In this document: positions 1-64,000 of the stretch, piece after piece
How positions within the stretch are numbered: the stretch's first letter is position 1
Layout of the letters: every line of letters starts with the position of its first letter
Assembly: GCA_030524705.1 (NCBI GenBank)
Contig: JAUNGD010000001.1
Span: 88,516-152,515, forward strand
Direction: 5' to 3'
DNA: 64,000 nt
From: Lachnospiraceae bacterium
Lineage (GTDB): Bacteria > Bacillota > Clostridia > Lachnospirales > Lachnospiraceae
Notes under the pieces: generated by a model
What the model saw: only the letters and a program-made list of their open reading frames with translations
Databases searched by the model: none
What the model was told of the DNA's origin: nothing
Translations under genes and position numbers: made by a program

Positions 1-234
1 AGCCTGCGCAGCATGATAGCTGTTCCTGAAGTCATTTCCCAGACTCCCCGTTTGTACTGCAGTATGGTATGCGGACAGATACACCGTGGGGTGTGCAGCC
101 ATACCGTTATTATGAATTACATACACAGCAAGGACGGACGAAAATCCTGAGCAGTTCGGACTCTATGATTTCAGCCTGTGCGCAGCATGGGTTATTTCGC
201 GTACGAAAAATAAAAAGAACTGAGAGGGATTAAG
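1..234. other. Non-coding stretch upstream of the TRAP genes
   Basis: I see no convincing gene here. An imperfect direct repeat is present: AGCCTGCGCAGCATG at 1-15 and AGCCTGTGCGCAGCATG at 173-189. The last bases hold the ribosome binding site (GAGAGGG) of the TRAP small permease. A TRAP substrate-binding protein gene often precedes these permeases; if it exists it lies left of the window. Confidence 0.4.
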
Positions 235-831
235 ATGGATACTATAAAGAAAATTGGCAATTTCCTTCGAAATTGCGTGGAGCTTTATATTCCGATCGCC
301 GCTTTTTTGATCATGTTCTGTGTGTTCGTAATCCAGATCGCGGCCAGATATGTGTTTAACAACCCGATTCCGTGGGCGTATGAGGTGACGGTAATGGGGT
401 ATCTGTGGATGGTAGTTCTCGGCGCCTGCTATGCGTACAGAGACAGATCACACGTTACCTTCACATTGGTTTATGACAAGCTTCCGGTAAAGGGGAAGGC
501 AGTGTGCGGCTTCCTTGGGAACCTGCTGATGGCAATTGCTTTTATTGTGATGTTTGTTCCGGCCTGCCAGATGATTAATCAAATGAAGATCCAGGTGACC
601 AGCGTATTTAAGGTCGGCCTGAATATTGTTTATTTCCCGTTCATTCCGTTTATGATTATTATTCTGTGCTACATTCTGTATGATATGTGGCTGGAGTTCA
701 TGGTGTTTACCGGTATCGGCGGAGATGCTGCGGTACAGAAGATGCTGAATGAGACGAAGAACGAGACGCAGGAGGCCATCGACGCAGCTCTTGCCCAGGA
801 GGAAGAGATGATGAAGGAGGCGGGAAAATAA
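235..831 (+). CDS. dctQ: TRAP transporter small permease (DctQ family)
   Basis: This is the small membrane subunit of a tripartite ATP-independent periplasmic-type transporter, which with the large permease and an extracytoplasmic binding protein imports organic acids or sugar acids using an ion gradient. The 198 residues show four hydrophobic segments (about 18-40, 52-70, 93-113, 132-155), the usual DctQ topology, and end in a charged Glu/Lys-rich cytoplasmic tail. The conserved patch around ARYVFNNPIPWAYE (about 37-50) is typical of the family. The start follows a GAGAGGG motif. The stop codon overlaps the ATG of dctM (TAATG), so the two are translationally coupled. The substrate cannot be told from the sequence. 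Confidence 0.93.
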   Translation: MDTIKKIGNFLRNCVELYIPIAAFLIMFCVFVIQIAARYVFNNPIPWAYEVTVMGYLWMVVLGACYAYRDRSHVTFTLVYDKLPVKGKAVCGFLGNLLMAIAFIVMFVPACQMINQMKIQVTSVFKVGLNIVYFPFIPFMIIILCYILYDMWLEFMVFTGIGGDAAVQKMLNETKNETQEAIDAALAQEEEMMKEAGK

Positions 832-2132
832 TGAATATAAGTACAGCTTTGCTCGTATTTTTACTGATTTTTGTGTTGATTTTTATTCTGCGGATGCCGA
901 TACCCATGGGTATGATGACTGCCTGCGTATTTTACTTTATGGTAACTGGTGAGAGCCCGAAGATGGTGGCTCAGCAGACACTGAAAACTTTCTATACCAA
1001 CTACACGATCATTGCCGTTCCGCTTTTCATTTTTGCGGCCAACGTTATGAACAGCGGTAAGGTAACAGAAAAGGTATTCGGCTTTGCCATGGGCTTTGTG
1101 GGCCGTTTCAAGGGCGGCCTGGGACACGTAAACGTTCTGGCTTCTCTTGTATTCTCCGGTATGACCGGTTCTGCCATTGCAGATGCCAGCGGCCTTGGAA
1201 AAATGGAGATCGACGCCATGAGAGCTGAGGGCTATGACGACGGCTTCAGCTGTGCCATCACCGCAGCGTCTGCGACAATCGGGCCGATCTTCCCGCCGAG
1301 TATTCCGATGGTTATTTATTCCATGCTCTCCGGCGCTTCCGTGGGTGCGCTGTTCATGGGCGGCATGGTGCCGGGAGTCCTCCTGGCCATCGCGTTGATG
1401 ATCTACATTATGATTATTGCGCATAAGAGAAATTATCCGATCAGTGAGAAGGTTAATTTTCACGCATTTTTGAAATATACCTTCAATGCGATCCCGGCGA
1501 TCCTGACTCCGGTTATCCTGCTGGTGGGTATTTACACCGGTATTATGACCCCGACAGAGGCAGGCGCAGTGGCAGGCCTGTATGCTCTGATCGTAGCTGT
1601 TTTGGGTTACCGCGTACTGAAATGGGAAGGCTTTAAGCAGGTATTGGTGGACACCGTAAAGGCCACCGGTACGACCTCTATTATGATCGGTGCGGCTACG
1701 TGTATTTCCTACATCGTGGCGAAGGAGCAGCTGGCGGCTACCGTTGCGAACTGGATCACAGGCTTTACGGACAACAAATATGTCTTCCTGATGATCGTCA
1801 ACGTTGCAATCCTGATCCTGGGTATGTTTATTGATACCTCTGTTATCCAGGTCGTATTTATCCCGATCCTCCTGCCCATCGCAAGAGCATTCGGAATCGA
1901 CTTGGTACACTTTGGACTGGTGGTTATCTTCAATATGATGATCGGCCTTTCCACACCGCCGTTCGGTATGCTTCTGTTTATCACCAGCGGTATTTCGGGA
2001 ACGCCGCTGAAGGATGTGATCAAGGAGATCTGGTGGCCGATTGTCACGATGCTGATTGTCCTGCTGATCATTACATATATCCCGGACGTGGTATTGTTCC
2101 TGCCGAAAATGCTGATGGGTTATACCGGCTGA
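831..2132 (+). CDS. dctM: TRAP transporter large permease (DctM family)
   Basis: This is the large, transport-conducting membrane subunit of the TRAP system. At 433 residues it has the standard length for DctM and is almost entirely hydrophobic, with about a dozen membrane segments. Family-typical stretches are visible, such as SGMTGSAIADASGLG (about 110-124), the PPSIPMVIYS loop (about 153-162) and the TPTEAGAVAGLYA segment (about 241-253). It overlaps dctQ by one base, so the pair forms one transcript. No binding-protein gene follows, so that component is either upstream of the window or elsewhere in the genome. Confidence 0.95.
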   Translation: MNISTALLVFLLIFVLIFILRMPIPMGMMTACVFYFMVTGESPKMVAQQTLKTFYTNYTIIAVPLFIFAANVMNSGKVTEKVFGFAMGFVGRFKGGLGHVNVLASLVFSGMTGSAIADASGLGKMEIDAMRAEGYDDGFSCAITAASATIGPIFPPSIPMVIYSMLSGASVGALFMGGMVPGVLLAIALMIYIMIIAHKRNYPISEKVNFHAFLKYTFNAIPAILTPVILLVGIYTGIMTPTEAGAVAGLYALIVAVLGYRVLKWEGFKQVLVDTVKATGTTSIMIGAATCISYIVAKEQLAATVANWITGFTDNKYVFLMIVNVAILILGMFIDTSVIQVVFIPILLPIARAFGIDLVHFGLVVIFNMMIGLSTPPFGMLLFITSGISGTPLKDVIKEIWWPIVTMLIVLLIITYIPDVVLFLPKMLMGYTG

Positions 2133-2257
2133 TGGGACATGCTGACAGGATCTGTTTTTTTGAGCCGCATTCTGTGAACCTGAATCCTGCTGTGTATATT
2201 ATGGGCGAAAATGCAGAAACTATTTTCTGAAATATAATTTATTCAGGAGGTAGGATT

Positions 2258-2575
2258 ATGCCAGCATTAGTTTGTTCCGCACAGAACTGTATTTACAACA
2301 ATGCCATGTACTGCAGCAAGGGCGACATCAAGATCGGCGGCGAGGACGCCACGGTCTGTCAGGATACGCGGTGCGAAAGCTTTCAGGAGCGCAAACGGGA
2401 GAACGTCAGAAGCTCCATGGGCATGCCGTCCATTGATACGGATATTAAGTGCGAGGCGTGCAACTGCAGATACAATGAAAAATGCGTCTGTCATGCAGAG
2501 CACGTGGATATTTCCGGAGCCGCCGCACATCGCAGCGGGGAGACAGAATGCGTCACCTTTGAAGAGGGGCGATAG
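2258..2575 (+). CDS. DUF1540 domain protein with two Cys-rich repeats
   Basis: A 105-residue protein made of two Cys-rich modules (about 1-43 and 60-101), each with the C-x-x-x-x-C-x-Y-N ... C spacing of DUF1540, a small domain common in Clostridia and Bacilli and thought to bind metal. Its biochemical role is not established. It starts after an AGGAGGTAGG ribosome binding site and is followed by a terminator hairpin, so it is probably monocistronic. An overlapping ORF in another frame at 2301-2657 is rejected because it lacks the Cys pattern. Confidence 0.85.
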   Translation: MPALVCSAQNCIYNNAMYCSKGDIKIGGEDATVCQDTRCESFQERKRENVRSSMGMPSIDTDIKCEACNCRYNEKCVCHAEHVDISGAAAHRSGETECVTFEEGR

Positions 2576-2610
2576 CCCGCAGAGCGTCAAGAAAAGTGAA
2601 TATTGCAGGA

Positions 2611-2650
2611 ATGAGGGGCAGCGCGGGAAACGCTGCTCCTTCATTTATAT
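2611..2650 (+). terminator. Terminator after the DUF1540 gene
   Basis: A GC-rich stem (2611-2623 pairing with 2631-2644, one bulged base) is followed by a T-rich run (TTTATATTTTATAG). It closes the DUF1540 transcription unit. Confidence 0.65.
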
Positions 2651-2737
2651 TTTATAGTTTTTTAATTGTAAATACATGAAAAATCAGATAGAATAATGTA
2701 TTAAAACAGGACAATGCAGACGCCGGGGGGTTTTAAT

Positions 2738-3463
2738 ATGGATGTGGAGCACAAGAAAACAGCATTGAGCGACGACTCGGAAATCTACAAGAGCAGGGAC
2801 AATTCCTTTGGGAAAAAGGATCTTCGTTCGCTTTCAGGAAAACAGAGGCTGGAATATTTTAAGGACTATTATCTGCTGAAGGTAATTGTCGCGCTGGTGG
2901 TGGTGATATTTGCCGGAGCGCTGCTGAATGCGACGGTTTTCAACCGGGCCACCTGCGTTCTTTCCATCGCGTTTCTGGACGAAAGCCAGATTTCAGAGCA
3001 GCAGGCTCTGGAGGAAGCGCTTGCGGAGTATCTTGGCGGGCTGGAAAAGAATGATTACGTTTCCGTGGAGAGCTTCAATACGGAGGATTATCAGATGAAC
3101 ATGGCCTATATGGCGAAGACTGCCGCCGGCGGGATTGACGCCGTTGTTTGTACGCGGGACTATTTTGAAAAGGCCGCAGAGAGGGGAATGCTGATAGACC
3201 TGAGAGAGGTGCTGCCGGAGGACATGTATGCGGAGCTGTCTGACCGGATGCTGGAGGGGAAAGCGATAAAGGACGAGGATGAAGAGGGAAATGCTCTGTC
3301 TTATTATGATCCCTGCCCGTATGGGATTGATATTTCAGGCAGCGCGCACTTTGCGGAGTTTGGAGGCATGGAGAGTGCTCCGGTGTTCTGCGTCACCCAG
3401 AGCGATGTGAACAGGGAAAACCTCATAAAAGCGATTACATATTTTTCGAAGACCGGAAAATAG
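2738..3463 (+). CDS. Hypothetical single-pass membrane protein
   Basis: I do not recognise this protein. It has a charged N-terminal cytoplasmic part (about 1-45), one membrane helix (about 46-68, LLKVIVALVVVIFAGALL), and an acidic extracytoplasmic domain of about 170 residues. That domain has a loose resemblance to solute-binding or lipoprotein-like folds (a segment reading IDAVVCTRDYFEKAAERG and a YDPCPYGIDISG stretch). I chose the ATG at 2738 because GGGGGG lies 7 to 8 bases upstream; an ATG at 2714 in the same frame has no good ribosome binding site. It stands alone between terminators. Confidence 0.6.
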   Translation: MDVEHKKTALSDDSEIYKSRDNSFGKKDLRSLSGKQRLEYFKDYYLLKVIVALVVVIFAGALLNATVFNRATCVLSIAFLDESQISEQQALEEALAEYLGGLEKNDYVSVESFNTEDYQMNMAYMAKTAAGGIDAVVCTRDYFEKAAERGMLIDLREVLPEDMYAELSDRMLEGKAIKDEDEEGNALSYYDPCPYGIDISGSAHFAEFGGMESAPVFCVTQSDVNRENLIKAITYFSKTGK

Positions 3464-3481
3464 AAGAAAAGCAAAGTGAAA

Positions 3482-3541
3482 ATGCAGCGGGACCCTTGTC
3501 CTGGCAGCCTGTTCGGCTCCCGGCAATGGTCCCGTCTGCAT
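3482..3541. terminator. Convergent terminator hairpin
   Basis: A long inverted repeat: 3482-3494 (ATGCAGCGGGACC) pairs with 3528-3541 (one bulged T). It sits between a plus-strand gene ending at 3463 and a minus-strand gene ending at 3544, so it can serve both. T-tracts are weak. Confidence 0.5.
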
Positions 3542-3543
3542 CA

Positions 3544-3732
3544 TCATCCGGCTTTCTTTTTCAGAAGCTTCTTAGTCAGCTTCTTCGCCTTTTTCTTACA
3601 TTTTCCGCAGCCTTTTCCAACCTGAGTTGCTTTTTTTACCTCTTTAAACGAAGAGGCTCCGTTTTCCACTGCCTTGGCGATATCGCCCTTTGTCACTTTG
3701 CGGCAGGAGCAGATTACTTTTTCCTTATTCAT
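3544..3732 (-). CDS. Small [2Fe-2S]-binding BFD-like protein
   Basis: A 62-residue protein with the CxC...CxxC cysteine pattern (C8, C10, C42, C45) of the BFD-like [2Fe-2S] domain, followed by a strongly Lys-rich tail (about 46-60). In characterised bacteria, bacterioferritin-associated ferredoxin passes electrons to a ferritin-like cage so that stored ferric iron is released. Here the gene lies 12 bases downstream of a ferritin gene on the same strand, which makes an iron-mobilising partnership a reasonable inference. The basic tail is unusual for BFD and could dock on the acidic ferritin surface or bind nucleic acid. Confidence 0.8.
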   Translation of the reverse strand: MNKEKVICSCRKVTKGDIAKAVENGASSFKEVKKATQVGKGCGKCKKKAKKLTKKLLKKKAG

Positions 3733-3744
3733 AAGGATACCTGA

Positions 3745-4257
3745 TTAAAGAACGAGGGAGGGAGCGGCATATACCCGGGCGCCCAGCTCGTTGTCCAGCA
3801 TGTACAGGCTCTTCGGATCATCGCCGAACAGCTCATATTTCTTGATCAGGTTGTCTGCGTTGGTCTCTTCTTCACCCTGCTCCTTTACGAACCAGTCCAG
3901 GAACTGCATAGTACGGAAATCCTTTACGGTGTATGCAGCGTCGTAGATGGTGTGAATCAGGGAGGTTACGTACTGCTCATGCTTCAGACCCTCTGAGAGG
4001 ATTGTTTTAGCGTTGTCCAGTACGACGTCCGGCTTTGCAATGGCATCCAGGGTTACCTTCTCGCCGTTGTTCTGGAGATACTGGATGAACAGCAGTGCGT
4101 GGTCGCGCTCCTCCTGAGCCTGGATCTTGTACCAGTTGCCGAATCCGTCCAGCCCGTGGTCATAATAAAAATTGGAAAAGTCCAGATACAGGTAAGCAGA
4201 ATAAAATTCTTTGTTTACCTGCTGATTTAAAAGCTCTACTACTTTTGCGTCTAACAT
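3745..4257 (-). CDS. Ferritin (non-heme, FtnA type)
   Basis: Ferritin oxidises ferrous iron and stores it as a mineral inside a 24-subunit cage. The 170 residues have the family length, and the ferroxidase ligands are in place: Glu17 in the first helix (NKEFYSAYLY), Glu50 and His53 in the ERDH motif, Glu94 and a Gln/Glu cluster in the WFVKEQGEEE helix near 127-135. An AGGAGGACATT motif precedes the ATG at 4257, and a consensus promoter lies 38 bases upstream. The BFD-like gene follows at once, so the two probably form an iron-storage operon. No clear Fur box is visible in the promoter. Confidence 0.96.
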   Translation of the reverse strand: MLDAKVVELLNQQVNKEFYSAYLYLDFSNFYYDHGLDGFGNWYKIQAQEERDHALLFIQYLQNNGEKVTLDAIAKPDVVLDNAKTILSEGLKHEQYVTSLIHTIYDAAYTVKDFRTMQFLDWFVKEQGEEETNADNLIKKYELFGDDPKSLYMLDNELGARVYAAPSLVL

Positions 4258-4294
4258 GATAATGTCCTCCTGTATATGTAAATTACTTTTATAA

Positions 4295-4323
4295 ATTATA
4301 CTCGCATACGGCCAGGATGTAAA
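4295..4323 (-). promoter_or_regulatory. Promoter of the ferritin operon
   Basis: On the minus strand TTTACA (4318-4323), a 17-base spacer and TATAAT (4295-4300) stand upstream of the ferritin ATG at 4257. Confidence 0.75.
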
Positions 4324-4395
4324 GAGGAGGAATGGCGCATACCGGATCCGGTTGTAAAAATAAGGAAACCAGGGAAAAATAAGACGAAAAACTAT

Positions 4396-4424
4396 TTGAC
4401 AAGAGGGGGAGCATGTGGTAAAGT
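4396..4424 (+). promoter_or_regulatory. Promoter of infC-rpmI-rplT
   Basis: TTGACA (4396-4401), a 17-base spacer and TAAAGT (4419-4424). The -10 box is imperfect. It is followed by a leader of about 175 bases before the infC start. Confidence 0.65.
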
Positions 4425-4440
4425 AAATAAAGTTATAATT

Positions 4441-4606
4441 AACAGGAAAGCAGAGTATCCACTCTCACCCTGGCATTTCAGATGACCAGCGGTTCATATC
4501 GGGAGCAGAAGCAGCACATGCAGATGTGGTGTTTTTATGTGAGGATTATGAGTGGATGACGATGTTATCCACTCTTTTTTATATCAATGTGTGGAGGTGC
4601 AGTACC
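4441..4606 (+). promoter_or_regulatory. infC leader with attenuator (L20-leader type)
   Basis: The leader holds a strong intrinsic terminator: 4550-4560 pairs with 4564-4574 in an 11-bp stem (one G-T pair) with a three-base loop, followed by T6 at 4575-4580. An upstream copy of the right arm, ATCCACTC at 4457-4464, can pair with the left arm GAGTGGAT at 4550-4557 and so act as antiterminator. This layout of mutually exclusive pairings is what is known for ribosomal protein L20 leaders of Firmicutes, where L20 binding shuts the operon down. That L20 is the ligand here is inferred from the genes downstream. Confidence 0.8.
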
Positions 4607-5113
4607 ATTAGCGAATTAATGATCAACGAACAAATCAGGGACCGTGAAGTCCGTGTTATCGGCGAGAACGGCGAGCAGCTTGGAATTATGTCTTCAAAGG
4701 ATGCGATGAAGCTGGCGAAGGATGCAGAGCTTGACCTTGTAAAGATCGCTCCGACAGCGAAACCGCCGGTGTGTAAGATTATTGATTACGGAAAGTATCG
4801 TTATGAGTTGGCCAGAAAAGAAAAAGAGGCCAAGAAAAAGCAGAAAACGATTGAGGTGAAAGAAGTCCGGCTGTCACCGAACATTGATGTAAATGATTTG
4901 AATACGAAGGTTAATAATGCCAGAAAATTCATTTCCAAGGGTAACAAAGTCAAAGTCAGTCTGCGTTTCCGCGGACGCGAGATGGCGCATATGCAGGCAA
5001 GCCGCCACGTCCTCGAGGATTTTGCAAAGGAGCTCGGGGATATTGCAGTCATCGACAAGCCGATCAAGCAGGAAGGCAGAAGCCTTACGATATTCTTGTC
5101 GGAAAAACGTTAA
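4607..5113 (+). CDS. infC: Translation initiation factor IF-3, with ATT start
   Basis: IF-3 binds the 30S subunit, keeps it apart from 50S and proofreads the start codon. The 168 residues have the N-terminal domain (ISELMINEQIRDREVRVIG), a Lys-rich linker helix (about 67-85) and the C-terminal domain ending in LTIFLSEKR. I place the start at ATT 4607-4609, nine bases after GGAGG (4593-4597), because the family begins at this point. The first in-frame ATG (4619) would cut the conserved N terminus, and the upstream ATG at 4526 lies inside the leader. A near-cognate ATT start lets IF-3 repress its own synthesis, as known in other bacteria. rpmI and rplT follow. Confidence 0.96.
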   Translation: MSELMINEQIRDREVRVIGENGEQLGIMSSKDAMKLAKDAELDLVKIAPTAKPPVCKIIDYGKYRYELARKEKEAKKKQKTIEVKEVRLSPNIDVNDLNTKVNNARKFISKGNKVKVSLRFRGREMAHMQASRHVLEDFAKELGDIAVIDKPIKQEGRSLTIFLSEKR

Positions 5114-5146
5114 TTCAGATATTCAAATATAAGGAGGAACTATAAG

Positions 5147-5344
5147 ATGCCAAAAATGAAAACCAGCAGAGCAGCTGCAAAACGTTTTAAAAAGACAGGT
5201 ACAGGTTTATTAAAGAGAAACAAAGCTTATAAGAGCCATATCTTAACTAAGAAGTCCACCAAGAGAAAGAGAAATCTGAGACAGTCAACGATCACAGACG
5301 CTACAAACGCTCAGAATATGAAGAAGATTTTACCGTATTTATAA
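5147..5344 (+). CDS. rpmI: 50S ribosomal protein L35
   Basis: L35 is a small basic protein of the large ribosomal subunit. The 65 residues match the family ([20 protein letters not shown] start, Lys/Arg-rich throughout, ending in KKILPYL). It begins after AAGGAGGAAC and lies 33 bases after infC and 25 bases before rplT, the standard Firmicutes gene order. It is co-regulated with both through the leader upstream of infC. Confidence 0.98.
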
Positions 5345-5369
5345 GATCAGGCGAAGGAGGAAATAAGAC

Positions 5370-5726
5370 ATGGCAAGAATTAAAGGCGGTATGAACGCTA
5401 AGAAAAAACATAACAGAGTATTGAAGCTGGCTAAGGGTTACAGAGGAGCCAGATCCAAACAGTATAGGGTAGCAAAGCAGTCCGTTATGCGTGCGCTGAC
5501 AAGTGCATATGCAGGACGTAAGCAGAGAAAGCGTCAGTACAGACAGCTCTGGATCGCCCGTATCAATGCAGGCGCTCGTCTGAACGGCCTTTCCTACAGC
5601 AAATTTATGTACGGTCTGAAGCTGGCAGGTGTTGATCTGAACCGTAAGGTTCTGGCTGACATGGCAGTAAATGACGCAGAAGGGTTTGCTTCCCTGGTAG
5701 AGCTGGCAAAGACAAAGCTGGCATAA
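5370..5726 (+). CDS. rplT: 50S ribosomal protein L20
   Basis: L20 binds 23S rRNA early in assembly of the large subunit and, in Firmicutes, also binds the leader of its own operon. The 118 residues are collinear with the family: [20 protein letters not shown] start, a long Arg/Lys-rich extension (about 1-60), and a globular C-terminal domain (about 60-118, [19 protein letters not shown]). It is the last gene of the operon and is followed by an intrinsic terminator. Confidence 0.98.
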
Positions 5727-5797
5727 GACAGGATAATACAGGAAAAGGACTGTCAGAAGAGCAGTCCCGGCAGGCCGGAGCTTAGGACAGCATATCA

Positions 5798-5840
5798 TAA
5801 AGAGCAGATTATATATCAGAATATATAACCTGCTCTTTTT
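5798..5840 (+). terminator. Terminator after rplT
   Basis: AAAGAGCAG near 5799 pairs with CTGCTCTTT, with an AT-rich inner stem, and a T-run follows (to 5840). The complementary A-rich left side means it could also end the minus-strand Crp/Fnr gene that stops at 5865. Confidence 0.8.
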
Positions 5841-5864
5841 AACGTGAAAGGAAATACAGAGCCT

Positions 5865-6590
5865 TTATTCATTTACGCCCGAAATTTCCTCTGCTCTTTT
5901 CCTGAGCCGTTCGTATTGTTCCCTGGTTATATGGATCCGGCCTGCCACCGCGGTAATTAGTCCCGCCTTTTCCAGGGTCTGAATGTTTCGCTGAATGGTA
6001 CGTACACTGAATCCAAGCTGCGCGGCCAGATCGGACTGCTTTTTCAGGAGTACGTATTCATCCCGGACGCCGGATTTTTCATAGTTTTCCGCAAGGTAAA
6101 GTACCATGCGCTCACCGCATTCGAGAAACTGGTATTTGCGTTCCTTGGGGCCTTCCCGTACGGTGGCATACATGATGGACCGCGTGCGCATGAACAGTGC
6201 ATTCACATCCTTTGATATCCATTCCATGTAGGCGCGGGACGGGATCGTGAGAAGGTCGCAGGCGGTCACGGCCAGAATAGAAATGCGGTATTGCGGGATG
6301 TCTCCAAACAGCTCATAGTCGCCGAGAATCTCCACACCGGAGTAGTCGGTGAACACATAGTCTGTCCCGGAGGATTGGTAGTCGATGCCGATCGCCGTAC
6401 CGTTCAGGACGATGACGACCTGCGTACAGGGCTCTCCGGCCCGCAGCAGATGATGCTGCTTCGGAACATGCAGACGCTGGATCGAACGGATGACATGCTC
6501 CGGACAGTTTTGGAAAAAGCGTTCCAGATAGACAAAGCGTTTCTGCTCAAGTTTGCTGATTATCTTCATAAGCTCCTGTCTCGATTCCAT
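5865..6590 (-). CDS. Crp/Fnr-family transcriptional regulator
   Basis: A 241-residue regulator with an N-terminal cyclic-nucleotide-binding-like sensor domain (about 15-140) and a C-terminal winged helix-turn-helix (about 170-225, with LKKQSDLAAQLGFSVRTIQRNIQTL as the recognition element, split here as the HTH and its following helix). The sensor has no FNR-type cysteine cluster and no clear cAMP-binding arginine pattern, so the ligand is unknown. The gene is divergent from the BMP-type ABC operon. The 315-bp gap between them carries a perfect 16-bp palindrome, which makes control of that operon a plausible inference. Confidence 0.85.
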   Translation of the reverse strand: MESRQELMKIISKLEQKRFVYLERFFQNCPEHVIRSIQRLHVPKQHHLLRAGEPCTQVVIVLNGTAIGIDYQSSGTDYVFTDYSGVEILGDYELFGDIPQYRISILAVTACDLLTIPSRAYMEWISKDVNALFMRTRSIMYATVREGPKERKYQFLECGERMVLYLAENYEKSGVRDEYVLLKKQSDLAAQLGFSVRTIQRNIQTLEKAGLITAVAGRIHITREQYERLRKRAEEISGVNE

Positions 6591-6785
6591 ATCTGACCTC
6601 CGGAAAATTCACTTATCTATTAGTATATCAGAATCCATTAAATCCGAACATCCTGAAAGTAAAAATTTCCGCCTGAAAAAGTGAAAAATTTTGCCTGAAA
6701 CTGCAGCTTCCTATTCAGGTAAAAACCACGAAAAAAGCATATGTAATTTATCTAAAATGCTGAAAATAAAAGGATTTTGTCAAAT

Positions 6786-6801
6786 TACGACACGTGTCGT
6801 A
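6786..6801. promoter_or_regulatory. 16-bp perfect palindrome, probable operator
   Basis: TACGACACGTGTCGTA is a perfect inverted repeat in the 315-bp region between the divergent Crp/Fnr gene and the BMP-type ABC operon, 105 bases before the ABC start. It differs from the classical CRP (TGTGA-N6-TCACA) and FNR (TTGAT-N4-ATCAA) sites. No clean -35/-10 pair is evident near it, though TATATTTATTTATAAAAAG follows at about 6824. The rest of the intergenic region is AT-rich with two GCCTGAAA repeats. Confidence 0.55.
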
Positions 6802-6905
6802 GCAAGTATTCCCTGGAATCGGTATATTTATTTATAAAAAGTGACAGTGCCAGAAACGGAGCTGACACTTCGGGGAAAGAATGAAAAAAGAGGAGATGAG
6901 TACGC

Positions 6906-8435
6906 ATGGCGCCGATTTTAGAGGTACGGAATCTGACGAAGATTTACGAGGGCGGCGTGCTCGCCAACCATGAAATTAATTTCAGTGTGGAGGAAGGCGA
7001 GATCCACGCGCTGGTGGGCGAGAACGGAGCGGGCAAGAGTACGCTGATGAAAATGTTGTACGGTATGGAGAGTGTGACGTCCGGGCAGATTTTTATCCGC
7101 GGCAAAGAAGTAAAGTTTGCTTCAAGTAAGGAAGCAATTGCCGAGGGAATCGGAATGGTGCATCAGCATTTTATGCTGGTGGATTCCCTGACAGGAGCGG
7201 AAAACATGATGCTGGGCATCAAAGAAAGCCGGTTTTTGACGGACAAGAAGGACGATATCCGGGTGACCGAGGAGGTTGCGGCCCAGTATAATTTTGAGAT
7301 TGACGCGGCGCGCCGGGTCCGCGACATGAGCGTGGGCATGAAGCAGAAGCTGGAGATATTGAAGATCCTTTACCGCGGCGCGAAAATCCTGATTCTGGAT
7401 GAACCGACTGCGGTGCTGACGCCGCAGGAGACGGAGGAGCTGTTCGAGAGGCTGGTCAGTCTTAAGGAAAAAGGCATGACGATCATTTTTATCTCGCATA
7501 AGCTCAAGGAAGTGAAGCAGATCAGCGACCGTATCACGATTTTGAAGGGCGGACGCACCGGCGGTACCTACTGCACCGCAGACGTCACGGAGGAGGAGAT
7601 TTCACGGCTGATGGTGGGCCGCGTGATCTCAAACGACTATGACAAAAAGCCGCTCAGCCCGGAGCGGGAGCTGCTGCGGGTGGAGGACGTCTCCTACAGG
7701 GACAAATTTCAGGTGACGAAGCTGGATCATGTTTCCTTTACGCTGAACGACAAAGAAATCGTCGGCATCGCGGGTGTGGACGGCAACGGCCAGAGCGAGC
7801 TGATTTCCGTGATCACTGCGGAGCTGCGTATGGGCAGCGGCCGGATCGTTCTGAAGGACTGTGATATTTCCCATGCGTCCATTGGGAAGATTCGAAATAT
7901 TGGTCTCTCATATATTCCGGAGGACCGAATGCGCAATGGCTGCGCAGCGCCGATGTCGGTGGAGGAGAATATGATCGTCTCCAACATTGATACATTTGCA
8001 AGTAAAATGAAGATCATTGACAAAAAGAAGGTGCGGGAGCACAGCCGCCGTCTGATCAAAGAGTTTCTCGTAAAAACACCGTCGGAGCGGCAGTCCATCA
8101 AAAGCCTTTCAGGAGGTAACATCCAGAAGGCCATTGTTGCCCGGGAGTTCAGCGCCGGCAGCGACGTGCTGATCCTCGACCAGCCCACCCGTGGCGTAGA
8201 TGTGGGCGCGATCTCATTTATTCATTCCAAGATCCTTGAGATGCGGGAAAACGGCAACGGTATTCTTCTCGTATCCGCCGATTTGAACGAGCTGCTGTCT
8301 TTGAGCGACCGGATTCTCGTTATGCACAAGGGGAAGATCGTGGCATCTCTGGACAATCGGACGGAACGCGTCAGCGAGGAAGAGCTGGGGCTGTACATGC
8401 TGGGAATCAAAACACAGGAGGGCATGGCGGTATGA
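6906..8435 (+). CDS. BMP-type ABC transporter, ATP-binding protein
   Basis: This double ATPase of 509 residues powers an importer of the BMP (basic membrane protein) class, whose characterised members take up nucleosides. The first domain has Walker A GENGAGKST (38-46), the MVHQHFML Q-loop region (about 84-91) and ILDEPTAVLTP (about 163-173). The second has a degenerate Walker A (GVDGNGQSE, about 287-295), LSGGNIQK signature (about 399-406) and ILDQPTRGVDVG. The degenerate second site is normal for the family. The QHFML variant and the following two permeases plus BMP lipoprotein distinguish it from RbsA. Its stop overlaps the next start (ATGA). Confidence 0.92.
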   Translation: MAPILEVRNLTKIYEGGVLANHEINFSVEEGEIHALVGENGAGKSTLMKMLYGMESVTSGQIFIRGKEVKFASSKEAIAEGIGMVHQHFMLVDSLTGAENMMLGIKESRFLTDKKDDIRVTEEVAAQYNFEIDAARRVRDMSVGMKQKLEILKILYRGAKILILDEPTAVLTPQETEELFERLVSLKEKGMTIIFISHKLKEVKQISDRITILKGGRTGGTYCTADVTEEEISRLMVGRVISNDYDKKPLSPERELLRVEDVSYRDKFQVTKLDHVSFTLNDKEIVGIAGVDGNGQSELISVITAELRMGSGRIVLKDCDISHASIGKIRNIGLSYIPEDRMRNGCAAPMSVEENMIVSNIDTFASKMKIIDKKKVREHSRRLIKEFLVKTPSERQSIKSLSGGNIQKAIVAREFSAGSDVLILDQPTRGVDVGAISFIHSKILEMRENGNGILLVSADLNELLSLSDRILVMHKGKIVASLDNRTERVSEEELGLYMLGIKTQEGMAV

Positions 8436-9529
8436 GAGAGAAAAAAGATTATGTTATGAAATATTTCAGCGTGATCCGTATTTTGAGCGCAATTGTAATT
8501 GCATTGCTGATCATCTTCGCGATCATCTTTTTCGTGAGTGAAGACCCGTTGTTTGCAATCCAGAAGATGGTGCTGGGGCCCTTTGAGACGAAGCGGAGCT
8601 TCTTCAACGTGCTGGAACGTGCGGTGCCCCTGATTTTCTCGGCGCTGGCACTGAATATCGTGCTGCGCAGCGGCGTATTCAGTATTGCGGCGGACGGCTC
8701 ATTCTACATGGGCGCTGTGGTTGCAACGGCAGTGGCGATCAAGGTGCAGCTTCCGAACATCGCTCATCAGTTTGTACTGATTGTAGCGGCCGGGATCATC
8801 GGAGGATTGATTTCGATGCTTCCGATTATTTTAAATAAGTATACGAAGGTGGACGCAACGGTTCTTTCGATTATGTTCAACTCCATCTTTTATTACCTCG
8901 GTTATTCGATCGTCAGCGAATATCTGCTGGAAAAGAGCGGCCAGTGGGGAAGTGCCTACTTCCCGGACACGGCCCGGCTCGGCAAGATGATTCAGGGAAC
9001 CAGTATGCACTGGGGATTCCTGATCATGGTGGCGGCTATTGTTCTGGTCATTTTCCTGATGGAAAAAACCTCCTTCGGTTATAAGGTCCGGGTGACGGGC
9101 ATCAATCCGCACTTTGCCAAAAGCGCCGGCATCAAGACCGGCAGCGTCATCCTTGGTGCGGCATTTATCAGCGGTATCGTGGCAGGAGTTGGCGGCGCCG
9201 TTGAGATGGTGGGTATGTATAAGCGGTTCCAGTGGCAGACCCAGGTTAATTACGTGTGGGACGGTCTGATGGTACACATGCTGGCAAATGAAAATCCGTA
9301 CTGCATTCCTCTGACTGCATTTTTCATTGCGTTCCTGCGTATCGGTGCGGAGATTATGTCCCGGGCCACCGATCTCGACAATGAAATCGTAGCATTTTTA
9401 CAGTGTATCGTGATCCTGCTTGTCGGTTCTGAACGGTTCCTTCATGCGCTGAAGGCTCGCCGGGAGCAGAAGGCGGCTTTGCAGCAGGTGCAGGCAGCAA
9501 CGGTGAAAGGAGGCGGTCAGAATGCTTAG
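8432..9529 (+). CDS. BMP-type ABC transporter permease 1
   Basis: A 365-residue membrane protein of the BPD_transp_2 family, one of two permease subunits of the nucleoside-type importer. Hydrophobic segments start at about residue 16 (IRILSAIVIALLIIFAIIFF) and continue through about 320. The family-typical GVFSIAADGSFYMGA region (about 82-96) and the GINPHFAKSAGI loop (about 222-233) are visible. The start codon overlaps the ATPase stop (ATGA) and its own end overlaps permease 2 by eight bases, so the genes are tightly coupled. The C-terminal tail after residue 340 is basic and cytoplasmic. Confidence 0.9.
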   Translation: MREKKDYVMKYFSVIRILSAIVIALLIIFAIIFFVSEDPLFAIQKMVLGPFETKRSFFNVLERAVPLIFSALALNIVLRSGVFSIAADGSFYMGAVVATAVAIKVQLPNIAHQFVLIVAAGIIGGLISMLPIILNKYTKVDATVLSIMFNSIFYYLGYSIVSEYLLEKSGQWGSAYFPDTARLGKMIQGTSMHWGFLIMVAAIVLVIFLMEKTSFGYKVRVTGINPHFAKSAGIKTGSVILGAAFISGIVAGVGGAVEMVGMYKRFQWQTQVNYVWDGLMVHMLANENPYCIPLTAFFIAFLRIGAEIMSRATDLDNEIVAFLQCIVILLVGSERFLHALKARREQKAALQQVQAATVKGGGQNA

Positions 9530-10448
9530 TTTTTTGGTTTCTCCCAGCTTCTGGGCTTCTGTTCTGGCCAGTACGACGCCGGTGCTTCTGGCGACGCTGG
9601 CAGCAAATATTATGACGAAGGCCGGGATATTCAATCTTGGTATTGAAGGTACGATGCTGATTTGTGCTCTCGGAGGCGTGCTGGCCAGCGGTTTTACGGG
9701 CAGCCTGTTCATAGGCATGCTTGTGGGTGTGCTGCTGGGCATTCTTGTTTCCTTCGTACTCGGTTATTTCATTCTTGTTATGAATGCGCCGATGAATTCC
9801 TGCGGTGTCGCGATCAACCTGGCGGCCACCGGCGGGACGGTATTCATTCTCGCAATGGTCTGCGGCAGCAAGAACAACAGCAGCTCTCTTGTGAGCGCTT
9901 ACTTCCCGAATGTGGCGATTCCGCTGTTGAAGGACATTCCGGTGGTGGGACAGATCCTGTCAGGGCAGAATGCCGTGACGTACCTGAGCTGGATTTTTGT
10001 GGCGGCAACCTATTTCCTGCTGTATCATACAAAGCTTGGACTCAATATCCGGGCGGTGGGCGAGAACGAAGCCGCAGCTAAATCGGCGGGTATCAATGTC
10101 CTTCGGATAAAATTCATCGCCCTTGCCATGTGTGGACTGTTCTGTGCCTTCGGCGGCATGTACCTGTCCATGGGCGCGCTTCACGGTTTTACGGCGGGCA
10201 TGGTTTCAGGAAGAGGCTTCCTGTCCCTGGCGATGGATGCGATTGCGCAGGGAAACCCGCTGATCGGATGTGCAAGCTCGTTCCTGTACGGCTTTTCCAA
10301 TACGATTACCGTGTACCTGCAGCTCTACAGCCAGCTTGACCTGCAGCTCATCAGTGCGTTCCCGTACGTATTTATTCTGGTCGTTCTGATGTTTATTCAG
10401 CTTGGCAGGAGCCGCATCGAGAAAAAGAAACAGAGGGCGCAGTTCTGA
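9522..10448 (+). CDS. BMP-type ABC transporter permease 2
   Basis: The second permease (308 residues, BPD_transp_2 family) of the same importer. It has eight to ten membrane segments, the GIFNLGIEGTMLICALGG segment (about 31-48) and the VGENEAAAKSAGINV loop (about 184-198) that parallels the loop in permease 1. It overlaps permease 1 by eight bases. The ATG at 9522 is preceded by AAAGGAGGCGGTC, which supports this start. Confidence 0.9.
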   Translation: MLSFLVSPSFWASVLASTTPVLLATLAANIMTKAGIFNLGIEGTMLICALGGVLASGFTGSLFIGMLVGVLLGILVSFVLGYFILVMNAPMNSCGVAINLAATGGTVFILAMVCGSKNNSSSLVSAYFPNVAIPLLKDIPVVGQILSGQNAVTYLSWIFVAATYFLLYHTKLGLNIRAVGENEAAAKSAGINVLRIKFIALAMCGLFCAFGGMYLSMGALHGFTAGMVSGRGFLSLAMDAIAQGNPLIGCASSFLYGFSNTITVYLQLYSQLDLQLISAFPYVFILVVLMFIQLGRSRIEKKKQRAQF

Positions 10449-10500
10449 TCTGCGCTCTTTGGATAGATTATTTCATCAAGAAGAGAAAGGAGGGGCAATT

Positions 10501-11091
10501 ATGTCCCAGGAGTATTATGATCCATGGTCAAACACAAAAACAAAACACGGACTGGATGCAGACCTTGTGATTTCAGCTCTGCAGAAGTGTATCCGAAGAG
10601 CTGATGAAGCTACGGCGATGCGGATGGCCTATGAGCTTTATGCGACCTCCACCTTCCATGAGGAGAAAATGTGGAACCGTCTGCTTGTAATCGGCGTGGA
10701 GGACGTCGGCTTTGGCGATACGAATGCGCCGGTGTTCGTAAAGACAATGTACGACCTTCACAAGGAGTATGCGTACGGCGACGGAGACCGTCCGATTTTC
10801 TTCCTGCATGCGATCCGTTATCTGTGCCGCTGCAAGAAGGAGCGTTCCACGGACCACATTAAAAATATCATTATGCGGGAGAATGCCCGGGGCGAGGTAC
10901 CGGAGATTCCGGATTATGCGATTGATATGCACACAATTGCAGGAAGAGCCAGAGGACGCGACGTATTCTACTTCCTTGACGAGGCCAGCAAAGTAACGCC
11001 GCTGGCGGATGATTACGATGATTCCTACCGTCAGGAGCTTTACCGGATCTGCAAGGAAGAGGCCGAGGCAGAGAAAAACGGGAACCAGTAG
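10501..11091 (+). CDS. Stand-alone MgsA/RarA C-terminal-like protein
   Basis: A 196-residue protein that resembles, from about 20 to 130, the C-terminal clamp-loader-like domain of the AAA+ recombination factor MgsA/RarA. Matching features are the start DLVISALQKCIRRADEATAM, the segment NRLLVIGVEDVGFGD and the hydrophobic run FFLHAIRYLC. The AAA+ ATPase half is absent, so it cannot be a working RarA. The gene lies between the permease and the binding protein of a nucleoside-type importer, starts after AAAGGAGGGGCAATT at 10501, and ends 59 bases before the binding protein. Its role is unknown; it might be a nucleotide or DNA-end related accessory of nucleoside salvage. The family call is from motif memory. 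Confidence 0.6.
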   Translation: MSQEYYDPWSNTKTKHGLDADLVISALQKCIRRADEATAMRMAYELYATSTFHEEKMWNRLLVIGVEDVGFGDTNAPVFVKTMYDLHKEYAYGDGDRPIFFLHAIRYLCRCKKERSTDHIKNIIMRENARGEVPEIPDYAIDMHTIAGRARGRDVFYFLDEASKVTPLADDYDDSYRQELYRICKEEAEAEKNGNQ

Positions 11092-11150
11092 TGCACACGT
11101 TCCCGGGGGAACCGGGAGCTTGCAAATACAACGAAGAAAAGGAGAAAATA

Positions 11151-12245
11151 ATGAAGAAGGTAACTGCATTATTAATGGCAATGAGTCTGGCTGTCGGATG
11201 TATCGGAAGTACATGTATGACTGCAGCAGCTGAGGAAGGCGACAAGAAAGAAATCTATGTGCTGATCAGGGCCAGAGGCGATTTGTCCTACTGGGACAGC
11301 ATGGCGGACGGCGGAGACCGCGCCGGAGAGGACTTTGCAGATGAGGCCAACGTACACGTAATTGAGACAACCGATGACAATCAGGCAAATCTGACTGCCA
11401 TGTATGAGGCGGCGGACAACGGCGCAGATCTTATCATTACAGCCGGTGATTTCATTGACAATATGGTAACGGTGGCAGAGGAGTATCCTGACATTTCATT
11501 CCTGATGGTAAATGAAAAGATTGAAGGCTATGACAACATCTATGCGATTGATTTCTCAACGTGTGAGGCCGGCTTCCTGGCTGGTATCGCAGCGGCAGAC
11601 GTGGCTTCCCAGGGACTTGAGGGAACCTCAGGCAACAAGGTTGTCGGCTTTGTCGGCGGTATGGATGAGGTTATAGTTATCCAGGAGTTCTTCATGGGAT
11701 ATATCGCAGGTGCGAAGTATTACGACCCGGAAACTCAGGTTGTATATAACTACGTAGGCGACTGGGGCGACCCGGATACAGGAAGAACGCAGGCTCTGGC
11801 ACAGTACAACGATGCGGGCGCTGATGTGATCTTTGCATGCGCAGGCGGCTCAGGCAACGGCGTTTATCAGGCAGCTTCCGAGGTTGGCAAGTACGTAATC
11901 GGCGTGGACAGCGACCAGTCTCTGAGCTATGCGGAGCAGCCGGAAATTCAGAAGACCTTCGTTACATGCGTGCTGAAGCTGCTCGGAAACGGAATTTACG
12001 ATGTAATCGACACATTCCTGTCTGAGGGCTCTCTGCCCTACGGCGAATACGATATCTTCGGCCTGGCAGAGGATTCTGTAGGCATCGTTGAGAATGACCT
12101 CTTTGATTCCTATGTGTCCGATCAGGGTAAGGCTGCAATCGAAGAAGCAACCCAGAAGATCGTAGACGGTGAGCTTGAGGTATCCGGTGCGCTGGGCAAG
12201 GATCAGGAGACGATTCAGGCAGAGATCGCAGATCTGCTTCAGTAA
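11151..12245 (+). CDS. BMP-family substrate-binding lipoprotein
   Basis: This is the extracytoplasmic receptor of the BMP-type importer. It has a signal peptide (MKKVTALLMAMSLAVGC) with a possible lipobox ending at Cys17 and an alternative signal peptidase I site at TAAAEE. The mature part has the BMP fold pattern, including a DDNQANLTAMYEAADNGADL segment (first lobe) and VGFVGGMDEVIVIQEFFMGY (about 165-185). The ATG at 11151 follows AAGGAGAAAATA; an ORF start at 11091 overlaps the upstream gene and precedes the signal peptide, so it is rejected. A perfect 20-bp terminator hairpin follows. The ligand is probably a nucleoside, inferred from family. Confidence 0.9.
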   Translation: MKKVTALLMAMSLAVGCIGSTCMTAAAEEGDKKEIYVLIRARGDLSYWDSMADGGDRAGEDFADEANVHVIETTDDNQANLTAMYEAADNGADLIITAGDFIDNMVTVAEEYPDISFLMVNEKIEGYDNIYAIDFSTCEAGFLAGIAAADVASQGLEGTSGNKVVGFVGGMDEVIVIQEFFMGYIAGAKYYDPETQVVYNYVGDWGDPDTGRTQALAQYNDAGADVIFACAGGSGNGVYQAASEVGKYVIGVDSDQSLSYAEQPEIQKTFVTCVLKLLGNGIYDVIDTFLSEGSLPYGEYDIFGLAEDSVGIVENDLFDSYVSDQGKAAIEEATQKIVDGELEVSGALGKDQETIQAEIADLLQ

Positions 12246-12260
12246 AGAGCTTTCAGGTTT

Positions 12261-12306
12261 CTTTTTATGATATAGGAAAGTTCTCACTTTCCTATATCAT
12301 AAAAAG
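12261..12306. terminator. Perfect 20-bp terminator hairpin
   Basis: 12261-12280 pairs perfectly with 12287-12306 around a six-base loop. T5 on the left and A5 on the right let it work in both directions, but it mainly closes the BMP operon. Confidence 0.85.
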
Positions 12307-12373
12307 CACTTCGTGCAACGATGCACAGAATTCAAAACAAAATAAAAGGGGGCTGGTAAAGCCCCTAAAAAAG

Positions 12374-12410
12374 AAAGGTCCCTGCCGTGGAAAATGCGGC
12401 AGGGATCTTT
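12374..12410 (-). terminator. Terminator of the aldolase gene
   Basis: A 14-bp stem (12374-12387 with 12397-12410, one G-T pair). On the minus strand the hairpin is followed by CTTTCTTTTTTAGG, placing it as the terminator of the class II aldolase that ends at 12461. Confidence 0.8.
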
Positions 12411-12460
12411 CTATATGTTTTTTCTGATGTCTATTAACACAGATTTAATACAGATGTCTA

Positions 12461-13324
12461 TTAATACAGATCAGCCTTTCCGTCAGCCTGGAACAGCTTG
12501 ATCTTGTGAGCAGCTACTTCCTTCATAGCATCAATACAGGACGGCTGGATCACGTTCGGCTCACGAACGTTCTTGTCCTGAAGTACCTCGCGCATCTGGT
12601 TGTAGTAAGCAACTTTGATGTCGCTGGAGATGTTGATCTTGTTAACTCCGAGCGTTACGGACTCGCCGATCTCGCTGTCCGGGTTGGCAGAACCGCCGTG
12701 AAGTACCAGCGGAGTCTCGGGAACTGCTGCCTTGATATCCTTCAGGATGTCCAGACGAAGCTTCGGATCTACGCCCTTCGGGTAAATGCCGTGGCAGGTA
12801 CCGATGGCGATAGCCAGGCAGTCAACGCCTGTAGCCTCGATGAATTTCTTTGCGTCCTCCGGGTCGGTATATTTGATGACCTTAGAGCCAGCTTCTCCGA
12901 AATCATCAGCGGTACCGATGGTGCCAAGCTCGCCCTCAACGGAAACATTTACCGGGTGAGCAGCAGCTACGACCTTCTGGCAAACAGCGATGTTCTCCTC
13001 GAAGGGAAGGGAAGAGCCGTCGATCATAACGGAGGTAAAGCCGTTCTGGATAGCCAGAAGCACCTGCTCATAGGATGCGCCGTGATCCAGATGGATAACG
13101 CTCGGAACTGTGGATTTATGTAAGCGCTCAACGATAGCTTTTACCATTTCTACTCCGATGTGCTTCAGCTCGTCTGGATGGATAGCAATGATGATCGGAG
13201 CATTCAGCTCTTCGGTAACCTCCATCAGACCCTTAAACATGGAATAGTCGCTGACGTTGAATGCGGGTACAGCAAAATTGTTCTTGTTTGCAACTGCAAG
13301 TAAGTCCTTCATGTTCATTAACAT
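12461..13324 (-). CDS. Class II (Zn-dependent) ketose-bisphosphate aldolase
   Basis: Class II aldolases cleave fructose-, tagatose- or related ketose bisphosphates into dihydroxyacetone phosphate and an aldehyde. The 287-residue protein shows the IHLDHG motif (catalytic Asp80, zinc ligand His81), VEGELG (130-135), and further zinc ligands His178 (IGTCHGIYPKG) and His209 (LVLHGGS). Length and motifs fit the KbaY/GatY/Fba group, but the specific bisphosphate cannot be assigned. AGGAGGAAG precedes the start. It is divergent from the lyxose isomerase and epimerase genes, suggesting a shared sugar pathway. Confidence 0.92.
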   Translation of the reverse strand: MLMNMKDLLAVANKNNFAVPAFNVSDYSMFKGLMEVTEELNAPIIIAIHPDELKHIGVEMVKAIVERLHKSTVPSVIHLDHGASYEQVLLAIQNGFTSVMIDGSSLPFEENIAVCQKVVAAAHPVNVSVEGELGTIGTADDFGEAGSKVIKYTDPEDAKKFIEATGVDCLAIAIGTCHGIYPKGVDPKLRLDILKDIKAAVPETPLVLHGGSANPDSEIGESVTLGVNKINISSDIKVAYYNQMREVLQDKNVREPNVIQPSCIDAMKEVAAHKIKLFQADGKADLY

Positions 13325-13379
13325 AGTAACTTCCTCCTGAATAAAATAGATTTATTTGAGTAATATTGCTTACTTCTTT

Positions 13380-13408
13380 ATAATAAATGAAATCTTCGTG
13401 AATGTCAA
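13380..13408 (-). promoter_or_regulatory. Promoter of the aldolase gene
   Basis: On the minus strand TTGACA (13403-13408), a 17-base spacer and TATTAT (13380-13385) sit 55 bases upstream of the aldolase start. Confidence 0.78.
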
Positions 13409-13524
13409 GAAGTGTGTGGAGGAAAAGACAAAATATTCACAAAAAAATCGAAAAATAATTGTGCATAACTTACAAAAATAGAGAAAAGCCGTAAAAATAA
13501 TTTTCGTAAAAACGGTGTTTTGGG

Positions 13525-13589
13525 TTGATAGATAGGGTGGATGATAGTATAATATACTTATCAGACGGAGAGTATTTTCGCGTACTCTC
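13525..13589 (+). promoter_or_regulatory. Promoter and 5' hairpin of the lyxose isomerase operon
   Basis: TTGATA (13525-13530), a 17-base spacer and TATAAT (13548-13553). Just after the expected transcription start a hairpin, GAGAGTA (13568-13574) with TACTCTC (13583-13589), could be an operator or an RNA-stabilising stem. Between this promoter and the aldolase promoter the sequence is AT-rich with no gene. Confidence 0.75.
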
Positions 13590-13620
13590 GCCGGAAAATA
13601 CATAAAAGGAGAGATAAACA

Positions 13621-14292
13621 ATGAAACGATCTTTGATTAATTCTAACATCGAGTGGGCAATGGAGCTGTGCAAGCAGATGAATTTCAATCTTCCGAGTTT
13701 TGCATACTGGACACCGGAGGAGTGGGAGCAGAAGAAGGACATTACACAGCGTATGGTAGAGGTTGGTCTTGGCTGGGATGTTACAGATTACGCTACCGGC
13801 GATTTTGATAAGACTGGTGCTGTTCTGTTTACCCTGAGAAACGGAAGCATGAGCGATCCGGGCCGTCCTTACTGTGAGAAGATGATCGCTATGAAGGAAA
13901 ATCAGGTTCTTCCGTGCCATTTCCATTATGAGAAGACCGAGGATATCATCAATCGCTGCGGTGGTACGCTCTGTGTACAGGTTTGGAATTCCAAGAGCGA
14001 GGCAGAGGGCTATGCGCTGGATACGGAATCTGACGTAGAGGTATACTGCGACGGCATCAAGGTTACAGTTCCGGCAGGCGGCGTTGTCAAGGTGACGAAC
14101 GGCAACAGCATTACACTGACTCCCTACGTATATCATCTGTTCTACGCAGAGGGCGGCCCGCTGATCGTAGGCGAGGTTTCCAAGGTGAACGATGATGCGG
14201 CAGACAACCACTTTGTAAAAGAGATTCATCTGTCAGTAGAAGAGGACGAGCCGGTTCGCCATATCCTGTGCGGCGGCTATGTAATGGAGTAG
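13621..14292 (+). CDS. D-lyxose ketol-isomerase (cupin family)
   Basis: D-lyxose isomerase interconverts D-lyxose and D-xylulose, and often D-mannose and D-fructose, using a Mn2+-bound cupin barrel. The 223-residue protein has the family architecture: an N-terminal helical part, then the cupin with metal-binding His100 and His102 (LPCHFHYEKTED) and Glu107, and His172 in the second half (PYVYHLFY). AAAGGAGAGATAAACA precedes the start. It is co-transcribed with the ketose 3-epimerase 82 bases downstream. Together they would interconvert several ketoses and aldoses. Confidence 0.9.
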   Translation: MKRSLINSNIEWAMELCKQMNFNLPSFAYWTPEEWEQKKDITQRMVEVGLGWDVTDYATGDFDKTGAVLFTLRNGSMSDPGRPYCEKMIAMKENQVLPCHFHYEKTEDIINRCGGTLCVQVWNSKSEAEGYALDTESDVEVYCDGIKVTVPAGGVVKVTNGNSITLTPYVYHLFYAEGGPLIVGEVSKVNDDAADNHFVKEIHLSVEEDEPVRHILCGGYVME

Positions 14293-14374
14293 TACTTCAT
14301 ATCTGCAGGCTGTATTCTGAGAAAGTTATGTGAAATGGCGGAGGCCCGAAAGGGGATAAGTATAGGAGGAAGAT

Positions 14375-15232
14375 ATGTATTTTAAATTTGGCGTAGACAG
14401 TTTTATCTGGGCGGAGAGCTTTGCTGAAAAGGATCTCTGGATTATTGAAAAGGCAAAAGAAATCGGATTCGAGGTAGTGGATTTTGCTATTTCAAATCCG
14501 TATACATTCCCGACACAGGCTGTAAAGGCGGAGCTGGAAAGAGTGGGTATTGATTGCGTATGTACAACGACACTGACGCTGGAGACGAACCCGATCTCAC
14601 CGGATCCGGAAATCCGCAAGGCGGCTGTAGCGGCTATGAAGAAATGTGTGGATATCTGCAATGAGCTGGGAGCTCCGATCCTCGGCGGCGTAAATTACGC
14701 AGGATGGGGCTATCTGACCAAGAAGCCGCGTACCCAGCAGGAATGGGATTGGGGCGTTGCATGCATGAGGGAAGTGGCGGAGTACGCCAAAGAGACCGGC
14801 AGCGTTACGATCTGTGTTGAGTGCGTGAACCGTTTTGAGACACATTTCCTGAACGTTGCGGAGGACGCAGTGCAGTTCTGCAAGGATGTCGGAACAGGCA
14901 ATATGAAGGTTCACCTTGACTGCTTCCACATGATTCGTGAAGAGAAGAGCTTTGCAGGTGCAGTCAAGACTTGTGGCAAGGAATATCTTGGTTACATTCA
15001 TGTAAACGAGAATGACCGCGGTATCCCGGGAACAGGTCTTGTACCCTTCGAAGAGTTCTTTAAAGCAGTTCACGAGATCGGCTACGATGGGCCGCTCGTA
15101 ATCGAATCCTTTGACCCGAGCTTTGAGGAGTTGGCAGGAAATTGCGCGATCTGGCGTAATTTCGCAAAGAGCGGAGAGGAATTGGCGATTAAGGGACTTG
15201 CAAATCTGAAGGCAATTGCAGATAAGCTGTAA
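14375..15232 (+). CDS. Ketose 3-epimerase (D-tagatose/D-psicose 3-epimerase family)
   Basis: Members epimerise ketoses at C3, such as D-fructose to D-psicose (allulose). This 285-residue TIM-barrel protein retains the metal ligands Glu149 (CVECVNRFE), Asp182 (HLDCFH), His209 (YIHVNE) and Glu244 (LVIESF), with numbering very close to characterised D-psicose 3-epimerases. Glu155 in NRFETH is another family residue near the substrate. Those features favour a true ketose epimerase over a generic sugar phosphate isomerase. AGGAGGAAGAT precedes the ATG. It follows lyxose isomerase in the same operon and ends in a terminator. Substrate preference is not decidable from sequence. Confidence 0.88.
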   Translation: MYFKFGVDSFIWAESFAEKDLWIIEKAKEIGFEVVDFAISNPYTFPTQAVKAELERVGIDCVCTTTLTLETNPISPDPEIRKAAVAAMKKCVDICNELGAPILGGVNYAGWGYLTKKPRTQQEWDWGVACMREVAEYAKETGSVTICVECVNRFETHFLNVAEDAVQFCKDVGTGNMKVHLDCFHMIREEKSFAGAVKTCGKEYLGYIHVNENDRGIPGTGLVPFEEFFKAVHEIGYDGPLVIESFDPSFEELAGNCAIWRNFAKSGEELAIKGLANLKAIADKL

Positions 15233-15256
15233 TCACAATCAAAGCGGATCATATTG

Positions 15257-15286
15257 AAAGGGGCGCCCATAGGGGCGCCTCTTTTG
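15257..15286 (+). terminator. Terminator after the epimerase operon
   Basis: GGCGCCC and GGGCGCC arms around ATAG, extended by A and T runs (GAAAGGGG on the left, CTCTTTTG on the right). Confidence 0.75.
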
Positions 15287-15310
15287 TTGAAGAATACAGG
15301 CAGCTTTGTA

Positions 15311-15757
15311 TCAGAGATGAAACAGCGGCAGATTTTCTTTATCGGTGATCGCTTTGCTGTAAAAGCCCAGAAAATCCTTTTTCTCCCAGCCCTTTCTGCA
15401 CCAGAAGTCTTTTCCGGTCTCATTTGTTTCCATGACGTTCAGACAGACCCTTGTAATCCCTTCCTCCTGCAGCGCTTTCACGGCCAGCTCCACCAGCGCG
15501 GAAGCGATGCCTTGATTCCGGTATTCCGGCAAAACGGCTGTGTGATAAATATATCCCCGCCTGCCGTCGTGACCGCACAGAATTGCCCCCATCAGCTTAT
15601 GATCTTGAAATGCAGCAAAATTTGTGTTTGGATTCCGTTTTAAAAAGCGGGAGATGCCCTCTCTGGAATCATCCAGACTGCGCAGTCCCATATTCGGCGT
15701 ATTGGACCACATGGCAAAAAGAGCGTCGTAATCATCTATTGTTATTTTTCGGAACAT
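15311..15757 (-). CDS. GNAT-family N-acetyltransferase
   Basis: A 148-residue GCN5-related acetyltransferase. The acetyl-CoA-binding motif appears as AVLPEYRNQGIASALVELA (about 84-102, Q/RxxGxG/A type), followed by the family's beta-strand and VCLNVMETNETGKDFWCRKGW (as the final alpha4-beta6 motif). The acceptor is unknown. It lies 11 bases downstream of a second GNAT gene and probably shares its transcript. Confidence 0.88.
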   Translation of the reverse strand: MFRKITIDDYDALFAMWSNTPNMGLRSLDDSREGISRFLKRNPNTNFAAFQDHKLMGAILCGHDGRRGYIYHTAVLPEYRNQGIASALVELAVKALQEEGITRVCLNVMETNETGKDFWCRKGWEKKDFLGFYSKAITDKENLPLFHL

Positions 15758-15768
15758 TTTAATCCTCC

Positions 15769-16302
15769 TTACCTTGCATCGGCGATATTTTTCTCGAAAA
15801 ACAGATGGTTTTTGTGAGCGATCAACCCTCCGATGGCCATGTCGGCGGTGCCGGCAAGCTCAAAGCCGAGCTTCGTATACAGAGCGACGGCCGGCTTGTT
15901 CTGCGCTCCGGTATCCAGCCGGACCGCCCGGCAATTCCGTCTTTTCCCTTCCTCTGCGGCAAACTGTACCAGGGCCTTGCCGATGCCGCGGCCTGCCTTT
16001 GACGGTCTGACGCACAGAAGATGGATGACAAATACTTCATTGGGAGCCGCGCTGTATTTCCATTGGACGCTGCCGTATTCCTCCGGCTGGAGCTGATTTG
16101 CGATTACGCTGGCGCAGATCTCTCCGTCTTGCTCCATGACGTACAGATCCCCGTCTGCAATTCCCTTTTCGGCGGTTTTCTCCGTCGGATAGACGCCAAG
16201 CTGCCATACGGTATAGGCGCCGTGTTCCTGCTCGTGCAGCAGCAGCTCCGTATAGCAATCCGTTACCTGGGGGATATCCTGCGGTGTGGCTTTTCTGATC
16301 AT
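15769..16302 (-). CDS. GNAT-family N-acetyltransferase
   Basis: A 177-residue acetyltransferase. The acetyl-CoA loop reads RPSKAGRGIGKALVQFAAEE (about 113-132) and the terminal motif reads TGAQNKPAVALYTKLGFELAG (around 143-160). Substrate is unknown. It is the first gene of a two-gene GNAT unit on the minus strand, with an AGGGATAAAT stretch just upstream of the start. It has no functional link to the flanking sugar genes that I can see. Confidence 0.88.
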   Translation of the reverse strand: MIRKATPQDIPQVTDCYTELLLHEQEHGAYTVWQLGVYPTEKTAEKGIADGDLYVMEQDGEICASVIANQLQPEEYGSVQWKYSAAPNEVFVIHLLCVRPSKAGRGIGKALVQFAAEEGKRRNCRAVRLDTGAQNKPAVALYTKLGFELAGTADMAIGGLIAHKNHLFFEKNIADAR

Positions 16303-16523
16303 TTCATTTATCCCTTTCCTTTTTGTGTTATTTTATAAAACTTACAGATAGACGTCAAATATTCTGAGGACTTTTTTGCAGGATTCGTAGATTTTATAGC
16401 TAATACTTAGCTCATAGCAAATAAATAAAGAACATTCATAAGTATACCATAGTTAGATGCTTCGGGTATTTTTTTGAAAATAGAATCTTTCATACAAAAA
16501 TTCATGTTTTTTTAAGTAAGGTA
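16303..16523. other. AT-rich intergenic region, no gene seen
   Basis: The gap between the divergent GNAT pair and the sugar regulon is 374 bases. Its left part is AT-rich and holds no ORF or hairpin that I would defend. The GNAT promoter must lie near its left edge, but I see no consensus pair. The right part carries the promoter and operator listed separately. Confidence 0.5.
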
Positions 16524-16573
16524 TTGACAAAATGCATGGTATAGAATAATATAAAATAAGTAAAGCGCTTTAC
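16524..16573 (+). promoter_or_regulatory. Promoter with LacI-type operator for the sugar regulon
   Basis: TTGACA (16524-16529), a 17-base spacer and TAATAT (16547-16552). Centred eight to twenty bases downstream is the perfect 14-bp palindrome GTAAAGCGCTTTAC (16560-16573), covering the expected transcription start. A 12-bp core (TAAAGCGCTTTA) recurs before the second dehydrogenase at 22557. The central CG with A/T-rich arms is typical of LacI-family operators, so the LacI protein at 21460 is the likely repressor. Confidence 0.85.
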
Positions 16574-16676
16574 CTACTAAAAATGGAAATAATACTTAGA
16601 ATTGAAAAAATCAAAAAAATAAAATAGTAAAGAAAATAAAACGATTTATAAAGAAAAAATTGAATGGAGGGATAAG

Positions 16677-17732
16677 ATGAAAACAATGAAGGCACTTGTA
16701 TATGACAAGCCGGGAAGAAAGTATTCCGGTATCCGAGAGGTACCGTATCCGGTTTGTGGGAGCGATGAAGTTATTATAAAGGTTATGTCTGCGAGCATCT
16801 GCAAAGGAGTGGAGCATGACCATGACCAGGAAGGTGTCGGAACAGATCTTGCTGTGTATCCGGTGACCCCCGGACATGAGTTTTCCGGAGTGATCGAGGA
16901 AGTTGGCTCAAATGTAACCCGCTTCAAAAAGGGAGACCGTGTCTGCGCTGACAATACGGAGTATTGTGAAGACTGTTATTACTGCCGCAAAGAACAGTCC
17001 AATTATTGCCCCACCTTTGGTTCTTTGGGACACAACATTAATGGCGGATTTGCGGAATACGTAAGGGTAAAGAAGGAAAAAGTATTTCCTATTCCGGATT
17101 CCCTCTCTTTCAACTCTGCCGCCCTTGGAGAGCCGGTGGCATGCTGTATTCACTGTGTTGACCGTTGTAATATAAATTTTGGCGATGATGTACTGGTTAT
17201 GGGCGCAGGATCTATGGGCTTGATTCTGGCACAGCTTTTGACGAAGTCAGGAGCACGTAAGGTTGTAGCCATCGCTTCTACTAAAAGTAAATTGGATATC
17301 CTTGAATCAAAAGGAATCGAGACAGTCGTGATGGACCGCAGCGATTATTCTGTTCATACAAATAAATTAAAAGAGATCTGCCCGATGGGATTTGATGTTG
17401 TTGTTGATGCGACCGGAAGCGTTCAGATGATTCAGCATGGAATGACACTTCTGAAGAAGGGCGGAAAGCTTGTGCAGTACGCTCTGGTACATAGCAAGGA
17501 ACAGCTTACGATTGATCCAAGACTGATGTTCAACAATGAGCTGACTTACATGACGAGCTTCTGTCAGTCTCATAATTTTGGCCGTGCGGTAGAAGCACTT
17601 GCTGATAAGACAGTGGACGGTGATCTGCTGGTAACGCATGAATATCCGTTGGATCGCTTCTATGAAGCATTGGATGAAAATGTAAATAACAGAAATTCTG
17701 TGAAAGTGGTGATCCACCCGAATCAGGAATAA
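16677..17732 (+). CDS. Zinc-dependent sugar/polyol dehydrogenase
   Basis: A 351-residue medium-chain dehydrogenase/reductase that probably oxidises a sugar alcohol or sugar with NAD(P)+. Visible features are the GHEFSGVIEEVG motif (about 65-76), four structural zinc cysteines in CEDCYYCRKEQSNYC (about 97-111), and the nucleotide-binding VLVMGAGSMGLILA segment (about 176-189). The usual catalytic CGICGSD is replaced here by SICKGVEHDHD, a moderate departure with Cys41 retained. It is the first gene of the LacI-controlled operon, 31 bases before the ABC ATPase. Confidence 0.88.
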   Translation: MKTMKALVYDKPGRKYSGIREVPYPVCGSDEVIIKVMSASICKGVEHDHDQEGVGTDLAVYPVTPGHEFSGVIEEVGSNVTRFKKGDRVCADNTEYCEDCYYCRKEQSNYCPTFGSLGHNINGGFAEYVRVKKEKVFPIPDSLSFNSAALGEPVACCIHCVDRCNINFGDDVLVMGAGSMGLILAQLLTKSGARKVVAIASTKSKLDILESKGIETVVMDRSDYSVHTNKLKEICPMGFDVVVDATGSVQMIQHGMTLLKKGGKLVQYALVHSKEQLTIDPRLMFNNELTYMTSFCQSHNFGRAVEALADKTVDGDLLVTHEYPLDRFYEALDENVNNRNSVKVVIHPNQE

Positions 17733-17763
17733 AATCAGAAGCTCACATGAAAGGTGACCTAAT

Positions 17764-19281
17764 ATGAATAAAAACAGCGAATATATTGTTGAGATGAAGA
17801 ATTGCCGGAAAATATTTCCTGGCGTGGTCGCTGTCAATGATGTGTCTCTGTTCTTGAAGCGCGGAGAGGTTCATGCTCTGGTGGGAGAGAATGGCGCCGG
17901 TAAATCTACAATCATGAAAATGCTTGCCGGGCTTCTTCCAATGGATGGAGGAGAGATTTTGTATGAGGGAGAACGGTTTGAGCCAAAAAATCCAATGCAG
18001 GCGCTGGAGCGGGGAATCTCTATGATTCATCAGGAACTGGATTTGGTTCCGCAAATGACGGTTTGGGAAAATATTTATGCAGGCCAGGAAAAGCTTATCG
18101 GTTTTGGAGTGATTGACCGTAAGGCTATGATCAATAATACGAAACAGGTTTTTAAAGAGCTGGGGATTGATTTAGATCCAAATAGTAAGGTAGAAGAACT
18201 GAGCGTTGCACAGATGCAGATGGTGGCGATTACGAAAGCGATCGCATTTGATGCAGAAGTAATCATTATGGATGAACCGACATCCGCCATTACCGACAGA
18301 GAGGTAGAACAACTGTTTCGCATGATCAAACTGCTGAAAGGTCAGAATAAATCGGTAATCTATATATCACATAAGCTGGATGAGATTTTTCAGATCTGCG
18401 ATCAGATCACAGTTATGCGGGATGGGTGCCTGATTGATTCCAAACCGGCTTCAGAGCTGAATCAGGAAAAAATGATTCATATGATGGTAGGGCGCGAACT
18501 TTCTAATTTATATCAGAAGGATGAGCCGGTATCAGCAGAGTATGACGCAAACGAAGTCCTGCTGGAAGTGAAGGGGCTGTGCAGAAAAGGCGAATTTTCA
18601 GATGTCAGCTTTGAAGTAAAACGCGGAGAGATTCTTGGAATTTCCGGATTGATGGGGGCTGGACGTACCGAAGTGATGGAGACTGTATTCGGGCTTCGGA
18701 AAGCTGATTCGGGAACCATCAAAATAAATGGAAAAGAAATTAATGTGAAGAATCCGCAGATCGCTATTAAGAACGGTATTGCTTTTGTGACAGAGGATCG
18801 AAAAATTTATGGGTTGAATCTGATGGATACGATCCGTGCTAATACTACGATGGCATATCTGAAAAAAGTGCTGTATGGGAACCTTGTACTGAATTTCAAA
18901 GAAGAAAAAAAGGTAGTCGCTTCTTTGTTTGAAAAATTGAGAATCAAAGCGCCTTCACAGGAGACCATTGTAAATAATCTGAGCGGTGGAAATCAACAGA
19001 AAGTGGTTCTTGCCAAATGGCTGATGGGCGAGCCGGATGTATTCATTATGGATGAGCCCACACGCGGAATTGATGTAGGAGCAAAAGCAGAAATATATAA
19101 GATTATGGATTCACTGGCGAAAAAGGGAAAATCCGTTATCATGATTTCTTCTGAGATGCCGGAGCTGCTGGGTATGAGTGATCGTATTATTGTAATGCAT
19201 GAAGGGGTGATCACCGGAAGATTTCTGAAAAACGAATATGACCAGGAAAAACTGATGGCATGTTCGATAGGAGGCAAATAA
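17764..19281 (+). CDS. Rbs-type sugar ABC transporter, ATP-binding protein
   Basis: A 505-residue double ATPase of the carbohydrate-uptake-2 class, energising import of a monosaccharide or polyol. Domain one: Walker A GENGAGKST (41-49), MIHQELDLV Q-loop (about 87-95), LSVAQMQMV signature, IIMDEPTSAITD Walker B. Domain two: LSGGNQQKVVLAKW signature (about 409-422) and IMDEPTRGIDVGAK; its Walker A is degenerate (GLMGAGRTE). The permease follows with no gap. The specific sugar is unknown, though neighbouring polyol dehydrogenases suggest a sugar alcohol or rare sugar. Confidence 0.93.
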   Translation: MNKNSEYIVEMKNCRKIFPGVVAVNDVSLFLKRGEVHALVGENGAGKSTIMKMLAGLLPMDGGEILYEGERFEPKNPMQALERGISMIHQELDLVPQMTVWENIYAGQEKLIGFGVIDRKAMINNTKQVFKELGIDLDPNSKVEELSVAQMQMVAITKAIAFDAEVIIMDEPTSAITDREVEQLFRMIKLLKGQNKSVIYISHKLDEIFQICDQITVMRDGCLIDSKPASELNQEKMIHMMVGRELSNLYQKDEPVSAEYDANEVLLEVKGLCRKGEFSDVSFEVKRGEILGISGLMGAGRTEVMETVFGLRKADSGTIKINGKEINVKNPQIAIKNGIAFVTEDRKIYGLNLMDTIRANTTMAYLKKVLYGNLVLNFKEEKKVVASLFEKLRIKAPSQETIVNNLSGGNQQKVVLAKWLMGEPDVFIMDEPTRGIDVGAKAEIYKIMDSLAKKGKSVIMISSEMPELLGMSDRIIVMHEGVITGRFLKNEYDQEKLMACSIGGK

Positions 19282-20232
19282 ATGGAAAAGGCAAAAAACA
19301 TAAATATCGGGAAGATATTAAGCAGATATGGAATATATGTTGCATTTTTGATCTTGTTTATTGCATTGTCAATCGCTTCGCCGGTATTCCTGACGACAAC
19401 AAATATACTTAATATATTCCGGCAGATTTCTGTAATTGGAATTATTTCCGTGGGAATGCTTTTTGTAATTCTTACTGGCGGGATCGATCTTTCCGTAGGC
19501 GCAATCGTTGCGCTTGCGGCAGTTATTACTACCAGTATGATTCGGGAAGGGTCTCAGACTCCGATCATCGTGGCTGTTTTTTGCGGCATACTGGTGGGGG
19601 CGGCCTGTGGAATATTCAGCGGATTCTTTGTGGCTAAAATGGAGGTACAGGCATTTATTGCAACGCTTGCCACTATGACGATAGCGAGAGGCATCTGTTA
19701 CGTTTATACAAATGGACGCCCGATTACCGGATTGAAGCCTGGATACCGAAATATTGGAATGGGTAATATAGGGATCGTTCCGGTGCCGGTTATTATTTAT
19801 CTCGGAATTGTTTTGATCGGGATCTTTCTTCTGAATTTTTCAAAATTCGGAAGACATGTGATCGCGGTAGGCGGTAATGAGAAGGCTGCTATCGTTTCAG
19901 GAATTGATGCAGTGAAAATTAAATTTGCCTGTCATGTTATTTCAGGCATTACTGCTGCAATAGCAGGTATTGTGTTGTCGGCCAGGATTCAGACCGGACA
20001 GCCGGTTGCAGGTGAAGGATATGAGCTGGATGCTATTACCGCTGTTGTTATCGGGGGCGCAAGTCTTTCCGGAGGAAAAGGAAGCATGGTAGGAGCAGTT
20101 GTAGGAATGCTTTTGATCGGTATTATGACAAACGGTCTGGATCTGCTCAACGTATCATCCTATTATCAGCAGGTAATTAAGGGGGCAATTATTCTGATTG
20201 CCGTTCTGACCGATAAGATGAAAACAAAGTGA
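19282..20232 (+). CDS. Rbs-type sugar ABC transporter permease
   Basis: A 316-residue inner-membrane permease with 8-10 hydrophobic segments and the RbsC-type signature GGIDLSVGAIVALAAV (about 67-82) and the loop VGGNEKAAIVSGID (about 196-209). It starts directly after the ATPase stop (TAAATG). The downstream binding-protein gene is separated by 67 bases that contain a small AGGCCGTAAGGCTT stem, which may stabilise or partly separate the transcripts. Confidence 0.93.
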   Translation: MEKAKNINIGKILSRYGIYVAFLILFIALSIASPVFLTTTNILNIFRQISVIGIISVGMLFVILTGGIDLSVGAIVALAAVITTSMIREGSQTPIIVAVFCGILVGAACGIFSGFFVAKMEVQAFIATLATMTIARGICYVYTNGRPITGLKPGYRNIGMGNIGIVPVPVIIYLGIVLIGIFLLNFSKFGRHVIAVGGNEKAAIVSGIDAVKIKFACHVISGITAAIAGIVLSARIQTGQPVAGEGYELDAITAVVIGGASLSGGKGSMVGAVVGMLLIGIMTNGLDLLNVSSYYQQVIKGAIILIAVLTDKMKTK

Positions 20233-20299
20233 TGATAGGCCGTAAGGCTTGTTGTAAAAGAAACCAAAAACTATATAATGAAAGAAAAGGAGAAGAACT

Positions 20300-21244
20300 A
20301 TGAACAAGAAAATGATGAGAGTGATTCTGAGTACGACTATGTCAGCGGCCATGTGTATTGGCATGGTGTCTACAGTATCGGCGGCTGACGGAGGAAAAAT
20401 CAAGATCGGACTTACAGACGCAAATATGTCGAATGAGTCAAATGCTATTTTCTCAAATGCGGCAATTGAGTATGCAAAGACAATGGACAATGTAGAGCTG
20501 ATCGTTAACGATGGAGAAGGCGATGCAAACAAGCAGATTGCCCAGTGTGAATCTTTTGTGGCCCAGGGATGCGATGTTGTTATTATCAGTCCTTATGATT
20601 TTGACGGAGCCGTAACAGCAGCACAGGTATGCGTAGATGCAGGAGTTCCGGTGTTTGTGGCAAAGGGTATTATTGCGGACATGGATCTGGTACAGACTTA
20701 TGTTGGTTCCAATGATGTAGATGCAGGTGAAATGGAGATGGAATACATTGCAGATAAGCTGGATGGCAAGGGAAATATCGTAATTATCGAGGGGCCGACA
20801 GGTGTTACGGGCGCTGTCCTTCGAAATGATGGTATTCAAAATGTGCTGGAAGAGTATCCGGACATCAACGTTCTTTACAGCCAGCCGGCCGACTGGTACC
20901 GTGATAAAGCAATGGAACTGATGGAAAACTGGTTACAGCTTGGCGCGGACATTGATGCAGTAGTTGCTCATAATGATGAGATGGCGTTAGGCGCATATGA
21001 TGCATTGGAAGCCGCAGGGAAGGGAGATATTCCTGTAATAGGTATTGACGGTATTCAGGCAGCTGTCAAATCCGTAGGAGAAGGAAAGATGTCAGCTTCT
21101 ATTCTTCAGGATTCCAAGTCGATTGCTGAGAAGGCACTGGATGTGGCAGTTCAGATCGCAAACGGTGAGGAAATTGAAGATACTTATGATATTCCGTATC
21201 AGGTAATCACGCAGGATAACTATGAGGACTTTTTGACAGAATAA
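20300..21244 (+). CDS. Sugar-binding protein of Rbs-type ABC transporter
   Basis: The extracytoplasmic receptor of this importer (314 residues, Peripla_BP_4-type). A signal peptide ends near Ala28 (MVSTVSAADGG) without a lipobox cysteine in the usual position; Cys20 (AAMCIG) could serve as a weak lipobox. Two lobes follow, with periplasmic binding fold markers ESFVAQGCDVVIISPYD (first lobe), NDEMALGAYDALEAAGKGD (second lobe) and IGIDG. AAAGGAGAAGAACT precedes the start. A terminator ends the operon at 21284. Confidence 0.92.
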   Translation: MNKKMMRVILSTTMSAAMCIGMVSTVSAADGGKIKIGLTDANMSNESNAIFSNAAIEYAKTMDNVELIVNDGEGDANKQIAQCESFVAQGCDVVIISPYDFDGAVTAAQVCVDAGVPVFVAKGIIADMDLVQTYVGSNDVDAGEMEMEYIADKLDGKGNIVIIEGPTGVTGAVLRNDGIQNVLEEYPDINVLYSQPADWYRDKAMELMENWLQLGADIDAVVAHNDEMALGAYDALEAAGKGDIPVIGIDGIQAAVKSVGEGKMSASILQDSKSIAEKALDVAVQIANGEEIEDTYDIPYQVITQDNYEDFLTE

Positions 21245-21283
21245 AAATAGTGATTAATAATCTGGGATAAGCTGTGTAGAAGG

Positions 21284-21317
21284 GAAAGGAGGGTAGAGGA
21301 TAACATACCCTCCTTTC
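21284..21317 (+). terminator. Terminator after the sugar ABC operon
   Basis: AAAGGAGGGTA (21285-21295) pairs with TACCCTCCTTT (21306-21316) around a ten-base loop. Confidence 0.75.
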
Positions 21318-21373
21318 TATATATAAAGTCTGCACAGAGCTTGGGATAACTGTTTGCTTGGTTTAATCGTTGG

Positions 21374-21402
21374 TTGCAAAAGGCAAAATGTAATATTATA
21401 AT
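21374..21402 (+). promoter_or_regulatory. Promoter of the LacI-family gene
   Basis: TTGCAA (21374-21379), a 17-base spacer and TATAAT (21397-21402), 58 bases before the regulator start. No copy of the GTAAAGCGCTTTAC palindrome is present here, so autoregulation is not evident. Confidence 0.75.
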
Positions 21403-21459
21403 AAAAATGCAGAGTATATTTATTTTTGCTGTGAGAAAAATAATGATTTAGGAGATAAA

Positions 21460-22479
21460 ATGAAAGTAACTATTAAAGATATTGCACAGGAATGCAATAT
21501 GTCAATAACGGCAGTATCTCTTGTGCTGAACAACAAGCCAAACAAGTTATCCGAAGAATCCAGAAAATTAATTAAAAACACAGCGGCCAGGATGAACTAT
21601 ACACCGAATCCGCTTGCGGTTGGACTTGCCAAAGGTAAGTCTCGGACGATTGGGCTGGTAATGTCTGATGTCAGTAATGTGTTTTTGTCAGAGATTGCGA
21701 AAGTGATCGAACGAGAAGTGAAAAAGTTTGATTATAACGTAATTCTCGGCAATACGGATGATGACGGGAGCAGAGCGTTGTCCTATGTGAAGGAGTTTAT
21801 TTCTAAAAATGTGGATGGTATTTTTTATATCCACCCTGCATTTGCCACCAAAGAAGAGGAAAGAGAGATTGCCAGAGTTATCACACAGTCTAATATCCCC
21901 ATTGTGATGATTGAAAATGATATGCGTTTTATGCGGGCGCAAAGATGTGTCAATGATAATGCTGAAGGAGGATACTTGGCGACAAAGTATCTTTTAGAAC
22001 TGGGCCATAAAAGAATTGGCAGCTTGCTTGGGCCTAAGGGACAGTACAGCGTAGGGATGAGACTATATGGTTATCGGAGAGCTCTGGAGGAGTTTGGAAT
22101 AGAATACGATGATAAGCTAATCTATCGTGGAGATTTTACGCTTGGATCGGGGATCGCAGCTATGCCGTATTTCCTTGAACAGGGTGTGACGGCGATTTTC
22201 TGCTACAATGATATGATGGCATATGGGGTGTATACATATGCGCGGCGCAACAAAATACAAATAGGGCGGGATATTTCTGTGATCGGTTTTGACGATGTGT
22301 TTGTGAACGATCTGCTTTCAGTTCCACTGACAACTATCAGACAGCCCCGGGTCAGCATGGCCAAAAGAGCAACTGCTATGTTGATGGATATGATCGAAAC
22401 GGGAAACCGGGAAGAGAAGGAAGAAACGTTTTCATCAAAATTGATTATCCGAGACAGTGCAAATCCACCGGTGATGTAA
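21460..22479 (+). CDS. LacI-family transcriptional regulator
   Basis: A 339-residue repressor. The N-terminal helix-turn-helix and hinge are intact (TIKDIAQECNMSITAVSLVL at about 3-22, then YTPNPLAVGLAKGKS hinge region). The C-terminal effector-binding domain resembles the periplasmic binding fold (about 60-330), with the family's IGFDD motif near 273. It lies between two transcription units, each of which is preceded by the TAAAGCGCTTTA palindrome, so I infer that it represses both the ABC operon and the second dehydrogenase, released by the transported sugar or a product. Confidence 0.92.
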   Translation: MKVTIKDIAQECNMSITAVSLVLNNKPNKLSEESRKLIKNTAARMNYTPNPLAVGLAKGKSRTIGLVMSDVSNVFLSEIAKVIEREVKKFDYNVILGNTDDDGSRALSYVKEFISKNVDGIFYIHPAFATKEEEREIARVITQSNIPIVMIENDMRFMRAQRCVNDNAEGGYLATKYLLELGHKRIGSLLGPKGQYSVGMRLYGYRRALEEFGIEYDDKLIYRGDFTLGSGIAAMPYFLEQGVTAIFCYNDMMAYGVYTYARRNKIQIGRDISVIGFDDVFVNDLLSVPLTTIRQPRVSMAKRATAMLMDMIETGNREEKEETFSSKLIIRDSANPPVM

Positions 22480-22515
22480 GTTGTTTTGCAGGAAATACCT
22501 TGCTGAAAATAAATC

Positions 22516-22568
22516 TTGAATGTGAATTTTTAGCGGTGTATTGTTGCCCCAAAAGATAAAGCGCTTTA
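22516..22568 (+). promoter_or_regulatory. Promoter with LacI-type operator for the second dehydrogenase
   Basis: TTGAAT (22516-22521), a 17-base spacer and TATTGT (22539-22544), followed by the palindrome TAAAGCGCTTTA (22557-22568) just downstream of the expected transcription start. The palindrome is the 12-bp core of the one at 16560-16573. Confidence 0.8.
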
Positions 22569-22663
22569 CTTATGCGGGCGGATATGAGTTTGTATGATTA
22601 AGTCAGAGCTTTGACTGAAAAAGAATGGTTAATAAAAAGTATTATGGATAAGGAGAAAGTAAA

Positions 22664-23698
22664 ATGAAGGTAGCATACCTGGAAAAAATGAAGAAGATTG
22701 TGATCAGAGACGATGCACAGATTCCTGAAATCGCCCCGGATCAGGTGCTGGTAAAAATGGAATATTGCGGTGTTTGCGGTTCAGACGTTCATTTTTATAA
22801 AGATGGAAGAGTAGGAGATAATTTTGCTCCCGAGAATTTTGTCCTCGGACATGAGGTCGCCGGGACGGTGGTGAAGGCAGGAGAGGATGTGAAGCATCTG
22901 AAGGCTGGCGACCGTGTGGCTCTTGAGCCCGGATATGCCTGCGGAAAATGTAATTTCTGTAAAACAGGAAACTATAATTTATGTCCCGGAATGACTTTCT
23001 TTGCGGATCCGCCTGTTGCCGGAGCTTTAAAGGAATATGTTGCACATCCAGCTGATTATTGTTTTAAACTGCCGGATAACATGACGACAGAAGAGGGAGC
23101 GCTTGTCGAGCCTCTTGCAGTTGGGCTTCATGCTACCTCCCTGGGGAAAGTGGGACTTGGCGATGAAGTGTTGATCCTCGGGGGCGGATGTATCGGTTTA
23201 GTGACATTGCTCTCAGCAAAGGCGCGTGGTGCTTCTAAAATTGTAGTTGCAGACTTATTTGATAAGCGTCTTGATATGGCGCTGAAGCTGGGGGCAACAG
23301 AGGTGATCAATGCCAAGAGAGAGGATGTATTCCAAAGAGTAGAGGAACTGTTTGGAGGAATGGGAGCAGATAAGGTATTTGAAACGGCAGGCTCTCCTGT
23401 AACGATTAAACAAACTCCGTTTTTTGTGAAAAGGGGTGGGACAATCGTTCTTGTAGGAATGTCGGCAGAGAGTGTTATAGATTATAACTTTTCTCAGATC
23501 ATGCTGAAGGAAGCTAATATTAAGACTGTATTTCGTTACAGAAATCTGTATCCGACAGCGATTGCAGCAATATCAAGCGGCAGTATTGATGTAAAGCAGA
23601 TCGTAACACACCGCTTTACCTTTGACGAATCGGATCTTGCTTTCAGCACTGTTGTGCAGGATGCAGAAAATGTGATAAAGGCAGTTATTAAATTTTAA
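22664..23698 (+). CDS. Zinc-dependent polyol dehydrogenase (xylitol/sorbitol type)
   Basis: A 344-residue medium-chain dehydrogenase close to sorbitol and xylitol dehydrogenases, which oxidise polyols to ketoses with NAD+. It has the catalytic zinc motif CGVCGSDVH (about 36-44), GHEVAGTVVKAG (about 64-75), structural zinc cysteines in CGKCNFCKTGNYNLC (about 93-107) and the nucleotide-binding VLILGGGCIGLV. GGAGAAAGTAAA precedes the ATG. A monocistronic unit with its own LacI-type operator. Xylitol or sorbitol is the best guess, from family resemblance only. Confidence 0.9.
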   Translation: MKVAYLEKMKKIVIRDDAQIPEIAPDQVLVKMEYCGVCGSDVHFYKDGRVGDNFAPENFVLGHEVAGTVVKAGEDVKHLKAGDRVALEPGYACGKCNFCKTGNYNLCPGMTFFADPPVAGALKEYVAHPADYCFKLPDNMTTEEGALVEPLAVGLHATSLGKVGLGDEVLILGGGCIGLVTLLSAKARGASKIVVADLFDKRLDMALKLGATEVINAKREDVFQRVEELFGGMGADKVFETAGSPVTIKQTPFFVKRGGTIVLVGMSAESVIDYNFSQIMLKEANIKTVFRYRNLYPTAIAAISSGSIDVKQIVTHRFTFDESDLAFSTVVQDAENVIKAVIKF

Positions 23699-23715
23699 GG
23701 ATTTTGTATTTGAAA

Positions 23716-23747
23716 ACAGGGCGTACACCCCCAAGTGTACGCCCTGT
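23716..23747. terminator. Bidirectional terminator hairpin
   Basis: ACAGGGCGTACAC (23716-23728) and GTGTACGCCCTGT (23735-23747) form a perfect 13-bp stem between two convergent units. Confidence 0.8.
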
Positions 23748-23785
23748 CGGAATTCTGTATTCAGTTCAGAATGTAATTCTGTCAA

Positions 23786-24760
23786 TTACTGAAGATACTC
23801 GTCAACGTTCTCAGATGTAACAAGTACGAACGGAACTACGTATTCTTTCTCAACTGTTTCGCCAGCGATATCAGCCTTGATAGCGTCGATACCAGCTGTT
23901 ACCTGACCAACACCGTCCTGAAGAACTGTTGCGCCAAGTGTTCCAGCCTTAACCATTGCCAGCGGTCCCTGGTTTCCGTCAACACCGATGCAAACGATGT
24001 CTTCTCTGCCAGCTTCATTACATGTCTGCTGAGCTGCAGATGACATATCGTCGTTATCGCAGATGATAGCCTTCAGGTCGTCGCCGTACTGAGCCATGTA
24101 GTCCTGAGCTGCGTTTACAGCCTTGTCAGCTGCCCAGTCACACGGAACGTCTGCAGCCAGCTCCCATTTCTCAGCATCCAGCTTGTTCAGGATACCTTCG
24201 CCACGCTGAATCTGTGCGGAGTTACCGATAACGCCCTGGCAGTGAACGTAAACGCCGCCATCCGGAACCTTTTCCATTACGTAGTCAGCCATCAGCTCGC
24301 CAGCGTAAACGTCATCAGAACCACAGTAGGTCAGTGCAAGATCGTCTGTACTGTCTGTCTTGGAGTTAACAACTACAACCTTTGTTCCAGCGTCTACAAG
24401 AGCTGTGACAGCCGGGTCAGATGCAACTGCCTCTGCCGGAAGGATGATTACATAGTCAGCGCCCATGTTCAGGCAGTCCTGAGCCAGGTCACACTGCTTA
24501 GCGCCGTCTGTGTTGCCGTCAAGGATACCTGTGAACTCGTCGATAATTCCATCGTCAACCATAGCCTGAAGCTGCTCTTCAGCCGCATCGTTGATCGGTA
24601 CATGGAACGGGTCAACCAGGTTCTTGGAGATGTAACCAACAACAACTTTTCCGTCGCCGTTAACATCGCCAGCTTTTGCTTCTTCTGCAGCTACCGGAAG
24701 AGCCATTCCAGCAACCATGAGGCCAGTCATTGAAAGTGCTACGAGATTTTTGAGTTTCAT
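23786..24760 (-). CDS. Sugar-binding protein of second Rbs-type transporter
   Basis: The receptor of a second carbohydrate importer (324 residues). Signal peptide MKLKNLVALSMTGLMVAG with cleavage near LPVAAEEA; no lipobox cysteine. Binding-fold markers are MGADYVIILPAEAVASDP, LTYCGSDDVYAGELMADY and CIGVDGNQGP. I use the ATG at 24760, nine bases after AGGAGG, since the in-frame ATG at 24829 lacks a signal peptide context. It is the last gene of the minus-strand operon that starts with rpiR; the 90-base gap before it may allow separate mRNA processing. Confidence 0.92.
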   Translation of the reverse strand: MKLKNLVALSMTGLMVAGMALPVAAEEAKAGDVNGDGKVVVGYISKNLVDPFHVPINDAAEEQLQAMVDDGIIDEFTGILDGNTDGAKQCDLAQDCLNMGADYVIILPAEAVASDPAVTALVDAGTKVVVVNSKTDSTDDLALTYCGSDDVYAGELMADYVMEKVPDGGVYVHCQGVIGNSAQIQRGEGILNKLDAEKWELAADVPCDWAADKAVNAAQDYMAQYGDDLKAIICDNDDMSSAAQQTCNEAGREDIVCIGVDGNQGPLAMVKAGTLGATVLQDGVGQVTAGIDAIKADIAGETVEKEYVVPFVLVTSENVDEYLQ

Positions 24761-24850
24761 AAGAATTCCTCCTTTAAAATAAATAGTTTTTGCTTCTATA
24801 ACAATGGAATAAAAGAAATTCCATGTCATACTGAGTGAATATAGAACGAA

Positions 24851-25831
24851 TTAGCGGTTCTTCTTGTTCATGACCATGTCCAGAAGAACGGCGCCGATGA
24901 TAACAACACCCTTTGCCAGAGACTGGTAGTAGGAATTGACCTGCAGGAAGTTCATACCGTTGTAAATACATCCGATGATGATGGCTCCGAGAAGAACACC
25001 AGGTGCGGTGGAAATACCGCCGGCGAAAGAGGTACCTCCAAGTACGCAGGCTGCAACGGCGTCTGTCTCATAGCCGACACCGATGTTGGACTGCGCAGAA
25101 CCTGTCTTTGCCGTAAAGATGATACCTGCAAGACCTGCAAGCACACCGCTGATGGTGTAGCAAAGTGTTTTGGTCCAGAATACGCTGACGCCGGATGCGA
25201 TGGCTGCGTTCACGTTGCCGCCCACTGCATATACGTAACGGCCGAAGCGTGTCCAGTGCATTACAATGTACATGATGATAACAACAATAGCCAGGTAGAC
25301 GATCGGTCTCGGGATCGGGCCGAACTTGCTGGAGTAGATCGCTTTAAAAGCAGGATCTGCCATGGAAACGGCCTGACCATTACTGATGATCTGAGCGATA
25401 CTGCGGACGATCAGCTGCATGGACAATGTAACAACGAAGGGGAACATGTCGAACTTGGAGATCAACACGCCGTTCAGGAAACCGAAAAGACCGGCTACAA
25501 CAACTGCGATGATACATGCCGGGATAAGGCTCATGCCCTTGACTCCCACCAGCTGGCCGAGGATACAGCTCACGAGAGCAAGCTGTGCGCCTACTGTCAG
25601 GTCGATACCGCCGGTGGTAATTGCAAGGCACATACCGTAAGCAATCAGTCCGTTGATGGAAATCTGTGTGAAAATATTCAGCAGGTTGCCGGGTTTGATG
25701 AACATCGGTTTCATAATAGCGATGATAATCACCATACCTATCAGGATAATACCGATTCCGTATTTACCCATAAACATATTGAATTGGTCCTGATCCATTC
25801 CCAGGATTTTCTTTTTATTATTTGATGCCAC
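24851..25831 (-). CDS. Sugar ABC transporter permease (Rbs type), GTG start
   Basis: A 326-residue permease with the RbsC-type motif TTGGIDLTVGAQLALVS and VGGNVNAAIASGVS loop. I choose GTG at 25831, nine bases after AGGAGG, reading VASNNKKKILGMDQDQF. The longer open frame to 25909 overlaps the ATPase 3' end and has no ribosome binding site. It is second from last in the rpiR operon and pairs with the ATPase upstream. Confidence 0.9.
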   Translation of the reverse strand: MASNNKKKILGMDQDQFNMFMGKYGIGIILIGMVIIIAIMKPMFIKPGNLLNIFTQISINGLIAYGMCLAITTGGIDLTVGAQLALVSCILGQLVGVKGMSLIPACIIAVVVAGLFGFLNGVLISKFDMFPFVVTLSMQLIVRSIAQIISNGQAVSMADPAFKAIYSSKFGPIPRPIVYLAIVVIIMYIVMHWTRFGRYVYAVGGNVNAAIASGVSVFWTKTLCYTISGVLAGLAGIIFTAKTGSAQSNIGVGYETDAVAACVLGGTSFAGGISTAPGVLLGAIIIGCIYNGMNFLQVNSYYQSLAKGVVIIGAVLLDMVMNKKNR

Positions 25832-25844
25832 TTTTCTTTTCCTC

Positions 25845-27359
25845 CTATTTTCCGCCGAATTCTTTTTCGAGAATGTGTTTCTGTGTAACGGCTTCTGACA
25901 GAATCTCACTCCGCTGGATCTCTCCGTTCAGTGTTCCTTCGTGATAAATCAGGATACGGTCGCTCATACCCATGACCTCGGGAAGCTCGGAAGAAATCAT
26001 GATAACCGCCATGCCCTTTGCGGCAAACTGGCACATCAGGGTGTGGATATCTGACTTTGCACCGACATCGACACCGCGAGTCGGCTCGTCGAGAATCAGC
26101 ACCTTCGGATTGGCCATCAGCCACTTGGCAAGTACGACCTTTTGCTGATTACCGCCGCTGAGCGAGAGACCGGTATGCTCGATGCTGGCGCATTTTACGG
26201 TAAGCATCTTTGCAGCGTCTCCGCATTCCTTTATTTCACGCTTCTGATTCAACAGAAGTCCGCTCTGTTTTTCCGGCAGATTCGGAAGAGAGATGTTCTC
26301 ACGAATCGAACGCTGGAGACAGAGACCGTAGCCCTTTCTGTCCTCGTTTACCATACAGATACCGTTTTTGATGGCATCTCTCGGTTTTTTGATCTTAATT
26401 TCTTTTCCATCCAGATACATTTTGCCGGAGGTCAGCGGATCGAGACCGAAGATCGCGCGCATGGTTTCGCTTCGCCCGGAGCCTACGAGGCCGGAAAGAC
26501 CGAGGATTTCGCCGGCGCGGACTTCAAAGCTGATGTCGTGGAAGCCTTTTCCTGACAATCCTTCTACCCGGAAGACCGGCTCGCCGATCTTGCAGTCTAC
26601 CTTCGGGAAAATATTCTTTACGGTTCGTCCAACCATCATGGAAACCAGTTCGTCTCTGGTAACGCCGTCCATGTCGCGGCTGCTGACATATGTACCATCC
26701 CTGAATACGGATACGCGGTCGCAGATCTCGAAAATCTCTTCCATACGGTGGGAGATATAGATGATGGCAACGCCCTTTGACTTCAGATCGCGGATGGTTC
26801 GGAAAAGGTGCTCGGTTTCCTCGCTGTCGAGAGAGGAGGTCGGCTCGTCCATAATGATCAGTTTGGCATCACAGGAAACGGCTTTGATGATCTCGATCAT
26901 CTGCACCTGTGCCAGAGTCAGTTCCTTCATCAGCGTGGTCGGTGCAAACGGGAAGTCGAATTTCTTCAGTACCTCCTCCGCACGCTTATTCTGCTCCTTT
27001 TTATTAAGGAAAAATTTCCCAACGGTGCTTTCGCGCTTCAGGAAAATAGTTTCGGCAATCGTAAGGTGAGGCTCCGGATTCAGCTCCTGATGAATCATGG
27101 AGATTCCCTGATTGATGGCGTCTACAGGACCGTTGGCCTGATAGGGCTTCCCGTTCCAGGTGATACTTCCTTCATCCTGTCTATACAGACCGATGATGAT
27201 TTTCATTAGGGTTGATTTTCCGGCTCCGTTCTCACCCAGCAGCGCGTGTACCTCGCCGGGACGGATGTGCAGCTGCACGTCCTTCAGGGCCTGTGTACCG
27301 CCAAAGGCTTTAGAAATACCGGAACATTCTAAGATGTAGTTTTCTGCCAATTTGTTCAC
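25845..27359 (-). CDS. Rbs-type sugar ABC transporter, ATP-binding protein
   Basis: A 504-residue double ATPase paired with the permease and binding protein that follow. Domain one: Walker A GENGAGKST (42-50), MIHQELNPEP Q-loop, IIMDEPTSSLDSEE Walker B. Domain two: LSGGNQQKVVLAKW signature and ILDEPTRGVDVGAK; degenerate Walker A GLVGSGRSE. It is close to, but not a copy of, the ATPase at 17764 (the two diverge clearly in domain one), so the two transporters are separate lineages. It lies 26 bases after the ADP-dependent kinase gene. Confidence 0.93.
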   Translation of the reverse strand: MNKLAENYILECSGISKAFGGTQALKDVQLHIRPGEVHALLGENGAGKSTLMKIIIGLYRQDEGSITWNGKPYQANGPVDAINQGISMIHQELNPEPHLTIAETIFLKRESTVGKFFLNKKEQNKRAEEVLKKFDFPFAPTTLMKELTLAQVQMIEIIKAVSCDAKLIIMDEPTSSLDSEETEHLFRTIRDLKSKGVAIIYISHRMEEIFEICDRVSVFRDGTYVSSRDMDGVTRDELVSMMVGRTVKNIFPKVDCKIGEPVFRVEGLSGKGFHDISFEVRAGEILGLSGLVGSGRSETMRAIFGLDPLTSGKMYLDGKEIKIKKPRDAIKNGICMVNEDRKGYGLCLQRSIRENISLPNLPEKQSGLLLNQKREIKECGDAAKMLTVKCASIEHTGLSLSGGNQQKVVLAKWLMANPKVLILDEPTRGVDVGAKSDIHTLMCQFAAKGMAVIMISSELPEVMGMSDRILIYHEGTLNGEIQRSEILSEAVTQKHILEKEFGGK

Positions 27360-27385
27360 CTCTTTATACTTTTTTTGACTACGGG

Positions 27386-28711
27386 TTACCGGATAAATGC
27401 CATCTGTACACCGGCAACGAAGGTATCACCAAGGCCGATGGTGTATTTCGGTTTTTCCAGATATCTGGAAGGAACAAGACAGACACTGGCGTCCAGTGAC
27501 ATTGCGGCCAGCTCGTCGTAGAACTGCAGTCCCGTTTCGCTTAGCGGACACTGCAGAGAATCCATACAGTCTTCGTAGTTGCCGTAGCGTCCCGTTCTGG
27601 CACGTGTGCCGGCCAGAAGATTTCCCATGGCCAGTCCCTTCTCAATATTAATTCCCGCCAACTCGTCTCCGAAGTACATGGCATAATCCTTGGTATGCAG
27701 AATAATACCTTTGACGCCATGCTGCTTCTGTACCAGCTCGAGCCCCCGGATGACATCCGGAAAACTGGATTTATCTATATCCTGTCCGCATTCTCTGGTG
27801 TGGACAACGAGTTCTTCTTCATTCATACCAAGGATATCGACGTAACGCGCCATGGTATGATAAACCAGATGCTTTACCTGCGGGTTCAGATAATGTGCGC
27901 TTTCAAAGTAGAAGATACACGCAGGGTTCTTTTCTTTTATTGTTTTGTAATGCTGCTCCATCTCTGCCAGACGCTTTTCTGTGAGAATCGGATCCAGCAT
28001 ACCGTTCAGGCCGGAAATATTGTAGGAGACTACGTCGGAGGCGTGAGTCTCAAGATAATCTTTGAAATCCTGATCTACTGCAAGATCCTTGTGGATCGTA
28101 TCGAAATCCATAATCAAACGGTTGGAGCAGGGGACAGTATATGTCTTGCCGTTGATCTCCAGCGTATCGCCCTTGGTGTACTGGAGAATCATGTGGTAAA
28201 CCGGAGTCTCCTTTGTAGCCAGCTCCATAATCGGAACAGACTTCCCGTCCTTGATACTGTCCAGGCCGGGGTAATCCATCAGCCGGCACACCTCCTCACA
28301 GCGGTCGGAGATGTGGGCGATCAGCGGCATACCCATCGCAGCCAGAGCAGCGGCGCCCTGGGCGCAGGTACCGCCCAGCCCCGGAACGCCTTCAAAGTGG
28401 TCGTTCAGGTACTGGCAGACACTGTGGTCTGTAATGTCGATCTCTCCGCCGGCGCCTGCGATCATATAGGCAGCTACGACCCGGGCGAGATCGGAAATAC
28501 TGTCGATGGAATCTTCAGGTAAAATCTGAGGCTCTTCGTCTGTTGCCAGGTAATCCTTTACTAATTTGTTGAAGACCTTCGGGTTATACTGGAAAACGAT
28601 GTCCAGGTCGCTGGTGTAGCCGAACACAACTCTGCGGCCGGTCTTCAGACATTTGGCAATATCTGCGGTTACTTCAAGTAAATGGTCGCCGTAAGTATCT
28701 TTGTATGTCAT
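27386..28711 (-). CDS. ADP-dependent sugar kinase (ADP_PFK_GK family)
   Basis: This family phosphorylates glucose or fructose 6-phosphate with ADP instead of ATP. It was first known in archaea and animals and also occurs in some Clostridia. The 441-residue protein has the ribokinase-like fold with the C-terminal GLGDTFVAG motif (426-434, catalytic Asp429) and a GGTCAQGAAALAAMG stretch (about 113-127). Its place between an RpiR regulator and an Rbs-type importer suggests that it phosphorylates the imported sugar or its derivative. Which sugar and which donor are open; neither can be read from the sequence. Confidence 0.82.
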   Translation of the reverse strand: MTYKDTYGDHLLEVTADIAKCLKTGRRVVFGYTSDLDIVFQYNPKVFNKLVKDYLATDEEPQILPEDSIDSISDLARVVAAYMIAGAGGEIDITDHSVCQYLNDHFEGVPGLGGTCAQGAAALAAMGMPLIAHISDRCEEVCRLMDYPGLDSIKDGKSVPIMELATKETPVYHMILQYTKGDTLEINGKTYTVPCSNRLIMDFDTIHKDLAVDQDFKDYLETHASDVVSYNISGLNGMLDPILTEKRLAEMEQHYKTIKEKNPACIFYFESAHYLNPQVKHLVYHTMARYVDILGMNEEELVVHTRECGQDIDKSSFPDVIRGLELVQKQHGVKGIILHTKDYAMYFGDELAGINIEKGLAMGNLLAGTRARTGRYGNYEDCMDSLQCPLSETGLQFYDELAAMSLDASVCLVPSRYLEKPKYTIGLGDTFVAGVQMAFIR

Positions 28712-28726
28712 GTTATTCCTCCAGGG

Positions 28727-29563
28727 TCATAATTTGAATTCAGAAAGCAGCATCTCTACCTGATCCGGTGCATCCTCCCGGTTGGCGTTGCAGATGATCC
28801 GGTAAAGCAGCAGGTCACTTATCACGTTTTCAAACAGATGGCTCGCCACTCCGTAGTGGTGAAACAGGGGAGTGACCGGATAAGTCAGTATACAGTAATC
28901 TGCCATCAGAGCTGCGGAATTCCTGGAAGAGTGGGTGAGTATCACAGTGGACATCTCCCGGCTCTTAGCCAGCTCCATGGCGCGAAGCACCTGCTTGGAG
29001 CTGCCGGAATGCGAAAAGACAACCAGCGTCTCCTGCTTATGCCCCAGCGAGATCTCGTTCAGAGTATTTTCCACTACTGTATTGCAGGTGGTGCGTATCC
29101 CGACGCGGCAAAGGCGGAATGCAAAGTCCATGGCGCAGGGAATCGAGTTCCCGGCGGCGATCACATAAACGTGCTGGCTTTTGGAAAGAAGCTCCACCAC
29201 CGAAGACAGGATGTCCGGGTGAAGGTTGTCTTCCATCGCGATGATGTTTCGTGCAAGCAGCCGCAAAACCTCCGAATCGCTCATAAAGGCGGAGGGCTTC
29301 TGCTGCTGGCCCATCAAATGTATGTATCCAAGCTCGGAGGAAAGGCAGATCTTCATTTGATAAAAGCCTTTGTAGCCGAGCCTTTTGCACATGCGGATCA
29401 CAGTGGCATCGCTGGTGCCGCTCAGGTCGGCCAGCTCTGTAATACTGATCTGAGCTGCGTTTTCCGGGTGATCCAGAATATATTCTGCAACCCTGCGCTC
29501 GGCGGGAAACATGTCATCGAGCTGAGCGTGGATCGTATCTAAAATATGCTGTTCAGATAACAT
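28727..29563 (-). CDS. RpiR-family transcriptional regulator (HTH + SIS)
   Basis: A 278-residue regulator with an N-terminal RpiR-type helix-turn-helix (about 15-75, ITELADLSGTSDATVIRMCK) and a C-terminal SIS sugar-phosphate isomerase-like domain (about 110-250, with VIAAGNS and VVFSHSGSSKQV). SIS domains in these regulators sense phosphosugars. It is the first gene of the minus-strand operon and is transcribed from a consensus promoter, so it very likely controls its own operon in response to the product of the kinase next to it. Confidence 0.92.
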   Translation of the reverse strand: MLSEQHILDTIHAQLDDMFPAERRVAEYILDHPENAAQISITELADLSGTSDATVIRMCKRLGYKGFYQMKICLSSELGYIHLMGQQQKPSAFMSDSEVLRLLARNIIAMEDNLHPDILSSVVELLSKSQHVYVIAAGNSIPCAMDFAFRLCRVGIRTTCNTVVENTLNEISLGHKQETLVVFSHSGSSKQVLRAMELAKSREMSTVILTHSSRNSAALMADYCILTYPVTPLFHHYGVASHLFENVISDLLLYRIICNANREDAPDQVEMLLSEFKL

Positions 29564-29682
29564 AAAATCACCTCATAAACGCAAAAAAATAAAGTGAAAA
29601 TCACTAAAAGCCATGAAGAAAATTTTTTTCTAACAAAACTTAAAACTGACAAGTTGACGATAAAATTATCTTTATACTGTGC

Positions 29683-29711
29683 ATTATAGTACAAAATAAC
29701 AGGGGTGTCAA
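29683..29711 (-). promoter_or_regulatory. Consensus promoter of the rpiR operon
   Basis: On the minus strand TTGACA (29706-29711), a 17-base spacer and TATAAT (29683-29688), 120 bases before the rpiR start. Both boxes match the consensus exactly. Confidence 0.85.
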
Positions 29712-29907
29712 TCATAATGCGCAATGAAAACGCGGGAAAGACAAAAAAAATTTTCGCGCATGAATATGAGGCGGCAAAAGATACCTGTTTGTATAAAATA
29801 AATAATTATTTAATTGAATTAAACAATAGAAATGTAACACATCGACGAGTTTATATCAAGATAGAGGGGAGAATTTATTTATTTTTTATAGTTATAGTAA
29901 AAAAGTG

Positions 29908-29936
29908 TTTACGAAAAGCTGTTCTTGCGGTATAAA
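29908..29936 (+). promoter_or_regulatory. Promoter of the ROK gene
   Basis: TTTACG (29908-29913), a 17-base spacer and TATAAA (29931-29936), 67 bases before the ROK start. The 438 bases between rpiR and this gene hold only the two divergent promoters and AT-rich sequence; a 76-codon frame at 29705-29935 lies across both promoters and is not credible as a gene. Confidence 0.7.
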
Positions 29937-30002
29937 AGAGAGTAGGTTTATCTGCCGCGTGGAGCAAAGACGGCAGCAATTTGAGTGGAAAAGAGGTTCT
30001 TC

Positions 30003-31289
30003 ATGTACCGCAATATTGCAAATAAGGGAAAAAATCTGTTGGATATACAAGCCGAAAACCGTTCTCTGATTTTACGGCTGATGAAGTACAAAAAAATCTG
30101 TGCCCGGACAGAGCTGGCGCAGCTCAGCGGGCTGAAGCATGCCACGATCACGAATATCATCAATGAATTTATCAAATACGGCCTGGTGGAGGAGAAGGGG
30201 ATCATTGCCGGAAAAAAGGGCCGGCGTTCCATCGGCATCTCCCTGGACAGCGACCGGTACGCCGTGGCCGGAGTAGCCGTTTTTCGTTTGTATGCCGTGG
30301 CCGGGCTTTTTAATCTGCGGGGGGAATTGCTGAAGGCGAAAAAAATCTCCTTCAAGGGGCTGGAACGGCCGGCGGATTTTATTGCCCTGACGATCCGTGA
30401 GACCTCCAATATGGTAATAGAAGAAAAAGGCCGGGAGATCCTGGCCGTCGGAGTGGCCGTCCCCGGGCCGTATTATCAGGATTCGGGAAGCTCTGATCTG
30501 ATCCAGGGATACCCGGATTGGGGAGAGGTAGGCGTGCGTGCGGAGTTCGAACGTGCATTTCCCATACCGGTGGTGGTGGAACAGGATGCAAATATGGCTG
30601 CTCTGGCGGAATGGAGCGGCCGGATGGAGGATATGCAGCAGGATACGCTGGTATATCTGTCGGTGGACCAGGGAGTCGGCGCCGGCATCGTGCAGGGCGG
30701 CCAGATCTTCCGGGGCGGCCTGGGGACGGCCGGAGAGATCGGACATATCAGCGTTGACTATGACGGAGAGAGGTGTATTTGCGGAAACCGGGGCTGCGCC
30801 ACGGTGCAGGCTTCCACGATCCGCTTTATGAAAATGGTGGAAAAGCGGCTTCAGGCTGGAGAGACTTCTGTTCTGACGGAGGGATTTGAATGGCCGGAGC
30901 TGGTGGAGGCGGTGAAGCAGAGGGACGGCGCGGCGTATGCGGAGTATCAGAGAATGGTATTATATATAGGAAGAGTTGTCGCCAATATCATCTGGGCCTA
31001 CGGGCCACAGTATATCGTTTTGGGCGGCGGGATGGCGAGGATCGGGGAAGATTTTGTCCGGGATCTGAGGCAGTATGTGGTGGAAAATATGGCGGCTTCC
31101 ATGGCAGAGCGGGTGGAGATTCTTCTGGATGAAAAGGATCAGATACTGAACGGCGCCGGGCTGCTGGCGACGGAGTATGTATTTGAGCATATGGAGCTGT
31201 TTGAGAAGAAATCGGAAAAGTCAAGAGTAAATGCTAAAAAAGTCAAAAAAATTTATGAAGCCCCCAAAAGTGCGGTTATATGTTGCTGA
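30003..31289 (+). CDS. ROK-family transcriptional regulator, 3' end altered by the junction
   Basis: A ROK-type repressor (428 residues) with an N-terminal winged helix (about 20-80, TELAQLSGLKHATITNIINEF) and a kinase-like C-terminal domain. It has a sugar-binding motif VPGPYYQDSG, the zinc-binding CICGNRGCA (about 252-260) and a GGGMARIGE phosphate-binding loop (about 340-348). I chose ATG 30003, preceded by AAGAGG; GTG 29985 has no ribosome binding site. The last 25 or so codons (after ELFEKKSEKS) are Lys-rich and then enter the terminal sequence of the mobile region, overlapping the transposase 3' end by 37 bases, so the native C terminus was probably replaced. Confidence 0.87.
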   Translation: MYRNIANKGKNLLDIQAENRSLILRLMKYKKICARTELAQLSGLKHATITNIINEFIKYGLVEEKGIIAGKKGRRSIGISLDSDRYAVAGVAVFRLYAVAGLFNLRGELLKAKKISFKGLERPADFIALTIRETSNMVIEEKGREILAVGVAVPGPYYQDSGSSDLIQGYPDWGEVGVRAEFERAFPIPVVVEQDANMAALAEWSGRMEDMQQDTLVYLSVDQGVGAGIVQGGQIFRGGLGTAGEIGHISVDYDGERCICGNRGCATVQASTIRFMKMVEKRLQAGETSVLTEGFEWPELVEAVKQRDGAAYAEYQRMVLYIGRVVANIIWAYGPQYIVLGGGMARIGEDFVRDLRQYVVENMAASMAERVEILLDEKDQILNGAGLLATEYVFEHMELFEKKSEKSRVNAKKVKKIYEAPKSAVICC

Positions 31290-32302
31290 AATACCTGCCC
31301 GGAAGTCAAAAAGCCGAGGATTTTCCGTGGGTAGTTATTGATCCATGTGGTGATAGCTTCGAGCACTTCGTCGGTGAGTTCGTCGAAGTTCGTCCCCTTT
31401 GGCAGCCAGCGCCGGATCATTTTGTTTACATTCTCATTGCTGCCGCGTTCGTATGAGCTGTACGGGTGGCAGTAATAGCATTTTGTCCGGGAGCCCTCGC
31501 CCAGTGCGCTGCGCTCAATGCCGGGGCAGTCCGAAAACTCGCTGCCGTTGTCTACGGTGATCGTGCGGAACACTTGCGGGAACTTTTCGCCCCATTCGCG
31601 CTCCAGATCGTCGAGAGCCTGCACCACGCTGGCGGCGGTTTTGTCTGGGAGCTTGGCCGTGATCTCGTCGCGGGTGAGTCTCTCGGTCAGCACCAGAATG
31701 GCGGCTTTGCCCGGTCTTGCACTTACTACTGTGTCCATTTCCCAGTGCCCGAAGGTGGATCGCTCGTCGATTTCCTCCGGGCGCTTTTCTATGCTGTCGC
31801 CTTTTGAGGCGCGTTTCTGCTCCTTCACTTTATGATATTGGCGTTTCTTATTTCCTTTTACGGGGAGGTCTTTATTTGTGAGCCTGAGAAAAACGCCTTT
31901 TTCTATATAGCTGTAAATGGTGTTTTTGCTCTTTATCTCAGTGTCAAATTCAATTCCCTGCGCTTTAATCTCGCCCAGAACGGCCTCCGGACTGTACTTT
32001 TCGTCTGCGATCTTGTGCTCTATGTAGTCGGCCAGCTTTTGGTCTTTGCCGATTTTGAGATCCGCGCCTTTGGCAGCGAGGTGAGCCCGGTATTTCATTT
32101 CTGCGAGATCGGAGCTGTATCGGGTTTCCTCTGTGTAGTCGCTGTTTCGGTGCTGATACTCGCCGCGTTTCTTCTCTCGGTACACGGTGGAAATATGGAC
32201 GCCGATCGACTCGGCGATCTCCTTCGGTTCTTTACCGTCCCGGAGTTGCTGCTCAATGCGGATCCGGTCGCTTTTGGTTAAGTGTTTGAAACGTCGTGCC
32301 AT
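31253..32302 (-). CDS. IS30-family transposase
   Basis: A 349-residue DDE transposase. It has an N-terminal IS30-type helix-turn-helix (about 3-45, KSDRIRIEQQLRDGKEPKEIAESIGVHISTVY, given here in two parts as RDGKEPKEIAES and GVHISTVYRE) and a catalytic core with Asp in GHWEMDTVV, Asp in ITVDNGSEF and Glu in the YSSYERGSNENVN segment. The ATG at 32302 follows GGAGGTAAAGAAC; the ORF extends further up but without a ribosome binding site. The gene is intact. It overlaps the ROK gene tail to tail. I could not define matching terminal inverted repeats, so it may be a lone transposase gene of the prophage and not a separate IS. Confidence 0.88.
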   Translation of the reverse strand: MARRFKHLTKSDRIRIEQQLRDGKEPKEIAESIGVHISTVYREKKRGEYQHRNSDYTEETRYSSDLAEMKYRAHLAAKGADLKIGKDQKLADYIEHKIADEKYSPEAVLGEIKAQGIEFDTEIKSKNTIYSYIEKGVFLRLTNKDLPVKGNKKRQYHKVKEQKRASKGDSIEKRPEEIDERSTFGHWEMDTVVSARPGKAAILVLTERLTRDEITAKLPDKTAASVVQALDDLEREWGEKFPQVFRTITVDNGSEFSDCPGIERSALGEGSRTKCYYCHPYSSYERGSNENVNKMIRRWLPKGTNFDELTDEVLEAITTWINNYPRKILGFLTSGQVFQQHITALLGAS

Positions 32303-32322
32303 GTTCTTTACCTCCATAAATT

Positions 32323-32352
32323 GAAAAAGAGAGGCGGCAAAAGCCACCCCTC
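32323..32352 (-). terminator. Terminator of the XRE gene
   Basis: On the minus strand GGTGGC and GCCGCC arms around TTTT, followed by TCTCTTTTTC. It lies just after the XRE stop and before the transposase start. Confidence 0.7.
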
Positions 32353-32368
32353 CACTGTTTCCTTAGTG

Positions 32369-32629
32369 CTATTTTTCGTATTCAGCTAAAAGCTCCATTG
32401 TTTCCGTATCGGTTATAATGTCGGACAGTTTACAATTTAAAACTTTGCAGATCCTCAGCAGTGTTGAGAGTTGCGCCTTGCTTATATCCCGGACACCCTG
32501 CTCATAGTTTTGATAGACGCGGACGCCCACACCGGCCAGCTTTGCGAGCTGGGACTGGGAGAGCCCGGCGTTTTCCCTCCGCTGTTTGAGGTTATCATTC
32601 TTTTTTTCGATCTTTACTGTGATTTCCAT
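32369..32629 (-). CDS. XRE-family transcriptional regulator
   Basis: An 86-residue protein consisting of a helix-turn-helix of the Cro/C1 type (LKQRRENAGLSQSQLAKLAGVGVRVYQNYEQG, seen here as NAGLSQSQLAKLAG then VRVYQNYEQGVRD). ATG 32629 follows AGGAGG with a six-base spacer. It is likely the repressor or a partner of the second XRE protein in controlling the prophage or its transposase. A terminator hairpin follows. Confidence 0.85.
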   Translation of the reverse strand: MEITVKIEKKNDNLKQRRENAGLSQSQLAKLAGVGVRVYQNYEQGVRDISKAQLSTLLRICKVLNCKLSDIITDTETMELLAEYEK

Positions 32630-32675
32630 TTCTGGCCTCCTTCTTGACTTTGTGGGATCTGGTGGATATAATAAA

Positions 32676-32702
32676 GGCGGTGGGTGGGAATTTCCCACCG
32701 CC
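32676..32702 (-). terminator. Terminator after the 40-residue sORF
   Basis: GGCGGTGGG and CCCACCGCC arms (32676-32684 and 32694-32702), followed on the minus strand by TTTATTATAT. Confidence 0.8.
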
Positions 32703-32708
32703 GGAGCT

Positions 32709-32831
32709 TTAGGACTGCTTGGGCTTCTTGTTTGGCTTTATGGTTATTGTGATACGTTCCACCGCTTCACTCTGTAAAGCCTTTTCGAGAACTTCGAGCA
32801 GTTCTTTTATTTGCTTCTCTTTGTCGTCCAC
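32709..32831 (-). CDS. Small 40-residue ORF between the XRE genes
   Basis: A GTG-start frame (32831) seven bases after AAAGGAGG encodes 40 residues, VDDKEKQIKELLEVLEKALQ then SEAVERITITIKPNKKPKQS. It has a predicted amphipathic helix followed by a basic tail, and a terminator right after the stop. I do not recognise it. Ribosome binding site, helix periodicity and a tight terminator support it as a real small gene. It resembles in layout a short regulator or antirepressor. Confidence 0.55.
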   Translation of the reverse strand: MDDKEKQIKELLEVLEKALQSEAVERITITIKPNKKPKQS

Positions 32832-32989
32832 CGTTTCGCCTCCTTTGCTGTGTTCTTAGTTCCTCCTTTCTTATACTCAGGTTTTCCCTTACCTTGTACC
32901 TATATTATACAACTTTAGATGTATATAGTCAAGCAGATTTCCTTGTATTTTCGCCTTTTTTCGCAAAAAATAAGAGCGGTTTCCCGCTC

Positions 32990-33238
32990 TCATTCGTCAC
33001 GATCCAGTAGTTTGTCAATCGGTACGGCCAGCACTTCGGAGAAGAACAGAAGCTCGAAGTCAGGCACGACACGCTCGCCGGTTTCTATCCGGCTGATCGC
33101 TTTCTGGTTTAGGTTGAGCCCCGCGAGTTGGATTTTTGCCGCGAGCTGTTCCTGAGACAGTCCGGCAGCCTCCCGGAGCTCTTTTATTTTCTTGCCGGAG
33201 GCGTTGCACCGGCCGCCTTCATACTTGTATAGTTTCAC
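32990..33238 (-). CDS. XRE-family repressor, GTG start
   Basis: An 82-residue helix-turn-helix protein (GKKIKELREAAGLSQEQLAA then LNLNQKAISRIETGERVVPD). GTG 33238 follows AGGAGG with a six-base spacer, so I prefer it over the upstream ATG at 33301. The protein ends in a FFSEVLAVPIDKLLD segment typical of short C1-like repressors of Firmicutes phages. It is divergent from the plus-strand gene at 33367, and a consensus promoter lies between them. Confidence 0.85.
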   Translation of the reverse strand: MKLYKYEGGRCNASGKKIKELREAAGLSQEQLAAKIQLAGLNLNQKAISRIETGERVVPDFELLFFSEVLAVPIDKLLDRDE

Positions 33239-33278
33239 GCCCGGCCTCCTTTTTATCCCAAAGATAGGTAGTAGCATA

Positions 33279-33308
33279 TTGACAGTAGCACGTTTCCGCA
33301 TTTATAAT
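33279..33308 (+). promoter_or_regulatory. Consensus promoter of the plus-strand gene at 33367
   Basis: TTGACA (33279-33284), an 18-base spacer and TATAAT (33303-33308); both boxes are exact. It drives the only plus-strand gene seen inside the phage block. Confidence 0.85.
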
Positions 33309-33366
33309 TATCCCAAACATGACTAAAGGCGAAAAAACGCTATAAATATTTTTGGAGGTTTTGAGC

Positions 33367-33999
33367 ATGGAAAATGAACTTTTTGGCCGATTTTGCAATT
33401 ATAAAATTTATGTGATTACCGGGAGAGACACGGAGGGAAAACGGGAGGTAAAAATACGTCGAGCTGTTTCTGAGTCAGCAGCGATCAGGATCGCGGAAGC
33501 TGAGGGAGTGACCGGCCCGTTTACGGTGGAGTTGAAGCCGTTAGAGCCGCCGACGGATCGCCAGCTTGCGCTTGCTAAAAAAATAAACCTTAATGTGCCG
33601 GAGGGCTGCACAAAAGATGATCTCGGCACATTGTTGAGCAGGCGTTTGGATTTTGACGGGGACAGGGAACCGGATCCGGGCCTACTACATTATGCGCAGG
33701 ATTGTGGTGTGTGCTTTTCAAATCTCACCGGAGAGAGCGGTCTTTTGGAGAGTATGATTGCGCAGCTATGGCTCAGAGACAGGGCGGTACTGTTTGCGTA
33801 TGCTGTCCACCTTAGCCGGAGCGGTGGGAAATTTAAAGATCCACGCCTTGATCCGTCGGCTCCAGCATTTGAAAAATTCGCGGATATGGTGGAAGCAGAT
33901 CCGGCGCTTTGGAAGTCTTTAGAAGGTCGGGATCGCCACGATTACCAGAGCCCGAACAGCCGTTCAAAAGCATATAAGGCAGCGCTGAGCTGTTTCTGA
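33367..33999 (+). CDS. Unknown protein in a self-contained (moron-like) unit
   Basis: A 210-residue soluble protein that I do not recognise. It has an N-terminal beta-rich part (NYKIYVITGRDTEGKREVKI), a short segment TDRQLALAKKINLNVPEGC followed by TKDDLGTLLSRRLD that recalls a small HeH/SAP-like or HIRAN-associated motif, and a helical C-terminal half. ATG 33367 follows GGAGG (33354-33358). It lies on the opposite strand to the phage operon, has its own exact promoter and its own terminator, and is transcribed divergently from the repressor. This is the layout of a phage moron gene, often expressed in the lysogen and sometimes acting in exclusion of other phages. The function is inference only. 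Confidence 0.6.
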   Translation: MENELFGRFCNYKIYVITGRDTEGKREVKIRRAVSESAAIRIAEAEGVTGPFTVELKPLEPPTDRQLALAKKINLNVPEGCTKDDLGTLLSRRLDFDGDREPDPGLLHYAQDCGVCFSNLTGESGLLESMIAQLWLRDRAVLFAYAVHLSRSGGKFKDPRLDPSAPAFEKFADMVEADPALWKSLEGRDRHDYQSPNSRSKAYKAALSCF

Positions 34000-34008
34000 A
34001 ATAAAAAG

Positions 34009-34045
34009 AAGCCCAGAGGGTAGCGTTCTACCTTCTGGGCTTTTT
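34009..34045. terminator. Strong bidirectional terminator
   Basis: A 15-bp stem (34009-34023 with 34028-34042, one G-T pair), four-base loop, T5 on the right and A5 upstream on the left. It separates the plus-strand gene at 33367 from the end of the minus-strand lysis genes. Confidence 0.9.
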
Positions 34046-34076
34046 ATGTTCCGTGGCTCATGCGAGCCTACGGTGT

Positions 34077-34640
34077 CTATTCTGTTTTTTCTTCGGAGAT
34101 TTCCACCTCCGTGCTCACCTCAACGCCTTGCGCGGGTGCTTCGGCTGCGAGCTGCTGCACGGCTGTGGCTGCGATTGTAGTCGCTACACTGGCCGCCGTT
34201 GCCGCTGCGGTTGTTGCTGCGGTGGTGGTTGTCGCGTCTGTGTTCGGTGTTTTGATTTCACGGCACACCTGCTCGATCTTTGTTTCCAGCCATGCGTCGA
34301 AGTCTCCGTAAATCTCGCCCAGTGCGGCCACGGTTGTGTCGCCGAGGATCTCCAGCGTTTTGTCCTTAGCCTTTTGGAAGGCTTCGAGCTGCTTCTCCTT
34401 GGTGAATGCGCCCTCTGCTTTCAGTGCGTCCGTGAAGGTCTGGGCGGTGTATGTCACCGCCTGAGCGACGGCTTCGCAGGCCATGTTCATGTATTTGCTG
34501 GCGGTTTCGTTGTCGATTTCCTTCTCGATCTTTGCCGTTTCTCTGCGGAGCAGTGCCACCGCGTAGGCCCCGCCCGCCGTGATCAGCAGGCAGAGGATCG
34601 GAAGGCAGGCGCTCACGATCTGCTGCATTGTTTCGTTCAT
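34077..34640 (-). CDS. Phage holin, LLH-like
   Basis: A 187-residue protein with one N-terminal membrane helix (about 9-30, SACLPILCLLITAGGAYAVA), then a charged helical domain (about 30-130) and a Thr/Ala-rich tail (about 131-165) with an acidic end. This fits the LLH holin family (phage LL-H type). Holins form the membrane lesion that lets the endolysin reach the wall. It begins 12 bases after the endolysin stop and is the last gene of the minus-strand late operon. Confidence 0.78.
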   Translation of the reverse strand: MNETMQQIVSACLPILCLLITAGGAYAVALLRRETAKIEKEIDNETASKYMNMACEAVAQAVTYTAQTFTDALKAEGAFTKEKQLEAFQKAKDKTLEILGDTTVAALGEIYGDFDAWLETKIEQVCREIKTPNTDATTTTAATTAAATAASVATTIAATAVQQLAAEAPAQGVEVSTEVEISEEKTE

Positions 34641-34652
34641 GTGGTTTCCTCC

Positions 34653-36242
34653 TTATTTGCTCACCTTGTCAGCGTCCACCCAGCCATAGACGCTGGACTT
34701 GCTATCGGTGTGAATGACGTGGTACGGGTGCTTGGCTCCTTTACTGATTGCAGTCACTTTCGCCGGGCCCGCTTTTGGACTGCCGGAGCTACTGGCTGTC
34801 GTTGCGCTTTTATAGTGCGGGCCGCCTGCGAACTGCACGACGTCCCCGACTTTAATCTCCGAGGATCCGGCGGCCGCGCCGCCGTCGGTTGTCACGAAGG
34901 CGTCGAAGCCCTTCGCTTTCAGTTTGGATACTTGCGCGTCGGCGTTCGCCTTTTTAGAGTAGGCTCCGGTCTGTACTTTGTAGAGGCTTCCGCTCTGTTT
35001 GATCAGTGCCTCGAAGCCCGCAGCTTTCAGCTTTGCTGCCTGCGCGTCGGCGTTTGCTTTTTTGGAGTATGCGCCGCTCTGGACGTAGTAGAGAGTAGAG
35101 CTGGATCCAGAGTTGCCGGATCCGCTGCCGGTTTCTGCGGAACCATTGCCGGATCCCAGCAGGGCATTGATCCGGCTTGCCAGTTCTCCGTATCTGGAGT
35201 ACAGCCAGTCACCGGGGCAGGATTTGTTTGCAAACCACCGGTGCGCGGTTAGCACCATTTCGTTGCTTTTCGGCGTGTAGGCGAGCGTTTTCTCTTTGCT
35301 GCCGAGCCACAAAACCTTGGTCTTGCCGTGCCTCTTGCAGATGTCCGCGCAGAGCTTGATCAGTTTTTCATAAACAGCCGACTTCATGGCGTAGGGTTCC
35401 GTCTTATCGCTTGCGCACTCGATCGTGATCGCCCTCTGGTCGTTTGAGTTGCTGGAGCTGCACCAGCTCCGGTTTGCTTCGTCAACGATCAGACATACGC
35501 GGCCGTCGTAGCCTATGCCGTAGTTGCAGCTCGCCTCCCTGCCTTTAGGGAAGCAAGCGCCGATCGTTTCGGCAGATAGCTGGCCTACGACACAATGCGG
35601 GGTGAGCGTGTCAATGCTGTGTGTCCTTTTGCCGCTGTGGTTAGGGCTCAGGACGGTACAATCAATCAATGAACTGTTTCCCATGTTGTTGCCTCCTTCT
35701 GTTGGTTTCTGCTGAGAGCCGGAGCTTTCAGCGTATTTTGTGAGATATTTCTCGCCGTAGCTGGCCCGCTTTGTCTGCACACTGGCGCTCTGATCGGCCG
35801 GCCGTTCGTACTTAGTCAGTACGGCGTCGGAAGCCGTGCGCACGTTCGTGGCTGTTTTCAGTGTCGCCAGCAGCCCGGCGTAGCCTTCGCTTAGTTCTTT
35901 GTAGAGATAGCCAAGCTGAGCCTCCAGATCGCCCACGGACGTGCCGAGGCTGCGCACATAGGCCAGTAGCCCCTCCTTGCGGCTCCAGTATGTCCACTGG
36001 GCGAGGCCGTAGCCTGCCGAGTCTCTCACGAAGTTGGTATAGCTGCCGGAGTCCACGGCTTCCGTGTAGGCGTCGTCCGTGAGTCCCAGCTTTTTCTCGT
36101 ATGTGTTTTGGAGATTGTGGGGATCGAGTGCGCTCTCGGCGTATAAGTTCCCCATGAGTCCGGCGGCCCCGTGGTCGCTCAGTCCCTTGCTTTTGAGGAA
36201 GTTCCAGATTTTTTCCTCGTTGGTTTTTCCGGTCAGTCCCAT
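34653..36242 (-). CDS. Endolysin: phage lysozyme, amidase, two SPOR repeats and SH3-like end
   Basis: A 529-residue modular lysin. Residues about 1-165 look like the phage tail lysozyme module (AAGLMGNLYAESALDPHNLQ, GYGLAQWT). Residues about 190-355 are a PGRP/amidase_2 domain with HCVVGQ, GIGYDGRV and AHRWFANKSCPGDW. Two SPOR-like repeats follow (YYVQSGAYSKKANADAQAAK and the near-identical YKVQTGAYSKKANADAQVSK). The end is an SH3-like wall-binding domain (about 460-529). A second start is likely at ATG 35684 (residue 187), eight bases after AAGGAGG, which would give a separate amidase-binding product of 343 residues. It follows the small membrane proteins of the lysis module. Confidence 0.88.
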   Translation of the reverse strand: MGLTGKTNEEKIWNFLKSKGLSDHGAAGLMGNLYAESALDPHNLQNTYEKKLGLTDDAYTEAVDSGSYTNFVRDSAGYGLAQWTYWSRKEGLLAYVRSLGTSVGDLEAQLGYLYKELSEGYAGLLATLKTATNVRTASDAVLTKYERPADQSASVQTKRASYGEKYLTKYAESSGSQQKPTEGGNNMGNSSLIDCTVLSPNHSGKRTHSIDTLTPHCVVGQLSAETIGACFPKGREASCNYGIGYDGRVCLIVDEANRSWCSSSNSNDQRAITIECASDKTEPYAMKSAVYEKLIKLCADICKRHGKTKVLWLGSKEKTLAYTPKSNEMVLTAHRWFANKSCPGDWLYSRYGELASRINALLGSGNGSAETGSGSGNSGSSSTLYYVQSGAYSKKANADAQAAKLKAAGFEALIKQSGSLYKVQTGAYSKKANADAQVSKLKAKGFDAFVTTDGGAAAGSSEIKVGDVVQFAGGPHYKSATTASSSGSPKAGPAKVTAISKGAKHPYHVIHTDSKSSVYGWVDADKVSK

Positions 36243-36256
36243 GTGTTCCTCCTTTT

Positions 36257-36652
36257 TCAGAATGTGTCGAAGCTCGACGCCTCCGGCTCTACGCCGTTGA
36301 GCGCCATTAGCTTGATTTTGTTCTCAGCCTTGGCCTTCGTGTAGTAAAAACCGGTCGCGCTCGCCATTTCGGTGAACACGGCCGGTATCAGGTAGGCCAG
36401 CGCCGAGGTGTCCATAGTGATCCAGATCATGCGGCAGGAAAAAACGGTGATCGTTATGGTCACGATACTGACGCCCAGAAAAATGAGCTTTGAAAACTCT
36501 ATTTTCTTTTTGGCTGCTGCAGCCGCCTTCATCTGCCGGATCTGCTTCCTGAGCTTCCGGTTCTCTGTGGTGAGTTGCCGGATCCGCTCGCTTTCGCTCG
36601 TTTCGGGTTCAGACGCTCCGTTTTCCTCTATGGCTTCGTATTCTCTGCACAT
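36257..36652 (-). CDS. Small membrane protein with coiled coil, lysis module
   Basis: A 131-residue protein with a predicted coiled coil (about 20-50, rich in RIRQLTTENRKLRKQIRQ) and two hydrophobic segments (about 56-76 and 83-100). I do not recognise a family. Two membrane helices and the position between the endolysin and another small membrane protein make it a candidate second holin or a spanin-like helper in a Gram-positive context. No experimental family support is visible in the sequence. Confidence 0.65.
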   Translation of the reverse strand: MCREYEAIEENGASEPETSESERIRQLTTENRKLRKQIRQMKAAAAAKKKIEFSKLIFLGVSIVTITITVFSCRMIWITMDTSALAYLIPAVFTEMASATGFYYTKAKAENKIKLMALNGVEPEASSFDTF

Positions 36653-36663
36653 GGCCGCGCCTC

Positions 36664-37023
36664 CTAGCTTTCGTAAATTGACTCGATCCCCTGTCTGGTG
36701 AGGAAGTCCTTCTGATCGTGCTTTACTTTCGTTGCGTAGTCTAGCGCCGCGTGCATGTCTCCGTTGCAGTTGGCGTCCGGGATCCGCTGCACGGCTCTGG
36801 CCGTAGCCTCTCCGAGCGCAAGCGCAGCGTTTACGCCCTGCACCAGAAAGAGCTCCTGCTGTTCGCGCAGCTTTTCCCGCTTTTCTTCGGTGTCGCGCCG
36901 TTCGCTTTCTTCCGCTTCGCGCTTTTTGGCCTGTTTCTGGATCTTCTGTTCAATGCACCAGAAACAAAATCCAGTGATCGCCGAGGGAAGGCAGGCGATC
37001 AAAAGTGTGGTTAATGTGTCCAT
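36664..37023 (-). CDS. Small phage membrane-anchored protein, lysis module
   Basis: A 119-residue protein starting at ATG 37023 (after GGAGGTGAACAC). It has an N-terminal membrane segment (about 3-20, LTTLLIACLPSAITGFCFW) and a long charged helix (about 25-60). The rest is helical with a C terminus reading LTRQGIESIYES. It may be holin-like. Its ATG overlaps the end of the reverse transcriptase gene by 13 bases, so it is probably translated from the same mRNA as the DGR. Confidence 0.65.
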   Translation of the reverse strand: MDTLTTLLIACLPSAITGFCFWCIEQKIQKQAKKREAEESERRDTEEKREKLREQQELFLVQGVNAALALGEATARAVQRIPDANCNGDMHAALDYATKVKHDQKDFLTRQGIESIYES

Positions 37024-38138
37024 GTGTTCACCTCCTGAGACGGTTCGCCGTCTTTGCGTTTGAAAATTATGTTTTTCTCGATCCACTTCTGGAGCCCGTG
37101 CGTGGTGCAATGCCCCAGCATACCGAAGTAGCTCTGCATGGTTGCGTCTACCGCCTCGAAGTTGATCCAGCCTGCTTCGTATTCCTTAGCAATGTAGCGC
37201 ATACGCGCCTTCATTTTCTTGACTGATTTCGGCGTCGGTTTGCGGCTTCCGGGATAGATCCGGCAGCCTACGAAGGTGATCCCTCTGCATACGAGACCGA
37301 TCGTGGTCTTGCTGTTAAGTTCGAGGTGCAGCACGTTATTGAGATAGCTCTCGATCAGCACGCGCCACTCATTCAGCACTCTGGCGTCAGGGTGGAGAAG
37401 CACCATGTCGTCCATATACCGAACATAAAAACGGGCTTTCAACTCGTGCTTGATGTACTGATCCAGTTCATTGAGGCAGACGTTCGCAAGTAGCTGGCTG
37501 GTGAGGTTCCCGATCGGCATACCTACCTCAAAGAGCCGCTCAGAGGGCGGCACTTCGTCGGCATTTACGCCCGGCGGCAGCCCGAACGGCGTATGGTCGC
37601 AGCACACGATCGTGCGCATGAGCCAGAGAAAACCGTCCTCGGTCGGATATTTTCGCGCTAAAATACCGAGTAGCACCTCATGGTCTACCCGGTAAAAGTA
37701 TTTTGAAATATCCAGTTTTAAGTAGTGCCAGCGTTCCGCTTTGCGGTCTACGAGGGCACACCAGTATTGCAGCCGGTCGGCCGCTCTGGTGGTTCCTTTT
37801 CCGACTCTGCACCCGTATGAGTGGTAGATCATGCCATTGTCAAGCTCGCGGTTTATTTGCAGGTAAATGGCCCATTGTACGACGCGATCGCGGAAGCCCA
37901 GCGCCATAATAAGCCGTTTCTTTGGCTCTGTGACGTAAAACTGCCGGTAGCGGCCCACTTTATAGGTGCGCCACATGAGGTCGTTCTGTATGGCGATCAA
38001 GTTTTCCTCCAGATTTGCCGAGAACGCCGACACGTCGGTGCGGTACCATTTCTCGCTTGCTGCTTCGTGGTATGCGTTGAGAAGATTTTCCCACGAATAA
38101 ATACGCCCCAGAAGGGAAGGGCGAGGCGTTTCTGTCAT
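37011..38138 (-). CDS. DGR reverse transcriptase
   Basis: A 375-residue reverse transcriptase that copies the template repeat RNA and introduces errors at adenines. Catalytic residues are Asp143 in motif A (LKLDISKYFYRVD) and the YMDD box at 241-244 (FYVRYMDDMVLL). Motif 4 reads MPIGNLTSQ (207-215); the SQ ending is the DGR-type signature, where group II intron and retron enzymes usually show QGxxxSP. There is no maturase, thumb-linked endonuclease or RNase H domain, consistent with a DGR. GGAGTAAGGAC precedes the ATG at 38138. It lies 310 bases downstream of the template repeat, the usual order. Confidence 0.95.
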   Translation of the reverse strand: MTETPRPSLLGRIYSWENLLNAYHEAASEKWYRTDVSAFSANLEENLIAIQNDLMWRTYKVGRYRQFYVTEPKKRLIMALGFRDRVVQWAIYLQINRELDNGMIYHSYGCRVGKGTTRAADRLQYWCALVDRKAERWHYLKLDISKYFYRVDHEVLLGILARKYPTEDGFLWLMRTIVCCDHTPFGLPPGVNADEVPPSERLFEVGMPIGNLTSQLLANVCLNELDQYIKHELKARFYVRYMDDMVLLHPDARVLNEWRVLIESYLNNVLHLELNSKTTIGLVCRGITFVGCRIYPGSRKPTPKSVKKMKARMRYIAKEYEAGWINFEAVDATMQSYFGMLGHCTTHGLQKWIEKNIIFKRKDGEPSQEVNTWTH

Positions 38139-38447
38139 GTCCTTACTCCTTCCATTTTTTCAAAGATATAGCCCGCGTGTGACAATCCTCGGTGCAGCCG
38201 TTCCCCTGCGGTTGCCGCACCGCAGGATCCCGGTTGCCCTTCTACCTGTTTTTTCGCAGGTAACGGCCAGCCTGCGCGGTTTGCCCGTTGCTCCCGGTGG
38301 CCTCCACCGGCGAGCTGCCGCCATGACGTCCCCGTCAATGAGCTGCGCGGGCGTTGATCTTTGGCCTTGTCGGCCGGGAAATATGCCCCTTTTGCCTTGG
38401 TGTTCCTGCTGAGCCGTAGCCCGCAGGCAATAAACAAATAAGGCAAG
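38139..38447 (-). ncRNA. DGR template-RNA spacer between the template repeat and reverse transcriptase
   Basis: No credible gene lies between the template repeat and the reverse transcriptase. In studied DGRs this downstream spacer is part of the template RNA and is needed for cDNA priming and copying. Here it is GC-rich and has a small hairpin with ACCTG and CAGGT arms around 38250. GC-driven open frames run through in two phases, but neither has a ribosome binding site or a protein-like composition. The RNA limits are not known. Confidence 0.5.
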
Positions 38448-38564
38448 AGCGGGCCGGAAGCCGATGTTCGTGTTCGAGTTCGTGCGGGAGTTGTTGCCGT
38501 TGAGGTAGAACACGCCAGCGTTCGTGCCGTTGTTCCAGTTGCCCCCGCGATACACGCAGCGCTC
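38448..38564 (-). repeat. DGR template repeat (TR)
   Basis: This 117-bp region aligns without gaps to 39038-39154, the last part of the variable protein gene. Read on the coding strand it holds ten AAC codons, the adenine-rich codon favoured in template repeats because single-base changes reach almost all residues. It differs from the variable repeat at 16 sites, all adenines here. Of 27 adenines, 11 are unchanged; none of the other 90 positions differ. It lies between avd and the reverse transcriptase. The run of GGCTTCCGGCCCGCT at the 3' end is the likely initiation-of-mutagenic-homing segment. Confidence 0.95.
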
Positions 38565-38593
38565 CTTTTTCTCGGCATATTCCCCACGGGTTA

Positions 38594-38944
38594 TCACTCA
38601 CTCGACTTTTTCCAGCCGCCGATCATGCACCCGATTTCATTTAGTTCTTTGCTCCATACTTCATGGAGCCCCGGAGAGATCAGACGATCTTCCGGTGAGA
38701 CTGCCGTGTCTACCAGAGAGCGCAGCACGTCCAGCTTGGTGTCCATTTTGTCTTGCAGCTCTTTTCTTTTCTGGCTTCCGGCCCTCAGCCGGTTGGCCTC
38801 AATGCAGAGCTCCAGCATGTCCATGAACGCGGCCGTCATGTGCTTGCGGTACTCGAATTTTTCCGGCTTCCGCATGTTTGCGGTGCGTTCGCTCACGCGG
38901 ATCATGGAGCGGACGATCTTTTGCCGTAGTCGTAAATTATCCAT
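38594..38944 (-). CDS. avd: DGR accessory variability determinant (Avd-like)
   Basis: A 116-residue, entirely helical, strongly basic protein with the size and composition of Avd (about 13 Arg and 14 Lys residues). Avd forms a barrel-like pentamer that binds the template RNA and the reverse transcriptase and is required for mutagenic retrohoming in the Bordetella phage. Its place between the variable protein and the template repeat is the standard one. GGAGCAACTA precedes the ATG (38944). Its TGA overlaps a GTG of a frame that runs through the template repeat. The family call rests on size, charge and position. Confidence 0.85.
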   Translation of the reverse strand: MDNLRLRQKIVRSMIRVSERTANMRKPEKFEYRKHMTAAFMDMLELCIEANRLRAGSQKRKELQDKMDTKLDVLRSLVDTAVSPEDRLISPGLHEVWSKELNEIGCMIGGWKKSSE

Positions 38945-38964
38945 TAGTTGCTCCTTTATGGTGG

Positions 38965-38990
38965 AGGGGCGGCTTGGGTGGGCCGCCCCT
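38965..38990. promoter_or_regulatory. GC-rich hairpin downstream of the variable repeat
   Basis: AGGGGCGGC (38965-38973) pairs with GCCGCCCCT (38982-38990) around an eight-base loop, 24 bases after the variable protein stop and 48 bases after the variable repeat. In the Bordetella phage DGR a hairpin or cruciform just downstream of the variable repeat helps target recognition. There is no T-tract on the minus strand, so a terminator role is less likely. The loop here is longer than the tetraloop known there. Confidence 0.55.
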
Positions 38991-39013
38991 TACCAGATTT
39001 TCAGATTGCCAGA

Positions 39014-40117
39014 TTACCCGATTACCTCCGGGATAAAAGCGGGCCGGAAGCCGATGACCGCGCTCGAGAACGGGCGGGAGAGGTAGCCGTTGAGGGAGAA
39101 CACGCCAGCGTTCGGGCCGCTGAACCAGTCGCCCCCGCGATACACGCAGCGCTCGGCTACGCCGTTATTCCACCAGAAATAATCGCCCTCATAGTCAGCC
39201 TCGACCGCTCCTTCGTCCGGGAGTAACGCCAGAGAGCGGAGCAGCACCTTGGCGGCGTCGCCGATCGCAGCGGTGCAGGTGACTTTTCCGAACGTGCAGC
39301 CCCGGCCTTTGTCGGACGAACTGGTCACGGTGGTAGTGTACGTCCAGATGTTGTTCACATAGTCCAGCTTCACGGTGTTGCCGGAGAGCTTGGCCGAGGT
39401 ATCGGTGGTGTGGCACTCAGGCTCTACAAGGGAGCCGTCGGCTGCATTGATCGCCTTCCAGCAGGTGCTCGTCGCGTTCTGCGGGTTGTCAGGATCGGCT
39501 GCGTCATTATTGGCAAGGATCTGGAGCTCGCCCCATACCAGACGGAGGCCGCCCTGCCATTCCCAGACGTTGCCGTTCAGATCCCAGATACCGGAGAGAG
39601 TTTTGTCGTGGCTCCACGTCAGCGGGCCGGTGCCGGTCGCTACATGGGCGGTTCTGCCGTCACTCTCGAAGGTGGTCGGGATCGCTTTATAATTGCTTTC
39701 GCGGCTGTCCTTGCCGTAGTTGTTGTTGCCGTATGGCATAAAGCCGTTTTTCTTGCACCAGAGGGCGATCGCGGCCCACTCGGCGTTCGTGCTGAGGTGC
39801 CAGCCGTGGCCCTTAGCCTCGCAGCGTGCGCGGGCGGTGTCGAAGTTTAGGCTTGCAGAAGGATCCTCCCCCGGCAGACTGTACGCCACGTTGTTGTAGG
39901 TGGTTGCCTGATACTTGCCATAATAAAATCCGGCGATCTGGACGCCGTTCACGATAAAGGCCGGGTGAATGGAGTCATTGCCTCCGGCCAGCACGTCGCT
40001 GTTCTTAAATGCCGGGATATACACCAGCACCGACGGCAGATCGGTGTCGTCTACCTTGGCGACGTTATTCGGGCAGATCATTTTTACTGCCAGATTGGTG
40101 AGATCAAAATTTGCCAT
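39014..40117 (-). CDS. DGR variable protein, FGE/C-type-lectin-like tail tip
   Basis: A 367-residue protein whose middle and end resemble formylglycine-generating-enzyme-like C-type lectin folds used by DGR target proteins (WDLNGNVWEWQGGLRL around 187-202, and RGGDWFSGPNAGVFSL at the end). The C-terminal variable repeat covers residues 322-360, closing with IGFRPAFIPEVIG. Twelve of its 39 residues differ from the template-encoded version, and they sit in the exposed loop region expected for ligand binding. It lies directly after tail-fibre-region genes in the late operon, so it is probably the receptor-binding or fibre-tip protein. FGE enzymatic activity is not expected. Confidence 0.92.
   Translation of the reverse strand: MANFDLTNLAVKMICPNNVAKVDDTDLPSVLVYIPAFKNSDVLAGGNDSIHPAFIVNGVQIAGFYYGKYQATTYNNVAYSLPGEDPSASLNFDTARARCEAKGHGWHLSTNAEWAAIALWCKKNGFMPYGNNNYGKDSRESNYKAIPTTFESDGRTAHVATGTGPLTWSHDKTLSGIWDLNGNVWEWQGGLRLVWGELQILANNDAADPDNPQNATSTCWKAINAADGSLVEPECHTTDTSAKLSGNTVKLDYVNNIWTYTTTVTSSSDKGRGCTFGKVTCTAAIGDAAKVLLRSLALLPDEGAVEADYEGDYFWWNNGVAERCVYRGGDWFSGPNAGVFSLNGYLSRPFSSAVIGFRPAFIPEVIG
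39038..39154 (-). repeat. DGR variable repeat (VR)
   Basis: The 117-bp target of mutagenic homing, inside the variable protein gene (codons 322-360). Relative to the template repeat it carries 16 substitutions, all at template adenines and going to T, C or G, and 12 amino acid changes: N to D, F, S, Y, L, F, S and V, T to P twice, T to A, and Y to S. GC-rich flanks (GAGCGCTGCGTGTATCGCGG at the start, GGCTTCCGGCCCGCT at the end) are identical in both repeats. Confidence 0.95.
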
Positions 40118-40136
40118 TTTCTTATGCTCCTTTCTT

Positions 40137-40478
40137 TTATTCCACGCTCCACAAAATCAGCTTTACTGCTGCCATGTCGAGCTCTTTTCTGGTGCGGGTG
40201 GTAGTTGCTTCCTCGCCCTCGCCGGTGGTTACTTCGTCGTATTCGGCCGCCGGGATCTCGATCTGGGCCACATAGCGGCCGCTGGGCTGCACGCCGAGCA
40301 TGAGATCGCCGGTGCGATCTCTGCACACGTCAAGCGTGCGGGCTTCGTCGCCCTGATATTTCGGCACCTTTACAGTGAGTGCCTCGTCGTCGAAGCTGAG
40401 GCGCTGGCCGTCCTGCTCCCACTGGATTTTTTCGCCGGTGTCCTTCTGGATCACCTGCACGTCATTGACTTTTGCCAT
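40137..40478 (-). CDS. Phage tail-fibre-region protein
   Basis: A 113-residue acidic, beta-rich protein beginning MAKVNDVQVIQKDTGEKIQW. I do not recognise a family. It lies 19 bases upstream (in transcription order) of the variable protein gene and just after another fibre-region gene, so it may be an adaptor or chaperone for the tail tip. Confidence 0.6.
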   Translation of the reverse strand: MAKVNDVQVIQKDTGEKIQWEQDGQRLSFDDEALTVKVPKYQGDEARTLDVCRDRTGDLMLGVQPSGRYVAQIEIPAAEYDEVTTGEGEEATTTRTRKELDMAAVKLILWSVE

Positions 40479-40480
40479 GA

Positions 40481-40906
40481 TTACATACCTCCTTGTATTC
40501 TCAAAATAATGGTCGCGCTTTCCGCGCTGCCCTCAAACTGCACCTTAAAGCCGTTGAGCTGTTTGTCGAAGATCCTCACTTCGCCGACGTTGCCGAAGTG
40601 ATCCTGAATATCTACGTCCACGGTATAGTCGGTGGTGTCTCTTGTGATTGCGAGCTTTACGGTCTGCGCCGAGTTGTTGAACGGGTAGCGGGCCGAGTTC
40701 GTCAGATTGACGATGTGCCGCTCGATCGTGGTCTGCTGCTGGAGTTCCCCGGCAGCGATCAGAAGAATGGCGGCGGCCACGCTGGCGTCGGTGATCCCGT
40801 TCTCCATTTTGTTGAAGTTTCCGGCGCTTTGGTCGGTGCCTTCCTGAATGAGCTCGCCGGTGTCAGCGTCTACCACCTTGTCGAGCCATTTTGTGCGGTT
40901 ATACAT
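40481..40906 (-). CDS. Phage tail-fibre-region protein
   Basis: A 141-residue protein with an N-terminal part (TKWLDKVVDADTGELIQEGT) that recalls short fibre and collar proteins of Firmicutes phages, and a beta-rich C-terminal half (ARYPFNNSAQTVKLAITRDT). It has no membrane segment. It overlaps none of its neighbours and is followed closely by the 113-residue gene. A role in the fibre or its attachment is inferred from position. Confidence 0.6.
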   Translation of the reverse strand: MYNRTKWLDKVVDADTGELIQEGTDQSAGNFNKMENGITDASVAAAILLIAAGELQQQTTIERHIVNLTNSARYPFNNSAQTVKLAITRDTTDYTVDVDIQDHFGNVGEVRIFDKQLNGFKVQFEGSAESATIILRIQGGM

Positions 40907-40924
40907 GACTGTTTCCTCCTTCCT

Positions 40925-41236
40925 TTATGCTGTCACTTCGTAGATCGGGATCGTGAGCTTCACCATAGTGCCTTGGCCGCTCACTTTCTCGATCACGCGC
41001 TGCTGATAGGCCGCTACCTCTCCGCGCACGTCAATGATCCGCGACGCGGTGATCGTGCAGGCCGTGGAGTCCAGCGTGGGGAAGGTCGCCATGATCACCA
41101 GCGTGTCACCGTCGATCTTTTTCTGGTTAATGTCTCCCCGGTGCCATGTGCCATTTACCTGCGCCTCTACGGCGTGAATGGAGCGGAGCCACTGGTTTCG
41201 ACGGTGGCCCATGAATGTGTCGTAAAAGTACGGCAT
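40925..41236 (-). CDS. Phage tail-fibre-region protein
   Basis: A 103-residue protein reading from ATG 41236 (MPYFYDTFMGHRRNQWLRSI), preceded by AAAGGAGGCACAGAC. It is beta-rich and unrecognised. An in-frame upstream ATG at 41266 overlaps the gpI gene. It opens the set of three small genes that lies between the baseplate gpI and the DGR variable protein. Confidence 0.6.
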   Translation of the reverse strand: MPYFYDTFMGHRRNQWLRSIHAVEAQVNGTWHRGDINQKKIDGDTLVIMATFPTLDSTACTITASRIIDVRGEVAAYQQRVIEKVSGQGTMVKLTIPIYEVTA

Positions 41237-41255
41237 GTCTGTGCCTCCTTTCTTT

Positions 41256-42278
41256 TTATTCGCCACAACGCCGGGTACCGCACTTCACGAACGTATACGC
41301 CGAGAAGGAAGCTTCCGGTGCTGTTGCTGCCTTGTGTTGTCCGGCTGCTCCCAGTGTGGCGGCTGCCGGATATGTGCCGCAGATTTCTTCCCCTGCTTTT
41401 GTAAAAGAATAGGGCATGAAGCTGGCGGCGGTGTTTGCCTCGACTGCTTTCTGGAGCGCTTGCCCCAGAGTGCCGGGGCGTGGATAGGTACCGGCCTTTC
41501 GGTCGAAGTTGTACCGGATTGTTTCGGCCCTTCCTTCGGCTGTGATTTTGTCCTTTACGACTGCGCCGAGGGTGCCCGGACGCGGGTATGTTCCGCAGGT
41601 CAGCTCCCCGGCATGGGTGAAGCCGTAAAGGTGCAGCTTTGCCTCCGGCTCGGTTTCAATGCTGGGCTTGATGATAAAGCCCACCGTTGCCGTGCGCGGG
41701 TATGTCCCGCATTTTCGGAAGTTGTAGCGGTGCAGACTGGAGCCCAGCGCGTACTCAATACCGGGATCCGGGCCCTGCTGCCAGAAATAGAAAACGCCCG
41801 CGATATGCGAGCGCTCATTCTTGGCAGCTTTGACAGCTTCCACGAATTTTCCGAAGTTTTCGGCTGTAATATGTGTATTTGTGGTGAGTGCCACGAAGGT
41901 GAACGGTGTCCCTTCCATTTCGTACCATTCCATGATGTAGCCCTCACCGAAGTATGCGGAGATCAGACGCTCCACGGCCCATTTGGTACCGCGTTTGCGC
42001 TTGATCTGCTGGGCGAGCTTGATTGTGGCCCGTTTATCCTCCAGACTCATGCCCGTGGAGTCGTACCAGTCAATGTCAAGTTCCCACGCCAGTTCGTCGC
42101 ATTCTGCCTCGTTTAGTTCGTCGATCTTGTCCCATGTTCGGATCGTGCTCAGCCGTTTGCCAGGTATTCCTATGAGTTCGTTCATGGCTTTGCTGAGAGC
42201 GATCACCGCCTCGTCGTCTCGCATGAAGGCGGGCAGGAGGCGCAGGAAGTCAAGCTCTGACACTTTCATGCCGCCCAT
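41256..42278 (-). CDS. Baseplate protein I-like with C-terminal CGTYPR repeats
   Basis: A 340-residue protein. Residues about 1-165 match P2 gpI-like tail proteins (LPAFMRDDEAVIALSKAMNE, the family's D-x-DWYD segment, and the IKLAQQIKRKRGTKWAVER stretch). Residues 185-340 are five tandem repeats beginning Y-x-F at 185, 218, 256, 290 and 328, with cores CGTYPRTATVG, CGTYPRPGTLG, AGTYPRPGTLG, CGTYPAAATLG and a last partial copy. The repeat part is unlike ordinary gpI and might form an extended fibre-like or trimeric segment. It overlaps the previous gene region closely in the P2 order W-J-I. Confidence 0.85.
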   Translation of the reverse strand: MGGMKVSELDFLRLLPAFMRDDEAVIALSKAMNELIGIPGKRLSTIRTWDKIDELNEAECDELAWELDIDWYDSTGMSLEDKRATIKLAQQIKRKRGTKWAVERLISAYFGEGYIMEWYEMEGTPFTFVALTTNTHITAENFGKFVEAVKAAKNERSHIAGVFYFWQQGPDPGIEYALGSSLHRYNFRKCGTYPRTATVGFIIKPSIETEPEAKLHLYGFTHAGELTCGTYPRPGTLGAVVKDKITAEGRAETIRYNFDRKAGTYPRPGTLGQALQKAVEANTAASFMPYSFTKAGEEICGTYPAAATLGAAGQHKAATAPEASFSAYTFVKCGTRRCGE

Positions 42279-42291
42279 GTCCTCACCTCCC

Positions 42292-43638
42292 TTAGTCCTT
42301 TACAATGTGCTGCACTTTGAGGTTGCCGGAGAACTTCGCCACCGTAGTGCTCGGCAGCTCCTTATATTCCGGCTTGTTGATGATCACACGGGTGGCTCCT
42401 GTTTGCCCGTCGGCCCAGTGAGGGCAGAGGATCAGTTTCCTGAGTTCGTCTGGGTTTATATCCTGATCCAGTGACGAGCCTTGCCAGTATATAAACCGAT
42501 TGATCGCACCGTCGGAGCCTTCCACGTTTCGGACGACTTCGGACTCGCTGGCCTTAGTGGTGTAGTAAACCAGATCAATGTCGTAGAGTTCCGTGTTCGG
42601 AGCTTCTACCTGCACCATGTCGGTGAGCGGTTTCACGTCGTCAGAGGAACACATGCGCAGCACGTCCTCCAAAACGTCCTCGTCCGGGATAGTTCCACCG
42701 GCGCAGATCGGCACGATTTTGACGCGACCGTACATGTTCCGGGTGATTGCGATTTTTACCTCTTGTACCTCTGCCAGAGCTCCAGAGAGAGCCAGTGTCA
42801 GAAGCTCGTCGTCATAGTTGGCCGTGTAGTCCGCGCCTGCTGCCGCTTCGGATCCGTCCGGCAGATATACCGTCAGAGTGTCCGGGATCAGGTTTGCACC
42901 GCCTTGGAAGGCGTGCGCGGCGTATGTTTTTAACGTCCGGCTGATCCGTTCCGTTTCAGACTCCACCACGGCGTCAGTGACGGTAGAATTTGCAGACAGC
43001 GCCCAGTATTTGTAGGCTTTGGCCGGGCCTGCGGTGCTGAGCCGGTTCTCCGCTTCTCGGATCCGCTCTCTGTATGGTTCGTCCTGTTCCCGGTCGCCGC
43101 CTCCGGCGGTGGCGTCGAGGTTGGTTACGTTGTCGATCAGTGGGATTTCCGACACGTCCACAATGTTTGAGATTTCTCCGGGCGCTATGTCGTTGTAGTC
43201 GGTTCCTCCGTTTTCAGCGGTGGCCGTAACGTCTACGGAGGACGCCCCGGCGTATAGCACTACTGTGGAGTCTGTCAGAAAATAGTGGGTGAAGTCCCCA
43301 GTCACCCGCAGCCCGGCCGGTATTACGATATTAGAGCCCACCGGCTCGTCTACGCTAAAACGCAGCGTAACGGTAGAATAGGTGGGATCCAGCCGTTTGA
43401 CGTCCCGGTTCTCGCCCAGAGCGTCCAGAACGGCCCCGCGTGCATAGCGGAGCATTTTCTGGCGGCAGGCGTCGTTCACGGCATTATAGACGGCGACGAT
43501 CACCTGCGCCAGCGCCTCGCCGTAGATCCGGCGCTCGTCTCCGGGGTATAGCGGTTCGTTGACGCCATTCTCCAGATCCTCCAGCACGGTGTCTGAGATT
43601 GTCCCGGCGTTGGTTTCTATGAAATTGAGCTCGCTCAT
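42292..43638 (-). CDS. Baseplate protein J-like
   Basis: A 448-residue baseplate wedge protein. It has the gpJ family pattern: the N-terminal DALGENRDVKRLDPTYSTVT region, the beta-rich middle with GTDYNDIAPGEISNIVD, and the conserved ENRLSTAGPAKAYKYWALSA. At the junction with gpW its start overlaps the end of the gp25-like gene. Baseplate J links sheath contraction to baseplate opening in P2-like phages. Translation begins at ATG 43638. Confidence 0.9.
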   Translation of the reverse strand: MSELNFIETNAGTISDTVLEDLENGVNEPLYPGDERRIYGEALAQVIVAVYNAVNDACRQKMLRYARGAVLDALGENRDVKRLDPTYSTVTLRFSVDEPVGSNIVIPAGLRVTGDFTHYFLTDSTVVLYAGASSVDVTATAENGGTDYNDIAPGEISNIVDVSEIPLIDNVTNLDATAGGGDREQDEPYRERIREAENRLSTAGPAKAYKYWALSANSTVTDAVVESETERISRTLKTYAAHAFQGGANLIPDTLTVYLPDGSEAAAGADYTANYDDELLTLALSGALAEVQEVKIAITRNMYGRVKIVPICAGGTIPDEDVLEDVLRMCSSDDVKPLTDMVQVEAPNTELYDIDLVYYTTKASESEVVRNVEGSDGAINRFIYWQGSSLDQDINPDELRKLILCPHWADGQTGATRVIINKPEYKELPSTTVAKFSGNLKVQHIVKD

Positions 43639-43916
43639 GCTTCCTCGTCGTCCTCCTTTCCTGTGATATTCACGAGTGTGGCGAAGTCACCGGAGAGCAG
43701 CGCCTCCGGGTTTGCTTCTATGCCTTCGACGTCCACGCGGGGCTCGTATGTTTCCAGCACCCACTCAGCGTCGGCCACCGCCTCGTCTGTTGCGTTCGGT
43801 TGGTCTACCAGAGCGCCGTCCCGTCCCCTTACGCGGTCGTATGGTACTTCTCCGCGTACAATTCGCAGGAGATTGGAGGCGCACGTTTCCGGTGTACCGT
43901 TTCCATGTGCTTTCAT
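43635..43916 (-). CDS. Baseplate protein W (gp25-like)
   Basis: A 93-residue protein with the NLLRIVRGEVPYDRVRG pattern near the start, typical of gp25/W baseplate proteins that anchor the wedge. It is shorter than many homologues (about 110-130). It stands directly before the J protein, as in P2 gene order, and overlaps its ATG. Confidence 0.75.
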   Translation of the reverse strand: MKAHGNGTPETCASNLLRIVRGEVPYDRVRGRDGALVDQPNATDEAVADAEWVLETYEPRVDVEGIEANPEALLSGDFATLVNITGKEDDEEA

Positions 43917-43927
43917 GCTTCCCCTCC

Positions 43928-44608
43928 TTATACGAGCGTGACTTCGCTCAGATATACCCAGCTATTGATCCCGGAAGGGTGGCCGAGCAGAACACGGTTG
44001 CCTTTGATCTGGCTCACCTTATGGCTGCGCTGCTTTACCCATGAGGGGATCGTCTGGCCTGTGGCGTATTTTTTTCCGGTAGGCTTCACATAGCTGCCGA
44101 CTTTGATTGTTTTCTTTTTAGCCTTTTTCGCGGTGGTATTTGTTTTTTTCTTCTGGGACTTTGAGCTGGTGCTTGCCTTTACCTTTAGCGCTGAGGTGCT
44201 CACCTTCACGCTGGTGGTGTCCGGATCGTACTCTTTGAACTCAAACGAGAGCGTCGCTAGCCTCATGCGGCCGAGGTCGTCCAGCCTGACGTCGCTCACT
44301 GATACCTTGCGGAGTTGGAGCTTCGGCCCCAGCTTCTTGCCGCCCAGATAGAAATAATTTACTTTTGTAACGAGCTTTTTCCAGCTCTCGATCTCAGCCC
44401 GCACGTCCACGCCTACGCCAGAGTGCAGCACGGTGGTGAAACTGAGGGGAAAAAGCTCAGTGCCTCGCTCGTTGGTGGTTTTCTTTTCCTCGGTGGAGGT
44501 GTTATTGTCTGCCACCTGAGAATAGGAAAAGCTCAGCCCCTCCAGCGCGAGGACTTTCTTTGAACTGACGGCCCATGTTTTTGAGCCCCATTTTGCCATT
44601 GTTGCCAT
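43928..44608 (-). CDS. Tail protein with gpU-like and wall-binding SH3-like domains
   Basis: A 226-residue protein. The N-terminal half (about 1-130) resembles tail-completion or gpU-like proteins by layout (ELFPLSFTTVLHSGVGVDVR then WKKLVTKVNYFYLGGKKLGP), though weakly. A Lys/Thr-rich linker (about 140-165) leads to an SH3-like or LysM-adjacent domain (KVGSYVKPTGKKYATGQTIP, then INSWVYLSEVTLV). Its position between spike protein and baseplate W suggests a baseplate or hub component. Confidence 0.6.
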   Translation of the reverse strand: MATMAKWGSKTWAVSSKKVLALEGLSFSYSQVADNNTSTEEKKTTNERGTELFPLSFTTVLHSGVGVDVRAEIESWKKLVTKVNYFYLGGKKLGPKLQLRKVSVSDVRLDDLGRMRLATLSFEFKEYDPDTTSVKVSTSALKVKASTSSKSQKKKTNTTAKKAKKKTIKVGSYVKPTGKKYATGQTIPSWVKQRSHKVSQIKGNRVLLGHPSGINSWVYLSEVTLV

Positions 44609-44620
44609 GCCTTCCCTCCT

Positions 44621-44971
44621 TTACTGCGGCTTTCCTGTGCTACCGCCGCCGGTTTCCACGCCGCTATGCGTGTGCCCGGATAGGCTCACACCTCTGGCGG
44701 TGACGTCTCCCTTTGGCGTTGATATGGATCCGGCTGTCAGGCTCGGAAGGTATGCGCCCCACTCACCGTCGGCCCGGCCCAGTAGCAGGCCGGTGGAGTC
44801 GTCAAACTCCACATATACCACGGCGACGCCTTTCGCCAGATTTCCCGTAGTCCCGCGAAGGTGCCACGGGATCGTGATCTTTGCGGTTGGCTTTGCGCCT
44901 GCGTCAGATGGCACCACGCGGGCCGTGTTGCCTTCTATGCTGGCGATTTTGCCCTTGTTTATCTGTCCCAT
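44621..44971 (-). CDS. Baseplate spike protein (gpV-like)
   Basis: A 116-residue protein with an OB-like N-terminal part and a Gly-rich C terminus ending SGHTHSGVETGGGSTGKPQ. The HxH pair followed by Gly-rich repeats is the spike-tip signature in myovirus baseplate spikes, where the histidines bind a metal ion at the apex. It lies directly after the D-like hub protein on the same transcript. Confidence 0.87.
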   Translation of the reverse strand: MGQINKGKIASIEGNTARVVPSDAGAKPTAKITIPWHLRGTTGNLAKGVAVVYVEFDDSTGLLLGRADGEWGAYLPSLTAGSISTPKGDVTARGVSLSGHTHSGVETGGGSTGKPQ

Positions 44972-45946
44972 TTAATAGCCCTCCAGCAGATCCCTGAAAT
45001 ATAAGGTTGATTTATTCCCCACGAAGTCATGGCGCACCTTATACACAAACACGGGGCCGTCCCATGCGCTTGCTTTTGTGGTTTTTAGCTGCAGCAGACT
45101 TGCGGCGGCGTAGCCAGTGAGCAGCGCTTTGGAGAATTGGCCCGTGTGCCCGTATTTGTTGGCGTTCCTCAGCAGCCCCTTGGCAAAACGCGCGGCTTCT
45201 GAGTTACTCGTACTTTGGAGTAGTTGCCGGTCGCGTGAGAGTGGCAGCCCCGGCACCCGGAGCTCTGCCTCAGCGATTGACTTTGGCCGCAGCACGGCGG
45301 TATTTATTGCGTCCGGCGCGTTGAACTTGCCGGAGAAGCTGCCCGTTGAGATTTCGCAGGATCCATAACAAGCGCTCCGGTTGTCCTGATAGGTAAAGTT
45401 CCCGTTTTCGTCTACCTCCAGAGTACCTGCTGGGCTTTGCCCCTCAATGTACGCTTCATTGTAGGCCAGCAGCTTGCCGTCGTATATAAGCATTTGGCAG
45501 CCTTCCAGCGTGCAGAGGCGTGAGAACAGGGCGAAGTCTGTCTCGTTTTCCTGTTTCAGATACGGGTACACCTGATCTTCGCAGCCGTAGTTCTCGAATG
45601 TGAGGCCGTGATTTCCGGCGACTTCGTTCGCTATCTGTAAAAAGCGCACGCCCTCCCAGCTTTTAGACTTCTTAGTGGCTCCACTTTTCGGCATTGACAT
45701 TGCCCGGATCGTGAAAAGTCCGTTTTCGGGTTTCATGGAGTGCAAGAACATTTTCCCGGTGTCGCTGGCTCCTTCCTTGAAGCGGATCACGTCACCGTCT
45801 GCCGGGTTCCATTTGCTCCACACGCCCTTGGTATCGTTGAAACGGATCACGAGCGTGTCGGCCTGCTTCTCTGCATACATTTCATGCACGCAGTAGTTCA
45901 CCGACACGTCGTTGTATATATCCGTCCCGTTGTAGTAGAGGTTCAA
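44972..45946 (-). CDS. Late control / baseplate hub protein D-like
   Basis: A 324-residue protein of the gpD/gp27-like hub family, forming the trimer on which the spike sits. Visible features are the N-terminal beta-rich segment (VIRFNDTKGVWSKWNPADGD), the RFLQIANEVAGNHGLTFENY region (about 108-127) and the TDFALFSRLCTLEGCQMLIY segment (about 144-163), characteristic of the family. Its start overlaps the gpX stop by four bases. Confidence 0.87.
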   Translation of the reverse strand: MNLYYNGTDIYNDVSVNYCVHEMYAEKQADTLVIRFNDTKGVWSKWNPADGDVIRFKEGASDTGKMFLHSMKPENGLFTIRAMSMPKSGATKKSKSWEGVRFLQIANEVAGNHGLTFENYGCEDQVYPYLKQENETDFALFSRLCTLEGCQMLIYDGKLLAYNEAYIEGQSPAGTLEVDENGNFTYQDNRSACYGSCEISTGSFSGKFNAPDAINTAVLRPKSIAEAELRVPGLPLSRDRQLLQSTSNSEAARFAKGLLRNANKYGHTGQFSKALLTGYAAASLLQLKTTKASAWDGPVFVYKVRHDFVGNKSTLYFRDLLEGY

Positions 45947-46188
45947 GTGCTGTCCTCGTCCTCAGTGTCCCGACGCCACGGCGGCAGCGTGTCCGGCGTC
46001 TCCACGTCCTCGACGATCGGCAGCCGCAGGGCCACGTTCGCGTCGAAGATCAGCACGTCCGCATAGTCGGGGTTAAACTCTATGATGTAGTGGGCGAGAG
46101 TTTCCTCGCCGTACATTTCCAGAGCCAGCGCGTCGAAGGTGTCGCCCTCGCGCGTCGTGTAGTCTTTGTAGGCTGTTACTCTACGCAT
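45943..46188 (-). CDS. Tail protein X-like (LysM-type)
   Basis: An 81-residue protein with a LysM-like fold seen in P2 gpX (YTTREGDTFDALALEMYGEE, then HYIIEFNPDYADVLIF), ending in an acidic tail. It is needed for tail assembly in P2. It overlaps both the tape measure stop and the D-like start by a few bases. Confidence 0.88.
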   Translation of the reverse strand: MRRVTAYKDYTTREGDTFDALALEMYGEETLAHYIIEFNPDYADVLIFDANVALRLPIVEDVETPDTLPPWRRDTEDEDST

Positions 46189-49100
46189 ACTGGGCCACCT
46201 CCCGCATTTGAATAAATTCCTCCAGCCAGTCGAAGAACTCTGCCTCGTGAGCCCGCAGCCGAGCCATGAGGTCGTCCTCGTCGCCTCCGGTGTTGCCCGT
46301 CTGGATCTGTGGGCTCCATGTGAAGCCGGAAAAGTCGTAGTAAATCACCATGCTGTTATTGTCTGCCAGACTTCCCAGTGAGAAGTTGTCCAGAGTCAGC
46401 AGTTCCCCGGCCTTGCTTGTGAGCCCTGCGTCAGAGGTTCCTCCGGTTGTGCTTGCGCTGTTGAATACGGCCCGGATCATTGTCTCCAGCTTCTCCCAGA
46501 GAGTTGCAAGAGGCACCACGGCCTCAGCTCCAGCCTCGCCACCGGCCAGAAGTGTGTTGCCAGCCGCTCCGAAGATCGTCGGCTGCGTTAAAATACCGCC
46601 TTCCTTGTACCATGAGATCCCGAAGTGCGGGACGCTCGGCGGGTTGATCGAGAAGCTGCCGCTTATGCTGATATGCGGTAGCTTTAAGCTCGGCAGGCTC
46701 CACGAGAAATTAAACTTTGATTTCAGGGCGCTGATCGCGTTCCCTACGGCGTTTTTGGCCGCCTCCATTTTGCCGCTGATTGTCGAGTAGATACTGGAGA
46801 ACTTACTCGACACGGTGCTAAACGCAGAACTCAGGTTGGAGCTCATGGACGAGGTGATCCCGCTCATCATACTGGAGACGGTGGCCTTTGCGCTGCTCAG
46901 CTTGCTGCTGATTGTGCTTCGTATGCTTTCCCACTTGGAGGAAGCGGCCGTGCTGATCGTTGACCATGCGGAGCTTGCCACGCTGCTGATCGCGCTGGTG
47001 GCTGTACTGACAGCCGACTTTGCGGCGTTGATCTTGGTGCTGATCGTACTCTGCACCGTGCCCCATAGTGAGGAAGCGGTGGAGCTGATACTTGACCATG
47101 CGGACGAAGCCACGGACTTGATCGTGCCTGTCACGGTGCTGACAGTTTGCTGCGCTGCGCTCAGCTTTGAGCCGATTGTACTCTTAGTGGTTTCCCATAA
47201 GGTCGAAGCGGTAGAGCTTACGCTTGACCATGCAGACGAGGCCACGGACTTGATCGTGCCGGTGACGGCGCTCACTTTTTCCTTTGCCGCGTCTATTTTT
47301 GAGCCGATTGTGGACTTTATGCCCTCCCAGACGGTCGAGGCGGTACCCTTGATCGCGTTCCATGCGGAGCTTGCCACGCTGCTGATCGCGCCAGTGACAT
47401 TGCTCACAATGTTTTTTGCAGCTTCCAGCTTTTCACTGATAAATGACTTTATAGCGTCCAGTGCGCCGGAGATTGTGGACTTTATGCCCTCCCAGATAGA
47501 GAGCACGGTGTCCTTGCAGTTTTCCCAGATAAACCGGAAGGGGAGAGTGATTAAGGAAAAAGCGGCGCTGATGATTTCTTTCACGGCCATAATGCCGACT
47601 TGCACCACGTTTTTGATCGTCTCCCATGCCTCTGAGAGAAAAGAGGTCACGGACTCCCATATATTCGTGAATTTATCCTTGATCCCGTTCAGGGTATCGG
47701 AGAAAAACGAGGTTATGGAGTCCCACACGTTCGCAGCGGTATTTTTGATACCTGTCATTATTCCAGAAAAGAACGAGGCGATCCCGTTCCAGATCCCGGA
47801 AAATGTGTTTTTAATTCCAGTCATGACGCCGGAGAAAAACGAGACAATCCCGTTCCAGACGTCCTCGAAAAAGCTCTTGACGCTGCTCCATGCTTCGTCC
47901 CAACTACTACCGAACCAGCCCAGAACAGTGTCGGCCAGTGATTTGAATGTATCGATCCAGTTTTGGAAGGTTGACACTACAAAATCCCAGACGCCCCCGA
48001 AGATTTCCTGCACGCCTTCCCAGACGCGATCCCAGTCTCCGGTGAAGATCCCGGCGAACACGTCGAACAGGCCGACGAGCACGTCGAGGACTACGCTCAG
48101 AATATTGCTGATCTGCTGAAATACGCCCTCGAAAACAGGGGCCAGCAGCTCGCAGAAGCCGTCCCAGACTGCGCTCAGCACCTCCGTGAAGTTTTCAAAA
48201 TCGAAGCCCAGCTCGTTGAGCTTGTCGGTGATTGTCTGACCGAACGCCTCAAATTTTCCCTTGATCCCTTCCCAGATTGCTGTGATTTTCTCCCGGAACT
48301 CTTCATTGTTGCGCCATAAATTCGTAAAAGCGGCAGCGAGAGCGGCCACTACGGCGATCACGGCCAGTACCGGCGCAGAGACGCCGCCTAGAGCGGTTAT
48401 TACTCCCGTTATGGCTCCCTTGATCTGGCCGATCTTTGTCACAATAGATCCCCATTTCATAGCGGCCACCACCGCGCTGAGTGTTCCCAGTATTATGCCG
48501 ACTTCCGGCAGGTGGCTGAGGATCCACTGGACGGCCGGTGCTACCTGAGCGTTGACGAAGTTCACGGCATTTTTTACCGCCGGTGTGAGCTTCTGGGCGA
48601 TTGGCTGCACGACTTCGGACTTGATGGTGCGGCCGAGCTGAGAGAGCGAGCTCTCCAGCGTGTCATAGGCTGCGCTGTCCATTTTTGCCATAGCGTCGGC
48701 GGTGCTGTTGATTGCGCCTTCTGTGTCCATGAGGGAGGCTACGGTTTCAGCGCCCAGATCCTCCCACATAGTACCGAACAGGCCCACGCCGTCGGTATAT
48801 TGTTTGGTGGCGTCGTCGCAGCTCATAAGGGCTTCCATGACGGTGTTGATCGCTTCCTGAGCCTCCGGGCCGCCCTTGTTGAATTGTTCGATCACGGCGT
48901 CCACGTCCAGCCCCAGATCCTTTAGGTAGTCGTTTGCGGTTCCGTCGCTCATTCTGATGTTGAACTCCTTCACCGCGTCGCCCAGCTTATCCACTGACCA
49001 TGTGCCGGACTCTGCGCCGTTTGCCAGCATGTTGAACATATCGTCGGCAGAATATCCGGCGTTTTTGAACTGGACGCTGTACTCGTTGATCGTGTCCAGC

Positions 49101-50386
49101 AGGTCGTCGTTCTGGTTTAGCCCTTTCTGTGCCCCCTGCACCAGCAGGTTGAAGGCTTCATCTGAGGATATACCGAACTGATCCATAAGGCTGTTGACAG
49201 CTCTCATGCTTTCGGTGATGTCAAAACCGAACACGTCCTCCAGCGCGATCGCATTTTTGGTTATCTGTGCGAGAGAAGCCTTGTCGAGGTCGTCCGTCAT
49301 TTGGATCACTGTGCTGAGCTTTTCGGAAACGTCGCCGAGGCTTTCGCCATAGTTGGCGTTGTAAACCTCATACATGACGTCCTCGAAGCCGTCGAGCTCC
49401 TGAGCGGTCGCTCCGGTTCTGGCGCTTAGCATACCCAGAGCGGTGTCGCCTTCCGTCGCCAGCTCCTTGAAGGCTTCTACGGCCTTGTTAATCGCTTCGG
49501 TTGCGAGGTTGGCTATAACATTTTTCAGAACGGTGTAGCCCTCGCTGGAGCTTTCCGCGCTTTCTCCGGCGTCTTCCAGAGCGTCCCCGAAGGAGTCGGC
49601 CGCCTGCTCCGCGTCTTTGAGCCTTTGCCGGTTCTCGTTTAGGTCGCCGGACAGGCTGCTGATCTGGCTTGCCAGTTGCCGTGCTTCGCTGGAGCTTTCG
49701 CCCTGTTCGAGCACGACGTTGGCGTATTGCCTGCGGAGAGCCGCGAGGTCTGCCTCCTGTTCGGAGATTTCTTTTTGCAGCTTGTCGTAGGTGTCGGCGG
49801 TGTCGGTCTGGCTCTCTCCCAGTTTTTTGACGGCCTTCTGGGCTGCTTCGAGGGCTCCTTCGTTTTGTTTCAGGTCGCTGGAGAGATCGGTTATTTTCTT
49901 TGCGAGCTGCTCGGCTTCCTCGGAGCCTTCGCCCTGTTCGAGCACGAGGCTGGCGTATTGTCGTTCCAACGCTGCGAGCTCCGACTGTTGGGAGCCGATT
50001 TTGCGCTCCAGTGCTGTGTATGCGTCGGCCGTGTCGCCCTGTGCGTCCGTCAGGCCCTTGGCGGCCCGCTCCGCAGCTTGCAGGGTTTCCCGGTTGTCGT
50101 CGAGTTCGCCGGATAACTCTTGGATTTTGCCAGCGAGAGTGCGGGCTTCGTCGCTGCTTTCCTGACCGCTGACTACATAATCCGCATAGCCTTTTTGCAG
50201 GCTTTTGAGAACTGACTCCTGCGTACCGATTTCAGCGGACAGCTTTTCGGCAGCTCCGGCAGCTTGCAGCGTTTCCTGACTCATTTCTTCCAGCTTGCTG
50301 ACGGCGTTTTTTATGGCAGCTTGCAGCGAAGGGCTGAGAACGCCGGAGATCTCAATGGTAGACTGTAAAGTTTTTCCCGAAGCCAT
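46181..50386 (-). CDS. Tail tape measure protein
   Basis: A 1401-residue protein that sets tail length and lies in the tail lumen. It has a helical N terminus with heptad-rich repeats (about 75-262, each with an RQYAN/SLVLEQGE core and QSELAALE-type segments), a central TMP domain with a hydrophobic stretch (about 620-720, IILGTLSAVVAAMKWG), an SxFSGIMTGIKN repeat block (about 840-900) and tandem 44-residue repeats (about 990-1180, each with VASSAW and STIGSK cores). The length predicts a tail of about 200 nm by the usual 0.15 nm per residue rule. The ATG follows AAGGAGGTGAGAGC and the upstream E/E' gene. Confidence 0.93.
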   Translation of the reverse strand: MASGKTLQSTIEISGVLSPSLQAAIKNAVSKLEEMSQETLQAAGAAEKLSAEIGTQESVLKSLQKGYADYVVSGQESSDEARTLAGKIQELSGELDDNRETLQAAERAAKGLTDAQGDTADAYTALERKIGSQQSELAALERQYASLVLEQGEGSEEAEQLAKKITDLSSDLKQNEGALEAAQKAVKKLGESQTDTADTYDKLQKEISEQEADLAALRRQYANVVLEQGESSSEARQLASQISSLSGDLNENRQRLKDAEQAADSFGDALEDAGESAESSSEGYTVLKNVIANLATEAINKAVEAFKELATEGDTALGMLSARTGATAQELDGFEDVMYEVYNANYGESLGDVSEKLSTVIQMTDDLDKASLAQITKNAIALEDVFGFDITESMRAVNSLMDQFGISSDEAFNLLVQGAQKGLNQNDDLLDTINEYSVQFKNAGYSADDMFNMLANGAESGTWSVDKLGDAVKEFNIRMSDGTANDYLKDLGLDVDAVIEQFNKGGPEAQEAINTVMEALMSCDDATKQYTDGVGLFGTMWEDLGAETVASLMDTEGAINSTADAMAKMDSAAYDTLESSLSQLGRTIKSEVVQPIAQKLTPAVKNAVNFVNAQVAPAVQWILSHLPEVGIILGTLSAVVAAMKWGSIVTKIGQIKGAITGVITALGGVSAPVLAVIAVVAALAAAFTNLWRNNEEFREKITAIWEGIKGKFEAFGQTITDKLNELGFDFENFTEVLSAVWDGFCELLAPVFEGVFQQISNILSVVLDVLVGLFDVFAGIFTGDWDRVWEGVQEIFGGVWDFVVSTFQNWIDTFKSLADTVLGWFGSSWDEAWSSVKSFFEDVWNGIVSFFSGVMTGIKNTFSGIWNGIASFFSGIMTGIKNTAANVWDSITSFFSDTLNGIKDKFTNIWESVTSFLSEAWETIKNVVQVGIMAVKEIISAAFSLITLPFRFIWENCKDTVLSIWEGIKSTISGALDAIKSFISEKLEAAKNIVSNVTGAISSVASSAWNAIKGTASTVWEGIKSTIGSKIDAAKEKVSAVTGTIKSVASSAWSSVSSTASTLWETTKSTIGSKLSAAQQTVSTVTGTIKSVASSAWSSISSTASSLWGTVQSTISTKINAAKSAVSTATSAISSVASSAWSTISTAASSKWESIRSTISSKLSSAKATVSSMMSGITSSMSSNLSSAFSTVSSKFSSIYSTISGKMEAAKNAVGNAISALKSKFNFSWSLPSLKLPHISISGSFSINPPSVPHFGISWYKEGGILTQPTIFGAAGNTLLAGGEAGAEAVVPLATLWEKLETMIRAVFNSASTTGGTSDAGLTSKAGELLTLDNFSLGSLADNNSMVIYYDFSGFTWSPQIQTGNTGGDEDDLMARLRAHEAEFFDWLEEFIQMREVAQYA

Positions 50387-50390
50387 GCTC

Positions 50391-50905
50391 TCACCTCCTT
50401 CGTGGCCCTTTAAAACGTGGCGGCCGGTTCTTCTCGGCGCGTTTCCGCTCCGCAGCCAGATCCTCGGCCGCTTCGGCGTACTCGATCAAAAAGTCAGTTA
50501 CTCGCTTTTTTTCGAGGTCTGACGTGCTGGTGTGGTAGACTCTGGCGTAGTCTCGGTAGGCTCGCCGGAGTCGCTTTCCGGTTGTTCCTTGTCCGACGCG
50601 AGCATAAAATTTCGGCCGATCGCCATTACCTCCACGACGTCGTGCCCTTTGATCCGTTCCACGTCGGAAAAATCATAGGAGGGGTTCACGGCTACAATGG
50701 CAGCGAAGCCCAGATAAAGGTGCAGCCCGAAGTCAAACTCTGCGGCCGGGGTGATTGAAGTATTTTTCATACCTGCGGCTGCTTTCCTTTTGGACTCAGC
50801 CGTGGCGAACAGGATCCCGTCGATCTCGTTGGAGTCGTGTGTCACTTCGGTGATTTTTTCGCCGTTGATCATGATCGGGTTTTTCAGTTTCAGCGTGTCT
50901 TTCAT
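50391..50905 (-). CDS. Tail assembly chaperone E-E', product of -1 frameshift
   Basis: A run of seven A at 50506-50512 on the minus strand, A-AAA-AAA in the reading frame of E (codons K132-K133), stands just before the E stop (TAA, 50498-50500). After a -1 slip, translation continues for 38 codons (KRVTDFLIEYAEAAEDLA, then ERKRAEKNRPPRFKGPRRR) to TGA at 50391-50393. The stop overlaps the ribosome binding site of the tape measure gene. This is the known arrangement of tail assembly chaperones in many tailed phages (G/G-T in lambda, E/E' in P2). The total is 171 residues. Confidence 0.75.
50498..50905 (-). CDS. Tail assembly protein E-like
   Basis: A 135-residue protein with the E-like layout (KLKNPIMINGEKITEVTHDS at the start, LHLYLGFAAIVAVNPSYDFSDV in the middle, acidic low-complexity tail ESDSGEPTETTPESTTPARQ). 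It is preceded by a terminator-like hairpin that separates it from the tube gene. E and E' are chaperones that wrap the tape measure protein during tail assembly. Confidence 0.85.
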   Translation of the reverse strand: MKDTLKLKNPIMINGEKITEVTHDSNEIDGILFATAESKRKAAAGMKNTSITPAAEFDFGLHLYLGFAAIVAVNPSYDFSDVERIKGHDVVEVMAIGRNFMLASDKEQPESDSGEPTETTPESTTPARQTSKKSE

Positions 50906-50921
50906 GTTTTGGCTCCTTTCA

Positions 50922-50961
50922 AAAAATAAAGGGCCACCGATCTTCGTTGACCGGTGGCCCT
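50922..50961 (-). terminator. Intrinsic terminator between tail tube and tail chaperone genes
   Basis: AGGGCCACCG (50930-50939) pairs with CGGTGGCCCT (50952-50961), a 10-bp stem. On the minus strand it is followed by TTTATTTTTTG. It would lower expression of everything downstream relative to tube and sheath. Confidence 0.8.
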
Positions 50962-50972
50962 CTGGTATGCAA

Positions 50973-51482
50973 TTAAAGCAGGTTGTTGATCTGGCTCATG
51001 TAGTCCTTGCCGTCCACGCGGAGGATCTGGCTGAGCCTGTCTACACACATCATTTCGTAGCCGTTGGCGTATACCTGCTGCCGGGTTACGTTAAAGGTGT
51101 TTTCTGCCTCAGTGGCAGATCCCACTTCGACGCCGATTTCAGGCAGGGAGCCGGGCAGGGTACGCACAAAAGCCTTGCAGCCTTCCACGCCCTGAGAGCC
51201 GTCGGACTTGACGACGTTCTGCACCCAGCGGAACTCAAGGTTCTGCTTCTGGAGCCGGTTCAGTCTGCTGAGCCCTGTGTCAATGCCGATCTTCGTGATT
51301 GAGAGCTCCATATTTTCCAGAAGCCCCACGAGCGGCACTGTCATGTTTCCCATTGCCTGCACGTCGGCGGTGATAAATTCAACGCCGGACAGGGTGAAGG
51401 TGACGTCCTTTCCCACTAGTTTGCCGTCGGCGTATACGGTGTCGGCCACTACGGGGCCTTTAAGGTCTAACCATTTTCCCAT
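50973..51482 (-). CDS. Phage major tail tube protein
   Basis: A 169-residue P2 FII-like tube protein that polymerises into the inner tube. Features: an N-terminal KGPVVADTVYADGKLVGKDV stretch, the segment GLLENMELSITKIGIDTGLS, and the NLEFRWVQNVVKSDGSQGVE region. It begins 13 bases after the sheath stop and precedes a terminator, so it is made in large amounts, as tube proteins are. Confidence 0.88.
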   Translation of the reverse strand: MGKWLDLKGPVVADTVYADGKLVGKDVTFTLSGVEFITADVQAMGNMTVPLVGLLENMELSITKIGIDTGLSRLNRLQKQNLEFRWVQNVVKSDGSQGVEGCKAFVRTLPGSLPEIGVEVGSATEAENTFNVTRQQVYANGYEMMCVDRLSQILRVDGKDYMSQINNLL

Positions 51483-51495
51483 GTTTCAGTCCTCC

Positions 51496-52968
51496 TTATT
51501 CAGTCTCGAAGAAGGCAGCGAAGCCTTCGTCGGTGTAGCACACGCGGGCGGTGCCAGATTTGAACGGCGGCGTGTTGGTGACGGAGAAGTCCCACACGAA
51601 GTCCCCGTTCATCATATCGCTGACAGGGTTCGCAGTTTCCAAAAACTCCACCGTCGGCGTACCGATCAGGGCTCCGATCCCCGTGAGTGTGTCGAGTTTC
51701 TGCTTCTCGAAGTTCAGGATCGTGTCTTTATCCTGCGGAGTCATGGGGCTGTCGATCTCGGTTCCGTGGTCGATCTGGAAGCTGTTCGTGATGTGCATGA
51801 GCATACGCAGGTTTACGTCGAAGATCGCGCGTGCGTCCATGTTGCCGTTGTAGGTGTAGGCTGCGGTGTGCGGGCCCCAGAGTACCCACTGGCCGCCCCA
51901 GAAGCAGGCGGTGGTGATCCCCTTTTCATTCAGGCCGTTGGCGGTCTGCTGATCGAAGCCCCGGCTCTTGGAGTTTTCCCCGAAGAACTGGCTTGTTGCC
52001 ATGATCTCCTTATTGGACGGGGACTCAAACGGCACGCCGTCGTGGCTCAGGTCTACGCGCAGCATGGTGACCTGTCCGGCCGTCGAGAGGTGAAACACGC
52101 GGCCGCTACCGTCCTTGATTTTCGGCCAGTATACCTTCGAAAACTCACTGGTGTAGCCGTTGTCCTGCTTCCACTTGATTGCCTTTTCGATCGTGTTGAT
52201 CGCTGCGCCCTCAGAGTCTACCAGAGGAATGTCGGCATTGACGAAGCCGTCCCAGTGCCCGTTGAGCTTCTGGACGGTGCTCACCATAGCTTTGTAAACT
52301 TCGGGAATATGGCTCCAGCCGGGAGCCGCCAGCATGTTGAGTACGGCGTTGTGGTACTGGTAGAGCAGGCTCATGGCGTGCAGCCCTGTGTACTGGCCGT
52401 CGGCGGTGGTCTGGCCGATAATGTCGGCAGCTTCCACCTGCTCAGTGTCTACGGTATCATAGCTGCACTGGAGCGCTGCGCTTCCTGCTTCTTTGAGCAG
52501 TTTCACCACGACGGTGCCCTTTGCGAAGTTATACTCCAGAGAGTAGTCCACGCCCTCGGCCTTGTCAGCGATCGCGAAGCTGTCCAGAATAATATCGGAG
52601 CTTTCAAACTCTGCCCGCAGGTTGGTGAACGTCAGCTCCTTTGTGGTTTTTGCCGTCGCCTTGTGAGTATCGGGATCCAGTACATTGACGACGTAGATCG
52701 GGCCCACGTTTCCGACGGTGTTGTCGAAGTGCTCGGCGAAGGCTTCGCAGAGAGTGAAGCCCTCCCAGTCTCCAGAGTAGCCGAGCTTGCTCTGTGTGTC
52801 GCTCATGTTGGCGACTTTGATCGGCATATTGACGAGATTTTTCTCAGCATAGCCACGGATCAGGTTAATGGGTGCGGTGCCGATATATGCGGCTACCACG
52901 TCGGCCTGAGTTGCCGCGCTTACCTTGCTGTTCATGAGCTCGCCGTATGTGCCATGTTTGTATGCCAT
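51496..52968 (-). CDS. Phage contractile tail sheath protein
   Basis: A 490-residue sheath protein, the hallmark of a myovirus tail. The family patterns VVAAYIGTAPINLIRGYAEK near the N terminus, an EKAIKWKQDNGYTSEFSKVYWPKIKDG segment (listed as IKWKQDNGYTSEFSKVYWPK), and the C-terminal NLRMLMHITNSFQIDHGTEI with the final MNGDFVWDFSVTNTPPFKSG are visible. It forms the contractile cylinder around the tube. Confidence 0.93.
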   Translation of the reverse strand: MAYKHGTYGELMNSKVSAATQADVVAAYIGTAPINLIRGYAEKNLVNMPIKVANMSDTQSKLGYSGDWEGFTLCEAFAEHFDNTVGNVGPIYVVNVLDPDTHKATAKTTKELTFTNLRAEFESSDIILDSFAIADKAEGVDYSLEYNFAKGTVVVKLLKEAGSAALQCSYDTVDTEQVEAADIIGQTTADGQYTGLHAMSLLYQYHNAVLNMLAAPGWSHIPEVYKAMVSTVQKLNGHWDGFVNADIPLVDSEGAAINTIEKAIKWKQDNGYTSEFSKVYWPKIKDGSGRVFHLSTAGQVTMLRVDLSHDGVPFESPSNKEIMATSQFFGENSKSRGFDQQTANGLNEKGITTACFWGGQWVLWGPHTAAYTYNGNMDARAIFDVNLRMLMHITNSFQIDHGTEIDSPMTPQDKDTILNFEKQKLDTLTGIGALIGTPTVEFLETANPVSDMMNGDFVWDFSVTNTPPFKSGTARVCYTDEGFAAFFETE

Positions 52969-52984
52969 TTGGTTGTCCTCCTTG

Positions 52985-53614
52985 TCATAATAAATTTGCG
53001 TATGCTGACGGCGTTTTTACCGTCACACCAGCTTCCAGCGTGAAGCTGATCCAGTTGTGCCAGTAGGGGTAATAGTCCCAGATGTTGCCGTCCTCGGTGA
53101 AAAGCCCGTATTTAATCCCGGACTCCTTTACGAGCCGGAGTCCATCTATGTACTCCGTCCCCTCCAGCTCTCTGAGCACGAGGTCGGCGAAGTTGAAAGA
53201 GTCCCTCCAGCCTTCCATATTGCGGGCGTAAGTTTTGGCTGCTTCTCCGGTGGGGTGGTAGTAGGAGCGCTCGAACGGTGCTTCCGTATTCTTTCGGACG
53301 AGAAAAAGCTCGCCGCCGTGTTCTCCGGGGTTCCAGCAGGCAAGGCAGAGCCGGATCTGGAGCTGGCGTTTCTTTTTCAGCAGGTCGTCGCTGCCTTCCA
53401 TGAGCTGTACGCACACCGAAGGGATCGGAGCCGGAACGGAAGGCGGCAGCCTGTCTTTACCGGGAACGTACAAAGGGAAGGCCGCTGGGTTCGTGTATTC
53501 CACCGCGTAGCCTTCGTCGTTTTTGTAGTCGTCCGGCACTTTGAGGGAGATTTGGCTGCACACACTGGCGTTCAGCCAGCCCACTATTTTGTCAATGGTT
53601 TGTACCAGTGTCAT
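52985..53614 (-). CDS. Tail terminator-like protein
   Basis: A 209-residue protein located between the head-tail joining gene and the sheath, where a tail terminator or gpU/gp37-like protein normally lies. It begins MTLVQTIDKIVGWLNASVC and has the pattern LELQMEGSDDLLKKKRQLQI with a final DYYPYWHNWISFTLEAGVT. The family call is by position and layout; no diagnostic motif is visible. Confidence 0.65.
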   Translation of the reverse strand: MTLVQTIDKIVGWLNASVCSQISLKVPDDYKNDEGYAVEYTNPAAFPLYVPGKDRLPPSVPAPIPSVCVQLMEGSDDLLKKKRQLQIRLCLACWNPGEHGGELFLVRKNTEAPFERSYYHPTGEAAKTYARNMEGWRDSFNFADLVLRELEGTEYIDGLRLVKESGIKYGLFTEDGNIWDYYPYWHNWISFTLEAGVTVKTPSAYANLL

Positions 53615-53626
53615 GTGATCGCCTCC

Positions 53627-53944
53627 TTAGCCGTTTCTGTTCTGTTTAAGAGCTACTTCCATGAGCCCCATGTCTTTGCCTGAATTGACTACAATCAACT
53701 CCCGGCCGTCTACGTTCAAAAGCCGCCCCGGTTCCATATTGGACGGAAAATCGGCGGCTTTCCCCATGAGCAGCATGTCAGCTTCCACCAGTCCGAGGAT
53801 CTGGCCTTTTTTGAGCTTGTTCAGTTGGTCGTTGTCCATTACGACTGTGATCTCTGCGCCCTCAACGCGGTGGATCTCCGCGAACTCGTCCGTGTTGAGA
53901 AAAACGGCGTCGAGATCCTTCTGAACTTGTTCTTTGAAGCCCAC
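53627..53944 (-). CDS. Head-tail joining protein
   Basis: A 105-residue protein beginning MGFKEQVQKDLDAVFLNTDE, with the pattern of short head-tail connectors such as lambda FII (a beta-rich body, then DGRELIVVNSGKDMGLMEVA at the end). It lies just before the tail terminator and after the HeH proteins, as expected for a connector gene. Confidence 0.65.
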   Translation of the reverse strand: MGFKEQVQKDLDAVFLNTDEFAEIHRVEGAEITVVMDNDQLNKLKKGQILGLVEADMLLMGKAADFPSNMEPGRLLNVDGRELIVVNSGKDMGLMEVALKQNRNG

Positions 53945-53947
53945 CGC

Positions 53948-54256
53948 CTATTCCTCGGTAGCTTCGCCCGTTTTAGCTCTGGCCTGAGCTGCCTCGATCA
54001 GGGCGATCACTTCTTTTTTGTTCTTGGCTGCGCTTGCGTCTACGCCCAGCGCTGCTGCAGCCTTGCGGAGCTCCGTCATTTTCATATTGCCGTAGGTATC
54101 CGCTTTGGCGGGTGCTTCTACCTTTTCGGCGACGCCCGCAGCGATCAGTTCAGCTTCGCGGGCCTCAGACAGGGAAAATGGAGCAGAGCGGGAGGTCATA
54201 GCCTCCACGGTTCCGTCCACTACCCGGCCATAGGTTCCTTTAATCATTTTGATCAT
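53948..54256 (-). CDS. HeH/SAP-type small phage protein
   Basis: A 102-residue protein with a short DNA-binding helix-extended-loop-helix (HeH/SAP-like) segment near the end (MKMTELRKAAAALGVDASA then KNKKEVIALIEAAQ). The first part is a small beta-rich domain (YGRVVDGTVEAMTSRSAPFS). It is paired with another HeH protein directly upstream in transcription. Proteins of this type occupy the position of lambda FI and may help DNA packaging; a role is not demonstrated. Confidence 0.65.
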   Translation of the reverse strand: MIKMIKGTYGRVVDGTVEAMTSRSAPFSLSEAREAELIAAGVAEKVEAPAKADTYGNMKMTELRKAAAALGVDASAAKNKKEVIALIEAAQARAKTGEATEE

Positions 54257-54270
54257 GTCGTTGCCCTCCT

Positions 54271-54714
54271 TTACTCAGGATCGGCAGCGCCCAGCTCCGG
54301 GAGTTCGTCCGGATCCTCGGCGTCAGCCTCAACCTCTACGGCAACGATCGCAGCGATCAGATCAGCCTTTTTCTTGCTTTTGGACTCTACGCCCAGATCG
54401 GCCGCGAGCTTTTTCAGCTCGTTGTAGTCCCATGTCTCCAGATCGGCCGCGTCGAGATGTCCTTTAATTTCCCCCGGTTCCTGAGTGCTTTCCGCTGCCT
54501 GTTCGGGTGTTGCGGCGTCTGCTGCCGGTTTTTCCGGTGTTGGTTTGGCTGCGGTTACATACTCAGCGACGCCCAGACGCACGAGGCGTTCTGCCTGAGC
54601 ACTGTCGCACTCGAAGGGCCCGCTTTCCGGTGTCTTGCAGGCGTGCCGGGCGACTCCGTTCGCGTCTGTATAGGCGATCCCGCAGCCGCCGCGTGTTACG
54701 CGGATTTTTGCCAT
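54271..54714 (-). CDS. HeH/SAP-type phage protein (FI-position)
   Basis: A 147-residue protein starting at ATG 54714 (MAKIRVTRGGCGIAYTDANG). It has an acidic middle (EKPAADAATPEQAAESTQEP) and a SAP/HeH-like segment near the end (YNELKKLAADLGVESKSKKK then ADLIAAIVAVE), finishing in an acidic tail. It lies directly downstream of the capsid gene where lambda FI (packaging helper) stands. The two consecutive HeH proteins share this motif but little else, which suggests an old duplication or domain sharing. Confidence 0.65.
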   Translation of the reverse strand: MAKIRVTRGGCGIAYTDANGVARHACKTPESGPFECDSAQAERLVRLGVAEYVTAAKPTPEKPAADAATPEQAAESTQEPGEIKGHLDAADLETWDYNELKKLAADLGVESKSKKKADLIAAIVAVEVEADAEDPDELPELGAADPE

Positions 54715-54736
54715 GTTTCGCTCCTTTCTGGCACCT

Positions 54737-55810
54737 TTACAGTACCGTTGCGGTAATAAACGGGTTTTCATTGTTCGGCATACATAAAGGCGCGGAGCTC
54801 AGCGTTACCTCGCGCACATTATGAGTGGCGTCGCTGAGATACTTCGGCACGTCCATGCCGGTGTAGGTGTGGAACTCGCCGTCAGACTGCTCCACCTGTG
54901 TGATCGCCCCGTATACCGTGCGACCAGCCGCCGGTGCAGTCACTGCGATCGTGCCAGCAGGAATAAACGGCTTCACGGTTCCGTCTACTTCCGTGTAGGT
55001 GTCCTCATAGCTCAGCACGTCGATCATGCGTCCCTTGATATTCAGACGGCAGATTTTAGACGCGCCGGACGGCAGCGTTTCAGGATCCACGCCTCCGATC
55101 TGGTAGTTGCGGTTATCTAACAGGCGCAGGATCCACTCGTTTGCAAGGATTACGTCTGCCACGTCAGGAGCCACCAGCAGATCGGTGGCAGGCAGGCCGC
55201 GCGAGGTCAGCATGGAGATCATGGCGGCCACGTCGTTGATCATCTGCTTGCCGGACGCTTCGGTGGTGTCCCAGTCTTTTGCCGGGGTATAGATTGCCGG
55301 ATTGCTGGTGCCGTCGTAGTATCTCACCTCGCGCTCCTCGAAGTTGTGGAAGTCGTCCACATACTCGTCCATAATGCAGCCATTGGTGAAAATCACCTCG
55401 GCAGCCATAGCCTCCTTGCGGCGCAGGTTCATGGCGCGGAGCTCGTCGAGGTCGCCCAGCATGATTACGCCCTGGCGCTGCTCCGGCGTCAGCGTGGTAT
55501 AAAGTGCCTCACCGAAACCACGCTTTCTCAGGTCGTCAATGGTGAGCGGACGCTTCGGTGCGATATAGGAAGGCGTAAAGCGCTTCATGGTGTAGCCGTC
55601 GCGCATGATCGTGATCCCGCCCTTGCGGGGAGCGACGAACGGAGCCGCATTTTTGGATCCCTTCTTGTATTCCACCAGTACGTCGTCGGTGGAGAAAATA
55701 TCGCTTGCTGCATTGGTCGGGAAATACCGGTCAAGCAAGAAGGTGTGAAGGGGCGGGAGCTGCTGCACGGAGGCAAGCAGGTGGTGGGTGTCATAATAAT
55801 TAAAAGCCAT
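54737..55810 (-). CDS. Major capsid protein (lambda E-like)
   Basis: A 357-residue capsid protein of the lambda gpE family, with HK97-type fold inferred. Features: LPPLHTFLLDRYFPTNAASDIFS at the N terminus (listed in part as HTFLLDRYFPTNAASD), the spine-region KKGSKNAAPFVAPRKGGITI, YIAPKRPLTIDDLRKRGFGE, and SGASKICRLNIKGRMIDVLS. It follows the decoration protein on the same transcript. Size fits the family (about 340). Confidence 0.9.
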   Translation of the reverse strand: MAFNYYDTHHLLASVQQLPPLHTFLLDRYFPTNAASDIFSTDDVLVEYKKGSKNAAPFVAPRKGGITIMRDGYTMKRFTPSYIAPKRPLTIDDLRKRGFGEALYTTLTPEQRQGVIMLGDLDELRAMNLRRKEAMAAEVIFTNGCIMDEYVDDFHNFEEREVRYYDGTSNPAIYTPAKDWDTTEASGKQMINDVAAMISMLTSRGLPATDLLVAPDVADVILANEWILRLLDNRNYQIGGVDPETLPSGASKICRLNIKGRMIDVLSYEDTYTEVDGTVKPFIPAGTIAVTAPAAGRTVYGAITQVEQSDGEFHTYTGMDVPKYLSDATHNVREVTLSSAPLCMPNNENPFITATVL

Positions 55811-55826
55811 TTTCGTGTCCTCCTTC

Positions 55827-56231
55827 TTAGATTGCTACGGCGTCAGAGAGCAGGATCCCCGCAGAGCGGAGCGCCTCTTTGTCGCCTGCTGTGATCTTGT
55901 AGCTTTCAGCTACGATCAGATTATTGCCGTTAAAATGGCCGGTTCTATATGCGATCGCTGCTGCGTCGTTTTCCGTTCCGACTTCTACGTCCTCGGCCAG
56001 TACGCAGTTAGCGGTCAGTGTCTCGTTGGTGGCTGCTGTGGCTCCGAGGATCACGCGCTTGCCGTCTCCGGCAGTACCTCCAGAGAGCGCCAGAACGGTT
56101 CCACGCTTATATGTGACGGCCTTGGTGCTTTCCTTGCGGATCGTCACGCTGAACGGCTCAGCGGGCGGGTATAAGCCGTTGATCAGATTGTCGAAGCCTA
56201 CGGCTCCGAGGTTTTCGTCGAGTCTGCTCAT
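55827..56231 (-). CDS. Head decoration protein (lambda D-like)
   Basis: A 134-residue protein that decorates and stabilises the capsid. The N-terminal GAVGFDNLINGLYPPAEPFSVTI pattern (in part GFDNLINGLYPPAEPFSVT) and a conserved TYKRGTVLALSGG segment are visible, with an ILLSDAVAI end. Its start codon overlaps the protease stop (TAATG), so it is translationally coupled, as in lambda. Confidence 0.85.
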   Translation of the reverse strand: MSRLDENLGAVGFDNLINGLYPPAEPFSVTIRKESTKAVTYKRGTVLALSGGTAGDGKRVILGATAATNETLTANCVLAEDVEVGTENDAAAIAYRTGHFNGNNLIVAESYKITAGDKEALRSAGILLSDAVAI

Positions 56232-56647
56232 TAGTTCGTACCTCCTTTTGATTTGTTATAGGCAGCAACTACGGTCTGAATGTCTGCCGCGTCCTGCTCC
56301 TGCTGGGTTGTGGCTGCGCCGCCGTTCGGTGCTGCGCCTACCTTTGCCGTGCCGGACGCTGCGCCGTCTGCCGTGTAGTTTGCGAGGAAGCTCTGGCCGG
56401 ACGCTGCGCTCTGCTGCATAACGCGAAAACAGAGCTCCTGAGCGGTGCAGGGCTTTTCGCCGTACTTGGCGTCATGGACGAGCTGCTGATCCGGGATTGT
56501 GGCCGCGATCGAGTCAATTTCCGCGAGTCGCTGGCGCTCAGCCGTTACCGCGTCAGCGTTAGCCTGAGTCTGTGCGACGTTTCTTGCGTCCTGCTCGATC
56601 TGGCTCACAAGGTCGGGTTCCTGTGCTCTCAATTCTTCGAGTGTCAT
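56231..56647 (-). CDS. Probable nested scaffold protein (Nu3-like internal start)
   Basis: ATG 56647 (residue 275 of the protease frame) follows AGGAGG at 56658-56663 with a ten-base spacer, and translation reads MTLEELRAQEPDLVSQIEQD onward for 138 residues. This C-terminal part is acidic and helical with a Gly/Ala-rich middle. In lambda the scaffold Nu3 is the in-frame C-terminal product of the protease gene C. The same logic fits here, but it is inference. Confidence 0.65.
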   Translation of the reverse strand: MTLEELRAQEPDLVSQIEQDARNVAQTQANADAVTAERQRLAEIDSIAATIPDQQLVHDAKYGEKPCTAQELCFRVMQQSAASGQSFLANYTADGAASGTAKVGAAPNGGAATTQQEQDAADIQTVVAAYNKSKGGTN

Positions 56648-57469
56648 TTGGTGTTTACCTCCTTTTATTTTTGCCGCCTGATTGGTCGGCCTTTTATTTG
56701 CGCCCGGTCTTGCGGCCGGTTTCGCACTTTTGTGGATAGGGATCGTGCCCGGTACGTTGCGCAGCCCTTCGATATTGTGGCCTACGCCGTTGACATAGAG
56801 GATCTTCCGGTCTGCGCTCATGCTCATGTCTGGATCTTCCTCATCCTCTTTCAGAGCGTCAGCAAAGCCCTTTTCCATAGCTTCGCGGCCAGTGAGCCAC
56901 GTCTCCTTGGTCATCATGCTGCGCAGGGTATCCACCGCGATCCCGGTCTTGGCGTTGTAAATCTCAGCCACGGCCCGCTCGCTGGCGTCCATTCCCTTTA
57001 TAAGCTGCTTCATGTCCTGAATATTCAGGCTATCCCAGAGCATAACACTGACGCCGTGGATCATAACGAGCGATCCGGGATATACCGTCACGGTATCACC
57101 GGCGCACATGATCACGCTGGCCGCGCTTGCTGCGATCCCCTCTACGACGACGTTCACCTCTCCGGCGAGTGCTTTCAGGGCGTTGTGGATTGCGATCCCA
57201 GTGTAAAGATCGCCGCCGCAGCTATTCAGTTTTACGGTGATGTGGCCCTTGTCTTTGACAGCAGCCAGATCCTCCATGAAGCCCTCCGGCGTGATGTAGA
57301 GTCCCGGCTCCGGTTCTCCTGTCCACCAGTCAATAGGCTGCTGGCTCATAACGTCGCCGTAGAGGGTGATCTCGCCCTCGTCCTCGCCGACGCTTGACAC
57401 GTTCCAGAATTTCGGAACTGTGGCTGTCTGTTGGGCCGCAGCCGGGCCCATAATAAATTTAGGTTTCAT
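56231..57469 (-). CDS. Head maturation protease, ClpP-type
   Basis: A 412-residue protein whose N-terminal domain (about 25-215) has the ClpP-like serine protease fold. Ser115 in GIAASAAS, His138 in SLVMIHGVSV and Glu189 in MTKETWLTGREA are the likely catalytic residues, with Glu in place of the usual Asp. The GGDLYTGIAIHNAL segment (85-98) precedes them. The C-terminal third (about 275-412) is scaffold-like and probably also made separately from an internal start. The start overlaps the portal gene end by 11 bases. It processes capsid precursors during head maturation. Confidence 0.87.
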   Translation of the reverse strand: MKPKFIMGPAAAQQTATVPKFWNVSSVGEDEGEITLYGDVMSQQPIDWWTGEPEPGLYITPEGFMEDLAAVKDKGHITVKLNSCGGDLYTGIAIHNALKALAGEVNVVVEGIAASAASVIMCAGDTVTVYPGSLVMIHGVSVMLWDSLNIQDMKQLIKGMDASERAVAEIYNAKTGIAVDTLRSMMTKETWLTGREAMEKGFADALKEDEEDPDMSMSADRKILYVNGVGHNIEGLRNVPGTIPIHKSAKPAARPGANKRPTNQAAKIKGGKHQMTLEELRAQEPDLVSQIEQDARNVAQTQANADAVTAERQRLAEIDSIAATIPDQQLVHDAKYGEKPCTAQELCFRVMQQSAASGQSFLANYTADGAASGTAKVGAAPNGGAATTQQEQDAADIQTVVAAYNKSKGGTN

Positions 57470-59147
57470 TTCCTTGCCCTCCTTTTATGGCCTGCTTGAT
57501 TTGTTCGGAGATCACGAGGCTGCGCAGAGCTTCGCGCCCGCGCTTTTTTGCCGTTTCCGGGTTGTGCGGGTTGTTTTCGCCGGTTTCTTCGCCCTCGGTG
57601 GGTTCTTCCGGCTCCTGCGGAGTTGTGCCGCCAGTTTGGTGCGGATCCGGGGATTTGCCTCCGAGCTTTTCGTTTTCGCGTACCAGTTGTTCCACGTTTG
57701 CGTCCCACTGGCCGCCGTTGAGCCGGATCGTGCTCTGCTCATGTGTTGAGAAGCCTTCGCTGCACGCGAGGATCTCGGCCGTGATTTCCTTTGTAGGATC
57801 GAGCTGCCCCTGAGACGGCCCCAGCCATTCACTGCCGAGGTATGCGGCACGGATCGCCGGATTATCAAAAAAGCCCGGCGCATAAATACGGCCACGAGCC
57901 ACAGCTTCGCTCATCCATACTTCATAGACTGGGCGGCAGAAGTCGTCTGCCAGCCATTCCCGGCGCATTTTGAACGCCTTCCATGCTTCCAGCAGAGCCG
58001 CGCGGCTCGCGCTGTATGAGGCGTTGAAGGATTTCAAGAGCAGATCGGACGGGATTTCTAACGCAGCGCCCACCTGTTCGCAGATTGCTTTTGCGAAGGT
58101 ATCGAAGCTGCCATTCGGGTGCTTTGGATCTGCGAAGGTTACGTCCTCGCCGGGCTCCATGACGTTGATCTGCCCCGGCCCCATGTGGTACTCGTTCGGG
58201 CCTCTGGGCATTGCCGGTTCTTCCGGTTCCACTTCGTTGAATGGGTTCTCGTCAGTCGGTGCCTCCGTCTTAATGAAGGCCGTAAAAAATGACTCAATCA
58301 CCGCAGCCATGAGCTCAGACTCCGTGTAGCGTCTGAGTTGGAGAAGCGGCTCGATCACCTGTGCCAGATAGCTGACGCCACGATATTGATCCGGGCGCTC
58401 GCAGTCTATGATGTGGATCACATTCGGAAGGCCGGTATGTTCCTGATAGGCCAGTACGCGGGCCCATGTCGTCGTAGGAGCTCCCACCTCGAAGGGGTAG
58501 GTGCTGCGGATATGATAGGCCACTACCATGCCGTTGCTGTCTACCTCTACGCCGTCGTAGATAGTGTTTCCGGTATCTGTATTCTTTCCGGTTGTGTAAA
58601 ACATGGAGGCGTTGGCTCCATAGCCGCCCGGCGTTGCGATCCTGTCCGACTCGATCAGGTGCACCCGCAGCGAGTAGGGAAGCAGGCGCTCCGTTTTGTA
58701 TTGCTTTAATAGGCCGATACAATCACCGGACAGCAGCCACGAGATCAGGGCGAGCTGCTGGAGGCCGTAGAAGTTATTCATGCCGGTAGCGTCGCAGGCT
58801 CTCTTATTGTCAGCCCAGAGGGAGAACTCCCGCTCGGTCGTTTTCTGCCACGCCTCTGCCTGATCGGGTGACAGGCCCAGCACTTCGCGGTCGATCCGGC
58901 TTTTCAATTTAAGGCCGACGCCTACCACATTTGTGCGGTTGGTCTTTATTGCTGAGGTTGCGATCGGCGACGCCATGTATAACATGCGGGCCCGCTGCCT
59001 CATGGTGAAGTTATTGAAGTCTATGTCCTCATGTGGGGATCCGCTGGGTGCATTGAAGCCCTTCACGGATTTCTTGCGCCAGCTCGCCCCGGCTTCTCCG
59101 TAGCCTTTGTTCTGCGGTCGTATGCTGTCCGGCAGATATAAGCCCAT
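57459..59147 (-). CDS. Phage portal protein (lambda family)
   Basis: The portal forms the dodecameric channel for DNA entry. From ATG 59147 it has 562 residues. Family motifs include the FNNFTMRQRARMLYMASPIA segment near the N terminus, the SGDCIGLLKQYKTERLLPYS stretch, and SFNASYSASRAALLEAWKAF. The frame is open to 59222, but I see no convenient start with a ribosome binding site: GTG 59174 abuts AAGGAG, and the ATG 59147 is about 24 bases beyond it. The N terminus is therefore uncertain. It lies between gpW and the ClpP-type protease, as in lambda. Confidence 0.88.
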   Translation of the reverse strand: MGLYLPDSIRPQNKGYGEAGASWRKKSVKGFNAPSGSPHEDIDFNNFTMRQRARMLYMASPIATSAIKTNRTNVVGVGLKLKSRIDREVLGLSPDQAEAWQKTTEREFSLWADNKRACDATGMNNFYGLQQLALISWLLSGDCIGLLKQYKTERLLPYSLRVHLIESDRIATPGGYGANASMFYTTGKNTDTGNTIYDGVEVDSNGMVVAYHIRSTYPFEVGAPTTTWARVLAYQEHTGLPNVIHIIDCERPDQYRGVSYLAQVIEPLLQLRRYTESELMAAVIESFFTAFIKTEAPTDENPFNEVEPEEPAMPRGPNEYHMGPGQINVMEPGEDVTFADPKHPNGSFDTFAKAICEQVGAALEIPSDLLLKSFNASYSASRAALLEAWKAFKMRREWLADDFCRPVYEVWMSEAVARGRIYAPGFFDNPAIRAAYLGSEWLGPSQGQLDPTKEITAEILACSEGFSTHEQSTIRLNGGQWDANVEQLVRENEKLGGKSPDPHQTGGTTPQEPEEPTEGEETGENNPHNPETAKKRGREALRSLVISEQIKQAIKGGQGNET

Positions 59148-59270
59148 TTTTTTGTCGTACCTGATTTTTCTCACCTCCTTGCATGGAATAAAAAACGGCA
59201 GGCCGGAAGGGAAGGAGCGCACCCTTTCCGGTTGCTGCCGTAGTAAAGCCGGTCGCCCGGCATTTACCCG

Positions 59271-59543
59271 TTACCAGTCGCGGGGGACTACGCCCACCGC
59301 ACGGCGGGGAGTAAAGCCCGCCAGTTCAGCCTCCAGCTCGCTTTCGCGCTTGCGGAGCTTGTCGATCATGTCCTGAATATCTGCGAGCGTTGTCTGGTAG
59401 CGTTGCAGATTTCTGGAGCCTATGGTATACATTTGCACGCCGTCCTTGCTGAGCATTTCTTCCTCGCGGGCGAGATATAACTTTAAGCGCCTGCGGGTTT
59501 CCTCCAGCTCTTTGCGCACAACTTCCTGAGATCGTCGCCTCAT
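59271..59543 (-). CDS. Head-tail joining protein (gpW-like)
   Basis: A 90-residue, Arg/Glu-rich, helical protein with MYTIGSRNLQRYQTTLADIQ (about 38-57) and a RESELEAELAGFTPRRA end. It fits lambda gpW-like proteins that complete the head before tail joining, by size, composition and position between large terminase and portal. AGGAGGCAAGCAC precedes the ATG. Confidence 0.78.
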   Translation of the reverse strand: MRRRSQEVVRKELEETRRRLKLYLAREEEMLSKDGVQMYTIGSRNLQRYQTTLADIQDMIDKLRKRESELEAELAGFTPRRAVGVVPRDW

Positions 59544-59555
59544 GTGCTTGCCTCC

Positions 59556-61487
59556 TTACCAGTCGTCCAGATAGTCCTCTGGCGACTTCCTTTGGCGTGG
59601 CTGCGCTGCTGCAGCACGCTTCGGTTTTTCTTTGTCCGGCAGGTTCCTGAGCCTTCGCTCTACGGCTTCCATGTCGGGATCTATGATTTTGAAGCCCGCC
59701 AGCGCATAGTTGCGGCAGTCGAGGGCCTCATTTCTTTCATGGCCGGGGATTTTTACCCACGCCCAGTGGTTACCTCTTTTGGTCTGTGTGAGCTCCAGCT
59801 TCTCAGAGAGCAGGCCGTTGAAGTAGTACGAGTCATACCCGTAGGACTCGCCGCGCGGAAAATGGCAATATTTCGCGCCCGGCTCCTGCACCTGAATACT
59901 TGACATGATCGTTTCTTTTCCTGCGTCTACGCCCAGAGTATAGAGCCAGCATGTGATCTTTTTGTTGTCCTTGATTGCCACTTTGGACGGAGGGACGACG
60001 AAGGGGATCCCGTCGCCGCCTTTGCCTTTGATTGCAAAGACTCGTTTATTTTTCCGTGCCCGGCAGGCTGCATATACTTCTTGGGTATAATGGCCGCCGG
60101 AGTCCACGCAGGTGATCGAGATACGAAGGCCGCGCGGGCTGTCCTTGAAGTGGTAAAGGTGCCCGATCACGTCGTCGAGCTTTTGCCATACTTCGGCGGT
60201 GTCTGGCTTTCCCATGATGTAGCCCTTTTTTATGCCCCACGTTTCGCCGTAGTAGCCGTGCCCGACAACTTCATACTCCAGCCGGTTGTCTTGCGTATCT
60301 ACGCCGCAGGTGAGAACGAGGACGCATTGCGGCAGCTCCACCGGGGATCCGTCGGCATTGGTTCCGTAGTCCTCACGGCGGGCCAGCATTGTGTCCTCGT
60401 CAAGCACGCCGCCGCGATCCTCCCAGAGTTCGCCCAGTTTGGTGTTGTAGACTACTTTCAGCTTTTGCGGATCGTCTTTTGCTTGCAAAAACTCCAGCAC
60501 TATATCCTTCCACGGCACCCACGGAGAGGCGAAGGCGTTCAGCCAGAAGGAACGCACGCCGGTGGTGTATGCGTCCGGGTTTTCTGCGATCCATTTTGCT
60601 GGCTGCCTGCGCACGGTTTCTTCCGGCACAATGCAGCCGCAGTTCGGGCAGGCCCATGTGATAGGTTCAGCCACGGTATAAACCTTTTTACCGCGTATTT
60701 TTTTGACGGTATGCTCGAAGTGGATCCGGTCGAAGATTACCTCGCCATACTCGCCGCACTCCGGGCAGAGGTGGCACCAGCGTTCCTGTGTGCCTTTGTA
60801 ATAGCTGTTTTCAATATTGGACGCGCCTTTGATTGTGGGCGTTGATACCTCGACAGCCTTCGCGTTGTAAAAGGTTGTCTGTCTGGCCTGAGCCAGAGCC
60901 CACGGATCGCCCTCGGTTCCGGCGCTGATCGCCCAGCGGTCGCGCTCGTCGCCGATAATATACCGGGCCGGAGTGGAAGCCAGAGCAGAGGCGCTGTTGG
61001 ATCCGGTGATTGTCAGCATACCGCCGGGGAAGGACTTCTGGAGGATTGTGTTTCCAGAGTCCCGCGTCTTTATGTCTGAGACTTTGGCCTTTAGCACCTT
61101 GCTGTCTCGGATCATGGGAGCGATACGGAGCCGTGAAAACTTCCGCGCGTCGTCGAGTGACGGCTGCACGAACAGGATCGATCCGGGATCTTGGTCGATA
61201 ATGTAGGCGATTATGTTCAGTTCAAGCTCAGATTTTCCCACCTGAGAGGCCGCCACCATTACGATCCGCTTGACTTTCGGATCTGTGAACGCTTCCATAG
61301 GTTCCCGCAGGTAGGGCGTGCGCTCTGTGCGCCACGGGCCTGCCTCTGCGGAAGTTTCCGGCGACAAGCGGCGGTGTTTGTCGGCCCATTCTGCCACCGT
61401 CAGTTCTTCCGGCGGCTTGAAATTCAGGACAGCCGGGCCTATTGCTGCGTTGAGACGTCGTGCGGCCTTTTTAGTCGTCGGCTTCAT
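59556..61487 (-). CDS. Terminase large subunit (GpA family)
   Basis: The 643-residue ATPase-nuclease that packages DNA. The GpA pattern is clear: the N-terminal TVAEWADKHRRLSPETSAEA, a Walker A-like SQVGKSE (81-87), GDERDRW Walker B-type motif (about 173-179, DERDRW), and the CVLVLTCGVDTQDNRLEYEV nuclease region with an RLEYEVVGHGYYGE segment. GpA-type terminases normally cut cos sites, as in lambda. The gene overlaps the small terminase by 17 bases and is followed by gpW. Confidence 0.93.
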   Translation of the reverse strand: MKPTTKKAARRLNAAIGPAVLNFKPPEELTVAEWADKHRRLSPETSAEAGPWRTERTPYLREPMEAFTDPKVKRIVMVAASQVGKSELELNIIAYIIDQDPGSILFVQPSLDDARKFSRLRIAPMIRDSKVLKAKVSDIKTRDSGNTILQKSFPGGMLTITGSNSASALASTPARYIIGDERDRWAISAGTEGDPWALAQARQTTFYNAKAVEVSTPTIKGASNIENSYYKGTQERWCHLCPECGEYGEVIFDRIHFEHTVKKIRGKKVYTVAEPITWACPNCGCIVPEETVRRQPAKWIAENPDAYTTGVRSFWLNAFASPWVPWKDIVLEFLQAKDDPQKLKVVYNTKLGELWEDRGGVLDEDTMLARREDYGTNADGSPVELPQCVLVLTCGVDTQDNRLEYEVVGHGYYGETWGIKKGYIMGKPDTAEVWQKLDDVIGHLYHFKDSPRGLRISITCVDSGGHYTQEVYAACRARKNKRVFAIKGKGGDGIPFVVPPSKVAIKDNKKITCWLYTLGVDAGKETIMSSIQVQEPGAKYCHFPRGESYGYDSYYFNGLLSEKLELTQTKRGNHWAWVKIPGHERNEALDCRNYALAGFKIIDPDMEAVERRLRNLPDKEKPKRAAAAQPRQRKSPEDYLDDW

Positions 61488-62055
61488 CTGCGAGCGCGTC
61501 GCTCCAGCCTTCGCGATCCCTTACCCGCCGCTGGTAAACTTCGGGATCATATTCATAGCCCGCGAGCTCATTCAGGATTTTGTAACACTCGGCGCGGATC
61601 ATGGCCGAGGCTTCGCTGGCGGTGGGTACTTTGATAATATCCATAGCCAGACGGCCGGGCAGCGCCATGATCATGCTGCGGACAGTATAGACGAGATCGT
61701 TTGTCACGGCCTCCACGTCCTCGCTCCGGTGCATTTTCCCCTCCAGCTCTTTGAGCTGCATTTCTGCGATCTTGGCTTTGCTCTGTTTAAGGTCGGCCTC
61801 GGCCCGCAGCTTGTCAGCCTCAGCCTTCACGGTGTCAGCGGGTTTGGCTTCCTTTCCGTTGGCTTTGTCGGACAGATAGCGGATATATGCCTGAATGGTC
61901 GGAAGGAGATCGAACTGGTACGGCTTCGTGTTCACCGCAGGGATCACGCCTTCCTTGGCGAGCTGCTGCACCCTGCGCTCACCGAGCCCGAACAGTTTCC
62001 CGATCGTGGCTGAGTTTTGCAGATTTTGAGTGCTTTTTTTACCGTCCGCTGCCAT
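61471..62055 (-). CDS. Terminase small subunit (Nu1-like)
   Basis: A 194-residue protein starting at ATG 62055 after GGGGGTGACGCT. It has a winged-helix-like N-terminal part (IGKLFGLGERRVQQLAKEGV, about 18-37), a coiled coil (about 75-110, KAEADKLRAEADLKQSKAKI) and a C-terminal segment of the Nu1 type. The frame is open upstream to 62256 but without a suitable start. It recognises the packaging site and recruits the large subunit. Confidence 0.85.
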   Translation of the reverse strand: MAADGKKSTQNLQNSATIGKLFGLGERRVQQLAKEGVIPAVNTKPYQFDLLPTIQAYIRYLSDKANGKEAKPADTVKAEADKLRAEADLKQSKAKIAEMQLKELEGKMHRSEDVEAVTNDLVYTVRSMIMALPGRLAMDIIKVPTASEASAMIRAECYKILNELAGYEYDPEVYQRRVRDREGWSDALADEADD

Positions 62056-62349
62056 AGCGTCACCCCCTTTCCAGTGGTTCAGGCGAAACGAAACGGCCCG
62101 AAAAAATTTTTCTGAGTCTACGCGAGTTTTGGGCTCGCCAGCGCCGCAGGGCTTTTCGGTGGCTGACAGTACCTTGCCGGACGTTCGCTCGGTCGCTCGG
62201 CGTTGGCGCGTTCTCCTTTGCTTTCTTTGTTGATCGCCTTTGTTTGGCGCTTTCACTTTTATTTTAGTTTATTGCGATCGTTTGGCTTTGCTCGTCTCAT
62301 TGGCTTGGCTTCTGCTCGTCGGCTCGCTGCTCTGGTGCGTGCTTGGCTG
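62056..62349 (-). other. Intergenic region with repeats upstream of the small terminase
   Basis: About 290 bases with no supported gene. On the minus strand a block of short repeats (GACGAGCAGAAGCCAAGCC followed about 24 bases later by GACGAGCAAAGCCAAACG) precedes the small terminase gene. With lambda-type terminases the cos and small-terminase binding sites lie in this position, so the repeats are candidates. A GC-rich segment and an A/T-rich run (AAAAATTTTTTCGGG) also occur. Confidence 0.4.
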
Positions 62350-63069
62350 TTACTTCATGGCCTGCGCGACGTGGTGCTGGAAGCGTTCGCCCAGCTTCTC
62401 GCTGATCGTCTGCTCGATTGTGTCGCGGGCCCGGCCGTCAATCATTTGCGGCACGGACAGGGTGCGCACGGCCTCGATCGGTGTACGGCCTTCGCCTGTC
62501 TTTTGAAATGGGAGGGGCACCTGTTGACCGTCTTTGGTTGATTGCGCTATAAATGTACCCCCTCCCAGTGATACTCGCTGTCCTTTGATAATGGTCGCTT
62601 TCACTGTATAAGGGTTCGGAGCTCTTGACATTGCGACTTGCCCCGGAGGGCCCTTTTTGAAATGGACAGCTTGCCCCGGAATTTTACTGCCTTTTTTCGT
62701 CGTGAGTCCCTTTGGGTTTTTTGTTTTTGGGCTCATTTTGAAATGCGTCGGTGTGAGGGTGCGTCCTTTATATTCCATAGTCGCACCGTCTACGGTGATA
62801 CCAGCCACCCGGATTGATGTTCGGCCGCGTTTTGGCTTCGTGGCCGCGTCTTTTATGGCGGCGGTGTCTACGCCGTAATGTGCCCGGATTCCTTTTGATA
62901 CCCAGCCGGGTGCCCTGCTGGTAAAGTCGGACACGGTGCGCTTGATTGCTACCTCGCCGCCATTTTCTAATTTTTTGAGCTTTTTCACAATATCTGGTGC
63001 GCCGGAGTATGACACATTTATGACGCCGCCGGTGCGCTTGCTGCTCCCGGTGTAGAATAGGTCGCTCAC
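62350..63069 (-). CDS. Phage minor tail protein Z-like
   Basis: A 239-residue protein, GTG start at 63069 after AAAGGAGGG. The layout and Lys/Arg-rich body (FTSRAPGWVSKGIRAHYGVD then KDAATKPKRGRTSIRVAGIT) resemble the lambda minor tail protein Z family (GPZ). Lambda Z lies between FII and U, so a position upstream of the terminases is unusual, and this may be a different morphogenesis protein. The longer frame to 63207 has no ribosome binding site. Confidence 0.6.
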   Translation of the reverse strand: MSDLFYTGSSKRTGGVINVSYSGAPDIVKKLKKLENGGEVAIKRTVSDFTSRAPGWVSKGIRAHYGVDTAAIKDAATKPKRGRTSIRVAGITVDGATMEYKGRTLTPTHFKMSPKTKNPKGLTTKKGSKIPGQAVHFKKGPPGQVAMSRAPNPYTVKATIIKGQRVSLGGGTFIAQSTKDGQQVPLPFQKTGEGRTPIEAVRTLSVPQMIDGRARDTIEQTISEKLGERFQHHVAQAMK

Positions 63070-63135
63070 ATCCTCGCCCTCCTTTCTTGAATTTTTACCC
63101 CCTCCCCGGTTTTGTTTTTTAGGGGCAGGGCATGA

Positions 63136-63174
63136 AAAAACCGCCTCGGTTTTTGGTATACCTTGGCGGTTTTT
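63136..63174 (-). terminator. Terminator after the 63179 gene
   Basis: AAAAACCGCC (63136-63145) pairs with GGCGGTTTTT (63165-63174). On the minus strand the T-rich arm follows the hairpin, right after the stop codon at 63179-63181. It separates the gene at 63179 from the late operon. Confidence 0.8.
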
Positions 63175-63178
63175 GTTG

Positions 63179-63820
63179 CTATTTTTGAAGTTTTCCGTTA
63201 CTCGCAAATTTGTGGACGGTTTGATCTGGCATTATTGCTGTTATGAAATTGTTGGAAAAATCGAGGTTGAAGGTTAATTTTTTAGTATCGGGCATACTGT
63301 ACTTGATTTTCTTTTTCCAACTTTTCAATGTTTTCAGGTCAATGACCTTTAAGAATACAGCCTCTTGATCGTCGTCGCTGTCTGCGTCGTAAATAACAAC
63401 GCATAACTCTGAGTTAAGAATATAGGCATTTGGCGCGTAGTCCTCGCAAAGTTTCTTCTGGCTGGCTTTTTCTGCGGTTAAAATGAAAAGAGTGCCTTCG
63501 TCAGTCAGCGCGTAGCCTACGCCCTCGTCTGTAATGAGAGCTGTCTCCACAAAATCCTCAGTTTTCCGAATTTTGAGTCCTTCGTTTCTGGTGGTGATTG
63601 CTATGCCTTCATTTCCATTCCTGTCCATTCCGGTATGCAAGAAAAATGTTCCAGACGGAGAGCCCCAAACTTTATCAGAGTCAAACCATTCTTTTCCGTT
63701 TTGGTAAAAAAAATACGGCGTTCCGGTTTCTTTGTGCTGCCATACTTCCCAACTGGGTACTTCTCTGATTTTTTGGGGTTCTTTTTGCGCCAGCTTTCCA
63801 ATATCAATATAAATTCCCAT
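63179..63820 (-). CDS. Unknown protein in a self-contained unit (moron-like)
   Basis: A 213-residue protein I do not recognise. It is Lys-rich, moderately acidic, and visibly more AT-rich than its neighbours. There are beta-rich segments such as GVGYALTDEGTLFILTAEK and NSELCVVIYDADSDDDQEAV, suggesting a beta-propeller or sensor-like fold, and no membrane segment. It has its own promoter (63861-63890) and its own terminator (63136-63174). The AT bias and self-contained layout are those of a recently acquired cargo gene. Confidence 0.6.
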   Translation of the reverse strand: MGIYIDIGKLAQKEPQKIREVPSWEVWQHKETGTPYFFYQNGKEWFDSDKVWGSPSGTFFLHTGMDRNGNEGIAITTRNEGLKIRKTEDFVETALITDEGVGYALTDEGTLFILTAEKASQKKLCEDYAPNAYILNSELCVVIYDADSDDDQEAVFLKVIDLKTLKSWKKKIKYSMPDTKKLTFNLDFSNNFITAIMPDQTVHKFASNGKLQK

Positions 63821-63860
63821 TTGTGGCCTCCTGTTTTGGTTTAGTCATCTTTGGGATAAT

Positions 63861-63890
63861 ATTATAGCACACCGGTGGAATTGTTATCAA
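63861..63890 (-). promoter_or_regulatory. Promoter of the 63179 gene
   Basis: On the minus strand TTGATA (63885-63890), an 18-base spacer and TATAAT (63861-63866), 41 bases before the gene start. Confidence 0.75.
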
Positions 63891-63909
63891 TCCTGTTTCA
63901 TAGAAAACC

Positions 63910-63941
63910 GCCGGAAATTATCACTTCCCGACGGCTTGCGC
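63910..63941 (-). terminator. Probable terminator of an upstream gene outside the window
   Basis: An imperfect stem (GCCGTCGGGAA with TTCCGGCGG arms, one or two G-T pairs) and a TTTTCTATG run follow on the minus strand. It would end a transcript entering from beyond 64000. Confidence 0.5.
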
Positions 63942-64000
63942 TGAGTATATCATACCGCAGCCGATGGCTGCAATCAAATAAAAAGAATCATCCTATTCGT

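Follow-up and report, generated by a model that had tools for sequence, protein, structure and literature searches.

The 64,000-nucleotide stretch analysed here (the window), from a Lachnospiraceae bacterium, carries the components of a diversity-generating retroelement (DGR) on its minus strand. A variable protein of the C-lectin/FGE type (target 1, T1; 367 aa, 39014..40117), encoded in the tail module, is followed by the accessory protein Avd (116 aa, 38594..38944), the template repeat (TR; 38448..38564, 117 nt with 27 adenines) and the reverse transcriptase (RT; 375 aa, 37011..38138). The RT, Avd and target frames are all open, and the canonical order target-Avd-TR-RT given in the original prediction is borne out. 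Recomputing the alignment of the TR with variable repeat 1 (VR1; 39038..39154, minus strand) reproduced the figures given there: 117/117 positions align without a gap, 16/27 template adenines are changed against 0/90 other positions, and 12 in-frame residue changes in T1 result. The substitutions comprise 7 A>T, 5 A>G and 4 A>C, and their restriction to adenines has a hypergeometric P of 6.5e-13. The contractile-tailed prophage proposed as the setting is supported by a sheath gene (51496-52968) and baseplate proteins.

The RT frame is intact and its translation contains both motifs reported for it, YMDD and MPIGNLTSQ. It matches RVT_1 (1.4e-20), phrog_1423 reverse transcriptase (3.9e-142) and the solved reverse transcriptase structure 8ub7 (1.9e-41), and at E <= 0.001 the genome has no other RT match. 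Avd matches bAvd (1e-12), phrog_3206 (3.1e-36) and, above the cut-off, NF033474 DivGenRetAVD (9.1e-26); a search of solved structures returned none matching it. Between the TR and the RT lies a conserved and structured spacer RNA (38139..38447, minus strand), for which an alignment of 16 sequences shows covariation. The alignment contains 41 pairs with 97.4% of cells paired, and two-sided changes occur at 18/41 pairs versus a shuffled mean of 6.7. Four of the five measures were reached by 0/500 shuffles; the fifth, further pair types, was reached by 204/500. The adenine-only change, the DGR-type RT, the Avd protein, a target of the C-lectin type, the structured spacer RNA and variable repeats that follow the TR of their own phage mark the DGR of this contractile-tailed prophage as complete and, as judged from its sequence, apparently working. 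The cassette itself is ordinary for its family.

The prophage is split over two contigs of an assembly that comprises 145 contigs and is 88% complete. Its left end is marked by a 15 bp attachment core (31198..31212, plus strand), which is repeated in the same orientation on a second contig (C68:16519-16533). Next to the core lies an IS30-type transposase gene (31253..32347, minus strand; phrog_4646 transposase, 6.5e-149; 81% to the Lagaffe gene), which is probably the integrase. The contig ends of the two prophage halves map to neighbouring genes, gp65 and gp64, of Faecalibacterium phage FP_Lagaffe (NC_047911), and the gene order matches Lagaffe across both halves. In total 67 ORFs match Lagaffe with a median of 69.7% and are colinear by inspection, some of these ORFs being overlapping wrong frames. 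The gene order, attachment site and probable IS30-type integrase held in common identify a Lagaffevirus-like prophage. It is nonetheless a phage other than Lagaffe, since DNA identity is 75.7% over 39.1 of 49.3 kb aligned.

A search of the genome with the TR, suggested in the original prediction as a way of finding further variable repeats, identified three strong TR-like places, one of which is a second variable repeat (VR2) on C68. The original prediction described VR1 correctly and overlooked VR2, which lies where the prophage continues on C68, so that the cassette is not confined to one target. VR2 differs from the TR at 16/26 adenines and 0/79 other positions, and its target gene (T2) lies about 9.9 kb away on the circularised phage map. 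The idea that C68 holds a separate DGR, or a gene of the host, was rejected on the attachment repeats, contig ends and gene order. The fragmented and incomplete assembly might suggest that C68 derives from another phage or from contamination, making VR2 foreign to this DGR. This is very improbable given the co-oriented attachment repeat, the contig ends at adjacent Lagaffe genes, the agreement of VR2 with the TR at 79/79 non-adenine sites, and the fact that Lagaffe itself shares this gene order and has two targets.

Comparison with relatives indicates that both variable repeats follow the TR of their own phage at nearly all non-adenine sites. Across 21 TR/VR pairs from this phage and its relatives, a count that leaves out 10 further TR-bearing loci lacking an ungapped pair, 305/506 adenines are changed versus 17/1699 other positions. 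Among 8 phages, 21 non-adenine columns of the TR are variable; there VR2 matches the TR of its own phage in 168/168 cells and VR1 in 126/126 (6 phages), and over all non-adenine sites VR2 agrees with it at 640/644. Lagaffe and a near relative, L306, are identical in the T2 flanks at 556/588 and 292/300 positions and differ in VR2 at 17/102, with 17/17 differences at TR adenines. Similarly, the flanks of L253 and L254 are identical at 597/600 and 300/300 positions, and VR2 differs at 16, of which 13 are TR adenines. Of the 34 stretches returned by a pattern search of IMG/VR, 21 lay on contigs that were already part of the set. The differences between close relatives and the agreement of variable repeats with their own TR lend indirect support to mutagenic homing. 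Overall, it is very probable that a single DGR serves two recipients, VR1 and VR2.

In L287 and L290, VR2 is letter-identical to a VR1 of another contig, possibly through assembly chimerism or through VR-to-VR exchange. Pairs that include L290 are weakened by this identity, and L282/L290 was demoted as an example of VR2 hypervariation. In the present phage 14/16 VR2 changes are A>G. A distinct mutation spectrum at VR2 was considered and rejected: A>G accounts for 68/106 changes at VR2 (8 phages) versus 52/105 at VR1 (7 phages), and the difference (P = 0.037) is too weak.

On profile matches alone, T1 and T2 are targets of the C-lectin fold. Both match phrog_2889 (1.1e-137 for T1, which also matches FGE-sulfatase at 1.9e-5), and their family profiles match the TaqVP structure 5vf4 at 3e-106 (T1) and 1.2e-109 (T2). 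T2 is a paralog of T1 that, according to a crude hydropathy scan, has no hydrophobic leader, and approximately 14 N-terminal residues conserved in T1 are absent from it by eye. In this phage T2 continues for 132 residues behind VR2. Such a C-terminal extension is not universal, since T2 of L193, L256 and L258 stops shortly after the variable repeat.

Immediately behind VR1, starting at the T1 stop codon, is a tract of three repeats of about 8 nt, TAATCTGG CAATCTGA AAATCTGG (38993..39016, minus strand), each built around TCTG. At least 3 TCTG within 60 nt behind the repeat are found for 48/50 variable repeats versus 0/27 template repeats. The tract is noncoding behind VR1 and lies inside the reading frame behind VR2, where it encodes a Ser-Gly-Asp-rich linker. 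Within the T2 linker the serine codon TCT is used in 14/14 cases versus 17/137 elsewhere, and the serine and leucine codons deviate from gene-wide usage, although these counts are not independent because the related sequences share ancestry. Synonymous resampling of the T2 linker of this phage reached 4 TCTG in 0/20000 draws.

We consider it probable that in the Lagaffe-like family this tract, present behind variable repeats and absent behind template repeats, acts as the homing signal (IMH function). A less likely but serious alternative is that the tract is no homing signal but a protein linker, or a relic inherited by related phages: the Ser-Gly-Asp-rich coding in T2 would fit, TCTG is missing behind the variable repeat of many DGRs that are more distantly related, and for BPP-1 a hairpin is the known element (PMC3240598). 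A linker role does not readily accommodate the noncoding copy behind VR1, the position of the tract at the protein end in the short T2 forms L193 and L258, its absence behind all 27 template repeats examined, or the unusual codon choice.

A GC-rich inverted repeat read by eye downstream of VR1 (38966..38989, minus strand; 8-bp arms, 8-nt loop) has no GRNA in its loop and is not a hairpin of the BPP-1 type; no clear hairpin was seen by eye behind VR2. A GATA-loop hairpin is present in Dulem virus 37, and the end of the BPP-1 variable repeat can be read by eye as tract-like. Among relatives of the RT, repeat arrays with various cores accompany 18/51 non-redundant variable repeats versus 0/58 template repeats. 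The generality of such tracts beyond Lagaffe-like phages is supported by this count as a lead only, because the 7-9 nt spacing of the search was chosen after the sequences had been inspected. None of the literature found, as far as titles and abstracts go, states repeat arrays behind variable repeats.

The gene settings of the two targets differ. T1 is most likely a tail-tip receptor binder. T2 of this phage lies co-directionally in an early replication and recombination operon; a DnaQ-like exonuclease gene covers most of it, and Erf, SSB and replication genes come next. The T2 gene has exonuclease, Erf, SSB or replication genes as neighbours in 22/23 distinct contigs, 18 of which show an overlap with the exonuclease gene. 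T2 is accessory, as it is missing from the relatives G061 and G074, which keep the exonuclease and Erf. The favoured reading, at perhaps an even chance, is that T2 acts within the cell as a binding protein made early and absent from the virion, directed at host defence or at competing phages; its localisation is read from gene order and the crude hydropathy scan.

That T2 is instead a second virion receptor-binding protein, expressed from an unusual gene position, is an appreciable possibility. Both variable repeats would then serve host range, as has been suggested for the two Lagaffe targets, described as Mtd-like, in PMC11792537. Membership of T1 and T2 in one fold family would agree with such a role, as would the report of Lagaffe virions also from a Blautia culture (PMC5883640). 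The replication-gene neighbours and exonuclease overlap, the missing T1 N-terminal residues and the 132 residues behind VR2 point away from it. It is unlikely that VR2 is a passive by-product, a functionless T1 duplicate still attracting cDNA. Some relatives lack T2 and one contig, G048, has a frame-breaking indel at VR2; on the other hand, several phages preserve T2 as a long open frame, at 60-69% identity, its gene position is fixed, and the TCTG tract is held in frame by codon choice.

The original prediction that this copy may be undescribed holds for the copy itself, but its closest relative has been published: the Lagaffe DGR, its activity and its second variable repeat are described in PMC5883640 and PMC11792537. 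Lagaffe likewise has one TR and two variable repeats. Its cassette is ordered in the same way among the same neighbouring genes and is 79% identical in DNA, and the protein identities are 83% (RT), 78% (T1) and 61% (T2). Both Lagaffe variable repeats are reported to show raised variation and adenine loss among cognate genomes; for the prophage Lagaffe_CP no read variation was seen at the variable repeats in the limited data of that study (PMC11792537), yet there was variation among cognate genomes. The main text of PMC11792537 nowhere uses the words 'early', 'exonuclease' or 'non-structural', and thus does not treat the position of the second Lagaffe target in the early operon in such terms.

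Among other DGRs, that of BPP-1 (NC_005357; PMC3240598) shares the order target-avd-TR-RT and the VR/TR logic, its RT (Brt) being 32% identical; it has one target and a GRNA-loop hairpin 3' of the variable repeat, whereas the conserved 3' feature here is the TCTG-repeat tract and the VR1 inverted repeat has another loop. The Quimbyvirus DGR (PMC8008677) also has a pair of C-lectin targets, of which one is structural and the other, far away, probably non-structural. Defence-related genes neighbour this second target, which is encoded on the opposite strand, and the RT is frameshifted, in contrast to the co-directional early-operon target and single open RT frame seen here. The gut phage DGRs of nd4/nd12 with tentaclins (PMC10743442) likewise join one TR to two targets, but the variable repeat of their target 1 is near the N-terminus and followed by Ig-like domains, whereas T1 and T2 both belong to the TaqVP type of FGE/C-lectin proteins. 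Proposed here are the early-operon reading of the second target and a role for the TCTG tract; the DGR type and the Lagaffe relative were known.

In the mechanism we propose, one DGR of a Lagaffe-like temperate contractile-tailed phage would feed two genes, T1 in the tail module and T2 in the early operon. By analogy with known DGR biology, the avd-TR-spacer RNA would be bound by RT and Avd and copied to cDNA with errors opposite adenines, and the mutated cDNA would replace the variable repeat. The phased TCTG-repeat tract just behind the variable repeat, missing behind the TR, would mark the recipient copy.

Tentatively, then, one DGR may serve two infection stages by diversifying both a tail entry protein and an intracellular early-operon binder, with recipients marked by a phased array of repeats of about 8 nt, not by a hairpin; the IMH might generally take the form of such an array. 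If this is true, the phage would hypermutate an intracellular binder much as it does its receptor binder. T2 recurs at a fixed place in Lagaffe-like phages, and Faecalibacterium prausnitzii A2-165, a strain in culture, carries a relative of it in the phage Lagaffe; an early-operon target bears on what role non-tail DGR targets play in phages. The tract, kept behind both recipients even in coding sequence against codon usage, offers a concrete candidate for how the variable repeat is told apart from the template.

The template repeat (TR, 38448–38564) and the variable repeat of the tail-module target gene T1 (VR1, 39038–39154), both on the minus strand, align over 117 nt without a gap. On recomputing, as in the original prediction, the two differ at 16 of the 27 TR adenines and at none of the other 90 positions, with 12 residue changes in the variable protein. 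The changes comprise 7 A>T, 5 A>G and 4 A>C (hypergeometric probability of all 16 falling at adenines 6.5e-13), and a scan of the window for places matching more than 60% of the TR non-adenine letters returned TR and VR1 only. The remaining parts of the diversity-generating retroelement (DGR) are open frames on the same strand. The reverse transcriptase (RT, 37011–38138) carries the YMDD and MPIGNLTSQ motifs claimed for it, matches RVT_1 (1.4e-20) and phrog_1423 'Reverse transcriptase' (3.9e-142), and is 32% identical to Brt of BPP-1. The accessory protein Avd (38594–38944) matches bAvd, phrog_3206 and NCBIfam NF033474, the last above its cut-off. T1 (39014–40117) matches the FGE-sulfatase domain, and its family profile matches structure 5vf4 (3e-106), a Thermus aquaticus DGR variable protein (PMC6328139). 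The TR itself lies inside open frames of 145–150 codons that resemble the T1 C-terminus (38135–38597, minus strand); most likely these reflect the TR mirroring the VR and are not genes.

The predicted contractile-tailed prophage is borne out by tail sheath and baseplate genes among the phage genes at 41–63 kb, where tape measure, portal, capsid and terminase genes are also found. The window ends with its contig, C72, in a genome of 3.87 Mb and 145 contigs, and the other part of the prophage occupies bases 1 to about 16.5 kb of a second contig, C68. Among phage records, Faecalibacterium phage FP_Lagaffe (hereafter Lagaffe) comes closest, with 79% identity over the cassette. Since the first C68 gene and the last matched C72 gene map side by side in Lagaffe (46514–46978 and 47194–47967), the two contigs abut in the phage map. 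Both parts carry a 15-bp repeat in the same orientation: at window position 31198 it neighbours an IS30-type transposase, and at C68:16519 the last phage gene. The prophage measures at least 49.3 kb, of which 39.1 kb align with Lagaffe at 75.7% identity. The transposase (window 31253–32347) and a small HTH gene (C68 16154–16429), which flank the attachment site at opposite prophage ends, have an N-terminal HTH in common and both match phrog_4646 and phrog_11420.

A genome-wide search with the TR, the route suggested for finding further variable repeats, returned one. The strong matches are TR, VR1 and C68:13797–13901 (VR2), the next match having E = 0.03. Compared from TR position 13, 16 of the 26 TR adenines are changed in VR2, and the 79 other positions all agree. 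It lies in T2 (C68:13398–14702, minus strand; 434 residues from the ATG common to relatives, 466 in the longest frame), a T1 paralog of the same family by its phrog_2889 match, whose family profile matches 5vf4 at 1.2e-109. A simple hydropathy scan found no hydrophobic leader in T2. VR2 and TR are about 9.9 kb apart on the circular phage map, across the attachment site; in Lagaffe the second-target gene is gp40 and the distance 9.6 kb. A>G accounts for 14 of the 16 VR2 changes versus 5 of 16 in VR1, a difference that is weak across phages (68/106 versus 52/105).

On the minus strand of C68 the gene order is HTH, a 359-aa protein, T2, a DnaQ/RNase_T-type 3'-5' exonuclease (12677–13414, minus strand, overlapping T2), a cell-wall-hydrolase-like protein, Erf, SSB and replication genes. 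T2 adjoins such early genes in 22 of 23 distinct contigs (27 loci), some of which are near copies of one another. The exonuclease gene is overlapped by T2 by a few bases in 18 of the 23 and directly follows it in L194, while other early genes stand next to T2 in L193, L256 and L258. In Dulem virus 37 (L313) the second target lies among small unknown genes, also away from the tail genes. The DGR targets and TR region of this virus (740–1819, 2345–2560 and 11785–12930) are annotated as calicheamicin/enediyne biosynthesis, probably misannotated FGE/C-lectin folds. T2 is not universal among relatives: T2-type matches (E below 1e-100) occur in 9 of 33 records searched, most of them fragments; none is shown in G061 and G074, though exonuclease and Erf are kept, or in G007, whose contig ends near Erf.

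Eleven phages with T2 were tabulated and eight used, leaving out G073 and G078 (no TR in hand) and G048 (VR2 indel). Between the eight, 21 non-adenine TR columns vary, and VR2 equals its own TR in 168/168 cells, as does VR1 in 126/126 (six phages); over all non-adenine sites the agreement of VR2 is 640/644. Among 14 T2 loci, flank identity exceeds 93% in nine pairs. Their VR2 differences per 102 positions number 17 (Lagaffe/L306), 16 (L253/L254), 0 (L282/L286), 16 (L304/L311), and 15, 30, 15, 27 and 30 in the other five; by inspection, pairs with 27 to 30 differ in TR type too. The differences fall at TR adenines in 17/17 cases for Lagaffe/L306, 13/16 for L253/L254 and, with the TR taken from related contigs, 15/16 for L304/L311 and 13/15 for L282/L290. 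Taking this phage and its relatives together, 21 TR/VR pairs (20 VR1, one VR2) show change at 305/506 adenines and 17/1699 other positions. No ungapped pair came from 10 further TR-bearing loci, in several cases owing to 3-nt VR1 insertions or deletions or a cut locus.

In two metagenome contigs, L290 and L287, VR2 is letter-identical over 102 nt to VR1 of L036 and L035, on other contigs; the other 19 distinct VR2-class repeats listed are at least 11 changes from any VR1. Chimeric assembly could explain this identity, as could real exchange between VR1 and VR2, and L290 is therefore not relied on. Two relatives have frame-breaking indels in the VR region, L045 in T1 (3500–3800) and G048 in T2 (L298/L257). 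Either homing truly went wrong there or the hypervariable sequence was misassembled.

Behind VR1, from the T1 stop codon on, the sequence reads TAATCTGG CAATCTGA AAATCTGG (window 38993–39016), and a similar run of TCTG repeats behind VR2 is translated within T2 (TACTCTGGCAACTCTGGAAATCTGGATAATCTGG). At least three TCTG within 60 nt follow 48 of the 50 VRs caught by the search pattern (the exceptions being L313 and L049) and 0 of 27 TRs, against about 0.9% of random windows; one TCTG is present in 8/27 TRs. Outside the pattern-caught set, two TCTG occur in each of L046, L048 and L050, and none in most of the distant DGRs. Spacing is about 8 nt in noncoding sequence and mostly 9 nt where the frame must hold. 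In the first 15 linker residues of T2 (eight distinct linkers, leaving out six duplicates and three without a clean frame), TCT encodes Ser in 14/14 cases (17/137 in the rest of these genes) and CTG encodes Leu in 16/20 (89/214 in the rest); in L304 a Ser immediately beyond the 15 residues uses AGC. With synonymous codons drawn from each gene, the four TCTG of the C68 linker were reached in 0/20000 draws, and the eight linkers reached their own number in 0 to 8 of 20000. The tract DNA itself thus seems to be under constraint, subject to the caveat that the linkers are related to each other. The natural reading is that the tract would be a recipient mark like the IMH (homing mark) in this Lagaffe-like family.

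A wider survey of RT relatives yielded a TR/VR pair from 84 of 160 loci. Chains of 4-mers at 7–9 nt spacing (shuffle P <=0.05) stand behind 18/51 non-redundant VRs versus 0/58 TRs (Fisher P = 1.7e-7). At lag 8, z is 5.9 for the sequence behind VRs and 1.7 for that behind TRs; removing four Lagaffe-like rows gives z 4.6. Elevated values also occur at lags 7 and 15, and a lowered one at lag 11. Since the spacing was picked after seeing the data, repeat arrays as a general feature behind VRs are a lead only.

The 309 nt that separate TR from RT form a conserved RNA. Its consensus fold has 41 pairs, with 97.4% of cells paired across 16 sequences (the L117 row is ~20 nt short), a measure favoured by the structure having been taken from the alignment tested. 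Changes on both sides affect 18 pairs, versus a shuffle average of 6.7 (0/500 as high) and 2 to 5 with partners slid. Of five measures, four lie above all 500 shuffles, and the remaining one, further pair types, is reached by 204/500.

As to novelty, this is a new copy, as had been supposed, of a DGR kind already described: published accounts report the Lagaffe DGR with variable reads of its VR (PMC5883640) and a second Lagaffe VR (PMC11792537), the VRs of Lagaffe_CP showing no read variation in limited data (PMC11792537). Quimbyvirus has a target pair of one structural and one probably non-structural protein (PMC8008677), and other gut phages have two DGR targets (PMC10743442); target surveys (PMC8144416, PMC6642488) and further DGR literature (PMC7290462) are available. 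Nowhere in the literature searched, in partial texts and mostly outside subscription papers, was the second target of Lagaffe-type phages stated to lie in the early operon, or a repeat array described as marking the homing site.

Judged by sequence, the parts needed for mutagenic homing are present in this phage. Errors at adenines would arise as an avd-TR-spacer RNA is copied into cDNA, which would then replace the VR; error-prone copying and VR replacement are known from BPP-1 (PMC3240598, PMC12875486). T1, given its tail-module location and its family, would be the receptor binder, and T2, given its operon, would act inside the cell; for Lagaffe, targets of both types have instead been suggested to be two Mtd-like host-range proteins (PMC11792537). 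PMC12875486 reports that the BPP-1 stem-loop is not strictly required, that where the target lies with respect to the origin makes a difference, and that the single-strand exonuclease ExoI inhibits a DGR reconstituted in E. coli. The overlap of an exonuclease gene with T2, set beside this inhibition by ExoI, merits a test and nothing beyond.
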